NCBI RefSeq assembly: GCF_003315135.1
Contig: NZ_QNRK01000004.1
Location: forward strand, 120,740 to 184,739
Source: Roseiarcus fermentans
GTDB taxonomy: Bacteria; Pseudomonadota; Alphaproteobacteria; Rhizobiales; Beijerinckiaceae
DNA length: 64,000 nt
Reading direction: 5' to 3'
Below, in pieces: positions 1 through 64,000 of this stretch. The translations under genes and the position numbers were made by a program. Within the stretch, counting starts at the first letter, position 1; each line of letters opens with the position of its first letter. The notes below the pieces were generated by a model. It was not told the origin of the DNA. It did not search any database and worked only from the letters and a program-made list of their open reading frames with translations.

Positions 1-3000
1 TGGGCGCGGCGGCGACGTCGACCGGCACGCGCTCGTCGTCCGCGTCCTCGGGGACCGTGACCCTGACGAACGGCGCCCGCCTTTCGGTCGCCGGGTCCGT
101 CACCGCGCACGGATATATCCATGTCTCGACCGGCTCTTTCACCGTGACGGGCGGGTTGACCGACGAAGGGCACATCGACATCGGCGGTACGGCGCAGGTC
201 GCCAGTCTGTCGGGCCAGTCGATATTCCTGTTCGTCAATTCCGTCGGGAGTTTCGAGGTCGGGACAAAGGGCGGCGCGGCTAAGGGCTCGATCACGGTGG
301 ATGCCGGCGCGTCGATCGCGGCGAGCGCCGGGCTGTCGCTGACGGCGACGTCGATCGTCAATGCCGGGACGATCACGGAGACGGGAGGCGCGCTGTCCCT
401 GACCGCGCATTCGATCGTCGTCGACGGGACGATCGCCGAGACTGGCGGCACGCTGTCTCTGCAAGGGACGACCAGCGGTTCCGGGACGATCCGGCTCGGC
501 GCGAAGTCCATCCTCGAAATCGGGACGTCCAGTTCCAACACGCCCTACGCGGTTTCGCCGTCGATCTCCGGCTTTGAGCCGAGCGACGGGATCGTCTTCG
601 ACCACCTCGCGTTAACCCGCGCGGCCTACACGTCGAAGGGGGCGACGACGGGGACGCTGAACCTCTATGCCGGCGCGACGCTGGAAGAGACGCTGCTGCT
701 GACTGGCCAGTCCTACGCCGGCTACACCTTCCTCATCTCCCCCACAATATACGGCGGAAGCGAGATCACGCTCAGCAGCGACGCGTTCACGTGGATCGGT
801 TCGACGGGCGGCTCGTGGGGCCTGGCGACGAACTGGCAGGACACGACGACGGGCCAGAACCCGGCGACGACGGTTCCGGTCTTGAAAAACGCGGTGAAGA
901 TCGTGGGGGCGACGGGCACAGCCTTCGAGGCGATCGTGGGCGGCGGCGCGGCGGCGAGCGTCGGGCTCACCCAACGGGTCAACCTTGGGGGGACCTACAC
1001 GTTCGGAGCGCTGACGGTCGGAGCGGAGAATCTGGTTCCGAATGGCTCGGCTGCGTTCGTCTCCGGCAATCTGGCGCTCGGCTCCGGTTCGGCTCTGACT
1101 CTGGGCGTGCTCGACCTGCTCGACGGCCAGATGACGGTCGGGGCCGGGGACAGGGTCACGGCCTCGGGCGCGGTGACCATCGGCCAGGCCGCGCAGGCCG
1201 GCGTTCCGACCGGGGGTTTGGCGACCGGATCGTCCGCGGCGGTGAGCGGCGCCCTGACGGCGAGCAGCGGAAGCGTCTTCTCGGCTTCGGGCGATCTGTC
1301 GGTGGTCGACGGGTCGCTGACCGTCGACGGCGCGGGGAGCGCGGTGAGCGTCGGCGGCAATATGCAACTGGGGGCGGCGGCGACGTCGACCGGCACGCGC
1401 TCGTCGTCCGCGTCCTCGGGGACCGTGACCCTGACGAACGGCGCCCGCCTTTCGGTCGCCGGGTCCGTCACCGCGCACGGCTATATCCATGTCTCGACCG
1501 GCTCTTTCACCGTGAGGGGCGGGTTGACCGACGAAGGGCACATCGACATCGGCGGTACGGCGCAGGTCGCCAGTCTGTCGGGCCAGTCGATATTCCTGTT
1601 CGTCAATCCCGTCGGGAGTTTCGAGGTCGGGACGAAAGGCGGCGCGGCCAAGGGCTCGATCACGGTGGACGCCGGCGCGTCGATCGCGGCGAGCGCCGGG
1701 CTGTCGCTGACGGCGACGTCGATCGTGGTCAACGGAACGATCGCCGAAACCGGCGGCACGCTGTCTTTGCAAGGGGCGACCAGCGGTTCCGGGACGATCA
1801 AGCTCGGCGCGAAGTCCATCCTCGAAATCGGGACGTCCAGTTCCAACCAGCCCTACGCGGTTTCGCCATCGATCTCCGGCTTTGACGCGAGCGACACGAT
1901 CGTCGTCGACCACCTCGCGTTGACCAGGGCGGTCTATGCGTCGACGGGGGCGACGACGGGGACGCTGCAACTCTATGCCGGCGCGACGCTGGAAGAGACG
2001 CTGCTGCTGACGGGCCAGTCCTACGCCAGCGACACGTTCTTCATCTCCCCGACTGCCAACGGCGGAAGCGAGGTCACTCGCAATGGCGACGCGTTCACGT
2101 GGATCGGTTCGACGGGCGGCTCATGGGGCCTGGCGACGAACTGGAAGGACACGACGACGGGCCAGAACCCGGCGACGACGGTTCCGCGCGCCAACAACGC
2201 GGTGACGATCGTTGGGGCGACGGGCGCAGCCGTCAAGTCGATCGTGGGCGGCGGCGCGGCGGCGAGCGTCGGGCTCACCAATCAGGTCAGCCTCGTGGGG
2301 ACTTACCGGTTCGGCGCGCTGACGGTCGGGTCGGAGACCCTGGTCCCGAACGGCGCGGCCAAGTTCACCTCCGGCGTTCTGACGCTCGACTCCGGTTCTC
2401 TAAATCTGGGCGCGCTCGACCTGCTCGACGGCCAGATGACGGTCGGGGCCGGGGCCAGCGTCACGGCCTCGGGCGCGGTGACCATCGGCCAGGCCGCGCA
2501 GGCCGGCGTTCCGACCGGGGGCTCGACGACCGGATCGTCCGCGGCGGTGAGCGGCGACTTGGACGTGTACGGCGGGGGCGCCTTCACGGCTTCGGGCACT
2601 CTGTCCGTCGTCAACGGAGATCTGAGAGTCAGCAGCGACGGGACCACGGTGAGCGTCGGCGGCGCCCTGCAATTGGGCGCGCCCGCCATGGCGGCGACGG
2701 CGACGAACGCGCGGTCGTCGTCCGCATCCTCTGGCGGTTTGCTTATGAGCGGCGGCAGCCTTTCGGTCGCCGGGTCGGTTACGGCCTATGGCGGCACGTT
2801 TGATCTCCTTGCCGGCTCCAGATTCACTGCGAAGGGCGGTTTGATCGACGATGGGGAAATCGACATAAGTGGTTCGGCGCAGGTCGCCAGCCTGTCGTGC
2901 CGATCTGTGGTCGTCGAAGGCGCTGGGAGCCTGGAGGTCGGGACGGAAGGCGGCGCAGCCCAGGCCTCGATCACGGTGGACGCCGGAGCTTCGATCGCGA

Positions 3001-3728
3001 GCGCCGCCGGGCTGTCCCTGACTGCGAGTTCGATTGTCAATAACGGAACGATCACGGGGACGGGAGGGCTGGTCAGCCTGTCGGCGGCCTCGATCAACAA
3101 TGCCGGAACGATCACGCAGACCGGAGGCACGCTCGGGCTGTCCCTGACGGCGAGTTCGATCGTCAATGCCGGAACGATCACAGGGACGGGAGGCGCGCTC
3201 GACCTGTCGGCGCAGGCGATCCTCGACACCGGGACGATCACGACGTCGCGAGCCTCGCTGCATGGGATTTCGCTGCAAGAGAATTCGTCCCGATCCTACG
3301 AGCCGACGATAACGGAGGCGGGAGGCGTGCTGTCCCTGATCGCCGATTCGATCGTCGTCAGCGGGACGATCGCGGAGACCGGCGGCACGCTGCGTCTGGA
3401 AGGGACGACCAGCGGTTCCGGAACGATCGCGCTCGGCCCGAAGTCCATCCTCGAAATCGCCCCGGTCTTCGCGGTTTCGACGGCGATCTCCGGCTTTGAC
3501 CCGAGCGACGCGATCCTCGTCGACCACCTCGCGCTCACCAGGGCCGCCTACACGTCGACCGGGGCGACGACGGGGACGCTGCAACTCTACGCCGGCGCGA
3601 CGCTGGAAGAGACGCTGCTGCTGACCGGCCAGTCCTACGCCGCAGACACCTTCCACATCGCCCCCGCAACCAACGGCGGAAGCCAGATCACGCTGCTCGC
3701 GCCGAACGCATCGCACGCCTCGACCTAG
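1..3728 (+). CDS. Giant repeat-built secreted/surface protein, 5' truncated by window edge
   Basis: The reading frame is already open at base 3 and the window begins inside a repeat, so the true start lies upstream. At least 1240 residues are visible. The sequence is rich in Gly, Ala, Ser and Thr with short beta-strand-like phrases such as GTIAETGGTLSL, and each long unit carries a WIGSTGGSWGLATNW stretch reminiscent of autotransporter-associated or adhesin passenger repeats. Cysteine is nearly absent. There is no C-terminal beta-barrel, PEP-CTERM signal or LPXTG-like anchor; the protein stops within a repeat shortly after SQITL. Its secretion route cannot be told from this window, though type I or type V secretion are possibilities. 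The stop codon TAG overlaps the stop codon of the convergent L,D-transpeptidase gene. I am confident it is coding and cell-envelope or secreted, but not of its function. Confidence 0.8.
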   Translation, partial: GAAATSTGTRSSSASSGTVTLTNGARLSVAGSVTAHGYIHVSTGSFTVTGGLTDEGHIDIGGTAQVASLSGQSIFLFVNSVGSFEVGTKGGAAKGSITVDAGASIAASAGLSLTATSIVNAGTITETGGALSLTAHSIVVDGTIAETGGTLSLQGTTSGSGTIRLGAKSILEIGTSSSNTPYAVSPSISGFEPSDGIVFDHLALTRAAYTSKGATTGTLNLYAGATLEETLLLTGQSYAGYTFLISPTIYGGSEITLSSDAFTWIGSTGGSWGLATNWQDTTTGQNPATTVPVLKNAVKIVGATGTAFEAIVGGGAAASVGLTQRVNLGGTYTFGALTVGAENLVPNGSAAFVSGNLALGSGSALTLGVLDLLDGQMTVGAGDRVTASGAVTIGQAAQAGVPTGGLATGSSAAVSGALTASSGSVFSASGDLSVVDGSLTVDGAGSAVSVGGNMQLGAAATSTGTRSSSASSGTVTLTNGARLSVAGSVTAHGYIHVSTGSFTVRGGLTDEGHIDIGGTAQVASLSGQSIFLFVNPVGSFEVGTKGGAAKGSITVDAGASIAASAGLSLTATSIVVNGTIAETGGTLSLQGATSGSGTIKLGAKSILEIGTSSSNQPYAVSPSISGFDASDTIVVDHLALTRAVYASTGATTGTLQLYAGATLEETLLLTGQSYASDTFFISPTANGGSEVTRNGDAFTWIGSTGGSWGLATNWKDTTTGQNPATTVPRANNAVTIVGATGAAVKSIVGGGAAASVGLTNQVSLVGTYRFGALTVGSETLVPNGAAKFTSGVLTLDSGSLNLGALDLLDGQMTVGAGASVTASGAVTIGQAAQAGVPTGGSTTGSSAAVSGDLDVYGGGAFTASGTLSVVNGDLRVSSDGTTVSVGGALQLGAPAMAATATNARSSSASSGGLLMSGGSLSVAGSVTAYGGTFDLLAGSRFTAKGGLIDDGEIDISGSAQVASLSCRSVVVEGAGSLEVGTEGGAAQASITVDAGASIASAAGLSLTASSIVNNGTITGTGGLVSLSAASINNAGTITQTGGTLGLSLTASSIVNAGTITGTGGALDLSAQAILDTGTITTSRASLHGISLQENSSRSYEPTITEAGGVLSLIADSIVVSGTIAETGGTLRLEGTTSGSGTIALGPKSILEIAPVFAVSTAISGFDPSDAILVDHLALTRAAYTSTGATTGTLQLYAGATLEETLLLTGQSYAADTFHIAPATNGGSQITLLAPNASHAST
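3..3728 (+). repeat. Long direct repeats (about 1.37 kb and 1.31 kb periods) inside the giant protein gene
   Basis: The same coding phrase (CTTTCGGTCGCCGGGTC) recurs at 81, 1449 and 2760, giving periods of 1368 bp and 1311 bp, both multiples of three. The first and second units are nearly identical at DNA level (compare 57-350 with 1425-1718). The third is more diverged and has extra short internal units around 3000-3350. This suggests recent duplication or gene conversion of 456-residue units. Confidence 0.85.
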
Positions 3729-4555
3729 TAGCCCGCCCGCCACGACCCCGGCGGCGCGTCCCACGGCCCCTGCGCCACCGGCGGGCCGGCGTCGTAGACC
3801 GGACCCGCGTCGGGGTAGGGCGCGCCGTACGGGCCCGGGTCGACCATCACGTCGGGCCCGGCCGGCGCCGGGCCGGCCTCCGCCGATGGCCCATCCGAAA
3901 GCCCCTCCTGCAGCACCACGACCGGCGTCCCGACCGGCGTGCGGGCGTAGAGGTCGATGATGTCGTGGTTGAAGAGGCGGATGCAACCGCTTGATACGGC
4001 AGTGCCGATCGTGTCCGGCTCGTTGGTCCCGTGGAGCCGGAAATAGGTGTCGCGGCCGTCGCGGTAGAGATAGAGCGCGCGGGCGCCGAGCGGGTTGCCG
4101 ATGCCGCCGGCCATGCCGCCCGCATAGGCCCGGTAGCGCGGCATGGTCTCCATCATGGTCCGGGTCGGCGTCCAGCGCGGCCATTCCGCCTTGCGCCCGA
4201 TGACGGCCGAGCCGCGGAAGTTGAGCGCCTCCTCGCGGCCGACGCCGACCGTGTAGCGCATCGCCATGCCCCCCGGCTCGACCAGGTAGAGTCGCCGGTC
4301 GGCGACGTCGACCACGATCGTCCCGGGCCGGTAGGGGCCGGCGAACGGAACCCGCCGGCGCAGCGCGTCCGGGCTGACGGTCGCGGCGTCGAGGCCGGGA
4401 ATCTCGTGGCCGTCGTCCTCGATCGGGCCGTAGCCGGGAATCGGGCCGGCGGCGGCGAGACCGCCCGCGGGCGCATAGGCGCGCGGCGCGGCGCAGCCGC
4501 CCAAAGCCGCGGCCAGGGCCGCCACCGCGGCGCGGCGGTCAAACAGCATGGTCAT
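3725..4555 (-). CDS. L,D-transpeptidase (YkuD/ErfK family) lipoprotein
   Basis: A 276-residue periplasmic enzyme predicted to form peptidoglycan cross-links or attach proteins to peptidoglycan. The YkuD signature is clear: FRLHGTNEPDTIG followed by SSGCIRLFN, with His175 and the nucleophile Cys191. The N-terminus is a lipoprotein signal ending in LGGC (Cys21), so it is probably anchored to the outer membrane. I chose ATG 4555 because a GGGGAGAA stretch lies about 14 nt upstream; ATG 4549 two codons later is also possible. The last ~50 residues are a Pro/Gly/Asp-rich tail of no recognised fold. Its stop codon overlaps that of the convergent repeat protein by four bases (CTAG at 3725-3728). Confidence 0.9.
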   Translation of the reverse strand: MTMLFDRRAAVAALAAALGGCAAPRAYAPAGGLAAAGPIPGYGPIEDDGHEIPGLDAATVSPDALRRRVPFAGPYRPGTIVVDVADRRLYLVEPGGMAMRYTVGVGREEALNFRGSAVIGRKAEWPRWTPTRTMMETMPRYRAYAGGMAGGIGNPLGARALYLYRDGRDTYFRLHGTNEPDTIGTAVSSGCIRLFNHDIIDLYARTPVGTPVVVLQEGLSDGPSAEAGPAPAGPDVMVDPGPYGAPYPDAGPVYDAGPPVAQGPWDAPPGSWRAGY

Positions 4556-4727
4556 TCGCCCGACATCCGATTCTCCCCGCGACTCGCCCGCCGGCTCGGT
4601 TGCTTGCAAGTCACCAGCCTTGCGGCGGTTTGAAGGCGCGGCCTTCCTCTTCCCGCTTTCCCGTGAGCCGGTTTTCGGCTAGGCACGGCGCCTCGCGTTC
4701 AATCGAAATCGCTCGAGGCGGATTGTC

Positions 4728-6518
4728 ATGCATCGCTATCGCACGCACACCTGCGGCGCCCTCGCCATCGCCGAGAGCGGGGAGGCCGTTCGCCTGTCGG
4801 GCTGGTGCCACCGCATCCGCGACCACGGCGGCGTGCTGTTCATCGATCTGCGCGACCATTACGGAATCACCCAATGCGTGGTCGATCCGGATTCGCCCGC
4901 CTTCAAACAGGCGGAAAAGCTGCGCTCGGAATTCGTGGTCCGGATCGACGGGACGGTGCGCAAGCGTCCCGCGGGCACCGAGAACCGGGACATGGCGACC
5001 GGCCTGATCGAGATCTACGTCCGCGACATCGAGGTGCTCGGCCCCGCGGGCGACCTGCCGCTGCCGGTGTTCGGCGACCAGCCGTATCCCGAGGACACCC
5101 GCCTGCGCTACCGCTTCCTCGACCTCCGACGCGAAAAGCTGCACGCAAACATCATGCTGCGCGGAAACGTGATCGACTCGCTGCGAGCGCGGATGAAGGG
5201 GCAGGGGTTCTTCGAGTTCCAGACGCCGATCCTGACCGCGTCGAGCCCGGAAGGGGCGCGCGACTATCTCGTGCCCTCGCGCATCCATCCGGGAAAATTC
5301 TACGCGCTGCCGCAGGCGCCGCAGCAGTTCAAGCAACTGGTGATGGTGGCCGGCTTCGATCGCTATTTCCAGATCGCGCCCTGCTTCCGCGACGAGGACG
5401 CGCGCGCCGACCGCTCGCCCGGCGAGTTCTACCAGCTCGACATCGAGATGAGCTTCGTCACCCAGGAGGACGTGTTCGCGGCGGTCGAGCCGGTGTTGCG
5501 CGGCGTGTTCGAGGAGTTCGGCGCGGGTAAGCCGGTGACTCAGGCCTTCCCGATGATCCCTTACGCGCAGGCGATGCTGGAATACGGCGTCGACAAGCCG
5601 GACCTCCGAAACCCGATCAAGATCGCTGACGTCACGGAGGTTTTCGAACGCGACGACGTCGCCTTCCGCGCCTTCAAGGAAGTCATCAAGGCCGGCGGCG
5701 TGGTGCGCGCGATCCCTGCGCCCGGCGCCGCGAAGCAGCCGCGCTCGTTCTTCGACAAGCTCAACGACTGGGCCAAGGGCGAGGGCGCGCCGGGCCTCGG
5801 CTACATCATCTTCGAGGGCGAAGGGGACGCTCTGACCGGAAAGGGGCCGATCGCCAAGTTCCTGCCGGCGGAGGCGCAGAAGGCGCTGGTCGCGAAGGCG
5901 AAACTCTCGGCCGGCGACGCGGTGTTCTTCGCCTGCGACAAGCCGGACAAGGCCGCCAAACTCGCCGGCGCAGCGCGTATCCGCGTCGGCAACGATCTCG
6001 GAATTTGCAAGAAGGACGTGTTCGAGTTCTGCTGGATCGTCGACTTCCCGATGTACGAGTGGAACGAGGAGGAGAAGAAGATCGACTTCTCGCACAACCC
6101 GTTCTCGATGCCGCAGGGCGGCCTCGAGGCGCTCGAGACGCAGGACCCGCTGACCATCAAGGCCTACCAGTACGACATCGTCTGCAACGGCGTGGAGCTG
6201 TCGTCGGGGGCGATCCGCAACCACCACCCCGACATCATGAAGAAGGCCTTTGAGATTGCGGGCTACCCGGAGGATGTGCTCGTCGAAAAATTCGGCGGGA
6301 TGTATCGGGCCTTCCAGTGCGGCGCGCCGCCCCACGGCGGCATCGCGCCCGGCGTCGACCGCATCGTGATGCTGCTGGCGGGCGAGGAGAACCTGCGCGA
6401 GGTCGTGCTGTTCCCGATGAACCAGCGCGCCGAGGATCTGATGATGGGCGCGCCGGCGCCCGTCACGCCGAAGCAGTTGCGCGAACTGAACATCCGGCTC
6501 AACCTGCCGGAGAAGTGA
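4728..6518 (+). CDS. aspS: Aspartyl-tRNA synthetase, probably non-discriminating (Asp/Asn)
   Basis: A class II aminoacyl-tRNA synthetase of 596 residues, the usual bacterial length. It has an N-terminal OB-fold anticodon-binding domain, motif 2 around [14 protein letters not shown], a bacterial GAD insertion domain in the middle, and a C-terminal motif 3 ([14 protein letters not shown]). The anticodon-recognition loop reads [15 protein letters not shown] with His33. In characterised bacterial enzymes His at this position accompanies the relaxed, non-discriminating form that also charges tRNA-Asn, whereas discriminating enzymes such as E. coli have Leu. That would fit an alphaproteobacterium that makes Asn-tRNA through GatCAB. 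The specificity is inferred; the enzyme identity is secure. The gene stands alone on the plus strand. Confidence 0.97.
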
Positions 6519-6585
6519 GGGCGCCCATGGCGCGCCGGCCGGCGACGCCCCGGCGGCCGAATCCGGCCGTCGGGCGCGACCGCGC

Positions 6586-7773
6586 TCAGTTCCCTGCGTC
6601 GATCAGCGCCTGGACCTGCTTGTAGAACGCCTCGCGCGCGGCGGGCTCGGGGCCCAGATCGGCGCGCGTCCAGTCGGCGTTGCTGGCGATCACCAGCTTG
6701 CGTTTCGGATCGATGAAGATCCCCTGGCCGAAGATCCCCTTCGCGGCGACCGAGCCGTCGTCGTAGGTCCACCACTGGAACCCGTAGCCTTTCCCCGGCT
6801 CGCCGATGTCCTTCTGCTTGTGGGTCGCCTGTTCGAACCAGTCGGGAGGCGTGATCGGCTTGCGGCCGACCTGGCCGTTGGCGAGCACGACGAGCCCCAT
6901 CCGGGCGAAGTCGCGGGTCGCGGCCTGAAGGCAGCAGCCGCCGATCTCGTGGCCAGTGCTGCTGAGCAGCCAGGTCGCCTCCGCCTCCATCCCGCCCGGC
7001 CCCCAGATCTTCTCCTGCAGATAGTCGCTCAGCGTCTTGCCGGTCGCCGAGGACACCAGCACGCCGACGAGGTTGGTCTCGCCGGTGTTGTAACGCCACA
7101 CCGCGCCCGGCGGATGCGCGCGCGGCAACTTGCGCATGTAGCTGACGGTGGCGTCGACCCCGGGATCGGGCTTGGCGTCGTTGAACTGCGCGACGTCGGA
7201 CTTGGGATCCTCGTAGTCCTCGTTCCACTTCACCCCCGAGCTCATCGTCAGGAGCTGGCGCACGGAGACGTCGTCGTAGGCCGAGCCGCGCAGATCGGGG
7301 ATGTACTGGCTGACCTTGTCGTCGAGGCTCTTGATGGCGCCGTCCGCGAGCGCCGCGCCGACCAGAGTCGAGGTGAACGACTTGGCGACCGAGAAGCTGG
7401 TCCAGCGGCCGGCCGCGTCGAAGCCGAGGCCATAGCGCTCGAACCGGACCTTGCCGTCCTGCACGATCACGAGCCCGGCCGAGCGTTGGCTGGCCATGTA
7501 GGCGTCGACGTCCGGGATGGTCAGCGGCTTGCCGGCAGGCAGCGGCGTCGGCTTCGCCGAGGGCGCGATGGCGTGCGCCCTCGCCAGGAACGGCAACCGG
7601 TCGAGCGCGCGAAACGCGGCGTCGCGCTGGTCCAGCCGCCAGCTCAACACGTCGGCGTTGGTCGGCAGGACCGCGATCAGGCCGCGCGTCTCCTTGTCGA
7701 GCGTGGCGTAGCCGACGCCGGCGGCGAGCGCCACGGCCGCCAGCGCCGCCAATGCGATCGTGCGTTTGCGCAT
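6586..7773 (-). CDS. Beta-lactamase-fold serine hydrolase (class C / esterase-like)
   Basis: A 395-residue protein with an N-terminal hydrophobic segment (residues 5-24) that acts as a signal anchor, followed by a beta-lactamase family domain. The catalytic Ser128-x-x-Lys131 pair lies in SFSVAKSF and the Tyr228-Asn-Thr motif in WRYNTGETN. Family members include beta-lactamases, D-amino-acid peptidases and esterases such as EstB, and 6-aminohexanoate hydrolase-type enzymes; the sequence does not decide among them. The domain lies on the periplasmic side. It is convergent with aspS, with 67 bp between the stops. It appears monocistronic. Confidence 0.85.
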   Translation of the reverse strand: MRKRTIALAALAAVALAAGVGYATLDKETRGLIAVLPTNADVLSWRLDQRDAAFRALDRLPFLARAHAIAPSAKPTPLPAGKPLTIPDVDAYMASQRSAGLVIVQDGKVRFERYGLGFDAAGRWTSFSVAKSFTSTLVGAALADGAIKSLDDKVSQYIPDLRGSAYDDVSVRQLLTMSSGVKWNEDYEDPKSDVAQFNDAKPDPGVDATVSYMRKLPRAHPPGAVWRYNTGETNLVGVLVSSATGKTLSDYLQEKIWGPGGMEAEATWLLSSTGHEIGGCCLQAATRDFARMGLVVLANGQVGRKPITPPDWFEQATHKQKDIGEPGKGYGFQWWTYDDGSVAAKGIFGQGIFIDPKRKLVIASNADWTRADLGPEPAAREAFYKQVQALIDAGN

Positions 7774-8051
7774 CCCTCCCGCCTTTCCGTCGTTCTCGGC
7801 GACTATTGATCAAACAGATAGCGTAACCTTGTGGGCGGCGAGCTTGTGCCGGTTCGCGGTTCCGGGCAACCGAGAACCCGCGGTCTTCCGCGCGCCGGCC
7901 CCGCCGGGAGGCGCGCCGCGCAAGGTCTCCCGTCGTCGAGGACGGCGAGCGCCCGACCCAGCGTCCGAGACCGCGCCTCTGTCAGGCCCGGCCGTTCCGC
8001 GCCGCCCGAGACGCCCTGTGGAGGGGGCGGCGAGACGCCGCCCCCGGACCC

Positions 8052-8627
8052 TCACTCGCGCCCCATGCTCTCGCCGGGGCCGGCTTCCGCCAGCGCCTTG
8101 CCGACCTCGAGGCCGAGGTCGTCCATCGAGGTCAGCTCGCGGACCGACAGATCTTCGCCCTTCTGCTGGCGCTCGGCCTGTTCGGGCGAGCGGGCGACGT
8201 TGACGGTGACCTTGGCCTCGACCTCCGGGTGAAGCTGGATCGGCACGGGATGCAGGCCGAGCGTCTTGATCGGCTGCTGGATCGCGACGTGACTGCGCTG
8301 GACGGAATGCCCGGCGGCGGTCAGCGCGTCGGCGATGTCGCGCGCCGACACCGAGCCGTAGAGCTGCCCGGTCTCGCCGGCCTGGCGGATGATCACGACC
8401 GTCACGCCGTCGACCCGGGTGGCGGACTCGGCGGCGCTGCGCTTGAGCTCATGGTTGCGCACCTCGAGATCGGCGCGCTGGGCCTCGAACTTCTTCTTGT
8501 TCGCGTCGGTCGCACGCAGCGCCTTGCCGCGCGGCAAGAGGAAATTGCGGGCGTAGCCGTCCTTGACCTTGACGATCTCGCCCATGTGGCCGAGCCTGCC
8601 GATACGTTCCAACAAAATGACGTCCAT
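8052..8627 (-). CDS. rplI: 50S ribosomal protein L9
   Basis: A 191-residue L9. The N-terminal RNA-binding domain begins [17 protein letters not shown] and contains the conserved NFLLPRGKA stretch. A long helix connects to the C-terminal domain, which includes [14 protein letters not shown]. The acidic extension past residue 160 is typical of alphaproteobacterial L9. An AGGAG ribosome-binding site sits 7 nt before the ATG. It is the last gene of the rpsF-rpsR-DUF2232-rplI operon, starting 9 bp after the preceding stop. Confidence 0.97.
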
Positions 8628-8636
8628 GACGATCTC

Positions 8637-9611
8637 CTATTTCCGCCGGTTTGGTTTCAGGGTGGGAAGGGCGGCGCGCGCGCGCAGCCGCGTGAAGGCG
8701 TCGACGACGCCGAGAAGGGCGAGCAGGGGCAGCGTGTATTTCGCCCGCAAGAGACAGCAGGCGTAGAGCGCGATCAGCATCAGCGTCCGGAGCCTCAGGC
8801 CGCGCGAGAGCGCGTGGGCGACGGCGAGACCCTGGAAGACGAAGGCCGTGCCGAGCCCGCCGGCGACGACGAGGGCGTATTGCGAGGCGGGCGCCGGCAG
8901 GAACCACGCCGCCGCGGCGCAGGCGATCGCGACGAGACCGAGCGGGGCGGGCAGTCCCAGCGACGTCGGCAGGTCGGGCCACGGCCTTTCCAGGCGGTGC
9001 GAGAGCTGCACCGAACGGGCGGCCGCATAGAGGTTGACCGACAGCATCAGCAGGGTCGAGCCGGCGATCGCGGCAGGGCCCGCGCGCACCAGTTGGTCCG
9101 CGAACGCCTTCGCTTCCGCGCCGTCGGCGAACGCCTCCGCCGCCATCGCGGCGAGGCCCTCCGCCACCGCGCGGGCGCCCTCGGCGTAGCCATGGTACAT
9201 GACGATGACCGCGGTGAGCGTCGCGGCGGCGCTGATCATGCCCACGATCGCCGCCAGCGTCACGACGGCGCCGACCGAGGGAAACGGCGGAAGGCCGGAA
9301 AACCGCGAGGGAACCCAGCGCGCGAGCCGGGTCGCGGCGAAAGCGGCGACGAGCCAGGCGGGCAGGGCGACCGAGGCGGCGTAGAGCATGCCCGACAGGG
9401 GCTCGGCGATCACCGTCAGCCCGGCCACCGAGGCCGCCGCCGCGATCGCGCCCGCGTCCAGGCCCCAGCCCATCGTCGCGATCATGATCGGCAGAGGCGC
9501 GAGATAGGCGAGCGCCATCGGCAGCGCGTCCGCCCCGGCGATCGAGCTGACCGCGAACAGGAAGGCGGCGGCGCATCCGGCGCCGAGGGCGACGGCGTAT
9601 TTCTGGATCAT
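8637..9611 (-). CDS. DUF2232 multipass membrane protein in the ribosomal operon
   Basis: A 324-residue, strongly hydrophobic protein with about eight predicted membrane segments (for example residues 5-25, 28-60, 80-115 and 200-290). Its position between rpsR and rplI and its composition match the DUF2232 family found at this spot in alphaproteobacteria. Firmicute relatives (YybS) lie in comparable rplI contexts. The function is unknown; a transporter-like role is only suggested by topology. It starts 109 bp after rpsR and is translated just ahead of rplI. Confidence 0.85.
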   Translation of the reverse strand: MIQKYAVALGAGCAAAFLFAVSSIAGADALPMALAYLAPLPIMIATMGWGLDAGAIAAAASVAGLTVIAEPLSGMLYAASVALPAWLVAAFAATRLARWVPSRFSGLPPFPSVGAVVTLAAIVGMISAAATLTAVIVMYHGYAEGARAVAEGLAAMAAEAFADGAEAKAFADQLVRAGPAAIAGSTLLMLSVNLYAAARSVQLSHRLERPWPDLPTSLGLPAPLGLVAIACAAAAWFLPAPASQYALVVAGGLGTAFVFQGLAVAHALSRGLRLRTLMLIALYACCLLRAKYTLPLLALLGVVDAFTRLRARAALPTLKPNRRK

Positions 9612-9720
9612 GGTCGCTGTCCCGCGGTTGCGGTTAGGAGCCGGAGGGCCGGCCCCAACTGCCGCCGCGCCCGATTTCCGAGAACCGGACGCGGCGGCTG
9701 GTCGCTAGCTCAAGGCGCGG

Positions 9721-9957
9721 TCAGCGGATCACGTAGGGCAGGAGCCCGAGGAACCGGGCGCGCTTGATCGCCTGCGCGAGTTCGCGCTGCTTGGGGGCGC
9801 TGACCGCGGTGATGCGCGAGGGCACGATCTTGCCGCGCTCGGAGATGTAGCGCGAGAGCAGGCGCGTGTCCTTGTAGTCGATCTTCGGCGCGTTGGCGCC
9901 GGAGAACGGGCACGACTTGCGGCGGCGGAAGAAGGGGCGGCGGGGCGCGGTGGCCAT
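9721..9957 (-). CDS. rpsR: 30S ribosomal protein S18
   Basis: A 78-residue S18. It contains the basic N-terminal tail [15 protein letters not shown] and the conserved [19 protein letters not shown] region, followed by [12 protein letters not shown]18 pairs with S6 on the small-subunit platform. Its ATG shares one base with the rpsF stop (TGATG), and a GGAG motif precedes it, so translation is probably coupled to rpsF. Confidence 0.98.
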
Positions 9958-10415
9958 CAGAGTGCTCCAGCGTTCATGTCGTCACGCGGACGGCGCGGCG
10001 GGCGGTCGCCGCGATCGCCACGGTCCCGGTCGCCGCGGTCGGGCCGGTCGCCGCGCGGCCCCCGCGGGCCGCGGTCGTCGCGGTCGGATTCCTCGCGCTT
10101 GCGCAGCATGGCGGACGGACCGGCCTCGAGCTCGTCGACCCGGATGGTCAGATAGCGGATGACGTCCTCGTTGATGCTGAGCGTGCGCTCGACTTCGACG
10201 ATCGCCGCCGAAGGCGCCGAGATGTTCAGAAGGACGAAATGCGCCTTGCGGTTCTTCTTGATCCGATAGGCGAGCGACTTCAGCCCCCAGGGCTCCACCT
10301 TGGTGATCGCGCCGCCGAGCGAGGCGATTTTCGTCTTGATCTGTTCCGTCAGCGCTTCGACCTGCTGCGGCGTGACGTCCTGGCGCGCCAGGAAAATGTG
10401 CTCGTAAAGAGCCAT
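9957..10415 (-). CDS. rpsF: 30S ribosomal protein S6
   Basis: A 152-residue S6, beginning [14 protein letters not shown] and including the conserved [17 protein letters not shown] core. The C-terminal ~45 residues are an Asp/Arg/Gly-rich tail of DRGDR-type repeats, common in alphaproteobacterial S6. I placed the start at ATG 10415, behind a GAAAGG motif, although the frame stays open 25 codons further upstream; those codons lack family similarity. This is the first gene of the S6-S18-DUF2232-L9 operon. Confidence 0.97.
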
Positions 10416-10726
10416 ATCGTGCCTTTCTTGCGTCTCAGTCGCGTCCCGCGCGGAGCCCTCCGAGCCCGGGAAAGGCTCGAACCGGATCATTCGAAGGCGG
10501 GAACACGGGAAGCCGGGCCTTCAAAGCCCTGCCGCGCGAGGGAACGCGCGACCTTCCGTTCAGCCCCCGGCGGGACGAAACAAGGCGCGTCCCATACACG
10601 CGGGCCGTCCGCGACGCAAGGCGGATTCGACCGGGGACGAGGCGCGCATGCGCGGGAACAAGCCATCGAAGGGCGCGTTGGGCGCGCGTGGGCGCTCGAC
10701 CGCCCGACCCGCAGGAGACTGAACCC
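10416..10726. other. Divergent intergenic region: rpsF leader and yciE/F promoter zone
   Basis: 311 bp with no convincing gene. On the minus strand the rpsF leader can form a hairpin at 10461-10479 (CGAGCC paired with GGCTCG around a TTTCCCG loop). rpsF operons in many bacteria carry an S6:S18-binding leader RNA, but I cannot match the known consensus here by eye. An AGGAG at 10712-10716 serves the plus-strand gene. Confidence 0.4.
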
Positions 10727-11230
10727 ATGGGCCTGTTCACCAAAGACATCGAGACCATCGACGACCTGTTCGCCCATCAGCTGCAGGATATCTACTACGC
10801 AGAGAAAAGAATCGTCGCGGCGCTTCCGGAGATGATCCAGAAGTCGACGACGCCCGAGTTGCGCGAGGCGTTCGAATCGCATCTTCAGGAGACGAAGAAT
10901 CAGATCCTCCGGCTGGAAGAGGTCTTCCGGCTGAACGGAACCGAGCCGAAGGCCGTGGACTGCCCGGCGATCGACGGCATCATCGAGGAGGCCGACGAGG
11001 TCGCCGGCGAGGTGGCCGACAAGGCCGTGCTCGACGCCGCCCTGCTCGCGGCCGGCCAGTCGGTGGAGCATTACGAGATCGCCCGCTACGGGACGCTGAT
11101 CGCCTGGGCGAAGGAGCTCGGAAAGGACGACTGCGCGAGTCTGCTGGCGGAGACCCTGACGGAAGAGGTGGCGGCCGACAAGAAGCTGACCGCGATCGCC
11201 GAGCAGGGCGTCAACCGCGCCGCCGCCTGA
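10727..11230 (+). CDS. YciE/YciF-type ferritin-like protein (DUF892)
   Basis: A 167-residue, mostly helical acidic protein. MGLFTKDIETIDDLFAHQL and the following DIYYAEKRIVAALPEM are typical of the DUF892 (PF05974) ferritin-like family, whose members form dimeric four-helix bundles with Glu/His metal ligands and are often induced by stress. Matching ligand candidates are visible (E28 in YYAEKRI, E48 and H51 in FESHLQE, and VEHYEI late in the protein). The ATG at 10727 is preceded by an AGGAG at a good distance, so the longer reading frame from 10688 is not used. A strong terminator follows 22 bp after the stop. Confidence 0.9.
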   Translation: MGLFTKDIETIDDLFAHQLQDIYYAEKRIVAALPEMIQKSTTPELREAFESHLQETKNQILRLEEVFRLNGTEPKAVDCPAIDGIIEEADEVAGEVADKAVLDAALLAAGQSVEHYEIARYGTLIAWAKELGKDDCASLLAETLTEEVAADKKLTAIAEQGVNRAAA

Positions 11231-11252
11231 GGGTGAAAACGGCGAACGGAAG

Positions 11253-11281
11253 GGGCGGCCGGACCGAGGCCGCCCTTTTTT
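11253..11281 (+). terminator. Rho-independent terminator after the ferritin-like gene
   Basis: GGGCGGCC (11253-11260) pairs perfectly with GGCCGCCC (11268-11275) around a 7-nt loop, followed by six T residues. Confidence 0.92.
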
Positions 11282-11299
11282 CCAAGCAAAGTCAAAAAA

Positions 11300-12601
11300 C
11301 TAGATCCAGCTCTTGAACCAGAGTCGCGCGGCCAGGGACGCCGGCGTGACGCCGATGCCGCCGGCGTACACCGGCAGAAAGAAGGCGAACGCCGCCGCCG
11401 CCCCGATGAGAACCGCCGCCGCGACCACGCGGCGTCGCCGGTCCTCTCCCTGGAAGATCCCGAGCGCCAGCGCCGGGCCGAAGGCGAGGGTCGCGGGAAA
11501 GTAATAGTAGAAGAACTCGAGCCCCTTGGGATCGAGCGCCCACGGCAGGAACTGGGAGAAGAACGCCACCGTCACGATCAGGCCGTCGCGGTCGCGAAAT
11601 CGCAGCCAGCGCGTCAACGCCAGCACGACGGCGGCCTCGCCGAGGACCAGGACGACCGGATTGACGAGGGCGACGATCGCCGACGCCGGCGCGTCCGGAC
11701 CCCAGTTCGGCCCGCGCAGCGCAAAGCTGTACCAGACCGGCCGGCCCATCCAGAGCCAGGTGAACCAGCGGCTCGCGTAAGGGTGCGACGGAGACGAACC
11801 GCTCATGATGTCGCGCATGCGTTCGTGGGACGCGACAAATTCATAAAGATCGCCGGCGCGCACGATCTGCGGCAGATAGGCGACGAAATACGCAGCCAGC
11901 GGAACCGCGATGAAGGCTGCGACCGCGACCGACGGCGACATTCCGGGCCAGGCCGCCTCGGAAAAGAAGTCCGACGGCTTCGGGTCTGAGAATCGGACCC
12001 CCCATGTCCGCAAGAGGCCGATGAGGAGGTAGACGGAGGCGAGCCCGAACAGCAGAAAGAAGCCCGACCACTTGCAGGCGCCGGCGAGGCCGAGGCTCAC
12101 GCCCATCGCGAGCGCGAAGGCGATCGACCGGCTGCGGCTCGTCGCCTTGATGCTGAAGGTGAAGAACGCGAGCGCCAGCGCGCAGAACGCCATGAGAAAG
12201 ATGTCGAGCGTGGCGATGCGCGCCTGAACGAAGACGGCGCCGGCGAAAAACGTCAGGGCCGCCGCCCAGAGCGCGCGCCCGATCTTTCCGGTGAGCCCGA
12301 ATCCCCAGAAGAAGACGGCCGTGACGGTCGCGGCGCCGAAGGCCGCGCTCATTGCGCGCCATCCCGTCGGATTGTCGCCGGCGAGCCACATGCCCAAGGC
12401 GATCAGGAGCTTGCCGAGCGGGGGATGCTCCTGATGCCCCATCGCCGCGCCAGCCAGCCAATCGCGCGCCGTCGGGACGTACCATGTCTCGTCGAACGTC
12501 AGGGTCGCCGGGTCGCCGATATCCGGGAGGAACGCCGCCAGCGAGAGAAGGAACACCGCGGCGGCCGCCGCCGCGAGCCGTTTCCATTGCGTCAATTTCA
12601 T
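11300..12601 (-). CDS. PMT-family (dolichyl-phosphate-mannose type) membrane glycosyltransferase
   Basis: A 433-residue polytopic membrane protein of the GT-C superfamily. The first extracytoplasmic loop has the Asp37-Glu38 pair in LTFDETWYVPTA and a GHQEHPPLGKLLIALG motif, both hallmarks of protein O-mannosyltransferases, which use polyprenyl-phosphate-linked sugar. About ten hydrophobic segments follow. The natural acceptor could be a secreted protein or a glycolipid. I placed the start at ATG 12601 where the signal-anchor helix begins; the open frame upstream is arginine-rich and unlike the family, although no strong ribosome-binding site is visible. The gene is isolated and divergent from the autotransporter gene 400 bp away. 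Confidence 0.85.
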   Translation of the reverse strand: MKLTQWKRLAAAAAAVFLLSLAAFLPDIGDPATLTFDETWYVPTARDWLAGAAMGHQEHPPLGKLLIALGMWLAGDNPTGWRAMSAAFGAATVTAVFFWGFGLTGKIGRALWAAALTFFAGAVFVQARIATLDIFLMAFCALALAFFTFSIKATSRSRSIAFALAMGVSLGLAGACKWSGFFLLFGLASVYLLIGLLRTWGVRFSDPKPSDFFSEAAWPGMSPSVAVAAFIAVPLAAYFVAYLPQIVRAGDLYEFVASHERMRDIMSGSSPSHPYASRWFTWLWMGRPVWYSFALRGPNWGPDAPASAIVALVNPVVLVLGEAAVVLALTRWLRFRDRDGLIVTVAFFSQFLPWALDPKGLEFFYYYFPATLAFGPALALGIFQGEDRRRRVVAAAVLIGAAAAFAFFLPVYAGGIGVTPASLAARLWFKSWI

Positions 12602-13003
12602 ATCGGGCTGCGACCGCTTTCGCCGAGGGAACCGGGTTCTACACGCAGACCGACGGGTCGGCCACCGCGCCCCCGATTCGCCGGGAAGGCCCGGATCCGG
12701 CTCGAAGAACCCTGTCGTCACACCGTCGCGCAGTCGCTTGCGTCAGCGTTCGTTCCCCTCTACAGGTGAGCCATGAGCTTAAGTCGGCCGTTGACGTGCG
12801 AATCGGAGCGGGGAAGCGCTCGAGGCGAGCGGACAACGAGCGAAGGCGATTCCTCGGGGCGCGGCGGCGGCGCTCCGCGACCCCTTCGGCCGAAAACCGC
12901 AGCTGCCGGGTCGACCTTCGCGCCGACGGGGAAGGCCCCGCGCATCGAGTTGGCCGCTGAGGGAAGGCGGCGTTCGGCGCGTGCTTGGTTTTAGGGGAAG
13001 AGC
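12602..13003. other. Intergenic region with no gene seen
   Basis: About 400 bp between divergent genes. Open frames here are arginine/proline-rich and lack ribosome-binding sites. AGGGGAAG just before 13004 is the ribosome-binding site of the autotransporter gene. No clear promoter, repeat or RNA gene was found. Confidence 0.4.
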
Positions 13004-14770
13004 GTGAAAAGACTGGCAATAGCGATCGCCGTGCTCTGGGCGGCCGTAGTGGGCGCGCACGCGGAAGTGAAAGGCACGATGGGCTTTGCCGACATCGGCA
13101 AGCCGCTGGCCGACGGCTCGCCGAACGGCAACATCAACACCGCCACGACATTCACGATCGGTGAACTGTACTCGACGACGTCGGGAACAGGCTTTCTCAC
13201 CGGCATGCCCCACCAGAACCTCGGCTCCGTCACGTTCTCGACGACCTCGGGAACCAGCATGACATTCGGCAACAGCGTCTTCGGGACATTTTCCAGTCTG
13301 GATATCTATCGAGCGGCGGACGAGACCCCCGGTCACGTCGGGTTTTACGTTCTTGGATTGTGGTCTCCCGGCTCCTACGGCGGCATCCCCGCCGGCTCTT
13401 ACGACGCGAGCTTCACGGTCTCGTTCAACCAGAATCCGCCCAGCACGGGGTCGATCGCCGATTCGGGAACGTTCTCGATTCCACCGGCGATTCCGACCCC
13501 GACGCCCACCCCGACCCCGACGCCCACCCCGACCCCCACGCCGACCCCGACGCCGACCCCCACGCCGACGCCGACCCCCACGCCGACTCCGACTCCCGCC
13601 CCGACGTCCCCGCCGCTCCCGAGTTTTCGCCCCGAGGTTCCGGTGTATGTGGCCATGCCGGAGCTTGCCAACATCGTCGGCTTCGCCATGATCGACAACT
13701 TCGATCAGCGCATGCTCGGCGCCCAGGAGCCGCCGTCCGCCGAGCCCTCGCCCACGCTCTGCCTGCCGACCAAGAAATCCGACGCGACCGTCGCGTTGCC
13801 GACCAGGAAGCCGCCCGTGAATTGCGTCTCCCCGGCGGAGTTCGACGCCGCCAGACGGGAAGCGATGGAGCGGCAGATGGAAGCCGTGCGCAAGCGCTTG
13901 TTCTGGGCTCGGGCGATCGGCCTCGCCGGCGATCAGAAGCAGGGCCCGGTCGGGTATTCCTCGAGCAATCCGTTCCTCAACGGCCAGGGTCCCAACTTCA
14001 GCTATGCGCTCGGCGGGTTCGAGGCCGGAATGACGCCCTGGTCGAATGTCGCGCGTGACGGATCGGTCGACAGCGCCGGCGGCTACGTCGGCTATTCCAT
14101 CGCCAACGCCAGCGTGAACTCGGTTTACACGGGGTCGAAGGCCGGCGACGTCTCGATCGACGCCTATTCGCTCGGCGCCTACTGGACCCATGTCGGCGCC
14201 CAGGGCTGGTATGTCGACGCCGTCCTGCAAGGGACCTGGTATGGACAGGTGCAGGGCTCGGCCTTCACCGGCCTCAGCGTCGGCGGCGCCGGGTTCGCGG
14301 CTTCCGTCACCGGCGGGCAGCCGCTGCGCTGGGGGCCCTCCTGGCTGATCGAACCCCAGGCCCAGTTGATCTATCAGGGCGTGCAGCTCGGGTCGGGGAC
14401 AGACCTGTTTGGAACGACGAGTTTCGAACGGACGAACGACCTGCGGGGTCGGCTCGGGATCAAGGCGTCCTATCTGCCATGGAGAGGCGGGGAGCTGGCC
14501 GCGTACGCGGTGACGCTGTGGGCGCGCGCGAGCGTCTGGCACGACTTCGTCCTGAACGCTCCCGCGGCGACTTTCCTGGACTTCGGCGCCTACAATCCGG
14601 TCACCATCGACGGCGCGCTCCAGGGGACCTGGGGCGAACTCGATCTCGGCGCGGACGCCAACGTCAGCCCAACGGTGAATCTCGCCGCCTCCGTCTTCCT
14701 GTATCGATCGATAGACGGCGCCTCCTCGTCGGCGATCGGCGGGCGTCTGAGCGCCAAAGTCGAGTTCTGA
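13004..14770 (+). CDS. Autotransporter with short passenger domain and Pro-Thr stalk
   Basis: A 588-residue type Va secretion protein. Residues 1-20 are a signal peptide ending in AHA. Residues 22-160 form the passenger, homologous to the PEPxxWA protein 600 bp downstream. Residues 164-199 are an almost pure Pro-Thr repeat forming a stalk. Residues 206-245 ([19 protein letters not shown]) match the junction sequence typical of pertactin-like autotransporters. From about residue 308 to the end is a beta-barrel with alternating aromatic strands and a final Phe. Start is GTG at 13004, preceded by AGGGGAAG. The passenger has no recognised enzymatic motif. It is expected in the outer membrane with the small domain displayed at the surface. 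Confidence 0.85.
13493..13600 (+). repeat. Hexanucleotide tandem repeat encoding the Pro-Thr stalk
   Basis: Eighteen Pro-Thr dipeptides (the last Pro-Ala) are encoded by alternating CCG/CCC and ACC/ACG codons. The repeat is imperfect at third positions but constant in the 6-bp period, so copy number may vary between strains and change stalk length without shifting the frame. Confidence 0.85.
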
Positions 14771-15277
14771 CCGGCGGGGCAGGGCCGGCGCCGCGACCGA
14801 CGGAACACGATCGCCGGGAGCGCATGCGCGACCGCCGCCCTTCGGAGGTCCGCGTTTCCCGGTCTCGGCCCGGATCGCGCAGTTCAAATAAAGCGATATT
14901 CGATCGTTAGTATAAAATATCGACACGGGTCGATCGATAAAGGCCTTCATCAAGACGGGGCGCGGACCCGCAAGAGTCGTTCGCCACAAGTCCTACCGTC
15001 ATCGGGCGCGAGACTCTCGACGTCCTGCGCGCAACGCCCGGACGCTCCGTGTTCGCGGCCACGAGGCGATGCTTGCCGGATGGAGCGAAGAACGCTGATG
15101 CAAACCTCTTGCTCGCCTTCGCCAGCGCAACCAGAAGACGCCTGCTTTTCCTGACAGTCGACTGGCGTCGACGTTGGTTGTCACGACAACGACCGGCCCC
15201 GGCAGGCATTGCGGACGGACCCGACACAATTCTGCCTGCCCCCGAGCATGCGCCCTGTCAAATTTTCTGGACAAATG
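14771..15277. other. Intergenic region upstream of the PEPxxWA gene, no gene supported
   Basis: About 500 bp. A short AT-rich patch near 14885-14945 contains an inverted repeat (CGATATT at 14894-14900 and AATATCG at 14916-14922). Open frames on the minus strand (for example 14907-15227) are arginine-rich with no recognisable motif, and I do not accept them as genes. Confidence 0.4.
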
Positions 15278-15306
15278 TTGACATGCGATGTGAGGCACGA
15301 TAGTAC
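15278..15306 (+). promoter_or_regulatory. Probable sigma-70 type promoter of the PEPxxWA protein gene
   Basis: TTGACA at 15278-15283 is a perfect -35 box. With a 17-bp spacer the -10 position reads TAGTAC (15301-15306), a weaker match. It lies about 65 bp before the chosen start codon. Confidence 0.5.
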
Positions 15307-15369
15307 AGCGTCAACAAGAACGCGCAGGGAACGTGCGTTTCCTGGAGTTTTGCGTTGAAGGGTACGCCA

Positions 15370-15966
15370 ATGTCACCGAATCTGAAGTCTGTGGCCCTCG
15401 CGGTCGGGCTGCTGGCCGGCGGGTGCGCCGGCGCCGAGGCAAGCGTGATCGGCTCCCAGGGCTTCGCCGATATCGGGACGACCCTGGCCGACGGCTTGCC
15501 GGACGGCGACATCAATACCGCCACGTCGTTCACGATCGGAGAGCTGATTACGAACCAATCGAACGACGGCGTTCTGACGGGAATGCCTATGCAGGATTTC
15601 GGCGCCGTTTCCTTCTCAACGACGTCGGGAACCAGCCTGACATTCGGCAACGCCGTTTTCGGCACGTTCCAGAGCACGTCGATCTCCGCAGGAGCGGCGG
15701 ATCCCGACATCGTCTATTACACGGCCGACGGCGTCTGGACGCCCGGCTCCCAGGGCGGCGTGACCGACATGCGCCTGGCGAGTTTTGCGTTTTCGCTCAC
15801 CCGCACCGTGAGCGCGAACGCGGGCTCGCTGTCCTGGTCGGGAACCTTCGCCGTTACCGACATTGCTGTTCCGGAGCCCTCGACCTGGGCAATGATGCTC
15901 GCCGGCCTTGTCGGCCTCGGGATCGCCGGTTCCGTCTCGCGGAAGCGGACCGCCGTCGCCGCGTAA
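15370..15966 (+). CDS. PEPxxWA-CTERM protein sharing the autotransporter's passenger domain
   Basis: A 198-residue exported protein. Residues 1-24 are a signal peptide (SVALAVGLLAGGCAGAEA). The central domain repeats the passenger of the upstream autotransporter, with shared [30 protein letters not shown] and VFGTF blocks; a hand count gives 53 identities in 78 aligned positions. The C-terminus is a textbook PEPxxWA-CTERM signal: VPEPSTWAMMLAGLVGLG, a short membrane helix, then an Arg/Lys cluster. Such signals are normally processed by an exosortase, none of which is present in this window. ATG 15370 is chosen because AAGGG lies 8 nt before it; a TTG five codons upstream is an alternative. 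Confidence 0.85.
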   Translation: MSPNLKSVALAVGLLAGGCAGAEASVIGSQGFADIGTTLADGLPDGDINTATSFTIGELITNQSNDGVLTGMPMQDFGAVSFSTTSGTSLTFGNAVFGTFQSTSISAGAADPDIVYYTADGVWTPGSQGGVTDMRLASFAFSLTRTVSANAGSLSWSGTFAVTDIAVPEPSTWAMMLAGLVGLGIAGSVSRKRTAVAA

Positions 15967-16179
15967 CGGTCTCCGTCAGCAGCAGGTCGGGACCGGTCGC
16001 AGGCGTCCCATGCGGGCGTCGCCGTGGTTGTCGCCGCAGTCAGCCCGGTCGGTGATCGCGTCCGCAGCGCTGCCGGGGCTCTGGCCCGGCGACAAGAATT
16101 CGTCGTAAACAATTGAAAAGGCTTACCCTTCCCCAGCCTCCGCCGGGGAAGGGCGCGCCATTACGCGGGCGCGGTCCTG

Positions 16180-17907
16180 TTACCGCCGCCGCTCCCAGCC
16201 GCGGCGCGACGCCTCCGAATGACCTTCGGGGTCGCCGGACCAGCCGCCGTGTCCACGGGACGAGCCGCGATCGCTATCCTCGTCGTGCCGGCCGCCGCCG
16301 CGGCTGTGGCTCTCCTCGCCGCGGCCGGAAGCGCGGCGCTCGTCCGACTCGTAGCGGGCGGCGCGCTCGCGATAGCGGCCGTCGTCGTCGTCACGGCGCT
16401 GCGAGCGATGCCCTTCCTCCCAGCCGCGGCGCGCGGCCTCGGAATGGCCCTCGGAATCGCCGCGCCAGCCGCTGCGACCGTGGTCTGAGTTTTCCCAACC
16501 GCGGCGCGAGGCTTCGGAATGGCCCTCGCGATCGCCGTACCAGCCGCTGCGGCCGTGGTCTGAGTTTTCCCAACCGCGGCGCGACGCTTCGGAATGGGCC
16601 TCGCGGTCGCCGAACCAGCCGCTGCGACCGTGGTCTGAGTTTTCCCAACCGCGGCGCGACGCTTCGGAATGGCCTTCGCGATCGCCGAACCAGCCGCCGC
16701 GGCTGCGGTCCTGGCCGCTCTGGCCGCGCTCGCGCGAACCGTAGCGCTCGTCCTCGTCGGAGTCCCGCTGCGAGGACATGCGGCGGCTCCCGCCGTTGTC
16801 ATCCTCGTACCGGCCGTGCGAGCGGCGGTCGTCGTCGCTGACGAAGCGGCCGCTTTCATCCCGCTGCGGCATGCCGCCACGATGGTCGCCGCCCTGACCG
16901 CGCTCGCGCGAGCCGTACCGCTCCTCGTCGGAGTCCCGCTGCGACGACATGGAGCGGCCGCGGCCGTTGTCGTCCTCGCGCCGGCCGTACGAGCGACGGT
17001 CGTCGTCGCTGACGAAGCGGCCGCCTTCATCTCGCTGCGGCGTGCCGCTGCTGCGATAGCCTCCGCCGCGCCCCTGGTCCCGATCGTCCTCGGGCAGGAA
17101 CCGACCTTGCTCGTCGCGGTCGCGGCCGCCGCCCTGTGAAGAATATCTCGGCATAGTACGCTCCCGTTCGCTCTGCTGGCGCTCCTCGTGAACGGAGAGG
17201 CGCCGTGGCGCCAGCAATTGGATTGCCTCTCCGATGGACGTGTCGTCGAGCCGCGCGAACTGCTGTTTCGCCCGTTCGTAGCGTCGTTCGATCTGCTGCA
17301 AGGGCAGGCGGCCAGAGGCGAGCGCCGCTTCGACCGCCTCGCGGACGCCGGCTTCCGCTCGCCGCCCGGCCTGCGCCAGGGCCGAGTACTGTTCGGCCAG
17401 CGCCTCGAGCGCGGCCTTCTCGCCGCCCCGCGGACCCCGGTCGAGCAGATTGGCGAGCAGCAGATTCAAAAGGTCCTTGCGGATCTCGATCTCCGTGATC
17501 GCCTCCGCCGCCTCGCCGTGGCCGCCGGCGCTGAAAAGCACCTCCCGCTCGACGAGCGTGTGCGGAAGCCAGGCCGCGGCGAATTCCTTCGCGATCGCCA
17601 GCGGTTCCGCGGACGCACCGCTGCGCTTGTCGAGGATCGCCCGCAGCGCCTTGTGCTGGGTCGTCATCCGCTCGGCATAAGCGGCAAACGACGCCTCTCC
17701 CGGCGACGCGGTCTTCGCGCCGTCAGTTGCTTCCTTGCCGTTGTTCGCGTCCTTGCCGTCCCTGGCGCCCTCGACGCCCTTGCTTTCGCCAGAGGGCTCG
17801 GCGGGGCTGGCCGAGGTCGTCTCGGTCGCCCCGGACGACTCCGTTTTCCCTGCTGCGGACGTTGCTCTTTCCGATTCGCCTGAAGACTTGTCGCCCGGTC
17901 TCGCCAT
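16180..17907 (-). CDS. Hemerythrin-like domain protein with long GW-repeat tail
   Basis: A 575-residue protein in two unlike parts. The N-terminus is Ser/Glu/Lys-rich, then residues ~70-250 form a helical hemerythrin-like domain with His candidates in MTTQHKALRAIL and LPHTLVEREVLF, suggesting di-iron or oxygen/nitric oxide sensing. From about residue 252 it becomes an extremely hydrophilic Arg/Asp/Ser/Gly region with repeats of GWFGDREGHSEASRRGWE. The latter resembles stress-associated hydrophilic proteins of Rhizobiales. ATG 17907 has a GAGGAG 7 nt upstream. An in-frame ATG at 17154 with its own ribosome-binding site may produce the tail alone. It is transcribed away from the SDR gene 207 bp upstream. 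Confidence 0.75.
   Translation of the reverse strand: MARPGDKSSGESERATSAAGKTESSGATETTSASPAEPSGESKGVEGARDGKDANNGKEATDGAKTASPGEASFAAYAERMTTQHKALRAILDKRSGASAEPLAIAKEFAAAWLPHTLVEREVLFSAGGHGEAAEAITEIEIRKDLLNLLLANLLDRGPRGGEKAALEALAEQYSALAQAGRRAEAGVREAVEAALASGRLPLQQIERRYERAKQQFARLDDTSIGEAIQLLAPRRLSVHEERQQSERERTMPRYSSQGGGRDRDEQGRFLPEDDRDQGRGGGYRSSGTPQRDEGGRFVSDDDRRSYGRREDDNGRGRSMSSQRDSDEERYGSRERGQGGDHRGGMPQRDESGRFVSDDDRRSHGRYEDDNGGSRRMSSQRDSDEDERYGSRERGQSGQDRSRGGWFGDREGHSEASRRGWENSDHGRSGWFGDREAHSEASRRGWENSDHGRSGWYGDREGHSEASRRGWENSDHGRSGWRGDSEGHSEAARRGWEEGHRSQRRDDDDGRYRERAARYESDERRASGRGEESHSRGGGRHDEDSDRGSSRGHGGWSGDPEGHSEASRRGWERRR
16192..16720 (-). repeat. 75-bp tandem repeats encoding 25-residue GW units
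   Basis: Four tandem copies between about 16430 and 16720, plus a fifth copy at the very C-terminus near 16195-16255. The DNA phrase TGAGTTTTCCCAACCGCGG recurs every 75 bp. Each unit encodes a Gly-Trp pair, an acidic-basic GDREGHSEA stretch and RRGWE. Confidence 0.85.
17154..17165 (-). promoter_or_regulatory. Internal ribosome-binding site and in-frame ATG in the hemerythrin gene
   Basis: On the minus strand GGGAG (17161-17165) precedes an in-frame ATG (17152-17154) by 6 nt. The product from this start would be 324 residues beginning MPRYSSQGGGRDRDEQGRF, which reads like the natural N-terminus of the stand-alone hydrophilic stress protein family. This may therefore be a fused gene that retains both starts. 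Confidence 0.5.
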
Positions 17908-18114
17908 GCGCGCGCTCCTCGATGGATGTCGCGCTTCCAACGTCGGCTGCCGCGGGCTGTTCCCAGGAAATTGCAATTCCGGTCGCGTCGGGGCCTTGCC
18001 GGGGGTCAATACGCGGCGATCCGGCCCAATTCGGCGGCCGGCGCGGCGAAACGGGGCCGCTTTCCATCCAGCGGGCAGGACGCGGTCGCTGACCGCGTCC
18101 GCCGCGATCCGCGG

Positions 18115-18891
18115 CTACAGGGGCGCGGGGGCGCGGAACGACAGCAGCGAATCCGTCGGGAAGTCGTACAATTTGCCCGTTTCCGTCCAATCGGGCGAGC
18201 AGATCTCGACGATCTTCGGCGCGAGGTCGTGGGGCGGGCGCAGGGTCTGGGGATCCTCGCCCGGCATCGCCTTGGCGCGCATCAGCGTGCGCAGCGGCCC
18301 GGGATTGACGAGCATGACGCGGACGTTCGAGGTGTTGAGGGTCTCGGCGGCGTAGGTTCGCGCGATTGCATCGAGCGCCGCCTTGGACATGGCGTAGGGG
18401 CCCCAATAGGCGCGCAGGTCGGCGCGCGACGCGACGCCCGAGGTGATGAACGCCGCCCGTCCCGCGGCCGAGGCGCGCAGCAGCGGATCGAGCGACCGGA
18501 TCAGGCGCCAGTTGGCGGTGACGTTGACGGCGAGAACGTCGTCCCACTCCTTCGGATCGACATGGTGCAGAGGCGAAAGGGTCCCGAGCACGCCGGCGTT
18601 GCCGACCAGCGCGTCGAGCCGGCCCCAGCGGCGGTAGAGCGCCTCGCCGAGGCGGTCGAGCGCGGCATGATCGCGCAGGTCGAGCGGAACCAGCGTCGCC
18701 GGGCTGTCGTCGTCGGGACGGAGCGCGCGGATCTCGTCGTCCAGGTCCTCGAGCGCGCCCTGGGTGCGGGCGAGCGCGACGACATGGGCGCCTGCGCGCG
18801 CGAACGCGAGCGCAGCCGCCCGGCCGATGCCGCGCGACGCGCCGGTCACCAGCACGATGCGGGATTTCTCTTGCTGCGACGGCGCGTTCAT
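18115..18891 (-). CDS. Short-chain dehydrogenase/reductase
   Basis: A 258-residue classical SDR with a Rossmann fold. The cofactor motif TGASRGIG lies near residue 18, NAGV follows in the middle, and the catalytic Ser and YAMSK (Tyr-x-x-x-Lys) motif are in order. Substrate unknown. I placed the start at ATG 18891, five bases after AAGGAG; the GTG two codons upstream would overlap the ribosome-binding site. It stands upstream of the hemerythrin-like gene on the same strand. Confidence 0.9.
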   Translation of the reverse strand: MNAPSQQEKSRIVLVTGASRGIGRAAALAFARAGAHVVALARTQGALEDLDDEIRALRPDDDSPATLVPLDLRDHAALDRLGEALYRRWGRLDALVGNAGVLGTLSPLHHVDPKEWDDVLAVNVTANWRLIRSLDPLLRASAAGRAAFITSGVASRADLRAYWGPYAMSKAALDAIARTYAAETLNTSNVRVMLVNPGPLRTLMRAKAMPGEDPQTLRPPHDLAPKIVEICSPDWTETGKLYDFPTDSLLSFRAPAPL

Positions 18892-19150
18892 CGACACTCC
18901 TTATGGCCTTTGGTAAGGTCTGCGACGGGCAGGCGCGCCTAGGATGAGGGCGCGCCCGCATCGGGCTGGGGCGGGGGGATCGACGAGGCGGGCGCCTTGC
19001 CGTACCGGTTGCCGGCCGCGCGGTTTATGGACTTGCCGGTGTCGAAAGGAAAGTCCAAGGACAAGTGTGAGAATGGCGCCGGGCCTCGAGGGCCCGAGCC
19101 GCGTAACGGGGGCTGGCCGCCGCATCGGCGCCATGGTTTTGAGGCTCGAG

Positions 19151-19489
19151 ATGTCAAACCCAAGAACCGGCCGCGAGCCGGGAAAGACCGTGACCCGCGC
19201 CGACCTGTCCGAAATCGTCTACCAGCGCGTCGGGCTGTCGCGCACCGAGTCGGCCGAACTGGTTCAGTCGGTGCTGGACGAGATCTGCGATGCGGCAGTG
19301 CGGGGAGAGACGGTGAAGCTCAGCGGGTTCGGCTCGTTCGTCGTCCGCTCGAAGGGCGAGCGCATCGGGCGTAATCCCAAGACCGGCGTGGAGGTGCCGA
19401 TCCTCCCGCGCCGGGTGATGGTGTTCAAGCCGTCGAACGTCCTGAAGGCCAAGATCAACGGCAAGGCCGACGACGACGCTCGCGATTAG
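19151..19489 (+). CDS. ihfA: Integration host factor subunit alpha
   Basis: A 112-residue DNA-bending protein of the HU/IHF family. It shows [18 protein letters not shown], the [11 protein letters not shown] beta region and the [12 protein letters not shown] arm with the intercalating proline, which are IHF-alpha features. It pairs with IHF-beta (not in the window) in recombination, replication and promoter architecture. ATG 19151 has GAGG 7 nt upstream. The gene is followed by a MerR regulator and tRNA-Pro, an order I recall as usual in Rhizobiales. Confidence 0.95.
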
Positions 19490-19581
19490 GCGCGTCTGGC
19501 GTTCGGTCGCTGGGCGGACGATAGTAGCCGGACGGGCAAGGACGATTCGGCCTGCTCCAACCGCTGTCCGCGAGCGACGAG

Positions 19582-20103
19582 ATGGAGAAGAGCCCAGAGG
19601 CCTTTCGAACGATCAGCGAAGTCGCCGACACCATCGACCTGCCGCAGCACGTGCTGCGGTTCTGGGAGACGCGATTTCCGCAGATCCGCCCGCTGAAGCG
19701 CGCCGGGGGCCGGCGCTATTACCGGCCCGACGACGTCGAGCGGCTCCGCCTGATCAAGCGCCTGCTGTACGACGAGGGCTATACGATCAAGGGCGTCCAG
19801 AAACTGTTCAAGGAGCAGGGCGTGCAGGCTTTGACCAGCGCAACCACGGAGCCGCGCCTCCTGTCCCAGCCGTCCGAACCGGCCGCGCGGGCGCAGGCCG
19901 CGCGCGAGCCGGATCCGGGGCTCGCGGCGGGTCCGCGGCCGGACCCGGCGGCCCCGCCGGAATCCGTGGCGCCGCCAGTCGCGACGCGGGCCTTCGATCC
20001 CGGCGAGATCGCGGCGCTCCGGGGGGCGCTGGCCGAGATCGTCGAGGCGGCCCGCGCCCTGCGACTCGCGCGATCGGGACAAGCCGGGGACCAGACCGGC
20101 TAA
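19582..20103 (+). CDS. MerR family transcriptional regulator
   Basis: A 173-residue protein with an N-terminal winged helix MerR domain (residues 8-78): [25 protein letters not shown] followed by [19 protein letters not shown]. The C-terminal half is Pro/Ala/Arg-rich with a short helix at the end and no recognised effector domain. It is the gene usually found downstream of ihfA in this group; its regulon is unknown. The next feature is tRNA-Pro 45 bp downstream. Confidence 0.9.
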
Positions 20104-20148
20104 GAACGGATTGCCAGCGGCGGCGAGCCTGCCTATAAGAGCAGCCGT

Positions 20149-20226
20149 CGGGGCGTAGCGCAGCCCGGTTAGCGCACCTGTCTGGGGGACAGGGGGTCGG
20201 AGGTTCGAGTCCTCTCGCCCCGACCA
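20149..20226 (+). tRNA. tRNA-Pro (GGG anticodon)
   Basis: A complete cloverleaf: acceptor CGGGGCG (20149-20155) pairs with CGCCCCG (20216-20222), followed by A and an encoded CCA. The anticodon loop CTGGGGG between CCTGT and ACAGG gives anticodon GGG, reading CCC/CCU. The T-loop TTCGAGT is intact. Although tRNA genes are common attachment sites, no integrase or 3' tRNA fragment is seen nearby. Confidence 0.97.
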
Positions 20227-20438
20227 TTTCTCTCCTGAAGGATCAGCGGCTTGGGCGGCTGGCTTCAAGAGAATGTTCTCGCGACAGTTTCGATGGTTCG
20301 ACCCATCCTCGACCCCGTCGTATCGATTCCGTCGATTGCGATCCCCGGGGAATGAGAGAGCGTCGGCGCCGGGCCCGCTGAAACATACTGGCAAGGTTGG
20401 CCGCGCGCAGAGGACCGCGAGCGGCTTTTCACGGCGCG

Positions 20439-20621
20439 TCAGCCGTTATCGTCCTTCGGCGGAATAGCCGCGGCGCCGGCCGGCGCCGGTCGCGGCGTGC
20501 TGTTCGCCGGCTCGGGCCCCCGATTGAAGCGGATGAGCGCGCCCAGGTACTGCCTTGCCCCGGGGCTGTCGGCGAGAAGAATGACACCCGGGGCGACGAT
20601 GATCCAGAGCCAAAGCAGCAT
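20439..20621 (-). CDS. Small single-pass membrane protein of unknown function
   Basis: A 60-residue protein starting MLLWLWIIVAPGVILLADS, one membrane helix, followed by a short basic stretch (QYLGALIRFNRG) and a Pro/Ala-rich hydrophilic tail. A strong AAGGAG (20629-20634) lies exactly 7 nt before ATG 20621, whereas the in-frame ATG at 20627 would be only 1 nt away, so the shorter start is preferred. No family is recognised. It is divergent from the DUF2760 gene. Confidence 0.55.
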   Translation of the reverse strand: MLLWLWIIVAPGVILLADSPGARQYLGALIRFNRGPEPANSTPRPAPAGAAAIPPKDDNG

Positions 20622-20866
20622 TCTCATTCTCCTTCAGGTTCGATCCGCCAGCGGGCGGTCGTGGAAAGAAAACGCGCCGGCGCGAAGGAAAGTTCCTCTG
20701 CGCCGCGGACGGGAGTCCCCGCCAGCCTCGCGTGATCTGCGACCAAACGACGCCGCGGCGCGCCGCCGGCCTGGACGGCGAATCGCCCGACTGGCCGCAT
20801 CGGCCAAAACAGTTTAGGTATCCGCCCGCGCGCCTCGCGCAGTCGCCGCCGGAGGGGGCAATCGCT

Positions 20867-21520
20867 ATGAGAGTCGTCCTGATGATCGCCGCGCTGCTCC
20901 TGCTGGCGACGGCGGCCGCCGCCCCGGCGATCGACCTCGAGCCGGTCCGCCAGCAACTGGCGCAATGGGGGCTCGCCGACCTCGCGCCGGTGCGGCAATA
21001 TTTGCCGCAGGCCACGCTGGGGCTGGCCGCGCTGGTCTTCCTCATGTCGGTGGTCGCGCTGTTCCCGCGCCGGACCCCGGCCGCGCCCGCCGCCGAACCC
21101 GCGCCGACCGCGCCGGAACCGCCGCGGGCGAGCGTCGAGGCCGAGATCGTGCACTTCCTCGCGATGTTGCAGGAGAAGGGCCGGCTGGTCGATTTCCTGA
21201 TGGACGACATCAACGCCTACGGCGACGCCCAGGTCGGGGCGGCGTCCCGGGTCGTTCACGCCGGATGCAAGGATGTGCTCACGGAGCATTTCTCGATCCG
21301 GCCCGTCCGCTCCGAGGCGGAGGGATCGAAGGTTCAGGTGCCGCCCGGCTATTCGGCCGACGAATACCGGCTGGTCGGCAAGATCGCGGGGTCGGCGCCG
21401 TTCTCCGGCGTGCTCGTCCACCGCGGCTGGAAGACCGACACGGTGAAGCTGCCGCTGCTGCTGCGCGGCCCCGACGACCCGCTGCCCGCGATCGCGCCGG
21501 CGGAGGTGGAAGTGAAATGA
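20867..21520 (+). CDS. DUF2760 membrane protein, first gene of the Hsp70 module
   Basis: A 217-residue protein. Residues 1-20 are a hydrophobic segment and residues 50-68 (ATLGLAALVFLMSVVALF) a second one, followed by a Pro/Ala linker and a DUF2760-type domain (residues ~90-217) with VEAEIVHFLAMLQEKGRLVD, VVHAGCKDVL and LVHRGWKTDTVKLP blocks. DUF2760 proteins have no assigned biochemical role but are often encoded next to atypical Hsp70s, as here. GGAGGGG stands 7-8 nt before ATG 20867. The topology suggests a membrane-tethered partner for the two following Hsp70s; that is an inference. Confidence 0.8.
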   Translation: MRVVLMIAALLLLATAAAAPAIDLEPVRQQLAQWGLADLAPVRQYLPQATLGLAALVFLMSVVALFPRRTPAAPAAEPAPTAPEPPRASVEAEIVHFLAMLQEKGRLVDFLMDDINAYGDAQVGAASRVVHAGCKDVLTEHFSIRPVRSEAEGSKVQVPPGYSADEYRLVGKIAGSAPFSGVLVHRGWKTDTVKLPLLLRGPDDPLPAIAPAEVEVK

Positions 21521-21587
21521 AGGGTTCGCCGGCGCGCCGCCGCGGCGCGCCGGCCGTTGCGGCCCAACCCCTGCGAGGACTCCATCG

Positions 21588-23423
21588 ATGACCGCTCGCT
21601 TCAGTCTCGGGATCGACCTCGGCACCAGCAACAGCGCCATGGCGCTGACCGAACTCGACGCCGACCGACCGGAGATCGTGCCGGTGTTGCAGGTCCTGGC
21701 CCCGGCCGAACTCGGCGAAAAGCCGACCATGGCCTCGGCGCTCTACTTGCCGCATCCCGAGGAATTCCGGCCGGACGCGTTCGCGCTGCCGTGGGGGCAG
21801 GGCGAAGCGTTGCGGATCGTCGGCCAGTTCGCCCGCGATCACGGCGCGCTCGTCCCCGATCGCCTGGTGACGTCGGCCAAGTCGTGGCTGTCCAACCCGC
21901 ACATCGATCCGAGGCAGCGCACGCTGCCGTGGAAGTCCGAGAGCGCGGAAGACAAGCTGTCGCCGTTCGAGTGCTCGCGCCTCTATCTCGAACACCTCAA
22001 GGGCGCCTTCCTCCACGCGGCGCGGGCGAGCGGGCGGGACTGGGACATCGGCGACGGCCAGATCGTCGTGACGGTGCCTGCTTCGTTCGACGACGTCGCG
22101 CGCAATCTGACGGCGGAAGCGGCCGAGGCCGCCGGGCTCGGTCAGGTTACGCTGCTCGAGGAGCCGCAGGCGGCGTTCTACGCCTGGGCCGCGCGGGCCG
22201 GGCGGCAATGGCGCGACGCGGTCGCGCCGGGCGACGTGATCCTGGTCTGCGACGTCGGCGGCGGCACCGCCGATTTCAGCCTGATCGCCGTCACCGACGT
22301 CGACGGCGCCCTCGAACTCGAACGCATCAGCGTCGGTGAGCACATCCTGCTCGGCGGCGACAACATGGATCTGGCGCTCGCCTACGCCCTGCGGGCGGGC
22401 CTCGAGGCGGAAGGCAAGGCGCTCGACGGCTGGCAGTTCCTCGCGCTGGTCCACGCCGCGGCGCGGGCGAAGATCGCCCTGTTCGAGGATGCGGCGCTCA
22501 GCGAGGCGCCGATCGCGATTCCCTCGCGCGGCGCGAGCCTGTTCGCCAAGACGATCTCGACCGCGCTTCCGCGCGCGCTGCTGTCGCAGATCGTGATCGA
22601 CGGGTTCTTCGCCATGACGACGCTCGACGACCTGCCGCAGGAGGGGCGGCGCGCCGGGCTTCAGGAATTCGGGCTGCCCTACGCGTCCGATCCGGTGATC
22701 AGCAAGCATCTGGCGCGCTTCCTCGGCCGCAGCCTGCAGAACGTGCGCGCGAGCGACAAGCTCGCGGCGCTGGTCGGACCGCGCGCCTCCGGGACGGCGC
22801 TGCTGCCGACCGCGGTGCTGTTCAACGGCGGCGTGTTCAAGGCCGAGCCGATCCGCGCCCGGGTGCTGGAGCTGCTGGCGTCGTGGAACGGCGGCGCCCC
22901 GGTCCGGGCGCTCGAAGGCTTCGAGCCCGATCTCGCGGTGGCGCAAGGGGCGGCCGTCTACGGCCGGCGCCGCGCCACGGGGCAGGGCATGCGCATCAAG
23001 GCGGGCGCCGCGCGCTCGTACTATGTCGGGCTGGAGACGTCGATGCCGGCCATTCCCGGCTTCCGGCCGCCGGTCAAGGCGCTGTGCGTGGTGCCGCAGG
23101 GCATGCAGGAGGGGACCGAGCAGCTGATCGAGGGCCGCACCTTCGGCCTGGTGACGGGGGAAACCGCCGAGTTCCGCTTCTTCTCGTCGGCGGTGCGCAG
23201 CGGCGACGCGCCGGGCGAAATCCTGCCCGACGCCGAGCGCGAGCTGGAGGAGACGGCGTTGCTGGAAGTCGAGCTTCCGGCGCTCGCCGACGTTCCGGCG
23301 GGGCAGGTGGTCCCGGTGCGGATCGAGGCGATCGTCACCGAACTCGGAACGCTCGAACTCTGGATGAAGCACGCGAACTCGGACCGCAAGTGGAAGATCG
23401 AGTTTCAGGTGCGCACGCAGTAG
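21588..23423 (+). CDS. Atypical Hsp70-family chaperone (first of pair)
   Basis: A 611-residue Hsp70 homologue. The nucleotide-binding domain is intact: phosphate-1 GIDLGTSNSAMAL, the lysine of SAKSWL (Lys98, position of the DnaK catalytic Lys), phosphate-2 CDVGGGTADFSL (221-232), and VLFNGGVFK as the adenosine motif. The last ~120 residues look like a beta-sandwich substrate-binding domain (PVRIEAIVTELGTLELW) but there is no helical lid or C-terminal EEVD-type tail, so it differs from DnaK. It starts 67 bp after the DUF2760 gene with a GAGGA ribosome-binding site. No DnaJ or GrpE gene lies nearby. Confidence 0.9.
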   Translation: MTARFSLGIDLGTSNSAMALTELDADRPEIVPVLQVLAPAELGEKPTMASALYLPHPEEFRPDAFALPWGQGEALRIVGQFARDHGALVPDRLVTSAKSWLSNPHIDPRQRTLPWKSESAEDKLSPFECSRLYLEHLKGAFLHAARASGRDWDIGDGQIVVTVPASFDDVARNLTAEAAEAAGLGQVTLLEEPQAAFYAWAARAGRQWRDAVAPGDVILVCDVGGGTADFSLIAVTDVDGALELERISVGEHILLGGDNMDLALAYALRAGLEAEGKALDGWQFLALVHAAARAKIALFEDAALSEAPIAIPSRGASLFAKTISTALPRALLSQIVIDGFFAMTTLDDLPQEGRRAGLQEFGLPYASDPVISKHLARFLGRSLQNVRASDKLAALVGPRASGTALLPTAVLFNGGVFKAEPIRARVLELLASWNGGAPVRALEGFEPDLAVAQGAAVYGRRRATGQGMRIKAGAARSYYVGLETSMPAIPGFRPPVKALCVVPQGMQEGTEQLIEGRTFGLVTGETAEFRFFSSAVRSGDAPGEILPDAERELEETALLEVELPALADVPAGQVVPVRIEAIVTELGTLELWMKHANSDRKWKIEFQVRTQ

Positions 23424-23795
23424 ACTGAGCCTCGCGCTCGAGACACGGCGTCGCTATAGGCGCGGTCGCCGGCCAGGCATTATTACACCGGCGGGCGCGG
23501 TGCGCCTCCTCCCCCCTTGTGGGGGAGGAACGAGGAGGGGGGTCGGGCCATGCCTATCCGTTGGGCGCGCAAGGGAACTTCCCAAGCTCGGCGTGACCCC
23601 CCACCCTGTCCCGCCCCCACAAGAGCCTGCGCCCGGGCGCGCGCAAGCGCGACCCGGGTGGGGGCCGGGACGTCGCTCGCCGCTCGGAGTTTGGCCGGCA
23701 AAGAGATGTGTGCATCCCTCGGGCAGCTGACTGCGCGGCCACGCTCCATGCGGCGCTGGCGCTCGCGCTCGAACGAACCCGGTTGACGAAAAGCC
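23424..23795. other. Intergenic spacer with a palindromic G/C-tract element
   Basis: 372 bp between the two Hsp70 genes, holding no gene. It contains a hairpin at 23507-23529 (TCCTCCCCC paired with GGGGGAGGA around CTTGT) and further homopolymer-rich tracts to about 23660 (GACCCCCCACCCTG, GCCCGGGCGCGCGC). The composition is that of dispersed palindromic intergenic repeats; a second copy is not present in this window. Confidence 0.5.
23507..23529. repeat. Palindromic hairpin between the Hsp70 genes
   Basis: A 9-bp perfect stem of TCCTCCCCC and GGGGGAGGA with a 5-nt loop. No T-tract follows on either strand, so it is not a standard terminator; it may be a REP-like element or an mRNA-stability hairpin. 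Confidence 0.6.
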
Positions 23796-26636
23796 ATGGC
23801 GGCCCGGTTTTCCATCGGCATCGATCTCGGCACGACGAATTCGGCGCTCGCCTTCGTCGCGCTCGACGGCGACGCGCGTCCCGAGGCGCTGCTCGTCCCG
23901 CAGCTGGAAACCCCGGTTTCGCTCGGCGAGGCGACGACGCTGCCGTCGTTTCTCTATCTGCCCGAGGACGCGGGCGATGCGGCCACCCCGGGCGCGGACT
24001 TCGACACCGACGAATGGATCGTCGGCCGCCTCGCCCGCCGCCGCGCTGGGGAAACGCCTGGACGGGTGGCGCGATCGGCGAAGTCGTGGCTCTGCCACCA
24101 TTCGGCCGACCGGACCGCGCCGATCCTGCCCTGGGGATCGGAAGACCTGAGCCCCTCGCAAAAAATCTCGCCGGTCGGCGCCTCCGCGCTCGTGCTGGCG
24201 CATCTGCGCGCCGCCTGGAACAGCCGCTTCGCGCGCCAGGGCTTTCCGTTCGACGCGCAGGACATCGCCATCACCGTGCCCGCCTCGTTCGACGCCGCCG
24301 CGCAGCGCCTGACGCTGGACGCGGCGCAGGAGGCCGGCTTTCCGCCGGCCCTGCGGCTGCTCGAGGAGCCGCAGGCGGCCTTCTACTGCTGGCTCGAAGC
24401 CCACGACGCCGGCGGGGCGCCCTGGGGGGACGCGAGCGCCGCCGAACCGCGCCACATCCTGATCGTCGACATCGGCGGCGGCACCTCGGACTTCAGCCTG
24501 TTCGAGACCCGCGCGGGCGCGGCGGGCGCCACGCCCGAGATCAAGCGGGTCGCCGTCAGCGACCACATCCTGCTCGGCGGCGACAACATGGATCTGGCGC
24601 TCGCGGCGCTGGTCGAGCCGCGGCTGGCGGCGGGACGCGGCGGCCTGTCCGGCCCGCAATGGGATCATCTCGTCGCCTCGTGCCGCGACATCAAGGAGCT
24701 GGCGCTCGCCGGCGACGGTTCGGCGCCGGAGCATTACGTGGTGGCGCTGCCGGGCAGGGGCTCCGGCCTGATCGGCGGCGCGCAGGCGACGACGGTCCAG
24801 CGCGACGAGGTCGAGCGCATGGCGTTGGACGGCTTCTTCCCGGAATGCGACGCGCGCGCAAAGCCCTGGCGGACGCAATCGGGCTTACGCGACTGGGGGC
24901 TCCCCTACGCCGCCGACAGCGCGATCACCCGCCACCTCGCCGATTTTCTGGCGGATCGCCCGCGCGTCGACGCCGTGCTGTTCAACGGCGGCGCGCTGCA
25001 CGCCGGCGTCTTGCGCCAGCGGCTCCTCGACCAGATCGCGGCCTGGCAGGAGGGCGTCCGCCCGGTCGAACTGTTCAACGCCGAGCCCGACCTCGCGGTC
25101 GCGCGCGGCGCCGCCCGGTTCGGCAAGCTCCTGCACGCGCGCTCCGGCCGGATCGCGGCGGGGGCGGCGCGAGCGGTGTTTCTCGCCGCCGAGACGGCGG
25201 CTGCGGGCGAGCGGCCGGCGCTGATCTGCGTTCTGCCCCTCGGCGCAGCGGCCGAGCAGGGCTTCGCCATCGACCTGCCCGGCCTCGAGCTCCGGACCGG
25301 CCGGCCGGTCAGTTTTCAGGCCTGGTCCTCGACCCGCCACGGCGACAGCCGGCCGGGCGACGTCGTCCCCTGGGACCCGGACGCCTTCCAGGCGCTGCCG
25401 GAGCTTCAGACGCGCGTCGAAACGGGGCAGGGCGCCGACGCCGGGCCGGAGCGGACCGTCCCGGTCCGGCTGGCGGCGAAGATCAACGCGCTCGGCCTCC
25501 TGCAGATCGCCTGCGTGGGTACGGACCCGCGCGCCCCCGGTTCGTGGCCGCTGGAATTCAACCTGCGCGCCCACGAGACCGGCGGGCGCGGCGCGAGGGC
25601 CGCCGAGGCGGTCGCGCCGAACGCTACGCCCGAGGCGCAGCAGGCCGTGCGGGAGCAGATCGCCGCCCTGTTCGCCCCGCCGCCGCCGAAGGCCGGGCCG
25701 AAGCCGGGGGGCAAGGCGGGCGGCAGGCCGGGGGCGAAAATGTCCGGCTTCAGGCCCGTCGACAAGTCCGCCGGCCCGAGCGCCAATGCGGCGCTGAAGA
25801 CGATGGAGCGCGTGGTCGGCGCGCCGCGGCACGAATGGAACGCGGCGCTGCTGCGCGGCCTGTGGCCGGCCCTCGACGATGCGACCGCCGGCCGCAAGCA
25901 TTCCGTCGAGCATGAGGAGGCCTGGCTCGGTCTCGCCGGATTCCTGCTGCGCCCGGGGTTCGGCTATCCCGGCGACGCTGAGCGCATGGACGCGCTGTGG
26001 CGCCTGCGGGAGACGGGGCTCGCCTTTCCCGGCAAGCGCAGCAAGGTGCAGGAGGCGATCCTGTGGCGGCGCGTCGCCGGCGGCCTGACGGCGGAGCGGC
26101 AGGACCTGTTGCTGGCGGCCGACCTCGCGACGCTCGCCGCCGGCAAGGCGTCGCCGGAACTGGTCCGCCTCGCGGGCTCGCTCGAACGCCTGCCGCGCGA
26201 GACTAAGACGGAGCTGATCGAGCTTTTCCTTGCGCAGGCGATCCGGCTGATCGAGGGCCGGCAGCATTGCGCGCCGCACCTGTCCGCGCTGGGCCTGCTG
26301 CTCAACCGGACGCCGCTCTACGCGGGACCGGAGAGCGTGGTCGCGCCCGAGCTCGTCGAACGCGCCTTCGCCGCGCTGCAGCCGTTCGACTGGTCGGCCG
26401 GCGACCTGACCGAGTGCTGCACGTTGTTCCTGAGGGCCGCGCGAGTCGTGGACGATCGAAACCTGGACGTCCCGAGGGGAATGCGCGACCGGATCGCTCG
26501 CAAGCTCGAAGGCGCGGGCGTCACGCCGTTGCGCGCCGCCACGATCCGGGCGTTCACGCCCGGACGCGCCGACCGCGCGGCGCTGTACGGCGAGCCGCTT
26601 CCGCCCGGCCTGGTGCTCGGCGGCGACCTCGGCTGA
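23796..26636 (+). CDS. Large atypical Hsp70 with C-terminal DUF3731-like extension
   Basis: A 946-residue protein. Residues 1-~480 are an Hsp70 nucleotide-binding domain with GIDLGTTNSALAF, the SAKSWL lysine, VDIGGGTSDFSLF and VLFNGGALH. A beta-rich segment follows (PVRLAAKINALGLLQI), then a Pro/Lys/Gly linker near residues 625-660. The last ~290 residues are helical (ERVVGAPRHEWNAALLRGLWPAL, EEAWLGLAGFLLRPGFGYP, RRVAGGLTAERQDLLL) and match my recollection of the DUF3731 region fused to such Hsp70s. Function unknown. It follows the first Hsp70 in the same direction after 372 bp and lacks a strong ribosome-binding site. Confidence 0.88.
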   Translation: MAARFSIGIDLGTTNSALAFVALDGDARPEALLVPQLETPVSLGEATTLPSFLYLPEDAGDAATPGADFDTDEWIVGRLARRRAGETPGRVARSAKSWLCHHSADRTAPILPWGSEDLSPSQKISPVGASALVLAHLRAAWNSRFARQGFPFDAQDIAITVPASFDAAAQRLTLDAAQEAGFPPALRLLEEPQAAFYCWLEAHDAGGAPWGDASAAEPRHILIVDIGGGTSDFSLFETRAGAAGATPEIKRVAVSDHILLGGDNMDLALAALVEPRLAAGRGGLSGPQWDHLVASCRDIKELALAGDGSAPEHYVVALPGRGSGLIGGAQATTVQRDEVERMALDGFFPECDARAKPWRTQSGLRDWGLPYAADSAITRHLADFLADRPRVDAVLFNGGALHAGVLRQRLLDQIAAWQEGVRPVELFNAEPDLAVARGAARFGKLLHARSGRIAAGAARAVFLAAETAAAGERPALICVLPLGAAAEQGFAIDLPGLELRTGRPVSFQAWSSTRHGDSRPGDVVPWDPDAFQALPELQTRVETGQGADAGPERTVPVRLAAKINALGLLQIACVGTDPRAPGSWPLEFNLRAHETGGRGARAAEAVAPNATPEAQQAVREQIAALFAPPPPKAGPKPGGKAGGRPGAKMSGFRPVDKSAGPSANAALKTMERVVGAPRHEWNAALLRGLWPALDDATAGRKHSVEHEEAWLGLAGFLLRPGFGYPGDAERMDALWRLRETGLAFPGKRSKVQEAILWRRVAGGLTAERQDLLLAADLATLAAGKASPELVRLAGSLERLPRETKTELIELFLAQAIRLIEGRQHCAPHLSALGLLLNRTPLYAGPESVVAPELVERAFAALQPFDWSAGDLTECCTLFLRAARVVDDRNLDVPRGMRDRIARKLEGAGVTPLRAATIRAFTPGRADRAALYGEPLPPGLVLGGDLG

Positions 26637-27119
26637 CCTGGCGTTCCGTCAAGAAAAAACCCGCGTCGGAGCGCCTCTCCAGCGACATGTCTGGCGGGCG
26701 CTCCGACGCGAACCGGACACAGAGAGGAGCGGGGAGGAAACACTCGACTCGGTCTCGATTGGCATCAATTGGAATGGCGGGTATAGACAGGAGTAAACTT
26801 GTGTGCTCGTCGTTGGTTCCCCGCCGACAAAGCTGTCTTCTCACATACGACGCAGTTAGGCAATGCGACAAAGTGACTATGAAAGAAGATAATCTTGTAA
26901 TTACGTATCTTACATTGAGGCGGTCGACAGCAAGACAGATCTCTCCCCGTAACAATGCTGTGAACGTGAGGATCCGCCGCGAGCCGGTTAAGAGAAAACC
27001 ATGAGCCACAACCGTCCGCGGCGCTCCCGACCCGGAATCCGGCCGAGGCCGCGACGCGAGATCCCCGTAACGCCGGGCGAGAACCTTGGTTCCGCGCGCC
27101 GCTGACAAATTCGCTGGGG
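26637..27119. other. AT-rich intergenic patch between hsp70 and HMG-CoA reductase genes
   Basis: 483 bp. The part from about 26740 to 26960 is clearly AT-richer than the surroundings. On the plus strand an ATG at 26879 opens a 41-codon frame (MKEDNLVITYLTLRRS...) ending at 27004, with no ribosome-binding site and no recognised family. No terminator is obvious. It may be a remnant of foreign DNA or a regulatory region. Confidence 0.45.
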
Positions 27120-28298
27120 TCAGCGCGGGCGGTTGCGCCCGTAGCGCTCGTGGCTCGAAACCCAGTCGCCGGCCAGCACGGCGCACGAGAGCGAGATGTC
27201 GCCGGCGAGCGCCATGGCGGCGCAGATTTCTGCGAGCTTGTCCGCCTTGCCGGCGCCCTGGCAGCCCATGATCGCGAGGCACTCGCTCTGGGTCGAAAGT
27301 CCGGTCCCGCCGCCGACGGTGGCGACGATCAGGGCGGGCAGGGTGATCGACCAGTAGTAGTCGCCGCTGTCGAGGAGCTGGGCGTAGACGATGGCGGCGT
27401 GCGATTCGGCGACGTTGGCGGCGTCCTGTCCGGTGGCGATGAACAGGGCCGCGAGGCCGTTGGCCGCGTGGGCGCCGTTGTTGGCCGATCCGGCCAGGAA
27501 TGCGCCGGCCTGGCTGACTTGCCGGGCGTAGAAGAGGTCCTCCGGCTCGACCCGCATCAGGCGCTTCAGCGGCTCCCGGCCGATGACCGCCTCGGCCACG
27601 ACCCGCCGGCCGCGGGTGGCGATGACGTTCATCTGCGAGTGCTTCTTGTCGGTGTCGGTGTTGCCCGACAGGATGTAGCGCGCCCCGCCCGGCCGGTTCG
27701 TCCGGATCCATTCGCAGGCGGCGAAGGCGGCCTTGCCGGACATGTTCTGGCCGGCCGCGTCGCCGGTGGTGAAGTTGAACCGCAGGTGGCGGGTCGGCCC
27801 GACCGCGAACTGCTGGATCGAGACGAGCTTTCCCGCGCGCGTGGTGGCCTCGGCGGCGGCCTTGATCGGCTCGAAATGGGCCTCGACCCATTCGCCGAAG
27901 GCGCGCGCCTCGCGGGCGTCGTCGAAGATGAACACCGGGCTGCGCTGCATCGACCGGGCGACCACGGTCGCGCGCGCGCCGCCGCATTCGGCCAGAAGCC
28001 GCATGCCCCGGTTGTAGCTCGCCACCAGCGTTCCCTCGGTGGTCGCCATGGGAATGTAGAATTCGCCCCGGGCATGTTCGCCCTCGACTCGCAGCGGTCC
28101 GGCGAGCCCGATCGGAACCTGCGCCGCGCCGATGAAATTCTCGATGTTGCCCGGCAGCCCCGCCGGGTCGAAGGCGTAGCGCCCGACGTGATCGAGGCGC
28201 GCGCCGGTGCGCGCCTCGACGAAGGCGCGGCGCCGGGCGGCCGCCTCGGGTGTGTAATCGTCGTCGCCACGCGGGATGTGCGCGTCCGGATCGGTCAT
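27120..28298 (-). CDS. HMG-CoA reductase, class I type
   Basis: A 392-residue soluble enzyme that would reduce HMG-CoA to mevalonate. Class I signatures are clear: NIENFIGAAQVPIGLAGPL, MATTEGTLVAS, DAAGQNM and GGGTGLSTQSECL. All four catalytic residues are identifiable: Glu88 in TTEG, Lys218 in TDTDKK, Asp292 in GQD and His383 in SSHE near the C-terminus. There is no membrane domain. GGAGGAACC precedes the ATG. No other mevalonate-pathway gene lies in the window. Most alphaproteobacteria make isoprenoids by the MEP route, so this lone gene is notable and may have been acquired laterally. Confidence 0.93.
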   Translation of the reverse strand: MTDPDAHIPRGDDDYTPEAAARRRAFVEARTGARLDHVGRYAFDPAGLPGNIENFIGAAQVPIGLAGPLRVEGEHARGEFYIPMATTEGTLVASYNRGMRLLAECGGARATVVARSMQRSPVFIFDDAREARAFGEWVEAHFEPIKAAAEATTRAGKLVSIQQFAVGPTRHLRFNFTTGDAAGQNMSGKAAFAACEWIRTNRPGGARYILSGNTDTDKKHSQMNVIATRGRRVVAEAVIGREPLKRLMRVEPEDLFYARQVSQAGAFLAGSANNGAHAANGLAALFIATGQDAANVAESHAAIVYAQLLDSGDYYWSITLPALIVATVGGGTGLSTQSECLAIMGCQGAGKADKLAEICAAMALAGDISLSCAVLAGDWVSSHERYGRNRPR

Positions 28299-28706
28299 GG
28301 CCTGGTTCCTCCGGCGCGCATCGGCCGGCGCGCCACGACCTGTTGTAGCGCCGGACCGCGCGCGTTGCGACGGGCCGCCGAACCCGCAGGAGAAAGGCCA
28401 ACGACATCAAACGGCTAGGCCGATTCGGCGGACGCCTGGCCGGGGAGGGAGCGGGATGCGGATGCGTCTGCCATTCGCATAATAGATATTATGGAACATA
28501 AAGATGCGCCCGGACCGGGCTCGGGCGGCCTCCGTCCGGGTTGGCCTGCCGGACCCCGCGGTCGCTTTCGTGGCCGAAGCCAGGTCGGTGCTACGGCTGC
28601 GCTTGCCCCCGTGCGGCGGGCGTGTATCCATCGATCGTCCTCGATCCGGTCTGGATCGATCGCCAACCCCTGTCGCCGGGGCCTTGGGCAAGGAACGGAG
28701 GCCCTG
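28299..28706. other. Divergent intergenic region, no gene seen
   Basis: 408 bp between the HMG-CoA reductase and DUF202 genes. It contains an AT-rich inverted repeat at 28479-28492 (ATAATA-GA-TATTAT) that stands out from the GC-rich background and could be part of a promoter or operator. Confidence 0.4.
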
Positions 28707-29099
28707 ATGATCCCGGGATACGCCGATCACGCCGCGAACGAACGAACCTTCCTCGCCTGGGTGCGCACCGGGGTCGCGGTCGTCGCGTTCGGGTTCGTGG
28801 TCGAGAAATTCAACCTCTTTCTCGTGTCTTTGCTGGACGCCGCCCCGTCGCTCGATCCTGTCCGGCGCTCGCAGCTCGAAAGACTCGCCGGCCCCTCGAC
28901 GCATTACGAAGGTCTGGCGCTCCTCGTCGTCGGCGTCGTCCTGCTGATCGTCGCGACCATCCGGTTCGTCCGCACGGAACGATTGCTCGCGGACCCGGCC
29001 GCGCACCCGATCTCCGGCGTGCGAACCGAAGTCTTGCTGTCGGCGGCGTTGATGGCGATCGTGGCGGGTCTGACCGTGCTGCTCGCGCTCGCCGGATAG
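28707..29099 (+). CDS. DUF202 (YidH-type) membrane protein
   Basis: A 130-residue protein with three membrane segments. The N-terminal ADHAANERTFLAWVRTGVAVV is the DUF202 (PF02656) signature; further helices lie at residues ~72-90 and ~108-129. The function of the family is not established. GGAACGGAGG precedes ATG 28707, so the long open frame from 28491 is not used. It converges on the TAXI-type gene. Confidence 0.88.
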   Translation: MIPGYADHAANERTFLAWVRTGVAVVAFGFVVEKFNLFLVSLLDAAPSLDPVRRSQLERLAGPSTHYEGLALLVVGVVLLIVATIRFVRTERLLADPAAHPISGVRTEVLLSAALMAIVAGLTVLLALAG

Positions 29100-29127
29100 A
29101 GCGCGACGCCGTCCCGTCGACGCGGGC

Positions 29128-30477
29128 TCAAACCTGCAGCCGTTCCCCGCCCGACGACGGCGCGCCGTGCGCGAAGTGGCCCAGCCGCAGCGCCGCGATG
29201 GCGTCGCGGGCGCTCTCCCGGGCGAGTTGCAGCGGCGCGAATTTCTCGTAAGCCGTGCTGCGTTGGTAGCCGAGCCCGGTCATTTCGAAAGTCAGCGCGC
29301 GCAGCTCCGCGGACAGCGGGACCGCATCGGCGGGGTCGGTCGAGGCTTCGGCGCGCTCGGTGAGGTCCCTCAGGCGCCCGAGCAGGTCGAGCAACGGGTC
29401 CGGCGCGCCCTTGGTCAGGAAGGCGGCGGCGGCAGCGAACACCGAGGTCGCCATCCCGCCCAGAAGGCCGATGTTCCAGATCTGATCGCTGAACAGCGTC
29501 CCCCAGCTGGTGTCGGTGTCGTCCAGATAGTCCTGCGTTCCCGCATGGATGGGATAGCGCGAGTCGTCGTCCTTGTCGGGCGCCGAGATCAGGCTCGCCA
29601 CCGGAACCTCGCGCGCCAGCTCGCCGTGTCGCTCGATCAGGCTGCGGGTGATCTCCTTGATGGCGTTGTCGTACACGCGCTGGCGAAACGGTCCCGTGGG
29701 GCCGGCGTTGGCGACGAGCGCCGTCTTGACGCCGATGGTGTCGACGTCGTCGTCGGGAATGCCGAGACGAGGAAAGGCGTCGCTGCCGATGGTCTCGGTG
29801 CTCCCGGCGGGCGTCGCGCTGTCGACGTCGCCGACGTCGACGCTGAGGATCGACGGCGGGTTCTTGCGCGTGCCGGCGACGGAATTCACCACCGCCTGGA
29901 CGTCGGGATCCGAGGGCGCGCCGGCGATCACGACGACGTCGATGTGGCCTTCCCGGGTCAGGCCGAGGACGTCGTCGGCGGAAATGAGATCGATGCGAAC
30001 GTCCATCGGCCGGATTCCCACGGCGTCGAGAACCTTCAGGAGACCGGGCAGGTCGAGCGGAGAGCGGGCGACGAGGCCGATGCGACGGCGCTTCACGTCG
30101 GTCAGGCTGTCGAGGTTCAGGCGGGCCGGCGCAACGGCGATCAGGACGCTGGTGCGCAGCAGGGCGACGACGCCGGCGCTCGGGGGCAACACGTCGTCGA
30201 GCCGCACGACCGCGAGATCGACGTCCCCCTTCCCCAAGAGCCGGTTGTTGTCGTGCAGGTCGGCCGTCGGAACCACGTCCAGGCGAACGCCGGCGTGGGT
30301 GAGGTCGAGCGTACGGTTGAACGCCGTCATCAGCTTGGCGTCCGCCCCGCCCGCAGGCCCCACGGCCACGCGCAGGTGCAGCGGCGTCGACCACATGCGA
30401 AAGGCGGCGGCGCCGATCGTCACGGCCGCCACCAGCGCCGCCGCGAGCAGCAGCACGCGGGAAAGAGGGATCTTCAT
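29128..30477 (-). CDS. TAXI-family TRAP-type solute-binding protein with membrane anchors
   Basis: A 449-residue protein: residues 5-25 are a signal anchor, residues ~35-330 a periplasmic binding fold, including LRVAVGPAGGADAKLMTAF, the GDVDLAVVRLD core and SRYPIHAGTQDYLDD. A second hydrophobic segment at ~345-362 (IGLLGGMATSVFAAAAAFL) leads into a cytoplasmic helical tail. This layout is that of stand-alone TAXI proteins not accompanied by TRAP permease genes; none are nearby. The ligand is unknown, and it may be a sensor rather than a transporter part. GAGGAG precedes the ATG. Confidence 0.8.
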   Translation of the reverse strand: MKIPLSRVLLLAAALVAAVTIGAAAFRMWSTPLHLRVAVGPAGGADAKLMTAFNRTLDLTHAGVRLDVVPTADLHDNNRLLGKGDVDLAVVRLDDVLPPSAGVVALLRTSVLIAVAPARLNLDSLTDVKRRRIGLVARSPLDLPGLLKVLDAVGIRPMDVRIDLISADDVLGLTREGHIDVVVIAGAPSDPDVQAVVNSVAGTRKNPPSILSVDVGDVDSATPAGSTETIGSDAFPRLGIPDDDVDTIGVKTALVANAGPTGPFRQRVYDNAIKEITRSLIERHGELAREVPVASLISAPDKDDDSRYPIHAGTQDYLDDTDTSWGTLFSDQIWNIGLLGGMATSVFAAAAAFLTKGAPDPLLDLLGRLRDLTERAEASTDPADAVPLSAELRALTFEMTGLGYQRSTAYEKFAPLQLARESARDAIAALRLGHFAHGAPSSGGERLQV

Positions 30478-30583
30478 GGCGCTCCTCGCCGGATTGGCTG
30501 GAAGCGACTGTTGAAGATCGCAACGCCGCCGTCAACCCGCCTCCGGCTGGCGGGCGGGACGCCCGGCGCCGCGCCCTTCCCGG

Positions 30584-31009
30584 TCACCGGGTCTCGTCGT
30601 AGCGCCGCTGCGCGCGCTGGACGTCGCCGATATGGTCGCGCGCCCACCTCTGGAGGCCCTCGAGCGTGTCGCAAAGCGTCCGCCCGAGCGGCGTGACCGC
30701 GTATTCGACCGAAACCGGCGCGGTGGGCAGGACGGTGCGGGCGATCAGCCCGTCGCGCTCCATCGCCTTCAGCGTCTGGGACAGCATCTTCTGCGTCAGG
30801 CCTTCAATGTCCCGGCGCAAGCTATTGAAACGTCGCGGGCGTTCGCAGACGAGCCCGAGCACCAGGACGGTCCATCGGTCGCCGATCCGGTCGAGCAGCA
30901 GGCGGGTTGGGCAATTCCGAGCGTACGGATCGGGGCGCGGCGGCGGCGGTTCCCCGCCGGAAACCTGGTCTCCGAAAAGTGCTGTCTTTACAAGCGCGGC
31001 CTCGTCCAT
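30584..31009 (-). CDS. HxlR-family transcriptional regulator, probably redox-sensing
   Basis: A 141-residue winged-helix protein. CPTRLLLDRIGDRWTVLVL with Cys33, FNSLRRDIEGLTQKMLSQTL and SVEYAVTPLGRTL are the HxlR/DUF24 hallmarks. In characterised members such as YodB, HypR and QorR this cysteine senses quinones, diamide or hypochlorite. ATG 31009 is chosen because GGAG stands 8 nt before it. It is divergent from the NAD(P)-binding oxidoreductase across 51 bp holding a palindrome, so it probably represses that gene and itself. Confidence 0.92.
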   Translation of the reverse strand: MDEAALVKTALFGDQVSGGEPPPPRPDPYARNCPTRLLLDRIGDRWTVLVLGLVCERPRRFNSLRRDIEGLTQKMLSQTLKAMERDGLIARTVLPTAPVSVEYAVTPLGRTLCDTLEGLQRWARDHIGDVQRAQRRYDETR

Positions 31010-31020
31010 CACGATCGCTC

Positions 31021-31035
31021 CGATACCTGGTATCG
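31021..31035. promoter_or_regulatory. Perfect palindrome, probable HxlR operator
   Basis: CGATACCTGGTATCG is a 7+1+7 perfect palindrome centred between the divergent regulator and oxidoreductase genes. A related half-site follows (CCATACCG at 31040-31047). Position and symmetry fit binding by a winged-helix dimer. Confidence 0.7.
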
Positions 31036-31060
31036 AAACCATACCGCATAGGAGCCAGCC

Positions 31061-31672
31061 ATGAAAGTCGCGCTCATCGGCGCTTCCGGCCAAGCCGGAT
31101 CGCGCATTCTCGCCGAACTCTCCGCCCGTGGGCACGCCATCACCGCGATCGCCCGCCATCCGGACAAGATCGCAGCCCTTCCCGGCGTGACCGCCGTCGC
31201 CGGCGACGTCTACGACCAGGCCGGGCTCGTCGCCCTGATTCGCGGCCACGACGCGGTGATCAGCTCGGTCCACTACACCGACAGCGATCCGGCCGGGATT
31301 CTCGCGGCCGTGCGGGAGTCGGGGGTCAAGCGCTATTTCGTCGTCGGCGGCGCCGGCAGCCTCGAGGTCGCGCCGGGCGTGAGACTGATCGACACGCCGC
31401 AATTTCCGGAGTTGTACAGGGCCGAGGCGACCAAGGGGGGCGAATTTCTCGAGCTCCTGCGCGCGACCGCGGGCGATCTCGACTGGACCTTCCTGTCGCC
31501 GGCGGCGATGTTCGTGCCCGGCGAGCGCACCGGAAAATTCCGCGTCGGCAAGGACCAGCTCCTGGCCAACGACCAGGGCAGCAGCATCTCGTTCGAGGAT
31601 TACGCGATCGCCGCGGTCGACGAGCTGGAAAAGCCGGCCCACGTCCGCGAGCGGTTCACCGTCGGATATTGA
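31061..31672 (+). CDS. NAD(P)-binding oxidoreductase (atypical SDR / YwnB-like)
   Basis: A 203-residue Rossmann protein. The N-terminal motif VALIGASGQAGSRI is the atypical-SDR glycine motif and the following ITAIARHPDKI and GDVYDQAGLVALIRGHDAVI are characteristic of the NmrA-like flavin-reductase/YwnB group. Genes of this kind are often controlled by divergent HxlR regulators and serve in quinone or aldehyde stress. AGGAG lies 7 nt before ATG 31061. The exact substrate is unknown. Confidence 0.88.
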   Translation: MKVALIGASGQAGSRILAELSARGHAITAIARHPDKIAALPGVTAVAGDVYDQAGLVALIRGHDAVISSVHYTDSDPAGILAAVRESGVKRYFVVGGAGSLEVAPGVRLIDTPQFPELYRAEATKGGEFLELLRATAGDLDWTFLSPAAMFVPGERTGKFRVGKDQLLANDQGSSISFEDYAIAAVDELEKPAHVRERFTVGY

Positions 31673-31766
31673 CCGGGCCGCAAGGGCAGGGCGGCCCCCT
31701 GCCCTTGCCGGTTGAACGAAGCCGCCGGCATGGGGCATGGTGGGCGTCCACGAGGGGGCCGACGCC

Positions 31767-32357
31767 ATGACGGAACCGAAGACGATTCTCGAGCTCGCCG
31801 GACGGACGATCCCGCCGACGCCGCTCGGCGACGCGACGCTGGTGCTGATCGATTACCCGAACGAGTATGTCGACGGGCCGCTGAAGCTCACCGGCGTCGA
31901 GGCGGCGATCGAACGCGCGGCGGCGCTGCTCCAGGCGGCGCGCCGGGCCGGCGCGCGGATCATCCACGTCGCCCACAAGGGGGCGCCGGGCGGCCTGTTC
32001 GATCGGACCCAGGCGCGCGGCGCCTTCATCGCCGCGCTGGCGCCCGCCGAGGGCGAGGCGGTCGTCGAAAAGACCTTCGCCAGCGCGTTCGCCGGGACGG
32101 CGCTCGAAAGCCTGATCGGCGCCGCCGGATCGCCGGTCGTGTTCGCCGGCTTCATGACCCACAATTGCCTGTCGTCGACGGTGCGGGCGGGAATCGAGCG
32201 CGGCTACGCGATGACCGTCGCCGCCGACGCCTGTGCGACCCGCGACCTGCCGCTGGCCGGCCGCGTCGTGCCCGCCGCCGACTTGCACGCGGCGGAGCTC
32301 GCGGGCCTCGCAGACACGCACGCCGCGATTCGGACGGCGGCCGAGATCGCGGGCTGA
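31767..32357 (+). CDS. Isochorismatase-family cysteine hydrolase
   Basis: A 196-residue enzyme. The catalytic triad of the family is present: Asp in LVLIDYPNEYV, Lys in HVAHKGAPGG and Cys in GFMTHNCLSS, followed by the cis-peptide region. Members hydrolyse isochorismate, nicotinamide, or ureido compounds; the sequence does not decide. I start at ATG 31767 because residues encoded upstream are not family-like; GAGGGG lies ~11 nt before. It is in the same direction as, and 94 bp after, the oxidoreductase. Confidence 0.88.
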   Translation: MTEPKTILELAGRTIPPTPLGDATLVLIDYPNEYVDGPLKLTGVEAAIERAAALLQAARRAGARIIHVAHKGAPGGLFDRTQARGAFIAALAPAEGEAVVEKTFASAFAGTALESLIGAAGSPVVFAGFMTHNCLSSTVRAGIERGYAMTVAADACATRDLPLAGRVVPAADLHAAELAGLADTHAAIRTAAEIAG

Positions 32358-32376
32358 GCGGCCGCGGCGCTCGGCG

Positions 32377-32590
32377 TCAGGCGAGCGCCCTGCCCGCTTC
32401 CGTCGCCGCCTTCCCCTCGTCGAGGCGGCCGGTGCGGACGTCGTAGACCGGCAGTTTCCCGGCGCGAGCGGATGCCCGCGATGCGCCGGACGTCCTGGAG
32501 GACGCTCGCCGCCCGATCCTCGATGGTGCGCCACTTGATGAAATGACCGGCGGCCTGGCCGCCGCGGCGATGCGGATTCGACCCCGTCTC
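32377..32590 (-). pseudogene. C-terminal remnant of a beta-carbonic anhydrase (frameshifted)
   Basis: Read on the minus strand, one frame gives AGHFIKWRTIEDRAASVLQD followed by VRRI, and after a one-base shift the next frame gives GKLPVYDVRTGRLDEGKAAT and a stop at 32377. These two blocks are in the order and spacing expected of the C-terminus of a bacterial beta-carbonic anhydrase (DVRRIR...IPVYGYVYDVRTGRL), although a GYV tripeptide is also missing. The catalytic N-terminal two-thirds is absent, replaced by the neighbouring isomerase gene. The identification is from memory of the family and should be tested by search. Confidence 0.55.
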
Positions 32591-32596
32591 GCCGAA

Positions 32597-33190
32597 TCAA
32601 CGCCTGACATTTTCCCTCAGTGCGTCAAGATGTTCCGTCAGAAAATCGAGGCGATCGTTACCCCAGAATACTTCGGCGCCGACGACAAAAGTGGGAACGC
32701 CAAAGGCCCCGTCGCTCTCGGCTGCTTTGGCGTTTTCTTCCAGTTTTGTCAGATTTTCGGGGTTCTGTATTGCCGCGTTCAAATCATCCGGCGACAAGCC
32801 GGCGCGTTGCGCAGCGCGAACCAGAAATTCCAACTGCCCGATGTCATGGCCGAACTCCCATTCTTCGCGCATCACCTCCACGATATATGGCTGCAGAACG
32901 CCGAGGCGTTCAGCTTCCAGCGAACCAAGGGCCGCGTTGGTCGGGTCTGTTGTGCTCGGCGGCGGCACAAAGCCGATATTCATCCGTCGGCACCAGCGAG
33001 CAACATCCTGTCGCGTGATCGGCAGTTTGTAGGACGCCCGCTCCGGAGAAGACCGGCCGTTCCATCCGCCCAACGGGCGCCACAACACTTGGATATCCGG
33101 AGCGAGGAGAACGTCGAACATTCTTTTCGACGCCAGATAACAATATGGGCTGCGGAAGTTGAAATACACCTTGACTGGAATATCAACCAT
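32597..33190 (-). CDS. DsbA-family 2-hydroxychromene-2-carboxylate isomerase-like protein
   Basis: A 197-residue thioredoxin-fold protein of the DsbA/HCCA isomerase group (kappa-class GST relatives). The N-terminal VYFNFRSPYCYLASKRMFD matches the FDFxSPYxY active-site region, and the C-terminal GAFGVPTFVVGAEVFWGNDRL is highly typical. Family members isomerise 2-hydroxychromene-2-carboxylate in naphthalene breakdown or act in glutathione-linked detoxification. ATG 33190 has AAAGG upstream. The gene begins inside the tail of the glutathione S-transferase fragment, implying a former two-gene operon. The GC content here is lower than nearby. Confidence 0.88.
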   Translation of the reverse strand: MVDIPVKVYFNFRSPYCYLASKRMFDVLLAPDIQVLWRPLGGWNGRSSPERASYKLPITRQDVARWCRRMNIGFVPPPSTTDPTNAALGSLEAERLGVLQPYIVEVMREEWEFGHDIGQLEFLVRAAQRAGLSPDDLNAAIQNPENLTKLEENAKAAESDGAFGVPTFVVGAEVFWGNDRLDFLTEHLDALRENVRR

Positions 33191-33428
33191 CGATTGAGCC
33201 TTTTTCGAGTTTTGGAAGCGCAAGAGCGTAAGAGGGGCGGTCGCGAACCCGGTCAAACCAGCCGGCCAAAGCTTTCCTGTCTCGGTCAAAGCCGATCGCG
33301 TAGGTTTCAGCAAGGCCAAAGCGCGGCAAGAAAGCGCAATCAGCCAATGTGAAACATTCGCCAGCCATGAAGCGATGATCGTCCAAAGTCCGTTCAATCC
33401 AATCCAGGTTCTGGCACGCGCAGTCCAT
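33183..33428 (-). pseudogene. C-terminal fragment of a glutathione S-transferase
   Basis: An 81-codon frame encodes only the all-helical C-terminal domain of a GST: LDDHRFMAGECFTLADCAF, the N-capping box and hydrophobic staple region, then ALAGWFDRVRDRPSYALAL. The thioredoxin-like N-terminal domain with the glutathione site is missing and the upstream sequence in the same frame soon meets a stop. It overlaps the start of the isomerase gene by 8 bp, as a co-translated pair would. It is presumably non-functional. Confidence 0.75.
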
Positions 33429-33503
33429 GGTCCGGGAGCAGAGCGGCGGCGACCTGCCCTTGTGAGGCTGCGGGTCTGGCGACGGTGTGCGTCGGGTTCA
33501 GAG

Positions 33504-33884
33504 TCAGTCGTTGACGTCCGTTCGCGCAAAATCTTCACCGACGTAAAGCAGGCGCGCACCTGACAGGCGCGCGGCGCCGTAAGACAGGCAGTCGCCCATG
33601 TTCAGCCCATGACGTCCCCTGCCGAACTCCTGGCGCGCTGAAGCTGCGAAAGCCACGGCGCCAGCGGGGTAGTCGGTGATCGCGATGTTCAGGCGGGACG
33701 CCATGCCGAGCACGATTTCATGGGCGGCCTTCGGCGAGGCCGTCAGTTCGCGAACCAATGCCAAAGACGCTTCGAAGACGTTGATGCATGTCGTAAATGC
33801 CTTTGCGGAGACGACCAGCTCCGCCAGAGGCTCCCAGCCCGGCTCCTCGAGCACAATGGCGACGAGAGCAGAGGTCTCGACCAT
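33504..33884 (-). CDS. vapC: VapC-type PIN-domain toxin
   Basis: A 126-residue PIN-domain ribonuclease, toxin of a type II system. It begins MVETSALVAIVLEEPG and has the second acidic residue in NVFEASLAL and GRGRHGLNMGDCLSYGAA before the C-terminus, the hallmark of this VapC subgroup. The first active-site acid is Glu (ETSA) where Asp is more common. ATG 33884 gives a family-like N-terminus; a GTG at 33899 overlapping the antitoxin stop (GTGA) is a reasonable alternative. It follows vapB directly. Confidence 0.9.
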   Translation of the reverse strand: MVETSALVAIVLEEPGWEPLAELVVSAKAFTTCINVFEASLALVRELTASPKAAHEIVLGMASRLNIAITDYPAGAVAFAASARQEFGRGRHGLNMGDCLSYGAARLSGARLLYVGEDFARTDVND

Positions 33885-33895
33885 GAGAGTCGGCG

Positions 33896-34132
33896 TCACT
33901 CGCCCCACTCGCCATCAAAGAACGCCTTGTCCGCCTTCTGTCCCGTCCGAGCAAACGTCCGAACCTGCCGATGGATGTCCTTGAGCCGATCAACGACGGT
34001 GAGCGCGCGGTCGTCCCGCGCAAGCGCCTCCTCACAGGCGACGCGCACCGCTTCCGTCAGCGTCAGGCTTCGCACATGCGCCAGTCGCCGCACGGCATCG
34101 TTTGCGGCCTTGTCCTTGATGTGGAGAGGCAT
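33896..34132 (-). CDS. vapB: VapB-type antitoxin (PSK/Rv0623-like)
   Basis: A 78-residue antitoxin with an N-terminal ribbon-helix-helix-like segment MPLHIKDKAANDAVRRLAHV followed by SLTLTEAVRVACEEALARDD, and a toxin-binding tail ending DKAFFDGEWGE. It belongs to the PSK transcription-factor-like (PF07704) group. As in other type II modules it is likely to repress its own promoter. Its stop overlaps the possible GTG start of vapC. Confidence 0.9.
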   Translation of the reverse strand: MPLHIKDKAANDAVRRLAHVRSLTLTEAVRVACEEALARDDRALTVVDRLKDIHRQVRTFARTGQKADKAFFDGEWGE

Positions 34133-34216
34133 GGTGTACCAGCGGCAGTGTACATGAATTTCCGCCTAATATACACCGCCTCTTGAATGTTGCAAGGTTG
34201 ATCGTCCTTGCGCCCC

Positions 34217-35446
34217 CTACCCTCCCAAGAGCTCCGCCAGCGTCAGCGCCACCACCTCCGTCGCCTTGAAGAGATCCGACAGCGGCAGCCGCTCGTCGGC
34301 GCGGTGGGCGTTGGCTTCCTCGATCGTGTGCGGGCCGGCGCCGTAGAGCACGATCGGGACGCCGGCCTTCGCGTAGTGGCGGGCGTCGGTGTAAAGCGGC
34401 ACGCCCGAGGCCGCGACGGTTTCTCCCATGATCGCGGTGGCGTGGCGGCAGAGGATCTCGGTCAGCTGTTCGCCGGCCGACGTCGGCGTCAGCGGCTCGG
34501 CAAGCAAAATGCGGTTGACCGCGACCTTCGCCTGCGGGTGGAGCTCGGCGGCGCGGGCGATGACGGCGCGCAGCTCCGCCTCGACCTCGGCCGGGTTTTC
34601 TTCCGGGACCATGCGGCGGTCGAGCCGGAACGTGATCCGGTCCGGCACCACGTTGGTGTTGATCCCGCCCGCGATCAGCCCGACCGTCATCTGCGGCGAA
34701 CCGATGCCGGGAACTTTCGAGACCCGCGCCGCCAGGCCCCCGCGCCAGCCGTACAAAGCGGTCAGGATCGCGTTCGCCGCCTCCAGCGCGTCCACGCCGG
34801 TAAAGGGCCGGGCGGCGTGCGCCGAGCGGCCCAGCACCTCGACTTCGAGGTGCAGGCAGCCGTTGTGCGCGGTGACGACGGCGTAGGAGAAGCCGGCGCC
34901 GATCGCGAGGTCGGGCTTCGACAGGCCCTGCTCCAGAATATAGCGCGGGCCGATCTCGCCGCCCGCCTCCTCGTCATAGGTGACGTGCAGTTCGACCGTC
35001 CCGTTCAGCGGCGCGCCGCTTTTCTCCAGCGCCGCAATCGCGAAGGCGTAGGTAGCGATGTCGGACTTCGACACCGCCGCCCCGCGCCCGACCATCCAGC
35101 CGTCGACGATTTCGGCCCCGTAGGGGTCGCGGGTCCAGCCGGTTCCCGGCGGCACCACGTCGCCGTGGGCGTTGAGCGCGATCGTCGGCCCACCCTGCCC
35201 GAAGGTCTTGCGCACGATCAGGTTGGTGGCCGAGATCATGCCGTTGGCCTTGACCGGCGCGTCGGGAACCTTGTGCCGCTCGACCGCGAAGCCGAGGCCT
35301 TCGATGAGGCTCGCCACCGCCTCGGCCGACCGATCGCAGTCGCCCGGCGGGTTGTCCGACGGAACCTTGACGATCTCGGCCAGGAACCGGGTCTCGGCGT
35401 CCCGGTTCAAGCGCAAAAATTCGCGGATGGCGGTTTCGGCCGTCAT
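34217..35446 (-). CDS. M20-family metallopeptidase (ArgE/DapE-like deacylase)
   Basis: A 409-residue co-catalytic zinc amidohydrolase. Metal-binding blocks are visible: NAHGDVVPPG (His, Asp), TYDEEAGGE (catalytic Glu, ligand Glu), a dimerisation domain with GRSAHAARPF, and YGAGPHTIEEANAHRADER with the last His ligand. Substrates in the family include acetylornithine, succinyl-diaminopimelate and N-acyl amino acids or carbamoyl compounds; this one cannot be assigned. I chose ATG 35446, 6-8 nt after GAGGGGG, over the ATG two codons earlier. It is the last gene of the metG-tatD-MBL run, 13 bp after the MBL stop. Confidence 0.88.
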   Translation of the reverse strand: MTAETAIREFLRLNRDAETRFLAEIVKVPSDNPPGDCDRSAEAVASLIEGLGFAVERHKVPDAPVKANGMISATNLIVRKTFGQGGPTIALNAHGDVVPPGTGWTRDPYGAEIVDGWMVGRGAAVSKSDIATYAFAIAALEKSGAPLNGTVELHVTYDEEAGGEIGPRYILEQGLSKPDLAIGAGFSYAVVTAHNGCLHLEVEVLGRSAHAARPFTGVDALEAANAILTALYGWRGGLAARVSKVPGIGSPQMTVGLIAGGINTNVVPDRITFRLDRRMVPEENPAEVEAELRAVIARAAELHPQAKVAVNRILLAEPLTPTSAGEQLTEILCRHATAIMGETVAASGVPLYTDARHYAKAGVPIVLYGAGPHTIEEANAHRADERLPLSDLFKATEVVALTLAELLGG

Positions 35447-35459
35447 GAACATATCCCCC

Positions 35460-36263
35460 TCAAGCTTCGAAGCCTTCGACCCGCATCCCGTCGTAGGCCG
35501 GAACGACGTGCTCCGGCAGGCGCTTGCGCAGGGTTTCGTAGTCGAGGTCGGTATGCAGGTTGGTCAGGATCGCCCGCTTCGGCCGCATCGCCTCGATTTC
35601 GGCCAGCGCCTCGTCGAGGGTGAAGTGCGACGGGTGGGTGCGGTAGCGCAGCGCGTCGATAATCCACACGTCGAGCCCCTCGAGCAAGGGCCGGCTCGCC
35701 GCGGGAATGCGTTTCACGTCAGGCGAATAGGCGAGGTTGCCGATGCGGAACCCGAGCGCGTTGATCTCGCCGTGGTCGAGGTCGAACGGCGTCGCCTCGA
35801 TCGCGCCGCCGCGGCCCTCGACCTTGCACGCACTCCCGGCGCGCAGCCGGATGTCGGTCGCCATGGGAGGATAGGAACTCCCCTCGGGCGTCTCGAAAAT
35901 ATAGGAAAAAGCGGTCCGGACCCGCAGCGCGGTCGGCTCGTCCATGTAGACGTCGATCCGCCCGCCCGCCTCGAGAAACAGCGGCCTGAGATCGTCGATG
36001 CCGTGGATGTGGTCGGCGTGCGGATGGGTAAGCAGGACGGCGTCGAGATGGCGCACGTCGACCCCGAGCAACTGGTCGCGCAGATCCGGCCCAGCGTCGA
36101 TCAGGACCGTGGTCGCGCCGCCCTCGGCCACGCGCTCGACCAGCATCGCGCAGCGGCGGCGGCGGTTCTTCGGGTTAGCCGGATCGCATTTCCCCCAGCC
36201 CTGGCCGACGCGCGGCACGCCGGCGGACGAAGCGCAGCCGAGGATGGTCGCGGTCAGGCTCAA
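35460..36263 (-). CDS. MBL-fold metallohydrolase (PhnP-like)
   Basis: A 267-residue metallo-beta-lactamase-fold protein with the LLTHPHADHIHGIDDLR metal motif (HxHxDH), a later FDLDHGEINALGFRIG His ligand and a terminal HTDLDYETL. It resembles PhnP-type cyclic phosphodiesterases and is the gene regularly found after tatD in Rhizobiales. The likely start is TTG at 36263, overlapping the tatD stop as TTGA; no ATG or GTG gives the conserved N-terminus (LTATILGCASSAGVPR). The unusual start implies coupling to tatD translation. Confidence 0.85.
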   Translation of the reverse strand: MSLTATILGCASSAGVPRVGQGWGKCDPANPKNRRRRCAMLVERVAEGGATTVLIDAGPDLRDQLLGVDVRHLDAVLLTHPHADHIHGIDDLRPLFLEAGGRIDVYMDEPTALRVRTAFSYIFETPEGSSYPPMATDIRLRAGSACKVEGRGGAIEATPFDLDHGEINALGFRIGNLAYSPDVKRIPAASRPLLEGLDVWIIDALRYRTHPSHFTLDEALAEIEAMRPKRAILTNLHTDLDYETLRKRLPEHVVPAYDGMRVEGFEA

Positions 36264-37048
36264 GCGCAGGCGCCCTCGATGCGGGAGAAGAGGCGGAGCG
36301 TGTTCAGCCGCGCCGCCTCGGCCAGCGCCTCCGGCGCCATGCCGCGCGCCTCGGCGACGACACGGGCGGTCGCGGCGACGAAGGCCGGCTCGTTGCGCCG
36401 GCCCCGGTGCGGGACGGGCGCGAGATAAGGCGCGTCGGTCTCGACCAGCAGGCGGTCGAGCGGAACGTCGCGGGCGATCCTCCGCAGTTCCTCCGCGTTC
36501 TTGAAGGTGACGACGCCGGAAAACGAGATCATCAGGCCGAGGTCGAGCGCGGCTTCCGCCAGCGCGCGCGACGAGGTGAAGCAGTGCAGCAGGCCCCGGA
36601 ACGCGCCCCGCGCCATCTCGTCCTTCAGGATCGCGGCTGTGTCGGCCTCCGCCTCGCGGGTGTGGACGACCAGCGGCAGGTCGAGTTCGCGCGCGAGCGC
36701 GATCTGGCCGCGGAAGACCCGCTCGGCGACCTCCGGCGGCGCGTAGTTGTAGTGATAGTCGAGCCCCGCCTCGCCGATGCCGACGCATTTCGGATGGGCG
36801 GCGAGCCGGCGCATGGCGGCGAAGTCGCTCGAGGCTTCCTTCGCCGCCTCGTGCGGATGCGCGCCGACGGTGAAGAACACGTCGTCGTAGGCTTCGGCGA
36901 TCTCGGCGAGCCGCTGCGCCCTGTCGATCCGCGTGCCGATGGTGATCATGGTCTCGACCCCCGCCTCGCGCGCCCGGGCGACGACCGCGTCGAGCTCGTC
37001 GGCGAAGTCGGGAAAGTCGAGATGGCAATGGCTGTCGATGAGCCTCAC
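36260..37048 (-). CDS. tatD: TatD-family metal-dependent deoxyribonuclease
   Basis: A 262-residue TIM-barrel hydrolase. It begins [14 protein letters not shown] (HxH metal ligands) and contains [35 protein letters not shown] and ETDAPYLAP, the TatD signatures in order. TatD enzymes are 3'-5' exonucleases linked to DNA repair. Start is GTG 37048, overlapping the metG stop (GTGA), so the two are translationally coupled. Confidence 0.95.
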
Positions 37049-38625
37049 GGCGCGGTCGCCTCGGGCTCGACGTAGCGCGGGAACACCGCCGAGGGGGCGG
37101 GAAGCGCCCTGCCCGGCTCGAGCCGGTTCGGCGCGTCGAGCCGACCAGCCGCCTCGCCCGTCTCGAGCGCCGCGAACGTCCGCGCCTCCGGTGGAACGGC
37201 GAGCAGGTCGAGCAGCTTGGCCATGCTGCCGGGCATGACCGGCTGCAACAGCGTCGCCGCGATCCGCAGCGTCTCGATGGTGACGTAGAGCACGAGCGCC
37301 ATCCGCGCCCGGTCGGACTTGGCGAGCTTCCACGGTTCGGCGTTGGCGAAATAGCGGTTCGCCTCGGCGACGACCTCGAACACCGCGGCGACATAGAGGT
37401 GGATCTGGAAATTCGCCATGTGACGGCGCGCCTCGCCGATCAGCGCGTCGGCGCGGGCGAGCATCGCCAGGTCCTCGGGCGCGGGCGCGGCGCCGCTCGG
37501 GTCGGGGACCCTGCCCTCGCCGTTCTTGGCGATCATGCTGAGCGAGCGCTGGCCGAGGTTGCCGATGTCGTTGGCGAGGTCGGCGTTCATCCGCGCCACG
37601 ATCGCCTCGTGCGAATAGCTGCCGTCCTGGCCGAACGGCACTTCGCGCAGGAAGAAGTAGCGCACCGGATCGAGGCCGTAGGCCGCCACCAGGCTCGCCG
37701 GGCTCACCACGTTGCCGACCGACTTCGACATCTTCTCGCCGCGGTTGAACAGGAAGCCGTGCACCACGACCTGCTTCGGCGCGGGCAGACCCGCCGACAT
37801 GAGGAAAGCCGGCCAGTAGATGGCGTGGAAGCGGGTGATGTCCTTGCCGATCACGTGGACGTCGGCCGGCCAGTATTTCGCCCGCGGCGCCTCGGCGTCC
37901 GGAAAGCCGGTCGCGGTGATGTAGTTGGTCAGCGCGTCGACCCAGACATACATCACGTGTTTCGGGTCGCCCGGCACCGGCACGCCCCAGGAGAAGGCGG
38001 TGCGGCTGATCGACAGGTCCGAAAGCCCCCGCTTCACGAAGGCGACGATCTCGTTCAGGTACTTTTCCGGCGTGACGAAGTCCGGGTTGGCGGCGTAATG
38101 GGCGAGAAGCCTGTCGGCGTAGGCGGAGAGGCGGAAGAACCAGCTCTCCTCCTCGACCCAATCGACCGGCGCGCCGCTCGGCGCCAGCTTCTTGCCTTCG
38201 GGGCCGTCGGTGAGTTCGCTCTCGTCGAAATAGGCCTCGTCGCGCACCGAATACCAGCCGGAATATTTCGACAGGTAGATGTCGCCATTGGCCGCCATGC
38301 GCTCCCAGATCGCCTGGACCGAGCGGGCGTGGCGGGGTTGCGTGGTGCGCACGATGTCGTCGGCGCGCGCGTTCAAAAGCTCGCCCATCGCCTCGAATTC
38401 GGCCGCGACGCGGTCGACGAATTCCTGCGGCGTCACGCCTTCGCGCGCCGCGGTCTGCTGAACTTTCAGGCCGTACTCGTCCATGCCGGTGACGAACAAC
38501 GTGTCGCGGCCGTCGAGCCGCATGAACCGCTGGATCGCGTCGGTGGCGATGCGCTCGTAGGCGTGGCCGATGTGCGGCGCGCCGTTGGCGTAGGGGATGG
38601 CGGTGGTGATGAAGAAGCGGCTCAT
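37045..38625 (-). CDS. metG: Methionyl-tRNA synthetase
   Basis: A 526-residue class I synthetase with HIGHAYER near the N-terminus and EKMSKSVGN as the KMSKS loop. The connective peptide reads [17 protein letters not shown] without the cysteine pairs of the zinc-containing form, so it is of the zinc-free MetRS2 type. There is no C-terminal dimerisation (Trbp111) domain. It is the first gene of a four-gene run with tatD, an MBL protein and an M20 peptidase. Confidence 0.97.
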
Positions 38626-38679
38626 GGCCGCATGGTCCTAGAGCATTTTGGCGGGGATGGGAACGTGGGCGCGGAGCCG

Positions 38680-39018
38680 TTACGGGTTCAGCTCCCGATC
38701 CACAATGGCGCGAAGCGGCGGCAGCGCTTCGTGAATGGTCGTCCAAACTCACCGTTCCTGAACGTCCTCGTAGCTGTGTCGATAGATATTGCCGGAACCG
38801 GCGACCTGCTTCCAAGGGATTTCCCGAAACCGCTCCTTGAAGGCGGGCGACAGACGACGCGACGCCTCGGAAATGATTTCAAGGCAGCGCGTCACCGCGT
38901 AAAATGTCTTGTCGTCGCAAAGAAAGGCGTCGAGGTCGAAGCCGTCAACAAACCGCATCGCGCGAGCGATGTTGTCGCGGATGTCCTCCAGCGCGTCGCG
39001 TTCGGCGTCAGAAAGCAT
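38680..39018 (-). pseudogene. hepT: HepT-type (DUF86) HEPN toxin interrupted by an in-frame TGA
   Basis: The frame from ATG 39018 encodes MLSDAERDALEDIRDNIARA through GNIYRHSYEDVQER and then meets TGA at 38751-38749. In the same frame, with no shift, the sequence continues VWTTIHEALPPLRAIVDREL and ends at TAA 38680, exactly as expected for the C-terminus of a DUF86 protein. A single nonsense mutation therefore separates 89 codons from the last 22. Whether the truncated product keeps activity is unknown. The ATG lies inside the end of the mntA gene (11-bp overlap). Confidence 0.8.
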
Positions 39019-39304
39019 AGATCGCGTCGGTCGCCACGCGGCGTCGAAGGCGCGGCTTCAAGGCGTCCCTGTCGATCACGTCGACGGAAGTGTGAAAGAG
39101 GCTGGCGACGTAATCCTTCACGCCCGCGTAGTCGAACATGGTGGCGACAATGTCGGGGTCGAGATCGACCAGAATGTCGATGTCGCTGTCGGGTCGCTGC
39201 TCGCCGCGCGCAACGGAGCCGAACAGGGCTGCATGCGTAACGCCGCGCGCCCGCAAGTCGCCCTCGCGCGCCTGCAACGTCTTGATGATCTCATCGCGGT
39301 TCAC
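39008..39304 (-). CDS. mntA: MntA-type nucleotidyltransferase antitoxin
   Basis: A 98-residue minimal nucleotidyltransferase. The motif ALFGSVARGEQRPDSDIDILVD holds the GSxARG and DxD elements of the pol-beta fold. Members of this MNT/HEPN family neutralise HepT by AMPylating a tyrosine near its active site. Start is GTG 39304 (MNRDEIIKTLQ); no ATG is available at the conserved N-terminus. It overlaps the end of the upstream degenerate copy and the start of the downstream toxin. Confidence 0.85.
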   Translation of the reverse strand: MNRDEIIKTLQAREGDLRARGVTHAALFGSVARGEQRPDSDIDILVDLDPDIVATMFDYAGVKDYVASLFHTSVDVIDRDALKPRLRRRVATDAIYAF

Positions 39305-39479
39305 GCTGCCGGCCCCGGATGTTATCGCGAATGTCCATGAACGCCAGTTGCGCCCCGTCAGAGAGCATAGGCGGCATCTCGCTCGGCGCAACCTCCGCCA
39401 TGATGTCGATATCCACGCCCCGCTCGCGCAACGCCCGTTCGTTCTCTGGCAGTCGGTCGAGGATCTCCTGCCTGGTCAT
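39291..39479 (-). pseudogene. Collapsed second MNT/HEPN module
   Basis: From ATG 39479 the frame reads MTRQEILDRLPENERALRER, which is the N-terminus of an MntA protein, but then jumps to DIDIMAEVAPSE, lacking the GSxARG segment between. It continues directly into MLSDGAQLAFMDIRDNI, the N-terminus of a HepT protein, and stops. This looks like an antitoxin with an internal deletion of roughly 18 codons fused to the start of its toxin by a second deletion. The intact-looking mntA follows immediately. Confidence 0.7.
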
Positions 39480-39572
39480 GGGCGCCTCGATACCACGAAG
39501 GCTGTCGGGTTTCGTCGGCGAAATCAGGCTTCCGAAGAAGTCGCGCCGTTGACGGGCAACTCCCAACCCCGT

Positions 39573-39772
39573 CATTGCGAGGAGCAACCCCCGGGTCGAA
39601 GAGCCCGGGGGGACGAAGCAACCCATGCCGCCGCTTGGCCCCTGCGAAAAAATCGCTCCGTCTTCTGCTCGCAGCGAAGGGCGACGGGACGATGAAAGGG
39701 CGCAACAGCGGCCCAGCGGCCCTGGATCGCTTCCCCCCGGGCTCTTCGACCCGGGGGTCGCTCGCGATGACT
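39573..39772. repeat. Inverted pair of REP-like elements (about 200 bp palindrome)
   Basis: GTCATTGCGAGGAGCAACC followed by CCCGGGTCGAAGAGCCCGGG (39573-39613) recurs in inverted orientation at about 39733-39772 (GGGCTCTTCGACCCGGGGG, then TCGCGATGAC). Between them are further mirrored phrases (CGAAGCAACCCATG and CTGGATCGCTTCC). The wording is that of the dispersed palindromic elements common in intergenic regions of Rhizobiales. No transposase is present. Confidence 0.75.
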
Positions 39773-39850
39773 GCGCTGTTCGCTGCCGGCTTGGGAGTTA
39801 CGTTGACGGTCGCGTCGGGCGCCCCCGGTCGAAGAGCCGGGCGGGCGCTT

Positions 39851-39883
39851 GATCCGGCGCCGGGCCAAGGCCGGCGCCGGATC
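39851..39883. repeat. Perfect 13-bp stem hairpin
   Basis: GATCCGGCGCCGG (39851-39863) is the exact reverse complement of CCGGCGCCGGATC (39871-39883), with a 7-nt loop. No T-tract follows on either strand. It sits about 165 bp before the YegD-like gene and shares the GAAGAGCC phrase nearby with the REP-like pair. Confidence 0.8.
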
Positions 39884-40046
39884 GCGACGGCCTCGCGATC
39901 ACGGGGTTGGGTTCGTGTGTCCATGCCTTGAATCGATCCTCGAACTTGCAAAATCGTGACCCGCCGGCGCGGATTTCCTTCCCCAAGCGGCGGCGCGCGA
40001 CCATAAGGCTCCCTTCCCGAAGATTCGTGACGAGGTTTGTTTTCGA

Positions 40047-41312
40047 ATGGTTCCGGTCGCCGTGGGCGTGGATTTCGGCACCACCAATTCCGTCGTCGCG
40101 ATCGCCGACCGGTCCGGCCGGATCGAGGTCCGCCGGTTCGAGACGCAGGCCGGGGCGGTGGAAGCCTATCGCTCGGCGCTGCTGTTCTACCGCGAGGGGC
40201 GGCCGCCGAATGCGACGCTCGCGCACATCTCCGGGCCCGACGCGCTCCTGCGCGCCATGGACATCGACGCCGACCACAGGTTTCTGCAATCGTTGAAGAC
40301 CCACCTGTCGAGCGCGACGTTGCAAGACACCTATCTGCTCGGCCAGCGGTTTGTGCTCGAGGAGCTGATCGGCGTCTTTCTCTCGGACGTCTTTCCCGAA
40401 GGCCTCGGCGACCTGCCGGTCGTCTGCGGCCGACCGGTGGTGTTCGCCGGCGATCGGCCGAACGAAGGTCTGGCGCTGGAGCGGCTGACCGCCGCCTGGG
40501 GACGCGCCGGCGTGACGCAAGTCGATTTCGCCTACGAGCCGCTCGGCGCCGCCTACTGGTACGCGCGCACGATCCAGCGGCCGGAAACCGTGCTGGTGGC
40601 CGATTTCGGCGGCGGCACCAGCGACTTCTCGGTCATGCGCTTCGAGCCGGGGGGCGCCCGCGCGCGCGCCGAGGCGCTGGCGCACGCCGGCGTCGGCGTG
40701 GCCGGCGACACCTTCGATTTCCGCATCGTCGACAATCTGGTGTCGCCCCGGCTCGGCAAAGGGGCGCATTACCGCTCGTTCGGCAAGCTCCTGCCGTTGC
40801 CGGCGCGCTACCACGCCGCCTTCGCGCAATGGCACAGGCTGTCGCTGCTCAAGGACCCGCGCACGCTGACCGAACTGCGCCGGCTGGCGAAACAGGCCGA
40901 GCGGCCGGCGGAGATCGAGGACCTCGTCCATCTGATCGAAATGGATCTCGGCTACGAGCTCTATCTCGCCGTCTCCAGGGCCAAAGTGCGCCTCTCCACG
41001 GCCGAGCGGACGACGTTTCACTTCAAGGCGGGTGATCTCGACATCGCCGCCGAGGTCACCCGTGCGGACTTCGAGCGCTGGATCGCCGCCGACGTCGCGC
41101 GCATCGGCGACGCGATCGACCTCGCCCTCGAACGCGCCGGCGTGGCGGTCGGGGCGGTCGACTCCGTCTTCATGACGGGCGGCACGTCCTACGTGCCCGC
41201 GGTGCGGACGCTGTTCGAACAGCGCTTCGGCCGCGAGCGGCTGCGCTACGGCGACGCCTTCAATTCGGTCGCGAGCGGCCTTGCGGCGATCGCCGCCGAC
41301 AGCCTCGGATAG
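40047..41312 (+). CDS. YegD-like Hsp70-family protein (nucleotide-binding domain only)
   Basis: A 421-residue actin-fold ATPase. GVDFGTTNSVVAI is phosphate-1, VADFGGGTSDFSV phosphate-2 and VFMTGGTSYVPAVR the adenosine motif. The protein ends about where the Hsp70 ATPase domain ends, so it has no substrate-binding domain, as in E. coli YegD. Its role is unknown. GAGG lies ~11 nt before ATG 40047. It is the third atypical Hsp70 homologue in the window, 13 kb from the DUF2760-associated pair. Confidence 0.9.
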   Translation: MVPVAVGVDFGTTNSVVAIADRSGRIEVRRFETQAGAVEAYRSALLFYREGRPPNATLAHISGPDALLRAMDIDADHRFLQSLKTHLSSATLQDTYLLGQRFVLEELIGVFLSDVFPEGLGDLPVVCGRPVVFAGDRPNEGLALERLTAAWGRAGVTQVDFAYEPLGAAYWYARTIQRPETVLVADFGGGTSDFSVMRFEPGGARARAEALAHAGVGVAGDTFDFRIVDNLVSPRLGKGAHYRSFGKLLPLPARYHAAFAQWHRLSLLKDPRTLTELRRLAKQAERPAEIEDLVHLIEMDLGYELYLAVSRAKVRLSTAERTTFHFKAGDLDIAAEVTRADFERWIAADVARIGDAIDLALERAGVAVGAVDSVFMTGGTSYVPAVRTLFEQRFGRERLRYGDAFNSVASGLAAIAADSLG

Positions 41313-41396
41313 ACGACCGGCGGCCCTTCGGCGGTTCGCGTTCGCCTCCGGACCAGAGCGCGCCCGGCCGTCGAGGACGAAGCGGCTTTTTCGCGT

Positions 41397-44300
41397 TCAG
41401 GTCACGAGCGTGTACGGGCTGGTGATCTTGGCGAGGACGGCCGCGTCGGCCGAGGCCTGCGCCGCCGTCAGGGTGATCGTCGGCTTCGTCGCGTCGGTCA
41501 GCGTGATCGCATCGATGTGACCGACGTCGCCGCGCAGCAGGTCGAGGCCGGCGGCGATGTTGGCCGCGGTGTCGGCGAGGTTGAAGCCGCCGGCGATCTT
41601 GTTCATCGCGGCCTCGTCGCGGGTGAAATTGGCCATCGTGCCGGTGATCACGCCGCTCGCGCCGGTGATCGACAGGATGTGGCCGACGTCGTTCTGAAGC
41701 CCGTCGAGATTGCCCGAGAGCACGCTCGCCTTGCCGGAGATGGCGAAGCCGCCGGCGATCTCGTCGAGCGCCGGCTGGTCGGCGACCAATACGCCGTTGC
41801 CGACCGTGACCGTGCCGCCGCTTGCCGCAATCGACGCGATATGGCTCGCGTCCAGCGCCAGCGCCGAGGGGCCGCCCGGAACGCTCGCGGTCAGGTAGGC
41901 CGCGATATTGGCGGCCGTGTCCGAGACGACGAAGCCGCCGACCACCTTGTCGAGCAGCGGCTGGTCGGCCGCAAACTGCGCGATCGTCGCCGTGATCGCG
42001 CCGCCGTTGGCCGCGACCGAGTCGATATGCGCCTGATCGGCTTCGAGCCCGGCGAGGTTTCCATTCAGCACGCTCGCCTTGCCGGAGATGGCGAAACCGC
42101 CGGCGACCTTGTCGAGCGCCGGCTGGTCGGCGGCGAACACGCCGTTGCCGACCGTCACCGCGCCGCCGCTGGCCGTGATCGACGCGACATGGCCGTCGAG
42201 CGCCAGCGCCGACGGGCCGCCGGGGACGCTCGCAGTCAGATAAGCGGAAATATTGGCGGCCGTGTCCGAGACGACGAAGCCGCCGACCACCTTGTCGAGC
42301 AGCGGCTGGTCAGCCGCAAACTGCGCGATCGTCGCGGTGATCGCGCCGCCGTTGGCCGTGACCGAGTCGATATGCGCCTGATCGGCTTCGAGCCCGTCGA
42401 GATTGCCGTTCAGCACGCTCGCCTTGCCGGAGAGCGCGAAGCCGCCCACGATCTCGTCGAGCGCCGGCTGGTCGGCGGCGAACACGCCGTTGCCGACCGT
42501 CACCGTCCCGCCGGTCGCGGAGATGGACGCGACATGGCCCGCGTCGAGCGCCAGCGCCGAGGGGCCGCCGGGGACGCTCGCCGTCAGATAGGCGGCGATA
42601 TTGGCCGCGGTGTCGGAGACGACGAAGCCGCCCACGACCTTGTCGAGCAGCGGCTGGTCGGACTGGAACTGCGCGATCGTCGCCGTGATCGCGCCGCCGT
42701 TGGCCGTGACCGAGTCGATATGGGCCTGATCGGCCGCGAGCCCGGCGAGATTGCCGTTGAGCACGCTCGCCTTGCCGGAGAGCGCGAAGCCGCCCACGAT
42801 CTTGTCGAGCGCCGGCTGGTCGGCGGCGAACACGCCGTTGCCGACCGTCACCGTCCCGCCGGTCGCGGAGATGGACGCGACATCGCCCGCGTCCAGCGCC
42901 AGCGCCGAGGGGCCGCCGGGGACGCTCGCGGTCAGATAGGCGGCGATATTGGCCGCGGTGTCCGCGACGACGAAGCCGCCGACCACCTTGTCGAGCAGCG
43001 GCTCATCGGCGGTAAACTGGGCGATCGACGCCGTGACCGGGCCGCCGGTCGCCGTCACCGTCGTCACGTGCGCCGCGTCCGCGGAGAGCGCGGCCAGATT
43101 CGCCTCGATATGGGCCGCCGTGTCGGCGACGGCGAATCCGGTCGGAAGCGCGTTCAGCGCGGACATGGTCGCCAGGACCTGCGCCACGGATTCTGTCGGC
43201 GCGAAGGTGTTGATGACGATGCCCGATGTCGACGGCTCGACGGCGGAGATGTCCAGGTTTGCGCTGTCGCTGGCGGCGTCGGTGATCGCGCCGCCGTTGA
43301 CGTCGATGGCCGACCCCGTTGTGATGCCGGCCAGGGCCTGCTGGCCGGCGGCGACGGTGTACTGGAACGTCAGCGCGCTCGTTCCGCCGCCCGAGATGTA
43401 ATTGGCGTAAGCCACGCCTCCGGTCGCGAGATCGATCGCGATCCGGGGCGTTCCTGTGACGTCGACCGGTTCGTTGAACCCGACCGTGAACGTGAGCACG
43501 CTGCCGACGCCGTAGTCGCCGGTGGCCGGGACGCCGACCGAGGAAACCGTGGCCGGCCCCGCAAAACCCGTGGCGTTGAAGGGAATCACGACCAGAGGCG
43601 CCCCGCCTTGACCGCCGGGCACGGCGAGCACGCCCGGCGTTGCGCCATTGACATCGGCGAGCCCCGTGCTGCTCAAATTGTCGTAGATCACCCCATTGTA
43701 GGCTACAAAATCGCTGGCGCTGTAATTCGCGACGGCGATGGTCGGCGCGCCTCCGGTCGTCTGGTAGAGTTCCGGAACCAGTTGATAGTTGACCAGCGCG
43801 TAAGACACGAAATCCATCGTGCCGCCATTGATCACCGGCGTAAAACTCTGAGCGCCAATGGAGCCAATGAGATTGGTGAGAGCGTTGTCGGCGCCGAGCT
43901 TATAGACGCCGTTATTGCCGTTGCAGAAATAAAGACTGTTGTTGAAAACGATTAAATCGGTGTCGCCGAAGCCGTTATAGGGATACGCCGAGGAGCCGGA
44001 AACGTTCGTTGCATTGTTGCTCAGTGACGACAAGGCGTTCAGTTCGTAAAGAGTCTCCTGGGACGAGCTGAAATAGAGATGTCCATTGAATGCGACCAGC
44101 GGCCCGTCCACCGCGCCGGCGGCGGGCTGGACAATCGACGGATCGTACGCCGTGTTGACGAAGGTCGGGTGAGCGTTGTATATTTCTGTAACGCTGGTTC
44201 CATTGTAGCTGTAAATGGCCTCGGCGTTGGTCGTCTTGTCCAGCGCCTCGTAGTAGAGAACCCCGTTCAGGTTGACGAAATCCTGCGGATTGTAGCCTCC

Positions 44301-44750
44301 GTTCGGGCTGACGGGCTGGCTGATCGTTTTCGTCGCCGTGTTGTATACCGCCAGCGTCGTGGTGTCGTAATTGCCGTCGGCATTGCTCGCGAGGGTCGCC
44401 TGCCCGAATACGAGGTCCTGGGTTCCGAAAAGAGCGAGCGCGGACTGGGGACCGGCGGCGTTGGGATCGGTTGCGCCATTGACGTAGTCGGCGCTCGACG
44501 TGATCTGGGTCAGTCTCGACCCGTCGTAGCTCCAGATCGCCGAGGTCTGGCCGGTCGAGTCCGCCAAGGTCAGGTAGAGCGTCGAACCGACCACCTGAGT
44601 TGAAATCTGACCGAAGATCGGATCGGTCTGGAACAGCGACCCCTGGGTCGAGGAATCGGCCAGCTGCCGCACATTCACGCCGTCCGTGATGTACAGGCTC
44701 GTGCCGCCGGCGCCGTCGCCGCCCGTGAAGAGCAAGTAGGACTGCGTCAT
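41397..44750 (-). CDS. Large repeat-containing exported-type protein with SwmB-like domain
   Basis: A 1117-residue protein without a Sec signal (MTQSYLLFTGGDGAGGTSLY). Residues 1-~390 look like a propeller-type domain with repeated phrases such as GTSLYITDG, AIWSYDGSRL and GVLYYEAL. Residues ~395-510 resemble a SwmB/cadherin-like module (GTPRIAIDLATGGVAYANYI). The rest is tandem helical-turn repeats built on DTAANIAAYL and DQPALDKIVGGF. The absence of a signal peptide and the composition suggest type I secretion or an S-layer-like role, but no GGxGxD repeats or transporter genes are nearby. It ends TSPYTLVT, a tail seen in other repeat proteins of this sort. Confidence 0.75.
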   Translation of the reverse strand: MTQSYLLFTGGDGAGGTSLYITDGVNVRQLADSSTQGSLFQTDPIFGQISTQVVGSTLYLTLADSTGQTSAIWSYDGSRLTQITSSADYVNGATDPNAAGPQSALALFGTQDLVFGQATLASNADGNYDTTTLAVYNTATKTISQPVSPNGGYNPQDFVNLNGVLYYEALDKTTNAEAIYSYNGTSVTEIYNAHPTFVNTAYDPSIVQPAAGAVDGPLVAFNGHLYFSSSQETLYELNALSSLSNNATNVSGSSAYPYNGFGDTDLIVFNNSLYFCNGNNGVYKLGADNALTNLIGSIGAQSFTPVINGGTMDFVSYALVNYQLVPELYQTTGGAPTIAVANYSASDFVAYNGVIYDNLSSTGLADVNGATPGVLAVPGGQGGAPLVVIPFNATGFAGPATVSSVGVPATGDYGVGSVLTFTVGFNEPVDVTGTPRIAIDLATGGVAYANYISGGGTSALTFQYTVAAGQQALAGITTGSAIDVNGGAITDAASDSANLDISAVEPSTSGIVINTFAPTESVAQVLATMSALNALPTGFAVADTAAHIEANLAALSADAAHVTTVTATGGPVTASIAQFTADEPLLDKVVGGFVVADTAANIAAYLTASVPGGPSALALDAGDVASISATGGTVTVGNGVFAADQPALDKIVGGFALSGKASVLNGNLAGLAADQAHIDSVTANGGAITATIAQFQSDQPLLDKVVGGFVVSDTAANIAAYLTASVPGGPSALALDAGHVASISATGGTVTVGNGVFAADQPALDEIVGGFALSGKASVLNGNLDGLEADQAHIDSVTANGGAITATIAQFAADQPLLDKVVGGFVVSDTAANISAYLTASVPGGPSALALDGHVASITASGGAVTVGNGVFAADQPALDKVAGGFAISGKASVLNGNLAGLEADQAHIDSVAANGGAITATIAQFAADQPLLDKVVGGFVVSDTAANIAAYLTASVPGGPSALALDASHIASIAASGGTVTVGNGVLVADQPALDEIAGGFAISGKASVLSGNLDGLQNDVGHILSITGASGVITGTMANFTRDEAAMNKIAGGFNLADTAANIAAGLDLLRGDVGHIDAITLTDATKPTITLTAAQASADAAVLAKITSPYTLVT
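41560..42990 (-). repeat. Four near-identical 116-residue (about 348 bp) tandem repeats
   Basis: Phrases such as the ACGCTCGCCTTGCCGGAGA stretch recur at 41727, 42075, 42417 and 42765, giving spacings of 348, 342-345 and 348 bp. Each unit encodes DTAANIAAYLTASVPGG, SALALDAG-VASI, VFAADQPALDKI and QAHIDSVTANGG phrases. The near-identity of adjacent copies indicates recent expansion by unequal recombination. Confidence 0.85.
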
Positions 44751-44908
44751 CTCGGGTATCCCCTATCGTCGCTTCCGCCCATCCCCCGGGGAGGCTACAT
44801 CCATCCGGCGCGCGTGTAAACAGGCGGGGCGCCGCGTTGCGGCCGGCGGGAGCAGCGCGTTCGCGCGCGGCCGTCTCCCGTCCCATGGGACGCGCTGCGC
44901 CCCGCGGG

Positions 44909-45931
44909 TCACGGAGGCCCGGTCGGGATGGCCGTCGCGCCCGACAGCGGACCTGCGGGGCGGAGGGCGCCGACCGCCGTCCCATTCCAGTTGACGAGGC
45001 CGGGCGCGATGAAGCGGTCGAGCGGCGCGCCGAAGCCGCCGAAGCGGATCAGGAGCGCCGCGATCATGACCTCGGCGGCGCGCTTTCCGCCGTCGTCCGC
45101 CTTGACTGCGAGGCCGAGGCCGAGGTCCGGCAGCGCGGCGCAGAAGACGCCCTCGGCGCCGGTCTTGGTGAACACGGCCGGCCCGAGCGCCGCCATGACC
45201 TCGGTGTCGAACCGCCCTCGCCCCGCGACCAGCGACGGGCAGGCGGCGACGGCGGCGCGGATGCGGCGCGCGGCGAGGGCGCGCCCGGGCGGCAGCCCCT
45301 GCCCGGTCGCGAACCGGGCGAAGCCGAACGCCAGCGCGCGAAGCGGGATCGCATGGGCCGGGATCGCGCAGCCGTCGACGGCGCGGGTGTCGGCGCCGAG
45401 CCGCGCGCCCGTCACCGCCCCGAGCGCCTCGGTGACGGCGCGCTGCACGGGATGGCCGGGCGCGACGTAACCCGCCGGATCGACCCCTTCCGCGCAGGCG
45501 AGGCAGACGAAGCCGGCGTGCTTGCCCGAGCAGTTGTTGTGCAGCGCCGACGGCGTCGCGCCGGCGCGGGCGAGCGCCCGGGCGGCGCGTTCGCCGAGCG
45601 GCCAGTGGACGCCGCATTCGAGATCATCCGCGCCGCGCCCGACCTTCGCCAGCATTGCGCGCGCGGCGGCCACATGCGCGTCCTCGCCGGCGTGCGAGGC
45701 GCAGGCGATCGCGATGTCGGCGTCTCCGAGCCCCAGCCGGTCGACCGCCCCGCTCTCGACGAGCGGCAGCGCCTGGATCGCCTTCACCGCCGAGCGCGGA
45801 TAGACTGGGAGGTCGATGTCGCCGAACGCGAACGCCACCCCGCCGTCGGCGTCGACGACCGCGCCCGCGCCGCGATGCGCCGATTCGACGCGCTCGCCCC
45901 GCGTGACCTCGACCGCGACGGGATTGGACAT
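44909..45931 (-). CDS. Zinc-dependent L-asparaginase of the Rhizobium etli (ReAII) type
   Basis: A 340-residue enzyme hydrolysing asparagine to aspartate and ammonia, of the family unrelated to E. coli asparaginases. The residues described for R. etli ReAII are all found one position earlier: Ser47 and Lys50 in PRSAVK, Ser79 in CASHAGED, and the zinc ligands Cys134 and Lys137 in HNNCSGKHAGF and Cys188 in VDGCAIPA; VKADDGGK carries the second catalytic lysine. AAGGAG precedes the ATG. It is divergent from the CBS protein gene and probably autonomous. Confidence 0.92.
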   Translation of the reverse strand: MSNPVAVEVTRGERVESAHRGAGAVVDADGGVAFAFGDIDLPVYPRSAVKAIQALPLVESGAVDRLGLGDADIAIACASHAGEDAHVAAARAMLAKVGRGADDLECGVHWPLGERAARALARAGATPSALHNNCSGKHAGFVCLACAEGVDPAGYVAPGHPVQRAVTEALGAVTGARLGADTRAVDGCAIPAHAIPLRALAFGFARFATGQGLPPGRALAARRIRAAVAACPSLVAGRGRFDTEVMAALGPAVFTKTGAEGVFCAALPDLGLGLAVKADDGGKRAAEVMIAALLIRFGGFGAPLDRFIAPGLVNWNGTAVGALRPAGPLSGATAIPTGPP

Positions 45932-46044
45932 GAAAACCGCTCCTTGCGTCTGCGCGCGGCGGCCCGCGCATGCCAGCCGCGCCGATTCGACCCATTGCCT
46001 ACCGCCCTCCCCGTCCGATAGACAACGGCGAATCGAGAGATGTC

Positions 46045-46773
46045 ATGCGCGTTCGAGAGGTGATGACCCACGGCGCGATCGGCCTGCCGGAGACGGCGAC
46101 CATCGCTGAAGCCGCGGAGACGATGCTGAAGGCGCGCATCAGCGCGGTCCTCGTCCATGACGCGAACAACGCGCTGGTCGGCGTGGTCAGCTCGGGCGAT
46201 CTCATGCGCCGGGCCGAGATCGGCGCCGAACGCAAGCGCCCGCGCTGGATCGAGGCGCTGCTCAGCGGCGGCCGGCTGGCCGAATCCTACGCCCACAGCC
46301 ACGGCCGCAAGATCGGCGAGATCATGACGCGCCGGCTCGTCTGCGTGAGCGAGGACGCCGAACTCGGCGCCGCGGTCGACCTGATGCTGCGGCACGGGGT
46401 CAAGCGGCTGCCGGTGCTGCGCGGCGAGGCGGTGATCGGGATCCTCTCGCGCACCGACCTGATGAAAGCCCTGGTCAAGGCGCTGCCCGCCTCGCAGGAG
46501 CGCCGTTCGGACACGGAGATCAAGGCGGCGATCGAGGCCGAACTCGACCGGCTCGGCTGGGCGCCGCGGCGCAGCGTCCGGGTCGAGGCGCGCGACGGCG
46601 TCGTCACCTTCGGCGGCGCGATCACCGACGAGCGGCTGCGCGAGGGCCTGAGGGTGATCGCCGAAAATACGCCGGGCGTGACCAAAGTGCACGACCAGAT
46701 GTGCTGGATCGAGCCGAACTCGGGCGTCTACCTGCCCGCCGAGGAGGAAGAAGGCGCCCGGCCGAAGTCCTGA
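46045..46773 (+). CDS. CBS-CBS-BON domain protein
   Basis: A 242-residue cytoplasmic protein. Two CBS domains occupy residues 1-~60 (MRVREVMTHGAIGLPETATI, VLVHDANNALVGVVSSGDL) and ~95-150 (IGEIMTRRLVCVSEDAEL, KRLPVLRGEAVIGILSRTDL), forming a probable adenosyl-nucleotide-binding Bateman module. A BON domain follows at ~170-230 (VRVEARDGVVTFGGAITDE), a fold usually tied to lipids or membranes. The arrangement is common in Rhizobiales; function is not established. ATG 46045 is preferred over the upstream open frame because the latter is not family-like. Confidence 0.92.
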   Translation: MRVREVMTHGAIGLPETATIAEAAETMLKARISAVLVHDANNALVGVVSSGDLMRRAEIGAERKRPRWIEALLSGGRLAESYAHSHGRKIGEIMTRRLVCVSEDAELGAAVDLMLRHGVKRLPVLRGEAVIGILSRTDLMKALVKALPASQERRSDTEIKAAIEAELDRLGWAPRRSVRVEARDGVVTFGGAITDERLREGLRVIAENTPGVTKVHDQMCWIEPNSGVYLPAEEEEGARPKS

Positions 46774-46789
46774 CCGGGCGCCGCGCCCG

Positions 46790-47122
46790 TCAGCGACGGT
46801 AAACCGCGCCGCCGCGATAGCCGTGATAGCCGCCGCGGTAGCCGCGATAGGCGCCGCCGCGCGCGTAGACGCCCCCGCGATAGCCGTAGCCGCCGTGATA
46901 ATATCCGCCGCCGTAGTACCGACGGTAGCCGCCGTAATAGCCGCCGCCATAATAGCCGCCGGTGTAGACGGGGCCGCCGACGGCGACGCCGCCGTAATAG
47001 ACTGGCGCCACCGGCGCGACGACAGCCCCGCCGTAATAGGGCCCGGCCGGAGCGTAGCAGCCCGCCAGCGAAAGCCCGAGCCCCGTAGCGAATACCAGCG
47101 ATGTCAGCCGTTTCCCGAACAT
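46790..47122 (-). CDS. Gly/Tyr-rich small lipoprotein
   Basis: A 110-residue protein with a lipoprotein signal peptide (LVFATGLGLSLAGC, lipid-modified Cys near residue 22). The mature part is almost entirely Gly, Tyr, Arg, His and Val in YYGGGYYGG and GYRGG repeats. Such low-complexity outer-membrane lipoproteins are frequent in Rhizobiales with unknown role. A GGAGCGGAC precedes ATG 47122, which excludes the longer arginine-rich frame. It converges on the CBS-BON gene with 16 bp between. Confidence 0.8.
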   Translation of the reverse strand: MFGKRLTSLVFATGLGLSLAGCYAPAGPYYGGAVVAPVAPVYYGGVAVGGPVYTGGYYGGGYYGGYRRYYGGGYYHGGYGYRGGVYARGGAYRGYRGGYHGYRGGAVYRR

Positions 47123-47248
47123 GTCCGCTCCATGGGGCGCCGGTCGAGGCGCACACCCGCGCCCCGGCTCCGGCGCGACCTTACGCCGCCCGCGCCCGGC
47201 CGGCAATTCGGCCGCTCGGCGGGGGCTCGGGTTCGCCGTCGCCCGAGG

Positions 47249-48118
47249 TCAGGCGCGCCCCTCCCCCGCTTCCCACAAGGCCCGCAAGCCCTCGCGGTAG
47301 GTCGGGTAGGCGGGCGCGAAGCGGAGCAACTTTTTCACCTTCAGGTTCACCACGCGCTTGGTCTCGGCGTAAAAGCTCGCCGTCATCGGCGAAAGCTCCG
47401 CCGTCTCGTACGGCTCGTCGGGCGGACAGGGGACGCCGAGAAGCTGCGCCGCGAAGGCGATCACGTCCTGCGGCGGGGCGGGCTCGTCGTCGACCACGTT
47501 CCAGATCTGCCCCGTGAGCCGCCTCGTCAGGATGAGCCGCGTCGCTTCGGCGATGTCGTCGACGTGGGCGCGGTTGGTCACATGGCCGGGCTTGACGATC
47601 CGCCGCGCGTCGCCCGCCCGCAGCCGATCGAGCGCGTTGCGCCCGGGACCATAGATGCCGGGCAGGCGCACGACATCCACCGCCGAGCCGCGCGCCGCGC
47701 CCGCGGCCTTCCAGCGCGCCTCGTCCCTGAGCCGGGCGATGGCGCGCGGCTCGTTGGTCATCGGCACGGATTTCTCGTTGACGCGGTCGTCGCAATAATT
47801 GCCGTAAACGCCGACGGTCGAATAGTAGAGGATGCGCTGGAGCCGCCGCGACGCGTTGATCGTTCGCGCGAACGCGTCGAGCGGATCGTTCGGGCCGGGC
47901 GGGATCGAGACGACGAGCGCGTCGGCGCGCCCGATCGCCGCCTCCAGCCCGGGGTCGGCGCGCGTTCCGTCGAAGACAAAGGTCTCGACGCCGGCGCCGC
48001 GCAGCGCGGCGGCGCGCGCGTCCGACCGGACCGTGCCGCTCGGCGTAATCGACGGCGTCCGACGGATCAGCGTCTCGGCGCAATAGCCGACACCGAAGAA
48101 AAAGACGTTCAATCCCAT
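47249..48118 (-). CDS. NAD(P)-dependent epimerase/SDR-like protein (YeeZ type)
   Basis: A 289-residue extended-SDR-like protein. It starts MGLNVFFFGVGYCAETLIRR with a degenerate glycine motif, has the YYSTVGVYGNYC region with the catalytic Tyr position, VVRLPGIYGPGRNAL, and NRAHVDDIAEATRLIL, as in YeeZ/NAD-dependent epimerases. The substrate is unknown. It stands alone on the minus strand. Confidence 0.88.
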   Translation of the reverse strand: MGLNVFFFGVGYCAETLIRRTPSITPSGTVRSDARAAALRGAGVETFVFDGTRADPGLEAAIGRADALVVSIPPGPNDPLDAFARTINASRRLQRILYYSTVGVYGNYCDDRVNEKSVPMTNEPRAIARLRDEARWKAAGAARGSAVDVVRLPGIYGPGRNALDRLRAGDARRIVKPGHVTNRAHVDDIAEATRLILTRRLTGQIWNVVDDEPAPPQDVIAFAAQLLGVPCPPDEPYETAELSPMTASFYAETKRVVNLKVKKLLRFAPAYPTYREGLRALWEAGEGRA

Positions 48119-48774
48119 GTCCGGCAGCCCCTCGTCCCGCTGGGCCCGCTCGCCCCCTCGCCGCTCGATCGCCAGAGCGCACGAACCTCGCGCGCCGCGC
48201 CCGTTTGGCCGATCTCTTCCCTGTAAACTTTTTCCATGCGACTTTCCGACGCCTCTTCAAGTATAAGCAGGCGCCCGCCCGATTGCGATTCGGCCGCGCC
48301 GGCGCCGATGCGCCAAGAAAACCACTGAAAAATCATACCTAGGGAGCGTCCGCAAGAGCGAGAGACGAGACGATGGAACACGATAACGAGGCGCTCGCAG
48401 GCCGTGCGATCGCGCCGGCGACGGCGCCGGGCGCGGCGGGCGCGCAGGCGTCGACAAGCGGCCCCTGGGTCCTGGTGCACTGCGGGCCTTACGGCGTCCG
48501 GCCGCGGCGGGTGGCGGGACGGTTCGCTTCAGGCGGCCAGGACCGCGAACGCTGACGGCTCGCGCCGGGGCGTCCCGGCGCGGACTCCCGGCGCCGTATC
48601 CGCCGCTCCCGTCGGCCGCGTTCAGTCTTGTCCCCTGAGAAGGCTCGCCACTTCCCGATCGGTCGCGCCGCCAGGACGGCGGCGCAACGCGAGTGCGGAC
48701 ATGCCAACGGTCTGATCAGTCCGCCACGCGTGCAGAGAAGACGCCCGACCGGCTACGCCAGCGCCCTCCCCGTC
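48119..48774. other. Intergenic region; only a doubtful 60-codon frame
   Basis: 656 bp. A 60-codon frame at 48373-48555 (+) begins MEHDNEALAGRAIAPATAPG and has only a weak GAGACGAGA before its ATG; no family is recognised. An AT-rich stretch at 48320-48345 could hold its promoter. No RNA gene or clear terminator is seen. Confidence 0.35.
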
Positions 48775-49782
48775 TCAGGCGAAGCGGAACTCGCTCACAT
48801 GGCGATAGTCCGCGCCCGGCCTGAGGACGGTGTCGGTGAAGTGCCGGCGGTTCGGCGAATCCGGGAACGCCTGGGGCTCGAGACAGAGGCCGGCGTGGGC
48901 GCCGTAGCGCGCCCCGCCGAGGCCGGGAACCGGAACATCGAGCTTGGCCGCGTCGTAGAACTGGACGCCCGGCTGGTTGCTGTGGAGCGACAGCGTCAGT
49001 CCGTTGCGCGGCGAGCGGACGCGGGCGATCGGGGCGAGCCCGTCCGGTCCGAGCGGGCGCACGGCGACGAAATTGGTGTCGTAGGTCGTCCCGTCCGGAT
49101 TGCGCACGGTCCGCGGGGTCCGGAAGTCATAGGCGCCGCCGGCGACGGAGCGGATCTCGCCGGTCGGAATGAGCTCGGCGTCCGAAGGGGTGTAGAAGTC
49201 CGCAAACAGCGTCACCTCGTGATCGAGGATGTCGGGCGAGCCGTCGAGGTTGAAATAGCCGTGCTGGGTGAGGTTGACCACGGTCGGCCTGTCGGCGGTC
49301 GCGGTCAGTTCCACGCGCAGCGTCGCGGGCTCCAGCATCCGGTAGACGCAGATCGCGCGAAGCGCGCCGGGAAAGCCGGCGTCGCCGTCGGGCGAATCGA
49401 GGCTCAGCGTGACGGAAGCCGCGTCGGCGTCGACGAGCGTCCAGACGCGCTTGCCGAATCCGTGCGGCCCGCCGTGCAGGGTGTGCTTGTCGCCCGGCTT
49501 CCGCTCCAGCGCGTAGTCGACGCCGTCGAGCGCGAAACGTCCGTTGGCGATGCGGTTGGCGTAGCGGCCGGGGACGGCGCCGAACGAGGGCGAATGGGCG
49601 ACATAGTCCTCGATCGTGTCGAGGCCGAGCGTCACGCGCTGCGATGCGCCCGCGACAGGCACGACGAGATCGCGCAGCACCGCGCCCCAGGTGAGGATCT
49701 TTGCGCTCGCGCCGGCCTCCGAGCCGATCGCGACCTCGTACACCGGGGTCCCGTCGATCCGCCCGAATTCACTTTTCGTCAC
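48775..49782 (-). CDS. galM: Aldose 1-epimerase (galactose mutarotase)
   Basis: A 335-residue beta-sandwich enzyme interconverting sugar anomers. FGAVPGRYANRIANGRF, NLTQHGYFNLDG (catalytic His) and LCLEPQAFPDSPN (catalytic Glu) are the GalM signatures. Start is GTG 49782 behind GGGAGAG. It is the third gene of a minus-strand run NYN-UDG-galM with short gaps (19 and 34 bp), although no metabolic link to the other two is obvious. Confidence 0.95.
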   Translation of the reverse strand: MTKSEFGRIDGTPVYEVAIGSEAGASAKILTWGAVLRDLVVPVAGASQRVTLGLDTIEDYVAHSPSFGAVPGRYANRIANGRFALDGVDYALERKPGDKHTLHGGPHGFGKRVWTLVDADAASVTLSLDSPDGDAGFPGALRAICVYRMLEPATLRVELTATADRPTVVNLTQHGYFNLDGSPDILDHEVTLFADFYTPSDAELIPTGEIRSVAGGAYDFRTPRTVRNPDGTTYDTNFVAVRPLGPDGLAPIARVRSPRNGLTLSLHSNQPGVQFYDAAKLDVPVPGLGGARYGAHAGLCLEPQAFPDSPNRRHFTDTVLRPGADYRHVSEFRFA

Positions 49783-49816
49783 GTCGCTCTCCCTCGAATC
49801 GCCGCCGCGCCGCCGG

Positions 49817-50461
49817 TCAGACGGGCGCCAGTTCGGCGCGAACCGCGGCGAAAACGGCGCGGAACATCGTCTCGGTCAGCGTGCCCGTATTGGTGTTGTA
49901 GCGCGAGCAATGGTAGCTGTCGAAGAGAACGAGGCCGGGCAGCAGCGCGTGCCGCGCGCCGTGGGCGAAGGGAAAGCGCGCGAGCCGGGCGCCGGCGGCG
50001 CGCAGCACGGTGTCGTGGGCGACGCGCCCGAGCGCGACCGCAACTTTCAGTCGCCCGAGCGAATCGATCGCCTGCGACAGGTAGCGGCGACAGGCCGCGA
50101 TCTCCTGCGGGGTCGGCTTGTTCTGCGGCGGAACGCAGCGCACCGCGTTGACGATGGCGCAGTCGACCAGCGTCAGCCCGTCGTCCGGCCGGCGTTCGTA
50201 GCCGCCCGTCGCAAATCCGTAATGCAGCAGCGTGTCGTACAGCAGGTCGCCGGCGTAATCGCCGGTGAACGGGCGGCCGGTGCGGTTCGCGCCGCGCAGG
50301 CCCGGAGCGAGGCCGACGATCATGAGCCGCGCGTTCGCCGGGCCGAACGACGGCACCGGCGCATTCCACCAGTCCGGAAAGGCGGCGCGATTGGCGGCGC
50401 GGAACGCGGCCAGCCGCGGACAGGCGGCGCAGTCGCGGTCCGGACCGCCGTCGAACGGCAT
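49817..50461 (-). CDS. Family 5 uracil-DNA glycosylase (UDGb type)
   Basis: A 214-residue iron-sulfur DNA repair glycosylase that removes uracil and other deaminated bases. The active-site motif reads VGLAPGLRGANRTGRPFTGD, typical of UDGb where family 4 has GEAPG. The C-terminal motif is FDSYHCSRYNTNTGTLT. Cluster cysteines are in DCAACPRL near the N-terminus and in NAVRCVPP and EIAACRRY. UDGb enzymes tolerate hypoxanthine and xanthine as well. It starts 19 bp after the NYN gene. Confidence 0.93.
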   Translation of the reverse strand: MPFDGGPDRDCAACPRLAAFRAANRAAFPDWWNAPVPSFGPANARLMIVGLAPGLRGANRTGRPFTGDYAGDLLYDTLLHYGFATGGYERRPDDGLTLVDCAIVNAVRCVPPQNKPTPQEIAACRRYLSQAIDSLGRLKVAVALGRVAHDTVLRAAGARLARFPFAHGARHALLPGLVLFDSYHCSRYNTNTGTLTETMFRAVFAAVRAELAPV

Positions 50462-50480
50462 GGACCGGCTCGTTGCGCTG

Positions 50481-51089
50481 TTATTCCCGCACCGGCTCTT
50501 CGACCGGCTGCTGGATCGGGGCGAACTGGGCGCGGCGATGGTTGTCCGAACGGACCGGCCGCTCGCCCGGGTCGCGCCCGATGCGGGGCATGAGCGTGGC
50601 GAGGTCGATGAATTCGTCGGCCTGGCGGCGCAATTCGTCCGCGACCATCGGAGGCTGGGTCGAAATCGTCGAGACCACCGCGACCCGGACGCCCTTGCGC
50701 TGCATCGACTCGACCAGCGAGCGAAAATCCCCGTCGCCGGAGAACAGTACCATCAGGTCGATGTGCTGGGCCATCTCCATCGCGTTGACCGCGAGTTCGA
50801 TGTCCATGTTGCCCTTGACCTTGCGGCGGCCGGTCGAGTCGACGAACTCCTTCGTCGGCTTGGTGACGACGGCGTAGCCGTTGTAGTCGAGCCAGTCGAC
50901 CAGCGGACGGATCGATGAATATTCTTGATCGTCCACAAGCGCAGTGTAGTAGAATGCGCGAATCAGCCGGCCCTTGCCCTGGAATTCACGCAATAGCCGC
51001 TTGTAGTCGATGTCGAAGCCGAGAGCCTTGGCGCTGGCATACAAGTTCGCCCCGTCGATGAAGAGGGCGATACGTTCCACAGTGGACAT
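50481..51089 (-). CDS. NYN-domain (LabA/DUF88-like) putative ribonuclease
   Basis: A 202-residue protein with a PIN-like NYN fold: ALFIDGANLYASAKALGF, KVKGNMDIELAVNAMEMAQ and VLFSGDGDFRSLVESMQ carry the conserved aspartates. The C-terminal ~40 residues are Arg/Pro/Glu-rich. NYN proteins act in RNA processing or decay. ATG 51089 is chosen because family similarity starts there (MSTVERIALFIDG); the 22 codons upstream are basic and atypical. It leads the NYN-UDG-galM run. Confidence 0.9.
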   Translation of the reverse strand: MSTVERIALFIDGANLYASAKALGFDIDYKRLLREFQGKGRLIRAFYYTALVDDQEYSSIRPLVDWLDYNGYAVVTKPTKEFVDSTGRRKVKGNMDIELAVNAMEMAQHIDLMVLFSGDGDFRSLVESMQRKGVRVAVVSTISTQPPMVADELRRQADEFIDLATLMPRIGRDPGERPVRSDNHRRAQFAPIQQPVEEPVRE

Positions 51090-51446
51090 TTTACGCTTCT
51101 TTTCTATATATCGTGGAGTCAAATCGCGTCTGTACACGCGTTCCCGTGTCGACAAGACAACAGCCGAAATCGGCGATCAAGCCTGAATTTTGCGGGAATG
51201 CGAACGCCGCGCGACGAACGTGGCGATTCGTTCGTCGGTCGCCTTGAACGCTTTCCTCGACATCGGTCGAGAACGCAAAAAAACCAGTCTTGTCGGGGTG
51301 AGGCTTCTCGACAAGTCAATATTATGCCGCGAACTGTGGCAAAAAAAAAGAGGGACAATTGACGCCCCGCGCGCGGCGCCGTCTTTAGGATGGCCGTGAG
51401 GCCGCCCCGCTCGGGGGCGTGCGACGAGAATCATGCGGAAGCGGTC
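51090..51446. other. Divergent intergenic region, locally AT-rich
   Basis: 357 bp between the NYN and FAH genes with no gene seen. It contains an inverted repeat (CTTGTCG at 51289-51295, CGACAAG at 51309-51315), a nine-A tract near 51341-51349 and a possible -35 TTGACG at 51359-51364 for the FAH gene. Confidence 0.4.
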
Positions 51447-52298
51447 ATGAAACTGGTTCGGTTCGGAAGACCCGGAAAGGAAAAGCCGGGATTGATCGAT
51501 CAGGCGGGCAAGCTGCGCGATCTGAGCGAGGTCGTGGCCGACATCGACGCCGACACGCTGTCGCCGCGCGCGCTGGCGCGGCTGGCCAAGCTCAAGCCTG
51601 AATCGCTGCCGACAGCGCGCGGCGCGCCGCGAATCGGCCCTTGCGTCGTGGGCGTTCGCAACTTCGTCGCCGTCGGCCTCAATTACGCCGACCACGCCGC
51701 CGAGACCGGCGCCGCGGCGCCGAAGGAGCCGGTGCTGTTCAACAAGGCGCCCTCCTGCATCGTCGGCCCCAACGACGACGTGATCGCGCCCCGCGGCTCG
51801 ACCAAGCTCGACTGGGAGGTCGAACTCGCGATCGTGATCGGCACGCGCGCGAGCTATGTCGGCGAAGCCGACGCGATGAAGCACGTGGCCGGCTTCTGCA
51901 TCTGCAACGACGTCAGCGAGCGCGCGTTCCAGATCGAGCGCGGCGGCCAGTGGATGAAGGGCAAGGGCTGCCCGACCTTCGGCCCGCTCGGGCCCTGGCT
52001 GGTCACGCCGGACGAGATCGACGACGTCCAGAACCTGCGCATGTGGCTCGACGTCAACGGCGAGCGCATGCAGGACGGCTCCACGGCGTCCATGATCTTC
52101 GGCGTCACGACGCTGGTCTCCTACATCTCGCAGTTCATGATCCTCGAGCCCGGCGACGTCGTCACGACCGGCACGCCGGCAGGCGTGGGCCTGGGCAAGA
52201 AGCCGCCGGTGTTCCTGAAGCCAGGCGACACGATCTCGCTCGGGATCGACGGTCTCGGTCGGCAGGCGCAGCGGGTCGTGGCCGAGGGGGGCGAGTAG
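51447..52298 (+). CDS. Fumarylacetoacetate hydrolase-family protein
   Basis: A 283-residue metal-dependent enzyme. [13 protein letters not shown] carries two Glu ligands and [10 protein letters not shown] the Asp ligand of the FAH fold; [19 protein letters not shown] and [21 protein letters not shown] are typical of the ureidoglycolate lyase / 2,4-diketo-3-deoxy-fuconate hydrolase branch. The substrate cannot be fixed. ATG 51447 begins the family-like sequence [18 protein letters not shown]. It is followed in the same direction by yjbQ and a HAD phosphatase. Confidence 0.92.
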
Positions 52299-52303
52299 GG
52301 AAT

Positions 52304-52341
52304 CGCGCGTGGCGAATGGATCGCGCCATTCGCCATTCCCC
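52304..52341. repeat. Long hairpin between FAH and YjbQ genes
   Basis: TGGCGAATGG (52310-52319) pairs exactly with CCATTCGCCA (52326-52335). Flanking GGGAAT (52298-52303 region) and ATTCCC extend the symmetry. No T-tract follows, so it may be a REP-like or mRNA-processing element rather than a terminator. Confidence 0.65.
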
Positions 52342-52363
52342 TGCATCCAACGGGAGAGCGGCC

Positions 52364-52783
52364 ATGAAGTCCCATCGCAAGGAACTCTGGTTCGAGACGC
52401 CGGGGCGAAGGGCGTTCCTCAACATCACCCCGCAAGTCGAGGCGGCGCTTCAGGAAAGCGGGATTCGGGAGGGTCTCGTCCTCGTCAACGCGATGCACAT
52501 CACCGCCTCCGTCTTCATCAACGACGACGAGCGCGGGCTGCACGCCGACTACGACGCCTGGCTGGAGAGGCTCGCGCCGCACGAGCCCGTCTCGGCCTAC
52601 CGCCACAACCGCACCGGCGAGGACAACGCCGATGCGCACATGAAGCGTCAGGTCATGGGGCGCGAGGTCGTGGTCGCGGTCACCGAAGGCAAGCTCGACT
52701 TCGGCCCCTGGGAGCAGATTTTTTACGGCGAGTTCGACGGCGGAAGGCGGAAGCGGGCGTTGATCAAGATCATCGGCGAGTGA
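52364..52783 (+). CDS. YjbQ-family protein (UPF0047)
   Basis: A 139-residue protein of the YjbQ family: [21 protein letters not shown], a [19 protein letters not shown] stretch with conserved His and the C-terminal [13 protein letters not shown] are all typical. Family members show weak thiamine phosphate synthase activity, but the physiological function is uncertain. GGGAGAG precedes ATG 52364. It lies between the FAH and HAD genes in the same direction. Confidence 0.92.
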
Positions 52784-52868
52784 GGCCCGCCCGGCCGCGC
52801 TCTCCCGCGACACCCGTCACACGGCCCTGCTACCGCCGGCGGCCAATAGCAACGCGAAAGCGAGCCTC

Positions 52869-53543
52869 ATGCGCATCGAACCCGTCTTCCTCTTCGATCT
52901 CGACGGGACGCTGGTCGACAGCGTCTATCAGCACGTCCTCGCCTGGAAGGAGGCGCTGGACGCCGAGGGAATCGACATTTCCGTGTGGCGCATCCATCGC
53001 AAGATCGGGATGAGCGGCGGCCTGTTCACCAACCAGCTCGTGCGCGAGACCGGCGTCCCAATCGACGAGGAGCGGGGCGAACGGCTGCGCAGGGGCCATG
53101 CGCGCGCCTACCAGCGGATGGGCGACCGTATCCGCCCCCTGCCCGGCGCGCGCGACCTGCTCGCCTGGCTCACCAGCGTCGGCATTTCCTGGGCGATCGC
53201 CACCAGCGGGCGGTTCGAGACGGCGACGGTCAACCTCAAGGCGCTCGGCGTCGATCCGGACAAGGTCCCGGTCGTCACCCGCGATCAGGTCAAATACGCC
53301 AAGCCCGACCCGGACCTGTTCATCGCCGCGGCCGAGCGGCTCGGCGCGCCGATCGAGACGGCGGTGGTGGTGGGCGACAGCATCTGGGACATGCTCGCGG
53401 CCGCGCGCTGCCGGGCGCTCGGCGTCGGGCTCCTGTGCGGCGGCTACGGCGCCGAGGAGTTGCAGAAGGCGACCGCCTTCCGCGTCTACGAAGACCCGGC
53501 CGACCTGCTCGCCCACATCGACGAACTCGGCGGCCGGCGGTAG
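52869..53543 (+). CDS. HAD-superfamily phosphatase (phosphoglycolate/beta-phosphoglucomutase-like)
   Basis: A 224-residue HAD hydrolase. Motif I is FLFDLDGTLVDSVYQHVLAW, motif II includes AIATSGRFET, motif III the Lys of KYAKPDPDLF, and motif IV VVVGDSIWDMLAA. A helical cap domain lies between residues 20 and 85. It probably dephosphorylates a small sugar phosphate or phosphoglycolate. It starts 85 bp after yjbQ and may be co-transcribed. Confidence 0.92.
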   Translation: MRIEPVFLFDLDGTLVDSVYQHVLAWKEALDAEGIDISVWRIHRKIGMSGGLFTNQLVRETGVPIDEERGERLRRGHARAYQRMGDRIRPLPGARDLLAWLTSVGISWAIATSGRFETATVNLKALGVDPDKVPVVTRDQVKYAKPDPDLFIAAAERLGAPIETAVVVGDSIWDMLAAARCRALGVGLLCGGYGAEELQKATAFRVYEDPADLLAHIDELGGRR

Positions 53544-53662
53544 CTCCGGCTGTCGACGCTCGCGCCGACGCCGCCAGCGGCGTGCGACGCGCGCGGGTCG
53601 ACGTTCGCTTGCCCCGCACGCGAAGGGCGAAGCCAGCCCACCGGACGGCCTCGCGGGCCCCG

Positions 53663-54736
53663 TCATCCCCGCTTGCGCGCCGCCGCCGCGATCTCGGCGA
53701 ACACGCTGAGCACGTGCAGCCGGCGGTCGAGGTTCATCGCCTCGGTCTCGCGCGCGGCCTGGCGGACGCGGTCCCACAGCGACCCGATCTCGAAGGCGCG
53801 CAAGGGCGAGGCGACGGTCGCCGCCGCCCAGGCCGCGAGCCAATCGTAGAGCGTGCGATGAAAGGCCGCGAGGGCTTCGCTCGAAGCGCGCGACCCCAGC
53901 GCCTCGGCGAGCTTCGCCACCGCGCGCGGATCGGGGTGCGGCAGGTCCGCGACGGTCGCGTCGATCAGCGCGCCGACGCCCTCGTGCTCCGGCGACAGCC
54001 GCGCCAGCGCCTCGCGCACCGAGCCGTTCGCGCGTTCGGCGGCCTTCGCGACCGCGTCCCCGTCGGCGTCGCTGTAAGGCGGTCCGAGCGTGGCGACCAC
54101 CTCGGCGATCTCGGAATCGGCGAGCGGCTCGAGCTTCAGCTTGCGGCAGCGCGAGCGGATCGTCGGCAGCACCTGCCCCGGCCGGTGCGACACGATCAGG
54201 ATCAGGGCGCGCTCCGGCGGCTCCTCGATCATCTTGAGCAGCGCGTTGGCGCTGCTGCGGTTGAGGTCCTCGGCGCAGTCGACGAGGCAGACCCGCCAGC
54301 CGCCGAACGCCGCCGACATCTGGAACACCTGCAGCGCCGCGCGGACGTCGTCGACCCGGATCTCGCTGAAGAACTTCTTCTTGTCGGCCTGCCACACCCG
54401 CCGCGCGAGGGAAAAGTCCGGGTGCGCCAGCGACGCCAGGTGGCGCGCGGCGGGGGCCTTCGGGTCGACCCAGAGGTCGCGCGCGTCCCGCACGGCCGGC
54501 GCGTTCGGGTCGGGGTTGGCCAGCAGGAAGCGGGCGAACCGCCACGCCAGCGTCGCCTTGCCGATTCCTTCGGGCCCGCCGATCAGCCAGGCGTGGGCGA
54601 GCCGTTCCTCGCGATAGGCCGAGAGCATCGCGGCCTCCGCGGCCCCGTGGCCGATCAGCGTCTGCGCGTGGCGGGGATGCGGGGCGCCGGCGATCCGGTC
54701 GCTCTCCGGGGCCTCGTCGGATTCCGGCTTTCTCAT
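53663..54736 (-). CDS. holB: DNA polymerase III subunit delta'
   Basis: A 357-residue clamp-loader subunit of the AAA+ class. It shows GGPEGIGKATLAWRFARFLL as a Walker A-like motif, VDCAEDLNRSSANALLKMIE followed by EPP, the conserved delta' core, and VSHRPGQVLPTIRSRC as sensor 1 with the arginine-finger SRC motif. The zinc-finger cysteines of E. coli delta' are missing, as is common in alphaproteobacteria. Its ATG overlaps the tmk stop (ATGA), so translation is coupled. Confidence 0.93.
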   Translation of the reverse strand: MRKPESDEAPESDRIAGAPHPRHAQTLIGHGAAEAAMLSAYREERLAHAWLIGGPEGIGKATLAWRFARFLLANPDPNAPAVRDARDLWVDPKAPAARHLASLAHPDFSLARRVWQADKKKFFSEIRVDDVRAALQVFQMSAAFGGWRVCLVDCAEDLNRSSANALLKMIEEPPERALILIVSHRPGQVLPTIRSRCRKLKLEPLADSEIAEVVATLGPPYSDADGDAVAKAAERANGSVREALARLSPEHEGVGALIDATVADLPHPDPRAVAKLAEALGSRASSEALAAFHRTLYDWLAAWAAATVASPLRAFEIGSLWDRVRQAARETEAMNLDRRLHVLSVFAEIAAAARKRG

Positions 54737-55395
54737 CGAGCCGCCCTCGCCGCGCCCTGCGGATCGAGCCGGGCCTCGACCGCGCGCCACACGGCGGCCT
54801 CGACCGCGTCCTCGGACGCGAGCGCGTCGATCACGACGCAGCGTCCGGGCTCGTCCGCCGCGATCTCGAGGTAGGCGCGGCGCAGCGTCTCGTGAAAGCC
54901 GGTCCCTTCGGCTTCGAACCGGTCGGCCTGCCCTGCCCCGCGCCGAAAGCCGGCGCGCGCCAGCCCAGCCTCCGCCGGCAGGTCGAGGATCAGCGTCAGG
55001 TCGGGGCGATTCGGGCCGACGGCGACCGCCTCCAGCCGGGCGATCCATTCGGCCGGCAAGTCGCCGGCGGCGCCCTGATAGGCGCGGGTCGAATCGGCGA
55101 AGCGGTCGCTGACCACCCATGCGCCGCGCCGTAGCGCCGGCAGGATCGTCTGGTCGAGATGGTCGATCCGGGCGGCGGCGAACAGGAGCGCCTCCCCCTC
55201 GGGGCCGAAGGCCTTCGCGAAGCCCGACAGGATGACGGCGCGCAGGGCCTCGGCGTGCGGCGAGCCGCCCGGTTCGCGGGTGCGCACGACCTCGAGGCCG
55301 GCGGCCGAAAGGCGGCGCTCGAGGCGGCGCGCCTGCACGGACTTGCCCGCCCCCTCGCCCCCTTCGAGGGTAATGAAGCGGCCCCGCCCGCTCAT
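54733..55395 (-). CDS. tmk: Thymidylate kinase
   Basis: A 220-residue kinase converting dTMP to dTDP. ITLEGGEGAGKSVQARRL is the P-loop, VRTREPGGSPHAEALR the TREPGG motif, VVSDRFADSTRAYQGAAG the DRY/DRF-type motif, and GAGQADRFEAEGTGFHETLR the lid region. ATG 55395 opens the family-like MSGRGRFITLEG. It is directly coupled to holB. In many Rhizobiales a D-Ala-D-Ala carboxypeptidase gene precedes tmk; here the 369 bp upstream hold no such gene. Confidence 0.95.
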   Translation of the reverse strand: MSGRGRFITLEGGEGAGKSVQARRLERRLSAAGLEVVRTREPGGSPHAEALRAVILSGFAKAFGPEGEALLFAAARIDHLDQTILPALRRGAWVVSDRFADSTRAYQGAAGDLPAEWIARLEAVAVGPNRPDLTLILDLPAEAGLARAGFRRGAGQADRFEAEGTGFHETLRRAYLEIAADEPGRCVVIDALASEDAVEAAVWRAVEARLDPQGAARAAR

Positions 55396-55764
55396 GGGCG
55401 CTGCGTCCGGCCGGAGCGCTCGATCCCGGCGTCCGGGAGGCGGCGCAGGCGCCCGCCCGGCGCGGAGGGGCCGGTCGCCGCGGCGGCGGCGCCCGCCGGC
55501 CGGTCGTCGCGTGAGATCCTCAACCGACTCTCGTCCCTTCCCGAGCCTTTGTCCCTTCCCGACCCCCGTCTGCGAGCGGCCGGTCGTCCGCCGATCCTGC
55601 GGCGGCGGGCTCGCCGCGGGGGAGCGCGACCGCGCCGACGCGGACGAAGCCGGCGCCGGCTGGTCGGCTCTCGTCATAGCGGAAGGCCGCGCCTTCGGCA
55701 TCCTCCGTCGCCGCCCGGCTGAGAACGGCGCCGCCCGGGCGGACAGGAACGGGATCCTCGCGCC
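55396..55764. other. Gap between rlpA and tmk with no supported gene
   Basis: 369 bp on the minus strand between rlpA and tmk. One frame stays open from the rlpA end with GC-rich third positions (RPAGAGFVRVGAVALPRGEP region) but lacks any start codon with a ribosome-binding site or family match. A D-alanyl-D-alanine carboxypeptidase would be expected here by synteny and is not recognisable. Confidence 0.4.
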
Positions 55765-56907
55765 TCAGTCGTCGGCCGACGGGCGCGCCGGCTTGACGAG
55801 CCGGAAAGCGCCGAGCGACAGGCGCTTCACCCGGTCCGAAGACGGGTCGGCGAAATACAGGGCTTTCTCGGCGCTGGCCTGGAGATCGGGACGGCGCGGC
55901 GGCTGGACCCCGGACGCCTGCAAGGAGGATTTCGCCGGCGCGGCCAGCGCGACCACCGACGGACTCTTGACCGCGCCGAGGTCGAAGGGGCGCGGCGGCG
56001 GCAGCGGAACCGCGCCATGCCGCTCGCGCGCCGGGATCGCGGCGGGCGGCCTCGCCGGCTCGTCGGCGCCGGCCCTGTCCGGCGCGGCCGCCGCGACCTG
56101 GACCGGTTCGGGTTCGGGCGGAGGCGGCGGGGCGAAACGCGCAGGCGTGGGAGGCGGCGGAGGCGGCGGCGCGGCGCCGCCGCCGAACAGGCCGCCGAAC
56201 AGCGAAAATCCGGCCGGCGGCGAATTGTCGGCCACCATCGTGGCTTCGGCGAAGCCGTCGATGTGCGCCGCCGAACCGTCGGTGCGCAGGGAGGCGAGCA
56301 GCGTATTGTCGTCCGTGCCTTCGAGCGGCGCCGGGCCGACATAGTCGACCTTGATCCTGGCGGTGCCCGCGCCCTTGAAGTCGAGGACGTCGGCGGTGCG
56401 CGACGACACGTCCATCACCCGTCCGCCATGATAGGGGCCGCGGTCGTTGACGCGAACGATGACCGAGTAGCCGTTGGCGAGATTGGTCACCCGGGCGTAG
56501 CTGGGCAGCGGCATGGTCGGATGGGCCGCCGTGATCGAGCCCATGTCGTAAACCTCGCCGTTGGCGGTGCGGCGGCCGTGAAAGGCCGCCCCGTACCAGG
56601 AGGCCATGCCGGTGACGGTGTAGGACGTCATCTCGGTGGGCACGTAGGTGTGGCCGGCGACGTGATAGGCGCGACCGACGAGATACTGGCCGCCGCCCTT
56701 CGGAACCCGCTCGCCGTCGGCGACGACCTTCGGGCTGGCGTGACCGTATCGCTTCTCGGAGAAGTGCTCGTGCCCGTGGGCGTAGCGCTGCTGCTGAAAG
56801 GATTGATTGGCGCATCCGGAGACCGCGACGGTCAGGATCAGGCCGGCCGCCCCGAGCCACCCGCGTCTGGCCGCGACGGCGCGCATGTCATGACGCGATA
56901 CGCTCAT
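55765..56907 (-). CDS. rlpA: RlpA-family septal ring lytic transglycosylase lipoprotein
   Basis: A 380-residue outer-membrane lipoprotein. The signal peptide ends VAVSGC (Cys32). The double-psi beta-barrel domain at residues ~98-192 has GMASWYGAAFHGRRTANGE, AAHPTMPLPSYARVTN and VRVNDRGPYHGGRVMDVS, the RlpA hallmarks including the catalytic His and Asp positions. RlpA cleaves naked glycan strands at the septum. The C-terminal half is Pro/Ala-rich low complexity and lacks the usual SPOR peptidoglycan-binding domain, so septal targeting might differ. It stands 369 bp from tmk. Confidence 0.9.
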   Translation of the reverse strand: MSVSRHDMRAVAARRGWLGAAGLILTVAVSGCANQSFQQQRYAHGHEHFSEKRYGHASPKVVADGERVPKGGGQYLVGRAYHVAGHTYVPTEMTSYTVTGMASWYGAAFHGRRTANGEVYDMGSITAAHPTMPLPSYARVTNLANGYSVIVRVNDRGPYHGGRVMDVSSRTADVLDFKGAGTARIKVDYVGPAPLEGTDDNTLLASLRTDGSAAHIDGFAEATMVADNSPPAGFSLFGGLFGGGAAPPPPPPPTPARFAPPPPPEPEPVQVAAAAPDRAGADEPARPPAAIPARERHGAVPLPPPRPFDLGAVKSPSVVALAAPAKSSLQASGVQPPRRPDLQASAEKALYFADPSSDRVKRLSLGAFRLVKPARPSADD

Positions 56908-57251
56908 TGACGCTCACTCGTATGCGGCGCCGCGCCGCCCGCCGTCATCATGCGGCGAACCAACCCTGGGCGCGACCTTACGACATCGATAACGCTGCCT
57001 GGCACTCTTGATCCCGTTTCGTTTCGATTTCGCTAACGAATCAAGCCGTTTCGCAGGCGGCGCGATCCCTGTCCCCCGAGCGAGGCGCGCTCCCGCTCCC
57101 TCGTTCGCGTCGCGCCGCGGCAGCCCTACGACTCACAGACACCCCGGCTCGGCCGTTCGCCTTCGCTGCCGGGAAACGCACACCTGCCGCTCAAACGCGG
57201 CGAGAACGTGGCGGAGAGGCGGCGGCGACGTCGGCAAATCGTCGATGCGAA

Positions 57252-57300
57252 GGACCCGTCGAAAAAACAAGGGCGGCCGGATGCATGCCTCCGGCCGCCC
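57252..57300 (-). terminator. Rho-independent terminator on the minus strand
   Basis: GGGCGGCCGGA (57271-57281) pairs with TCCGGCCGCCC (57290-57300), an 11-bp stem. Read on the minus strand the stem is followed by TTGTTTTTTC. No minus-strand protein gene ends just before it, so it probably terminates a non-coding RNA. Confidence 0.85.
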
Positions 57301-57475
57301 AAGTATGGGATGCGGGATCTCCGATCGGCGCGAGAATGGCGCCCTCGGGTGGTGCGGATCCGTCGCCTCCCGGGCCGCGCAATCACGAAGGGTAAGAGGG
57401 GGTTCAGAACCCTTCGCTTCCGAGTTTTGTCCTCGGGGCGGCTCGCTGACATCTATTCAAGGACAAAACTGGACC
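57262..57475 (-). ncRNA. Candidate small RNA ending at the terminator
   Basis: The ~200 nt to the right of the minus-strand terminator can fold into at least two further stems: GCGAAGGG paired with CCCTTCGTG (around 57385-57415) and a 10-bp inverted repeat AGTTTTGTCC / GGACAAAACT (57423-57432 and 57461-57470). A TTGCAA at 57478-57483 might be the -35 box. The 5' end is a guess. I could not match it to 6S, SRP or other known RNAs by eye. Confidence 0.45.
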
Positions 57476-58113
57476 GCTTGCAACAGAAAAGTCGACCCTC
57501 CTCACATTCATTTATTCAGAGCGTGTTACCCTGGCGCGTGTGAACGGACGAACGCTTTCCTTCCTCGTCGAGCGCGAGGTTATTACGGCCCGCGGGGGTA
57601 GACGGTTGGTCTCCGGGAGAGCAGCCAACGCCCCGTATACGTTGATATGCTTCAGGACTGTCGCATTGCGAAGGCGATTACTGCATTGCAGCGAATTGAG
57701 CGCGGCGCAAAAGGATTCGACGCTGGACCGGGATGGCGACGATCGGCGAGGCGCGGCAAGGCGACTTTTTCGCGGCGGGACCGGCCGGCGCGGGTCGATC
57801 GGGCGATCGCCAGCGCGTCGTCATGCACGACGAAACGACCGCGCCGGGCGGGCTGCAGCTCGCCCGGCGCTGTCTAAGTCGTTAGCGACCGCGCTAGCCG
57901 TCGGTCCTTGCGACCTGAGGCGAGAATACCCGGTGAGCGGGCGTCACGGGAAGAGCGGCGAACCGTCCCCCGCCCGCGCGAATTGTCGCACTGGCGCGAA
58001 CCGGAGAACAGTGCGAACCGGCGCTGGTAAAGGACGGTGGACACGGACGGCTGTCGCGATCGCGCCAAGGACTGACGGCGCGGTCGCCGGAAGCGCCGCC
58101 CTCATTCCCGATC

Positions 58114-58347
58114 TCAACGCCGCGCGCCGCCCGCTCCACTCCGCGCCCATTGCGGATCAAGGTTCCTGTCAAACCCGGTGCGCCTCGCCCAGGCGACGAC
58201 GGACGGCCAATGATAGCAAAGCTCGCCGCCGGCGTCGACAAAAGGCGGCCCCAGACCGGTCCGTCTGGCGAGCCTGAGGAAGCCGATGCTGAGGCCCAGC
58301 CGGTGAGCTGCAATGGTGATCGGAATGAAATGATGTCTCTGGGACAT
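58114..58347 (-). CDS. Short helix-turn-helix protein (AlpA/excisionase-like fold)
   Basis: A 77-residue protein beginning MSQRHHFIPITIAAHRLGLS. The pattern AAHRLGLSIGFLRLARRTGL then GPPFVDAGGELCYHWPSVVAW resembles the winged HTH_17/AlpA/excisionase fold: helix-turn-helix, a wing with Gly-Gly, then Tyr/His and Trp before the last helix. GGAGG lies 10 nt upstream of ATG 58347. No integrase or phage gene is near, so it could be a chromosomal regulator or a stranded excisionase. Missed easily because a longer frame from 58425 surrounds it. Confidence 0.55.
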   Translation of the reverse strand: MSQRHHFIPITIAAHRLGLSIGFLRLARRTGLGPPFVDAGGELCYHWPSVVAWARRTGFDRNLDPQWARSGAGGARR

Positions 58348-58631
58348 TTTTCCGTGCCCTCCGCCGAAATGCGCGGATCTTGAAATCCGTAACAGAAACC
58401 AATTTACAACAACACGGGCGACCATGAATCCTTAGAAGTACTTCAGAAGAGTTACTCCTCGATGAGGCAAACTGCCGCAGGCGACCGTCCGCCGTCATCG
58501 CGGCGCCCGGAGGGCGACGCGCCAGGGGCCGCAACAGCGGCGACAGCGGCCCCTCGACCGCCTGGCCCGCGCCGCCTTTCTCCGGCGCGCGCCGCCGCGG
58601 CCGGCGGCCCGGGCGCGGCCGGAAGGCGCGG

Positions 58632-59870
58632 TCAGCGGGTCAGGCTCGACAGATGGAGGGGAAAGCCGGACATCCGCCGGGTCCACCGCGACGCGATCTG
58701 CAGCGGAAAGCGCAGGCCCATCATCGCCGCGGGGGCCGGGTCGTCGTAGGCGAACCAGGCCAATTCCCCGCTGCGCGCAACCGGGCGCGCCTCGGCCTTC
58801 GCCGTCGAACCGGACTTCAGGAATTCCTTGAGTCCGAGAAAGAGATAGTCCTGCTCGACCTTGAACACGTGGCCTTCCGCCATGCGCGAACCGGGGATCG
58901 GCTGCCCGGTCAGATCCAGGTAGGCGGCCCTGACGACGTCGACGCCGGCGTCGTTGTGGAACATGCGAAAATTCATGCACACGCGAGGGTTGCAATCGAC
59001 GATGCGGAATCGCCCGTCGCGCGCGTCCTTGCGCCAGTCGATGCCGACGATCCCGGAATATTGCACCTGTCGCAGCAGGCTTTCGCCCAGCCGGGCGAGG
59101 GAGTCGTCGCGCTCGGACACGCCGAGCACGGTGGAGCCCGCGCCCGGCGGAGACGACATCAGCTTCCGGCCCGTGAATCCGACCTGCACCCCCGTCTCGG
59201 CGTTGCGGTAGCCGTGGTACACCCAGTCCTCGCCGGGAACGAACTCCTGAACCAGCATCCGCGCCGGCGTCGCCCCGCGCGCGCCGGCCCAGAATCGGCG
59301 AAGATCGGCCGGTTCGCGAGCGATGATCGTGCTGCGGCCGCCGTTCAGGGGCGCCCATTGCTCGGCGGTCTTGATCATGACGGGAAACCCCGAGCGTTCG
59401 ACGAAGGCGTCGACGTCGGCTTCGTCGTGCGCGAACGCGATCCGCGGGGTGTCGATCCCGGCCTGCGCGCAGATCTCGTAGAGGGTCGCCTTGTCGCACA
59501 GCCGGCGCGGCAGTCCGGGCGCAATCGCGGGCAGCAGGAACCAGCGGCGCAGCGCCTCCGCGTTCTCGGCGACGACGGCGGCGGACAGGTCGTCGAGCGG
59601 AAGCAGCAACGCGGGCGAACCGATCCGCTCGGCGATCGCCGCGATCGCGCACGGAAACGCCGTCTTGTCCGGCCAACGCTTCCAGACGAACGACCGCGCG
59701 AGGTAGCGCGAGAGCGCAAGCGGAGCCAACATGTCGTCGACGATCGCGTAGACCGGCGCGCCCAGCCGGCCGAGGCTCCTCGCGATCCCGAGCGCGCCGT
59801 GATGGAGGACGCCCCGCCCCGCCTTGAGAATGAGCGCGGGGGACGAGACGTCGACGCCATTCATCCGCAT
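58632..59870 (-). CDS. ATP-grasp family carboxylate-amine ligase
   Basis: A 412-residue ATP-grasp enzyme. The N-terminal pre-ATP-grasp domain includes HHGALGIARSLGRLGAPVYA; ATP-binding residues follow in GFPVMIKTAEQWAP and MLVQEFVPGEDWVYHGY; the metal site is IVGIDWRKDARDGRF then RIVDCNPRVCMNFRMF. Such ligases join a carboxylate to an amine; the substrate pair is unknown. The C-terminal ~90 residues (VEQDYLFLGLKEFLKSG) resemble those in exopolysaccharide- or peptide-related homologues. ATG 59870 is preceded by GGGAG at 7 nt. Confidence 0.85.
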   Translation of the reverse strand: MRMNGVDVSSPALILKAGRGVLHHGALGIARSLGRLGAPVYAIVDDMLAPLALSRYLARSFVWKRWPDKTAFPCAIAAIAERIGSPALLLPLDDLSAAVVAENAEALRRWFLLPAIAPGLPRRLCDKATLYEICAQAGIDTPRIAFAHDEADVDAFVERSGFPVMIKTAEQWAPLNGGRSTIIAREPADLRRFWAGARGATPARMLVQEFVPGEDWVYHGYRNAETGVQVGFTGRKLMSSPPGAGSTVLGVSERDDSLARLGESLLRQVQYSGIVGIDWRKDARDGRFRIVDCNPRVCMNFRMFHNDAGVDVVRAAYLDLTGQPIPGSRMAEGHVFKVEQDYLFLGLKEFLKSGSTAKAEARPVARSGELAWFAYDDPAPAAMMGLRFPLQIASRWTRRMSGFPLHLSSLTR

Positions 59871-60205
59871 GGCCAAACTCCCGGTCGACCAGCCGCGTGG
59901 ATGTCCAGATCGTCCCCAGGCCACAGCAACATCCGGCGCGGCCAGCCAATACGCTCAAGCGGAAAAACCGAAAAAATGATGGCCGGTCGGGCTGGCCGCG
60001 CCGATCGGCGTCAACCAGGAAACGAGGACGTGCAGGCTAAGCTATTCCGTCAGGCAAATCACGCCGTCAATCTTCGTCCCGGAGTTGTTTCAAGTCAACT
60101 CGGATCTCCCGATGCGGACACGCGCAACGCTGTCATTGCGCAAAAGGCGAAGCCGTGACGGATCGGCCGATCGGTCGGCTGTCGCCCGCAACGCCGGGGG
60201 AGCGC
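59871..60205. other. Intergenic region with no gene seen
   Basis: 335 bp between the ATP-grasp gene and tRNA-Arg. No open frame with a ribosome-binding site, no terminator and no repeat of note were found. Confidence 0.35.
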
Positions 60206-60282
60206 TGGCGACTCCGGCAGGGCTCGAACCTGCGACCTGCCGCTTAGAAGGCGGCTGCTCTATCCAGCTGAGCTACGGAGCC
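60206..60282 (-). tRNA. tRNA-Arg (TCT anticodon)
   Basis: On the minus strand: acceptor GGCTCCG, D-arm GCTCAGCTGGATAGAGC, anticodon stem GCCGC/GCGGC with loop CTTCTAA giving anticodon TCT (reads AGA), T-arm GCAGG-TTCGAGC-CCTGC, acceptor CGGAGTC, G discriminator and encoded CCA. One G-U pair in the acceptor stem. No integrase or tRNA fragment is adjacent. Confidence 0.97.
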
Positions 60283-60304
60283 GATCGGCGTGGCGGTGAC
60301 GGCG

Positions 60305-60607
60305 TCAGTGCGACCAGGGCACGACGCGGTTGGGCGCGAAATTGTCGGAATAGGAAAGCACGCGCCGCTTGTGCGGCTTCGGCTCCTCGACGCGGTAGGC
60401 GATGCCGTTGCGTTCGGCGTAGGCGATCGCCTCGTCTTTGGTGTCGAAGGTCAGCCTCACCTGCGCCTTCATGTCGCCCGAGCTCGTCCAGCCCATCAGC
60501 GGCTCGATCGACCGCGGCTGCTCGGGTTCATAGGCGAGCGTCCAGTCCTGCTTGGACCGGCCCTGCTGCATCGCGCTCTTCGCGGGCTTGTAGATGCGCG
60601 CCGTCAT
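60305..60607 (-). CDS. NDUFS4-like (ETC complex I 18 kDa) subunit
   Basis: A 100-residue protein matching the ETC complex I conserved region (PF04800) of mitochondrial NDUFS4: MTARIYKPAKSAMQQGRSK, LAYEPEQPRSIEPLMGWTSS, GDMKAQVRLTFDTKDEAIAY and the basic tail PHKRRVLSYSDNF. In alphaproteobacteria it is an accessory subunit of NADH:quinone oxidoreductase at the membrane arm-matrix arm junction. GGGGAC lies before the ATG. It lies 22 bp upstream of tRNA-Arg in the same direction. Confidence 0.95.
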   Translation of the reverse strand: MTARIYKPAKSAMQQGRSKQDWTLAYEPEQPRSIEPLMGWTSSGDMKAQVRLTFDTKDEAIAYAERNGIAYRVEEPKPHKRRVLSYSDNFAPNRVVPWSH

Positions 60608-60858
60608 GACGTCCCCAGATTGATGCGAAAACCAGTCGTCGGCGCCGGATCCGAGCCGGCGCTTCCGGCGTCAGCCGGATTCGCACGTCGCCCCCGAGCG
60701 TCGCTCGCCAGCGTTTTACGGGGTGGCGGCGGTTCTGACAATGGGGCGCCCGCGCCGGCGGATCACGCGATCGCTCCGGAACAAAGTCGCGGCCGGAGGG
60801 TTTTCGTGCGCCGGGTCGTGTCGCAGACCCTGCTGATTGTTCGCGGGAACGGCTGCGC

Positions 60859-61848
60859 ATGCCGACGATCCTGTCTCGGGCGGCGGCGGCCGCCGCGCTC
60901 GCGGTCACGGCGCTGGGCGCCTTCGCCTACGCCCCCGACAAGCCGCGCGCCGAGCTGGAGGCGGCCTATCCCGGCCAGTACCGTTCCGTCGACGGCGTGC
61001 GCCTGCGGCTGCGCGACACCGGCCCGCGCGACGGCGAGGCGGTGATCCTGCTGCACGGGTTCTGCGCCAGCCTCGACACCTGGGAGCCGTGGGCGCGGGC
61101 GCTGTCGGCGCGCTACCGGGTCATCCGCTTCGACCTGCCGGGCTTCGGGCTGACCGGCCCCGACCCCAGCGGCGACTATACCGACGCGCGCCAGGTGAAG
61201 ATCCTGGCCGACCTGATGGACGGGCTCGGCGTCGCCCGCGCGACCCTCATCGGCAATTCCATGGGCGGCCGGATCGTCTGGACCTTCGCAGCCCTTCATC
61301 CCGACCGCGTCACGCGCATGGTGCTGGTCTCCCCGGACGGATTCGCCAGCCCCGGCTTCGCCTACGACCGCGCGCCCGAGACGCCGCTCCTGATGCGGGC
61401 GCTGCCCTGGGTGGCCCCGGCCGGTCTCCTCAAGGCCGGCCTCGCCGCCGCCTACGGGCGCCCGGAGACCCTGAGCGACGCCACCCTGGCCCGCTACCGC
61501 GACCTCCTCATGGCGCCAGGCGTCCGGCAGGCGATCGTCGACCGCATGAGCCAGGCGATCCTGCACGACCCCGCCCCGACGCTGGCGCGCATCGAGGTCC
61601 CGACGCTGCTCCTCTGGGGCGAAAAGGACGGCGTCATCCCCATCGCCAACGCCGCCGCCTTCCAGCGCGCCTTGCCCCACGCCACCCTCGTGCGCCTGCC
61701 GAGCCTCGGCCATGTGCCGTTCGAGGAGGATCCGGTCGCCTCCTTCGACCCGCTGCGGCGCTTTCTGTCCGGCGACCCGCCGGCCGGAACCCGGACCGCG
61801 AGCGCGCGGCTTCCCGGCGCCGTCCGGGCGACGACCCGAACGCCGTGA
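60859..61848 (+). CDS. Alpha/beta hydrolase, probably exported or membrane-anchored
   Basis: A 329-residue alpha/beta-hydrolase. Residues 5-24 form a hydrophobic signal or anchor segment (AAAAAALAVTALGAFAYAP). The catalytic triad is visible: nucleophile Ser in LIGNSMGGRIVWT, Asp in LLWGEKDGVIPIAN and His in LPSLGHVPFEED; HGFCASLDTWEPW holds the oxyanion hole. The substrate is unknown; lipase, esterase or haloperoxidase-like activity are possibilities. The last ~25 residues are low-complexity. Confidence 0.88.
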   Translation: MPTILSRAAAAAALAVTALGAFAYAPDKPRAELEAAYPGQYRSVDGVRLRLRDTGPRDGEAVILLHGFCASLDTWEPWARALSARYRVIRFDLPGFGLTGPDPSGDYTDARQVKILADLMDGLGVARATLIGNSMGGRIVWTFAALHPDRVTRMVLVSPDGFASPGFAYDRAPETPLLMRALPWVAPAGLLKAGLAAAYGRPETLSDATLARYRDLLMAPGVRQAIVDRMSQAILHDPAPTLARIEVPTLLLWGEKDGVIPIANAAAFQRALPHATLVRLPSLGHVPFEEDPVASFDPLRRFLSGDPPAGTRTASARLPGAVRATTRTP

Positions 61849-61955
61849 AGCGGCGCCATTTCACCGAACCGGAGAATGGAACAAACCCGCCGGCGCGAAG
61901 TTGATCGGACCAATTCGTACGCCCGAGTGCGGGCGCATTGGAGGAGAGACAGCCT

Positions 61956-64000
61956 ATGCTGCTCGACGACTCCGGTTTGATCGGCGGCGTGGCCGCGCGC
62001 CAATCCGACCGCCCCTCGGCGGTCGAAATCAGCCGGGCGGAGAAATCCCGGCTGATCGCCCTGACGATCGCGCGCCGCGCGCCGGACGACCCGGACGGCT
62101 GGGCGCAGGTGGCAGGACAGATCGCCGCGCTCGCCCCGGACTTCGCGACCCTGCTGCGTTTTATCCGCGCCGAACCCGCCCTGGCGCCGGCCTATTTCGC
62201 GGTCGCGGCCCGCGTTCGCCCGCTGATCGAGACAAGCGGGCCTTCTACGCGCCTCCTCGTCAGCGCCGCGCGGGACCTCGCGACCGGGCGGACGCCTTCG
62301 ATAACGGACCTGACCGACGACGAGCGGCTGCGCGTCCGGCTTTACGAGCTTTGCCTCCTCGCCGGCGCGGCGAGCCCCTCGTCGACCGCCGCGGCGGCGG
62401 AGGATCTTTCGCTGCAGACGCCGGATGGACATTCTGCGCTCGTTCTTTTGTTGCTGAGAACGGGGCGCGTCGCTCCCAACCGGCTGCCCCTCGCCGTCAT
62501 CGCCGATTGGCCCGAGGACCGGCGGCGCGCGTTCTTCTGGCGCTATCTGGCCTTCCTGTTCCAGCGGCGGCTCGCGCCCCTGGCCGACCCGGCGAAGACA
62601 TTCCGGCTGGTCCTCGACCCCGAGGAGAAGGCGCGCGTCGTCCGTCTCATGATGCCGGGACAGTTCGCCGCGGCCAAGCGCGGCGGGCTCGAAGTCGTGC
62701 GCCCGACGATCCGGCGGACGGGTCTCCCGGCGACCCGCTGGTTCGACATCAGCCTGACGCTGCCGCGTCTGGCGTCGGTGGCGACGGTCGCCGCCTGGAC
62801 CGCGCTCGTGCGCAGCACGCTCGGCGCCTGTCAGGCGAGGGAATATCTCGGCCGCGCGGGCACCCTGCGCGCCATGACCCGACGCTTCGGCGCCGACGGC
62901 GTGCTCCATCTCTACCAGAAGTGGGGGGTGCGCTCGCTGTTCGAGCAGAGCCTCGACAACGGCGCGCGCAGCACCCGGCAGGTGCTCGAAAACTTCGCCG
63001 GACGCTATCCGCAGGTTCTGCCGCCGCAGGTGCTGGACAAGGTGAAAGCCTTCACTTGCGACCGCGACACGTTCGTCACGCTCGTCAACGACTATCTGCT
63101 GGGCCGCGCGCCGGGCGCGAATGCGGACATCGCCGAGATCGTGGCCGCGGCCTTCGAAGCGCCGCCGTCGGCGTTGCGCGGCGTCGTCGAGAGCGAGGCG
63201 GGCCGGCGGCTGGTGGCCGCGCTCGCCCAGTTCAAGATTCGTCACGGCGTCAATCTGATGCGCTCGATCGCGTTCGGCCGCGACGCGCCGCCGGGTCCCG
63301 CCGGCCTCGACGGCTATCTGTACGAGCTCCGCAACGCCTTCACCCTCGAACTCGCCATGCACGCCGCCCGCCACGACGGCCGGATGCCCGGCAGGAGCGC
63401 GCGGCGCAAGCTGTTCGACAGTTTCGTCATGCTCGAATTCGACAGCGAGCGCCTCCCGGCCGACCGGATCGAGGCGGCTTGCCGGCAGTTGCGCTCCGGG
63501 GCGGTGAGCCGGGTCAACGCCGCGCTCGAGGCTCAGGGCGGCGCCGAACGGCTCGACCCCGGCGACCTCGAGGCGCTCGCCAGGGACTGGCGCGACATCG
63601 AGCCGGTCGTCACCGTGCTGGCCCGGCTGAGCGACCCTGCGCGACGGGGAGGCCCGAGCCCTGAGGCGGCGCTGCTCGTCCTGCAAGCCGCCAAGGCCGC
63701 CGCGCGACGGAGTTTCATGGCGTTCAAGTTCGACCACGAGTCCGGACGGGGCCAGCTCGCCTTCCTGACCGAGGCGCAGCGCGCGGCCTGGAGGACGGCG
63801 CGCGCAAGAGTGCGGATCGGCGGCGCCGAGCAGCCGCGAAACGAGCCGCGACTCGAGGACCTGATGCGCCGTCTCGACGCCGATCTGGCGCATCTGCACG
63901 CGGGCGCGCCGGCCGGGAGCGCGAACCCGCCGCCTGCGCTTCGCGACGAAATGGCCGCGCTCGCCAGCGAGGAGATCAAGGCCAATCCGGCGATCGTGGC
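61956..64000 (+). CDS. Large unrecognised protein, truncated at the window end
   Basis: An open frame of 681 codons without a stop runs off the window. It starts MLLDDSGLIGGVAARQSDRP behind GGAGGAGAG at about 10 nt. The protein is leucine-, alanine- and arginine-rich, predicted mainly helical, with no signal peptide or membrane segment. Notable stretches are RRAFFWRYLAFLFQRRLAPL, TRRFGADGVLHLYQKWGVRS and CDRDTFVTLVNDYLLG. I traced every codon to the end and found no stop, with typical GC-rich third positions. No family is recognised. It lies 107 bp after the hydrolase. Confidence 0.85.
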   Translation, partial: MLLDDSGLIGGVAARQSDRPSAVEISRAEKSRLIALTIARRAPDDPDGWAQVAGQIAALAPDFATLLRFIRAEPALAPAYFAVAARVRPLIETSGPSTRLLVSAARDLATGRTPSITDLTDDERLRVRLYELCLLAGAASPSSTAAAAEDLSLQTPDGHSALVLLLLRTGRVAPNRLPLAVIADWPEDRRRAFFWRYLAFLFQRRLAPLADPAKTFRLVLDPEEKARVVRLMMPGQFAAAKRGGLEVVRPTIRRTGLPATRWFDISLTLPRLASVATVAAWTALVRSTLGACQAREYLGRAGTLRAMTRRFGADGVLHLYQKWGVRSLFEQSLDNGARSTRQVLENFAGRYPQVLPPQVLDKVKAFTCDRDTFVTLVNDYLLGRAPGANADIAEIVAAAFEAPPSALRGVVESEAGRRLVAALAQFKIRHGVNLMRSIAFGRDAPPGPAGLDGYLYELRNAFTLELAMHAARHDGRMPGRSARRKLFDSFVMLEFDSERLPADRIEAACRQLRSGAVSRVNAALEAQGGAERLDPGDLEALARDWRDIEPVVTVLARLSDPARRGGPSPEAALLVLQAAKAAARRSFMAFKFDHESGRGQLAFLTEAQRAAWRTARARVRIGGAEQPRNEPRLEDLMRRLDADLAHLHAGAPAGSANPPPALRDEMAALASEEIKANPAIV

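Follow-up and report, generated by a model that had tools for sequence, protein, structure and literature searches.

The 64,000-nucleotide stretch of the Roseiarcus fermentans genome analysed here (the window) carries a gene for a DUF2760 protein followed by genes for two Hsp70 homologues, A and B, all three in open, intact reading frames on the same strand (Table 1). Their Pfam matches and open frames confirm the trio as it was described in an earlier note on this DNA. The gap between A and B was probably caused by the interspersed repeat that lies within it, for which we find 33 matches in its own genome, a count that includes the repeat itself and, in some cases, the same place on both strands. 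In the open-licence literature that we searched, neither DUF2760 nor DUF3731, the family represented in the C-terminal part of B, is mentioned by name.

Table 1. Position and domain matches of the trio and of the repeat; coordinates refer to the window.
Feature	Coordinates	Strand	Details
DUF2760 protein	20867..21520	+	217 aa; PF10816 6e-44 on 20867-21517 (Pfam)
Hsp70 A	21588..23423	+	611 aa; PF00012 2.2e-19 (Pfam)
Interspersed repeat	23490..23690	+	within 372-bp gap between A and B
Hsp70 B	23796..26636	+	946 aa; PF00012 3.6e-14, PF12531 1.9e-44 (Pfam)

For comparisons across genomes, near-copies at 80% identity were dropped, as were partial rows of A and B, leaving 58 of 79 DUF2760, 40 of 69 A and 46 of 63 B sequences. 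Alignment sets A2, A4 and A3 comprise 49 DUF2760, 38 A and 37 B rows, each with the window sequence added, and residues were counted over the full 40 A and 46 B rows plus the window (41 A, 47 B). The catalytic core is conserved throughout: D8, T11, K70, E171, D194, T199 and D201 are invariant in 41/41 A and 47/47 B sequences, and the SAKSWL motif is present in both Hsp70s of the window, so that the ATPase motifs, including the SAKSWL lysine, are indeed kept as first claimed. Hsp70 A consists of a nucleotide-binding domain (NBD) and a β-domain (about residues 476–611, placed by alignment to B). Its full length aligns to residues 1–593 of B with 39% identity; A thus ends with the β-domain and has no helical lid. 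In B, an NBD (1–450) and an SBDβ-like domain (460–590) are followed by the helical DUF3731 region, which stands in the place of the lid, and the reported absence of a DnaK lid therefore holds for both proteins. The C-terminal extension of B is DUF3731, as proposed (PF12531 match at residues 703–941, 153 bits at a cut-off of 25, whole profile covered; helices at 663–931 in the structure model), but measures about 350 residues (594–946) rather than the approximately 290 first estimated. The single match of DUF3731 to solved structures at the sequence level (E = 0.049) was taken as chance. The EEVD tail, also noted as missing, is a feature of eukaryotic cytosolic Hsp70s, and its absence is consequently uninformative here.

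The structure model of B (pLDDT 84) scores higher in Foldseek against lid-truncated DnaK and BiP entries in an ATP-like docked form (TMt 0.70–0.73) than against undocked ones (0.50–0.55); its docked state may be a preference of AlphaFold. As the profile alignment of both proteins to DnaK spans only the NBD, the putative kinship of their β-domains with Hsp70 SBDβ is based on the B model and its Foldseek matches and, for A, on the alignment to B.

The DUF2760 protein (Pfam match of 149 bits, above the curated cut-off of 25) contains two hydrophobic helices (residues 4–22 and 49–67 by hydropathy), a Pro/Ala-rich linker and the DUF2760 domain (93–215), in agreement with its initial description as a two-helix membrane protein. 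The domain is predicted to fold into three helices followed by seven strands (pLDDT 96–98 over residues 101–190 and 74–94 beyond, pTM 0.55), and Arg residues ahead of the first hydrophobic helix and behind the second, judged by eye, suggest that it faces the cytosol. The N-terminus is variable among relatives, with two, one or no predicted transmembrane helix: 36/58 have a predicted anchor, as in the window, and 22/58 have none, such that the proposed membrane tethering applies to the window and to these 36 relatives, but not in the same form to the remainder. Of the 22 proteins without a transmembrane helix, 21 have an N-terminal amphipathic stretch that is stronger than in 95% of shuffled sequences, which served as control (cut-off 5% or less). 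Where the Hsp70 pair occurs, nearly every genome examined also has this third protein. Within the tests used, DUF2760 resembles neither J-proteins nor GrpE. A relationship to GrpE, considered because of a resemblance by eye between C-terminal motifs, was rejected at hhalign probabilities of 0.7% and 0.4%, in a test weakened by some rows of the GrpE alignment overrunning the E. coli end; GrpE was likewise absent from the listed PDB fold matches of the DUF2760 model (50 of 59). A J-domain identity was rejected as well, as HPD occurs in only 1/58 rows and the model has helices followed by strands instead of the four-helix J fold.

The three genes co-occur and are inherited together. The window's phylum was sampled with 398 genomes: DUF3731 (PF12531) is found in 27 of them and DUF2760 (PF10816) in 28; all of the former are contained in the latter, and the one additional case runs to the edge of its contig. 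For the phylum to which an Opitutales metagenome-assembled genome (MAG) belongs, 240 genomes were covered; DUF2760 and A share one set of 39 carriers, and B is found in 40, namely this set and one genome with an interrupted fragment. Hypergeometric values of 5e-41 and 3e-44 ignore relatedness and are a guide only. These counts in both phyla show that the coupling of the trio goes beyond chance. The order DUF2760-A-B is found at 25/25 fetched loci with all three genes on one contig, 66/80 named loci contain all three, and 42/76 DUF2760/A gene pairs overlap by 4 bp. Carriers of the trio include Paraburkholderia sacchari (L113). Conservation of gene order, which the earlier note had suggested checking, thus extends over the window's phylum and most named loci, but not over the second phylum, where the genes lie together in 18 of 39 genomes and are not fully linked in 21. 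In exception genomes with dispersed genes, B was found elsewhere in 7/7 and A in 6/7, and in one Opitutales genome (G486) DUF2760 and B were found but A was not, perhaps owing to a gap in the MAG. Coupling beyond synteny is therefore well supported, and the view that the three proteins constitute one system receives strong support also where the genes are unlinked. Such shared retention speaks for joint function, not for contact. Across 29 stretches including the window, the trio alone extends over more than two genome families, and we found no conserved fourth gene in a clustering that relied on a greedy gene caller and in which cluster 2 comprised antisense frames of the trio.

Hsp70s are generally taught to act with a J-protein and an exchange factor. 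It seemed conceivable that A and B are client-specific Hsp70s that borrow housekeeping J-proteins and GrpE, with DUF2760 serving only as a tether, substrate adaptor or client. The host genome could provide such partners, having five J-domain matches and one GrpE, all beyond the window; inside the window there is no J-domain or GrpE match, consistent with the original statement that neither factor is encoded nearby. In phmmer searches that took the J-domain of E. coli DnaJ and GrpE as queries, and whose power was modest (14/31 known GrpEs recovered), nothing was detected in 2423 frames from the 29 stretches, which take in the window's surroundings. The 7130 frames from the 80 named loci yielded matches at a single one (L128), where one J-like and one GrpE-like frame lie about 2.4–3 kb past B on the opposite strand. 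According to one report, the J-domain HPD targets an Arg/Asp/Asp network of Hsp70 (PMC7289447). Arg167 of this network (DnaK numbering) is retained in 35/47 B but in 0/41 A sequences, Asp393 in 0/88 rows of A and B, and Asp481 in 0/86 (two gaps); E. coli HscA keeps all three residues and HscC two. In 88/88 rows of A and B taken together, position 170, Asn in DnaK, is Glu (E191 in A, E190 in B) and position 218 is Arg (R246 in A, R251 in B), and the VLLLD linker is exchanged for I-x-x-G in nearly all. This loss of most of the J-switch fits J-independence and makes borrowed J-proteins an unlikely explanation, although B may still make some use of them, given the retained Arg167. The earlier proposal that the J and GrpE functions are replaced fits the loss of most J-switch residues, but DUF2760 shows no similarity to the factors it was to replace.

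In a tree of 18 A, 18 B and 4 canonical rows, A and B were hand-picked for spread, and both YegD rows and locus L109 were left out. A and B together separate from DnaK, HscA and HscC at 100/100, their subtrees are largely parallel, and a possible single origin of B has a support of 24/0. At 17 NBD positions and one linker position, A and B share a residue that is absent from DnaK, HscA and HscC. This distance from DnaK and the missing client-trapping lid would also be in line with a non-chaperone ATPase switch of the actin/Hsp70 fold that senses or regulates something at the membrane and whose β-domains bind one another or DUF2760 in place of unfolded clients. In Vibrio cholerae, two studies describe activation of the VC1375 promoter by the quorum regulator HapR (PMC10328515) and place VC1374 among in-biofilm repressed genes (PMC9201469), a regulation that would suit such a switch if, as we infer, both genes belong to the trio. 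The docked SBDβ-like domain predicted for B and the retention of all checked ATPase residues in both paralogues argue against it, and we consider it quite improbable. An anti-phage or mobile-element defence cassette, brought to mind by the patchy distribution (2/11 same-genus genomes, 0/89 other relatives) and a weak PADLOC match to PDC-M61B (1.1e-4 for B, 0.025 for A), is highly implausible, as these matches span 54 (B) and 20 (A) residues of the ATPase domain, DUF2760 has no PADLOC match, and, unlike in defence islands, flanking genes are common to most of the nine f53 loci and dispersed genes are retained elsewhere.

Being kept or lost as a set in two phyla, the trio points to an Hsp70 machine, probably one without the usual J-protein trigger. 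We favour, with a probability of roughly 55%, an obligate J-independent two-Hsp70 machine in which DUF2760 is a dedicated, often membrane-bound cofactor. A and B would be paralogous lidless Hsp70s of old common origin that act as a pair, with the helical DUF3731 of B occupying the position of the DnaK lid. The cytosolic domain of DUF2760 would contact the Hsp70s in a physical complex, and its N-terminus, as an integral or amphipathic anchor, would bring them to the inner membrane, their presumed place of action, and the machine would handle clients. Upon ATP binding, the β-domain may dock on the NBD in the manner of DnaK; A–B contact and DUF2760, instead of a J-domain, would then set off hydrolysis and release, the trigger site probably being the altered J-docking face with its new invariant residues Glu 170 and Arg 218. 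A more specific version, which we put forward tentatively and as the less probable, envisages that bacteria of several phyla have a machine of two Hsp70s that works without J-protein or GrpE. In it, B would serve A as an Hsp110-like partner for exchange or regulation, and DUF2760, an orphan fold, would take the role of the J-protein at the remodelled J-docking face and anchor the pair to the inner membrane. If the favoured reading is true, the trio would test by nature's own example which parts of the Hsp70 cycle are dispensable, the J-switch being mostly shed and catalysis kept, and two DUF families that occur in several phyla would gain a function.

Among known systems, DnaK, HscA and HscC share with A and B the NBD, the ATPase residues and, in the model of B, an SBDβ-like domain in the docked arrangement of the ATP state; A and B differ from them in having neither lid nor VLLLD linker, in the loss of most of the J-switch and in their separate grouping. 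In the Hsp110–Hsp70 pair, too, a simpler Hsp70 stands beside a paralogue that has an additional C-terminal region, as A stands beside B. However, to our knowledge Hsp110 contains no DUF3731, and the B model reaches TMt 0.52–0.55 against Sse1 entries, which carry a lid and are not directly comparable. YegD is, like A and B, a divergent bacterial Hsp70, but with 450 aa in E. coli it is too short for a β-domain, and it grouped with no A or B row in an earlier tree that contained one faulty row. In the fungal Ssb–Ssz1–Zuo1 triad, ATP-bound Ssb heterodimerizes with Ssz1, and the third member, Zuo1, is a ribosome-associated J-domain protein (PMC8476630). While nothing found here ties DUF2760 to either J-domains or ribosomes, that triad resembles the trio in combining two unlike Hsp70s with one tethering cofactor.

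The reading frames and Pfam matches bore out the coordinates and motifs that the earlier note had assigned to the three clustered genes, hereafter the trio. Elsewhere in the genome, beyond A and B, we found one ordinary DnaK and one more Hsp70-like gene (two matches in one frame). The latter, which lies in the window but outside the trio, encodes a 421-residue protein (PF00012, 7e-21) that clusters with E. coli YegD (support 97/97) in a tree containing one faulty row. The genome also yielded five J-domain matches and one GrpE, every one beyond the window limits.

Features in and around the trio (window coordinates)
Feature	Position	Remarks
HU/IHF-family gene, MerR-family gene, tRNA-Pro	18944-20226	directly upstream of the cassette
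DUF2760 protein	20867-21520	Pfam match; same strand as A and B
Hsp70 A	21588-23423	same strand as DUF2760 and B
Interspersed GC-rich repeat	23490-23690	inside the 372-bp A-B gap; 33 genome matches, itself counted, some being one place on both strands
Hsp70 B	23796-26636	C-terminal DUF3731 domain; same strand as DUF2760 and A
Hsp70-like gene	40047-41312	outside the trio

Among 398 genomes sampled from the window's phylum (Pseudomonadota, judging by its named relatives), DUF3731 occurred in 27 and DUF2760 in 28, and all 27 fell among the 28; in the odd genome, G026, the contig stops 81 bases past A. All 25 fetched loci with the three genes on one contig showed the order DUF2760-A-B on a single strand. 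Genome G053, also one of the 27, carries DUF2760-A on one contig and B, split over two frames, on another. A scan of named genomes returned at least 524 relatives in at least 588 stretches, of which the best 80 were used. The trio was complete in 66 of these, with A-B gaps of up to 1.6 kb; ten lacked B, seven of them reaching a contig end, and four had DUF2760 alone. When the other three B-less and the four DUF2760-only loci were traced genome-wide, B was found elsewhere in all seven genomes and A in six, three of these being copies already beside DUF2760. With each frame taken from its first start codon, 42 of 76 loci show a 4-bp overlap between DUF2760 and A. As to neighbours, in two Opitutales MAGs (L119 4895-6716; L138 9683-12523) DUF2760, with neither A nor B, immediately precedes a gene that by eye resembles a BCCT (betaine/choline) transporter; this may be a client, or the adjacency may be chance. 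In genome family f65, the gene immediately before DUF2760 has the same orientation (L079 5128-7110; L080 5404-7314, in the same cluster); the L079 gene encodes a double-ATPase ABC protein of ABC-F/Uup-like type, which has an ABC C-terminal domain.

The strongest test of the trio belonging together came from a second phylum, Verrucomicrobiota, that of the Opitutales MAG G487, represented by 240 genomes of unstated completeness. Here, DUF2760 was present in 39 genomes, A (its model applied at E 1e-60) in the same 39, and DUF3731 in 40, the surplus genome, G616, having a 100-residue match that contains an internal stop. All three genes lay inside 8 kb in only 18 of the 39; four genomes linked A-B only, seven DUF2760-A only, one DUF2760-B only, and nine none. 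Contig breaks will account for some of these splits, but G572 has all three genes on a single contig at distances of 0.26 to 2.1 Mb, and 0.9 Mb separates DUF2760 from A-B in G699. That the genes share their presence but not their location favours a common function over hitch-hiking.

Both Hsp70s retain the seven catalytic residues D8, T11, K70, E171, D194, T199 and D201 (DnaK numbering) without exception (41/41 A, 47/47 B). At 17 positions of the nucleotide-binding domain (NBD) and one of the linker, A and B share a residue (95% or more) that is absent from DnaK, HscA and HscC, including Asn170 to Glu and Val218 to Arg, both of which we take to lie on the J-docking face; nearly all have a polar I-x-x-G linker stretch instead of VLLLD. 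Asp393 was found in none of 88 A and B sequences and Asp481 in none of 86, where Leu or Val mainly replaces it; Arg167 is missing from all 41 A, yet kept in 35 of 47 B. Together these residues form the network reported as the J-domain target (PMC7289447), of which E. coli HscA retains all three and HscC two. Profile comparison of A and B with DnaK aligned over the NBD only. A model of B (pLDDT 84) comprises the NBD, a beta-domain and an all-helical DUF3731 region, and in Foldseek resembled ATP-like docked, lid-truncated DnaK and BiP (TMt 0.70-0.73) more than undocked forms (0.50-0.55).

With GrpE and the DnaJ J-domain of E. coli as phmmer queries, 2423 frames of 29 stretches around the trio gave no matches. 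Among 7130 frames of the best 80 named loci, one J-like and one GrpE-like frame emerged, both in a Methyloprofundus MAG (L128), on the strand opposite to the trio and about 2.4-3 kb past B; the GrpE query recovered 14 of 31 known GrpEs, itself counted, so that distant GrpEs could escape. On that minus strand (L128 10769-13525), a weak match to the B model (63 bits) adjoins the GrpE and J-domain frames; together they may represent an independent Hsp70 set of a more usual kind. A second, divergent GrpE occurs in four DUF2760 carriers of genus g98 (G018, G026, G030, G053), and likewise in some trio-less genomes.

The DUF2760 domain was modelled with high confidence (pLDDT 96-98 across residues 101-190), and no PDB fold match reached E 0.001; by profile, the best PDB match had E 0.39. 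Kinship with GrpE was considered, and profile comparison detected none. At the N-terminus, 19 of 58 proteins have two predicted transmembrane helices, 17 one and 22 none; in 21 of these 22, at most 5% of shuffles equalled the best amphipathic stretch, often F-x-x-R-x-x-x-A-x-x-x-F-F. From these counts and stretches, the constant part of the protein is its domain, and the membrane contact proposed in the earlier note is likely, yet not uniform among relatives.

In a tree of 18 A, 18 B, E. coli DnaK, HscA and HscC and the genome's own DnaK, A and B formed one group against the other rows (100/100); A was one group (96/86), and support for B as one group was only 24/0. Lineage order is much alike in the two subtrees, as joint inheritance of the pair would lead one to expect. 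The A of the window comes closest to those of a Rhodopila MAG (76%) and Methylocella, followed by Verrucomicrobiota. Given that DUF2760 turns up in two of the 11 genomes from the same genus and in none of 89 other relatives, the trio was probably gained horizontally; a tRNA adjoining an acquired cassette may mark an insertion site.

In the open-licence literature, we found no mention of DUF2760, DUF3731, PF12531 or PF10816, nor of 'DNA-K related protein' or 'bacterial Hsp110'; 'DnaK-related protein' appears in five papers and, in the parts consulted, by name alone, in table rows or a gene list. One such source lists Vibrio cholerae VC1373-1375 as an operon, with 'DnaK-related' VC1374 a single hit among in-biofilm repressed genes (PMC9201469); we infer that this operon is the trio. 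HapR activates the VC1375 promoter in vivo and in vitro (PMC10328515), and VC1373 and VC1374 appear in riboflavin response (PMC5816637) and polymyxin B (PMC5636140) tables, respectively. Physiological hints on the trio are limited to this regulation in Vibrio. VC1375 adjoins the diguanylate cyclase VC1376 (PMC12456836); a homologous cluster, with CHASE-GGDEF in the single copy tested, lies beside DUF2760 in eight of nine loci of family f53 and, in divergent orientation, in three of five named Vibrio loci.

The safest statement is that DUF2760, A and B are three parts of one machine. Most likely, A and B act as a pair, for which DUF2760 would serve as dedicated cofactor and anchor, and the J-protein trigger would have been replaced. 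The nearest known arrangement, as an analogue only, is the fungal Ssb-Ssz1-Zuo1 triad, as outlined in PMC8476630.
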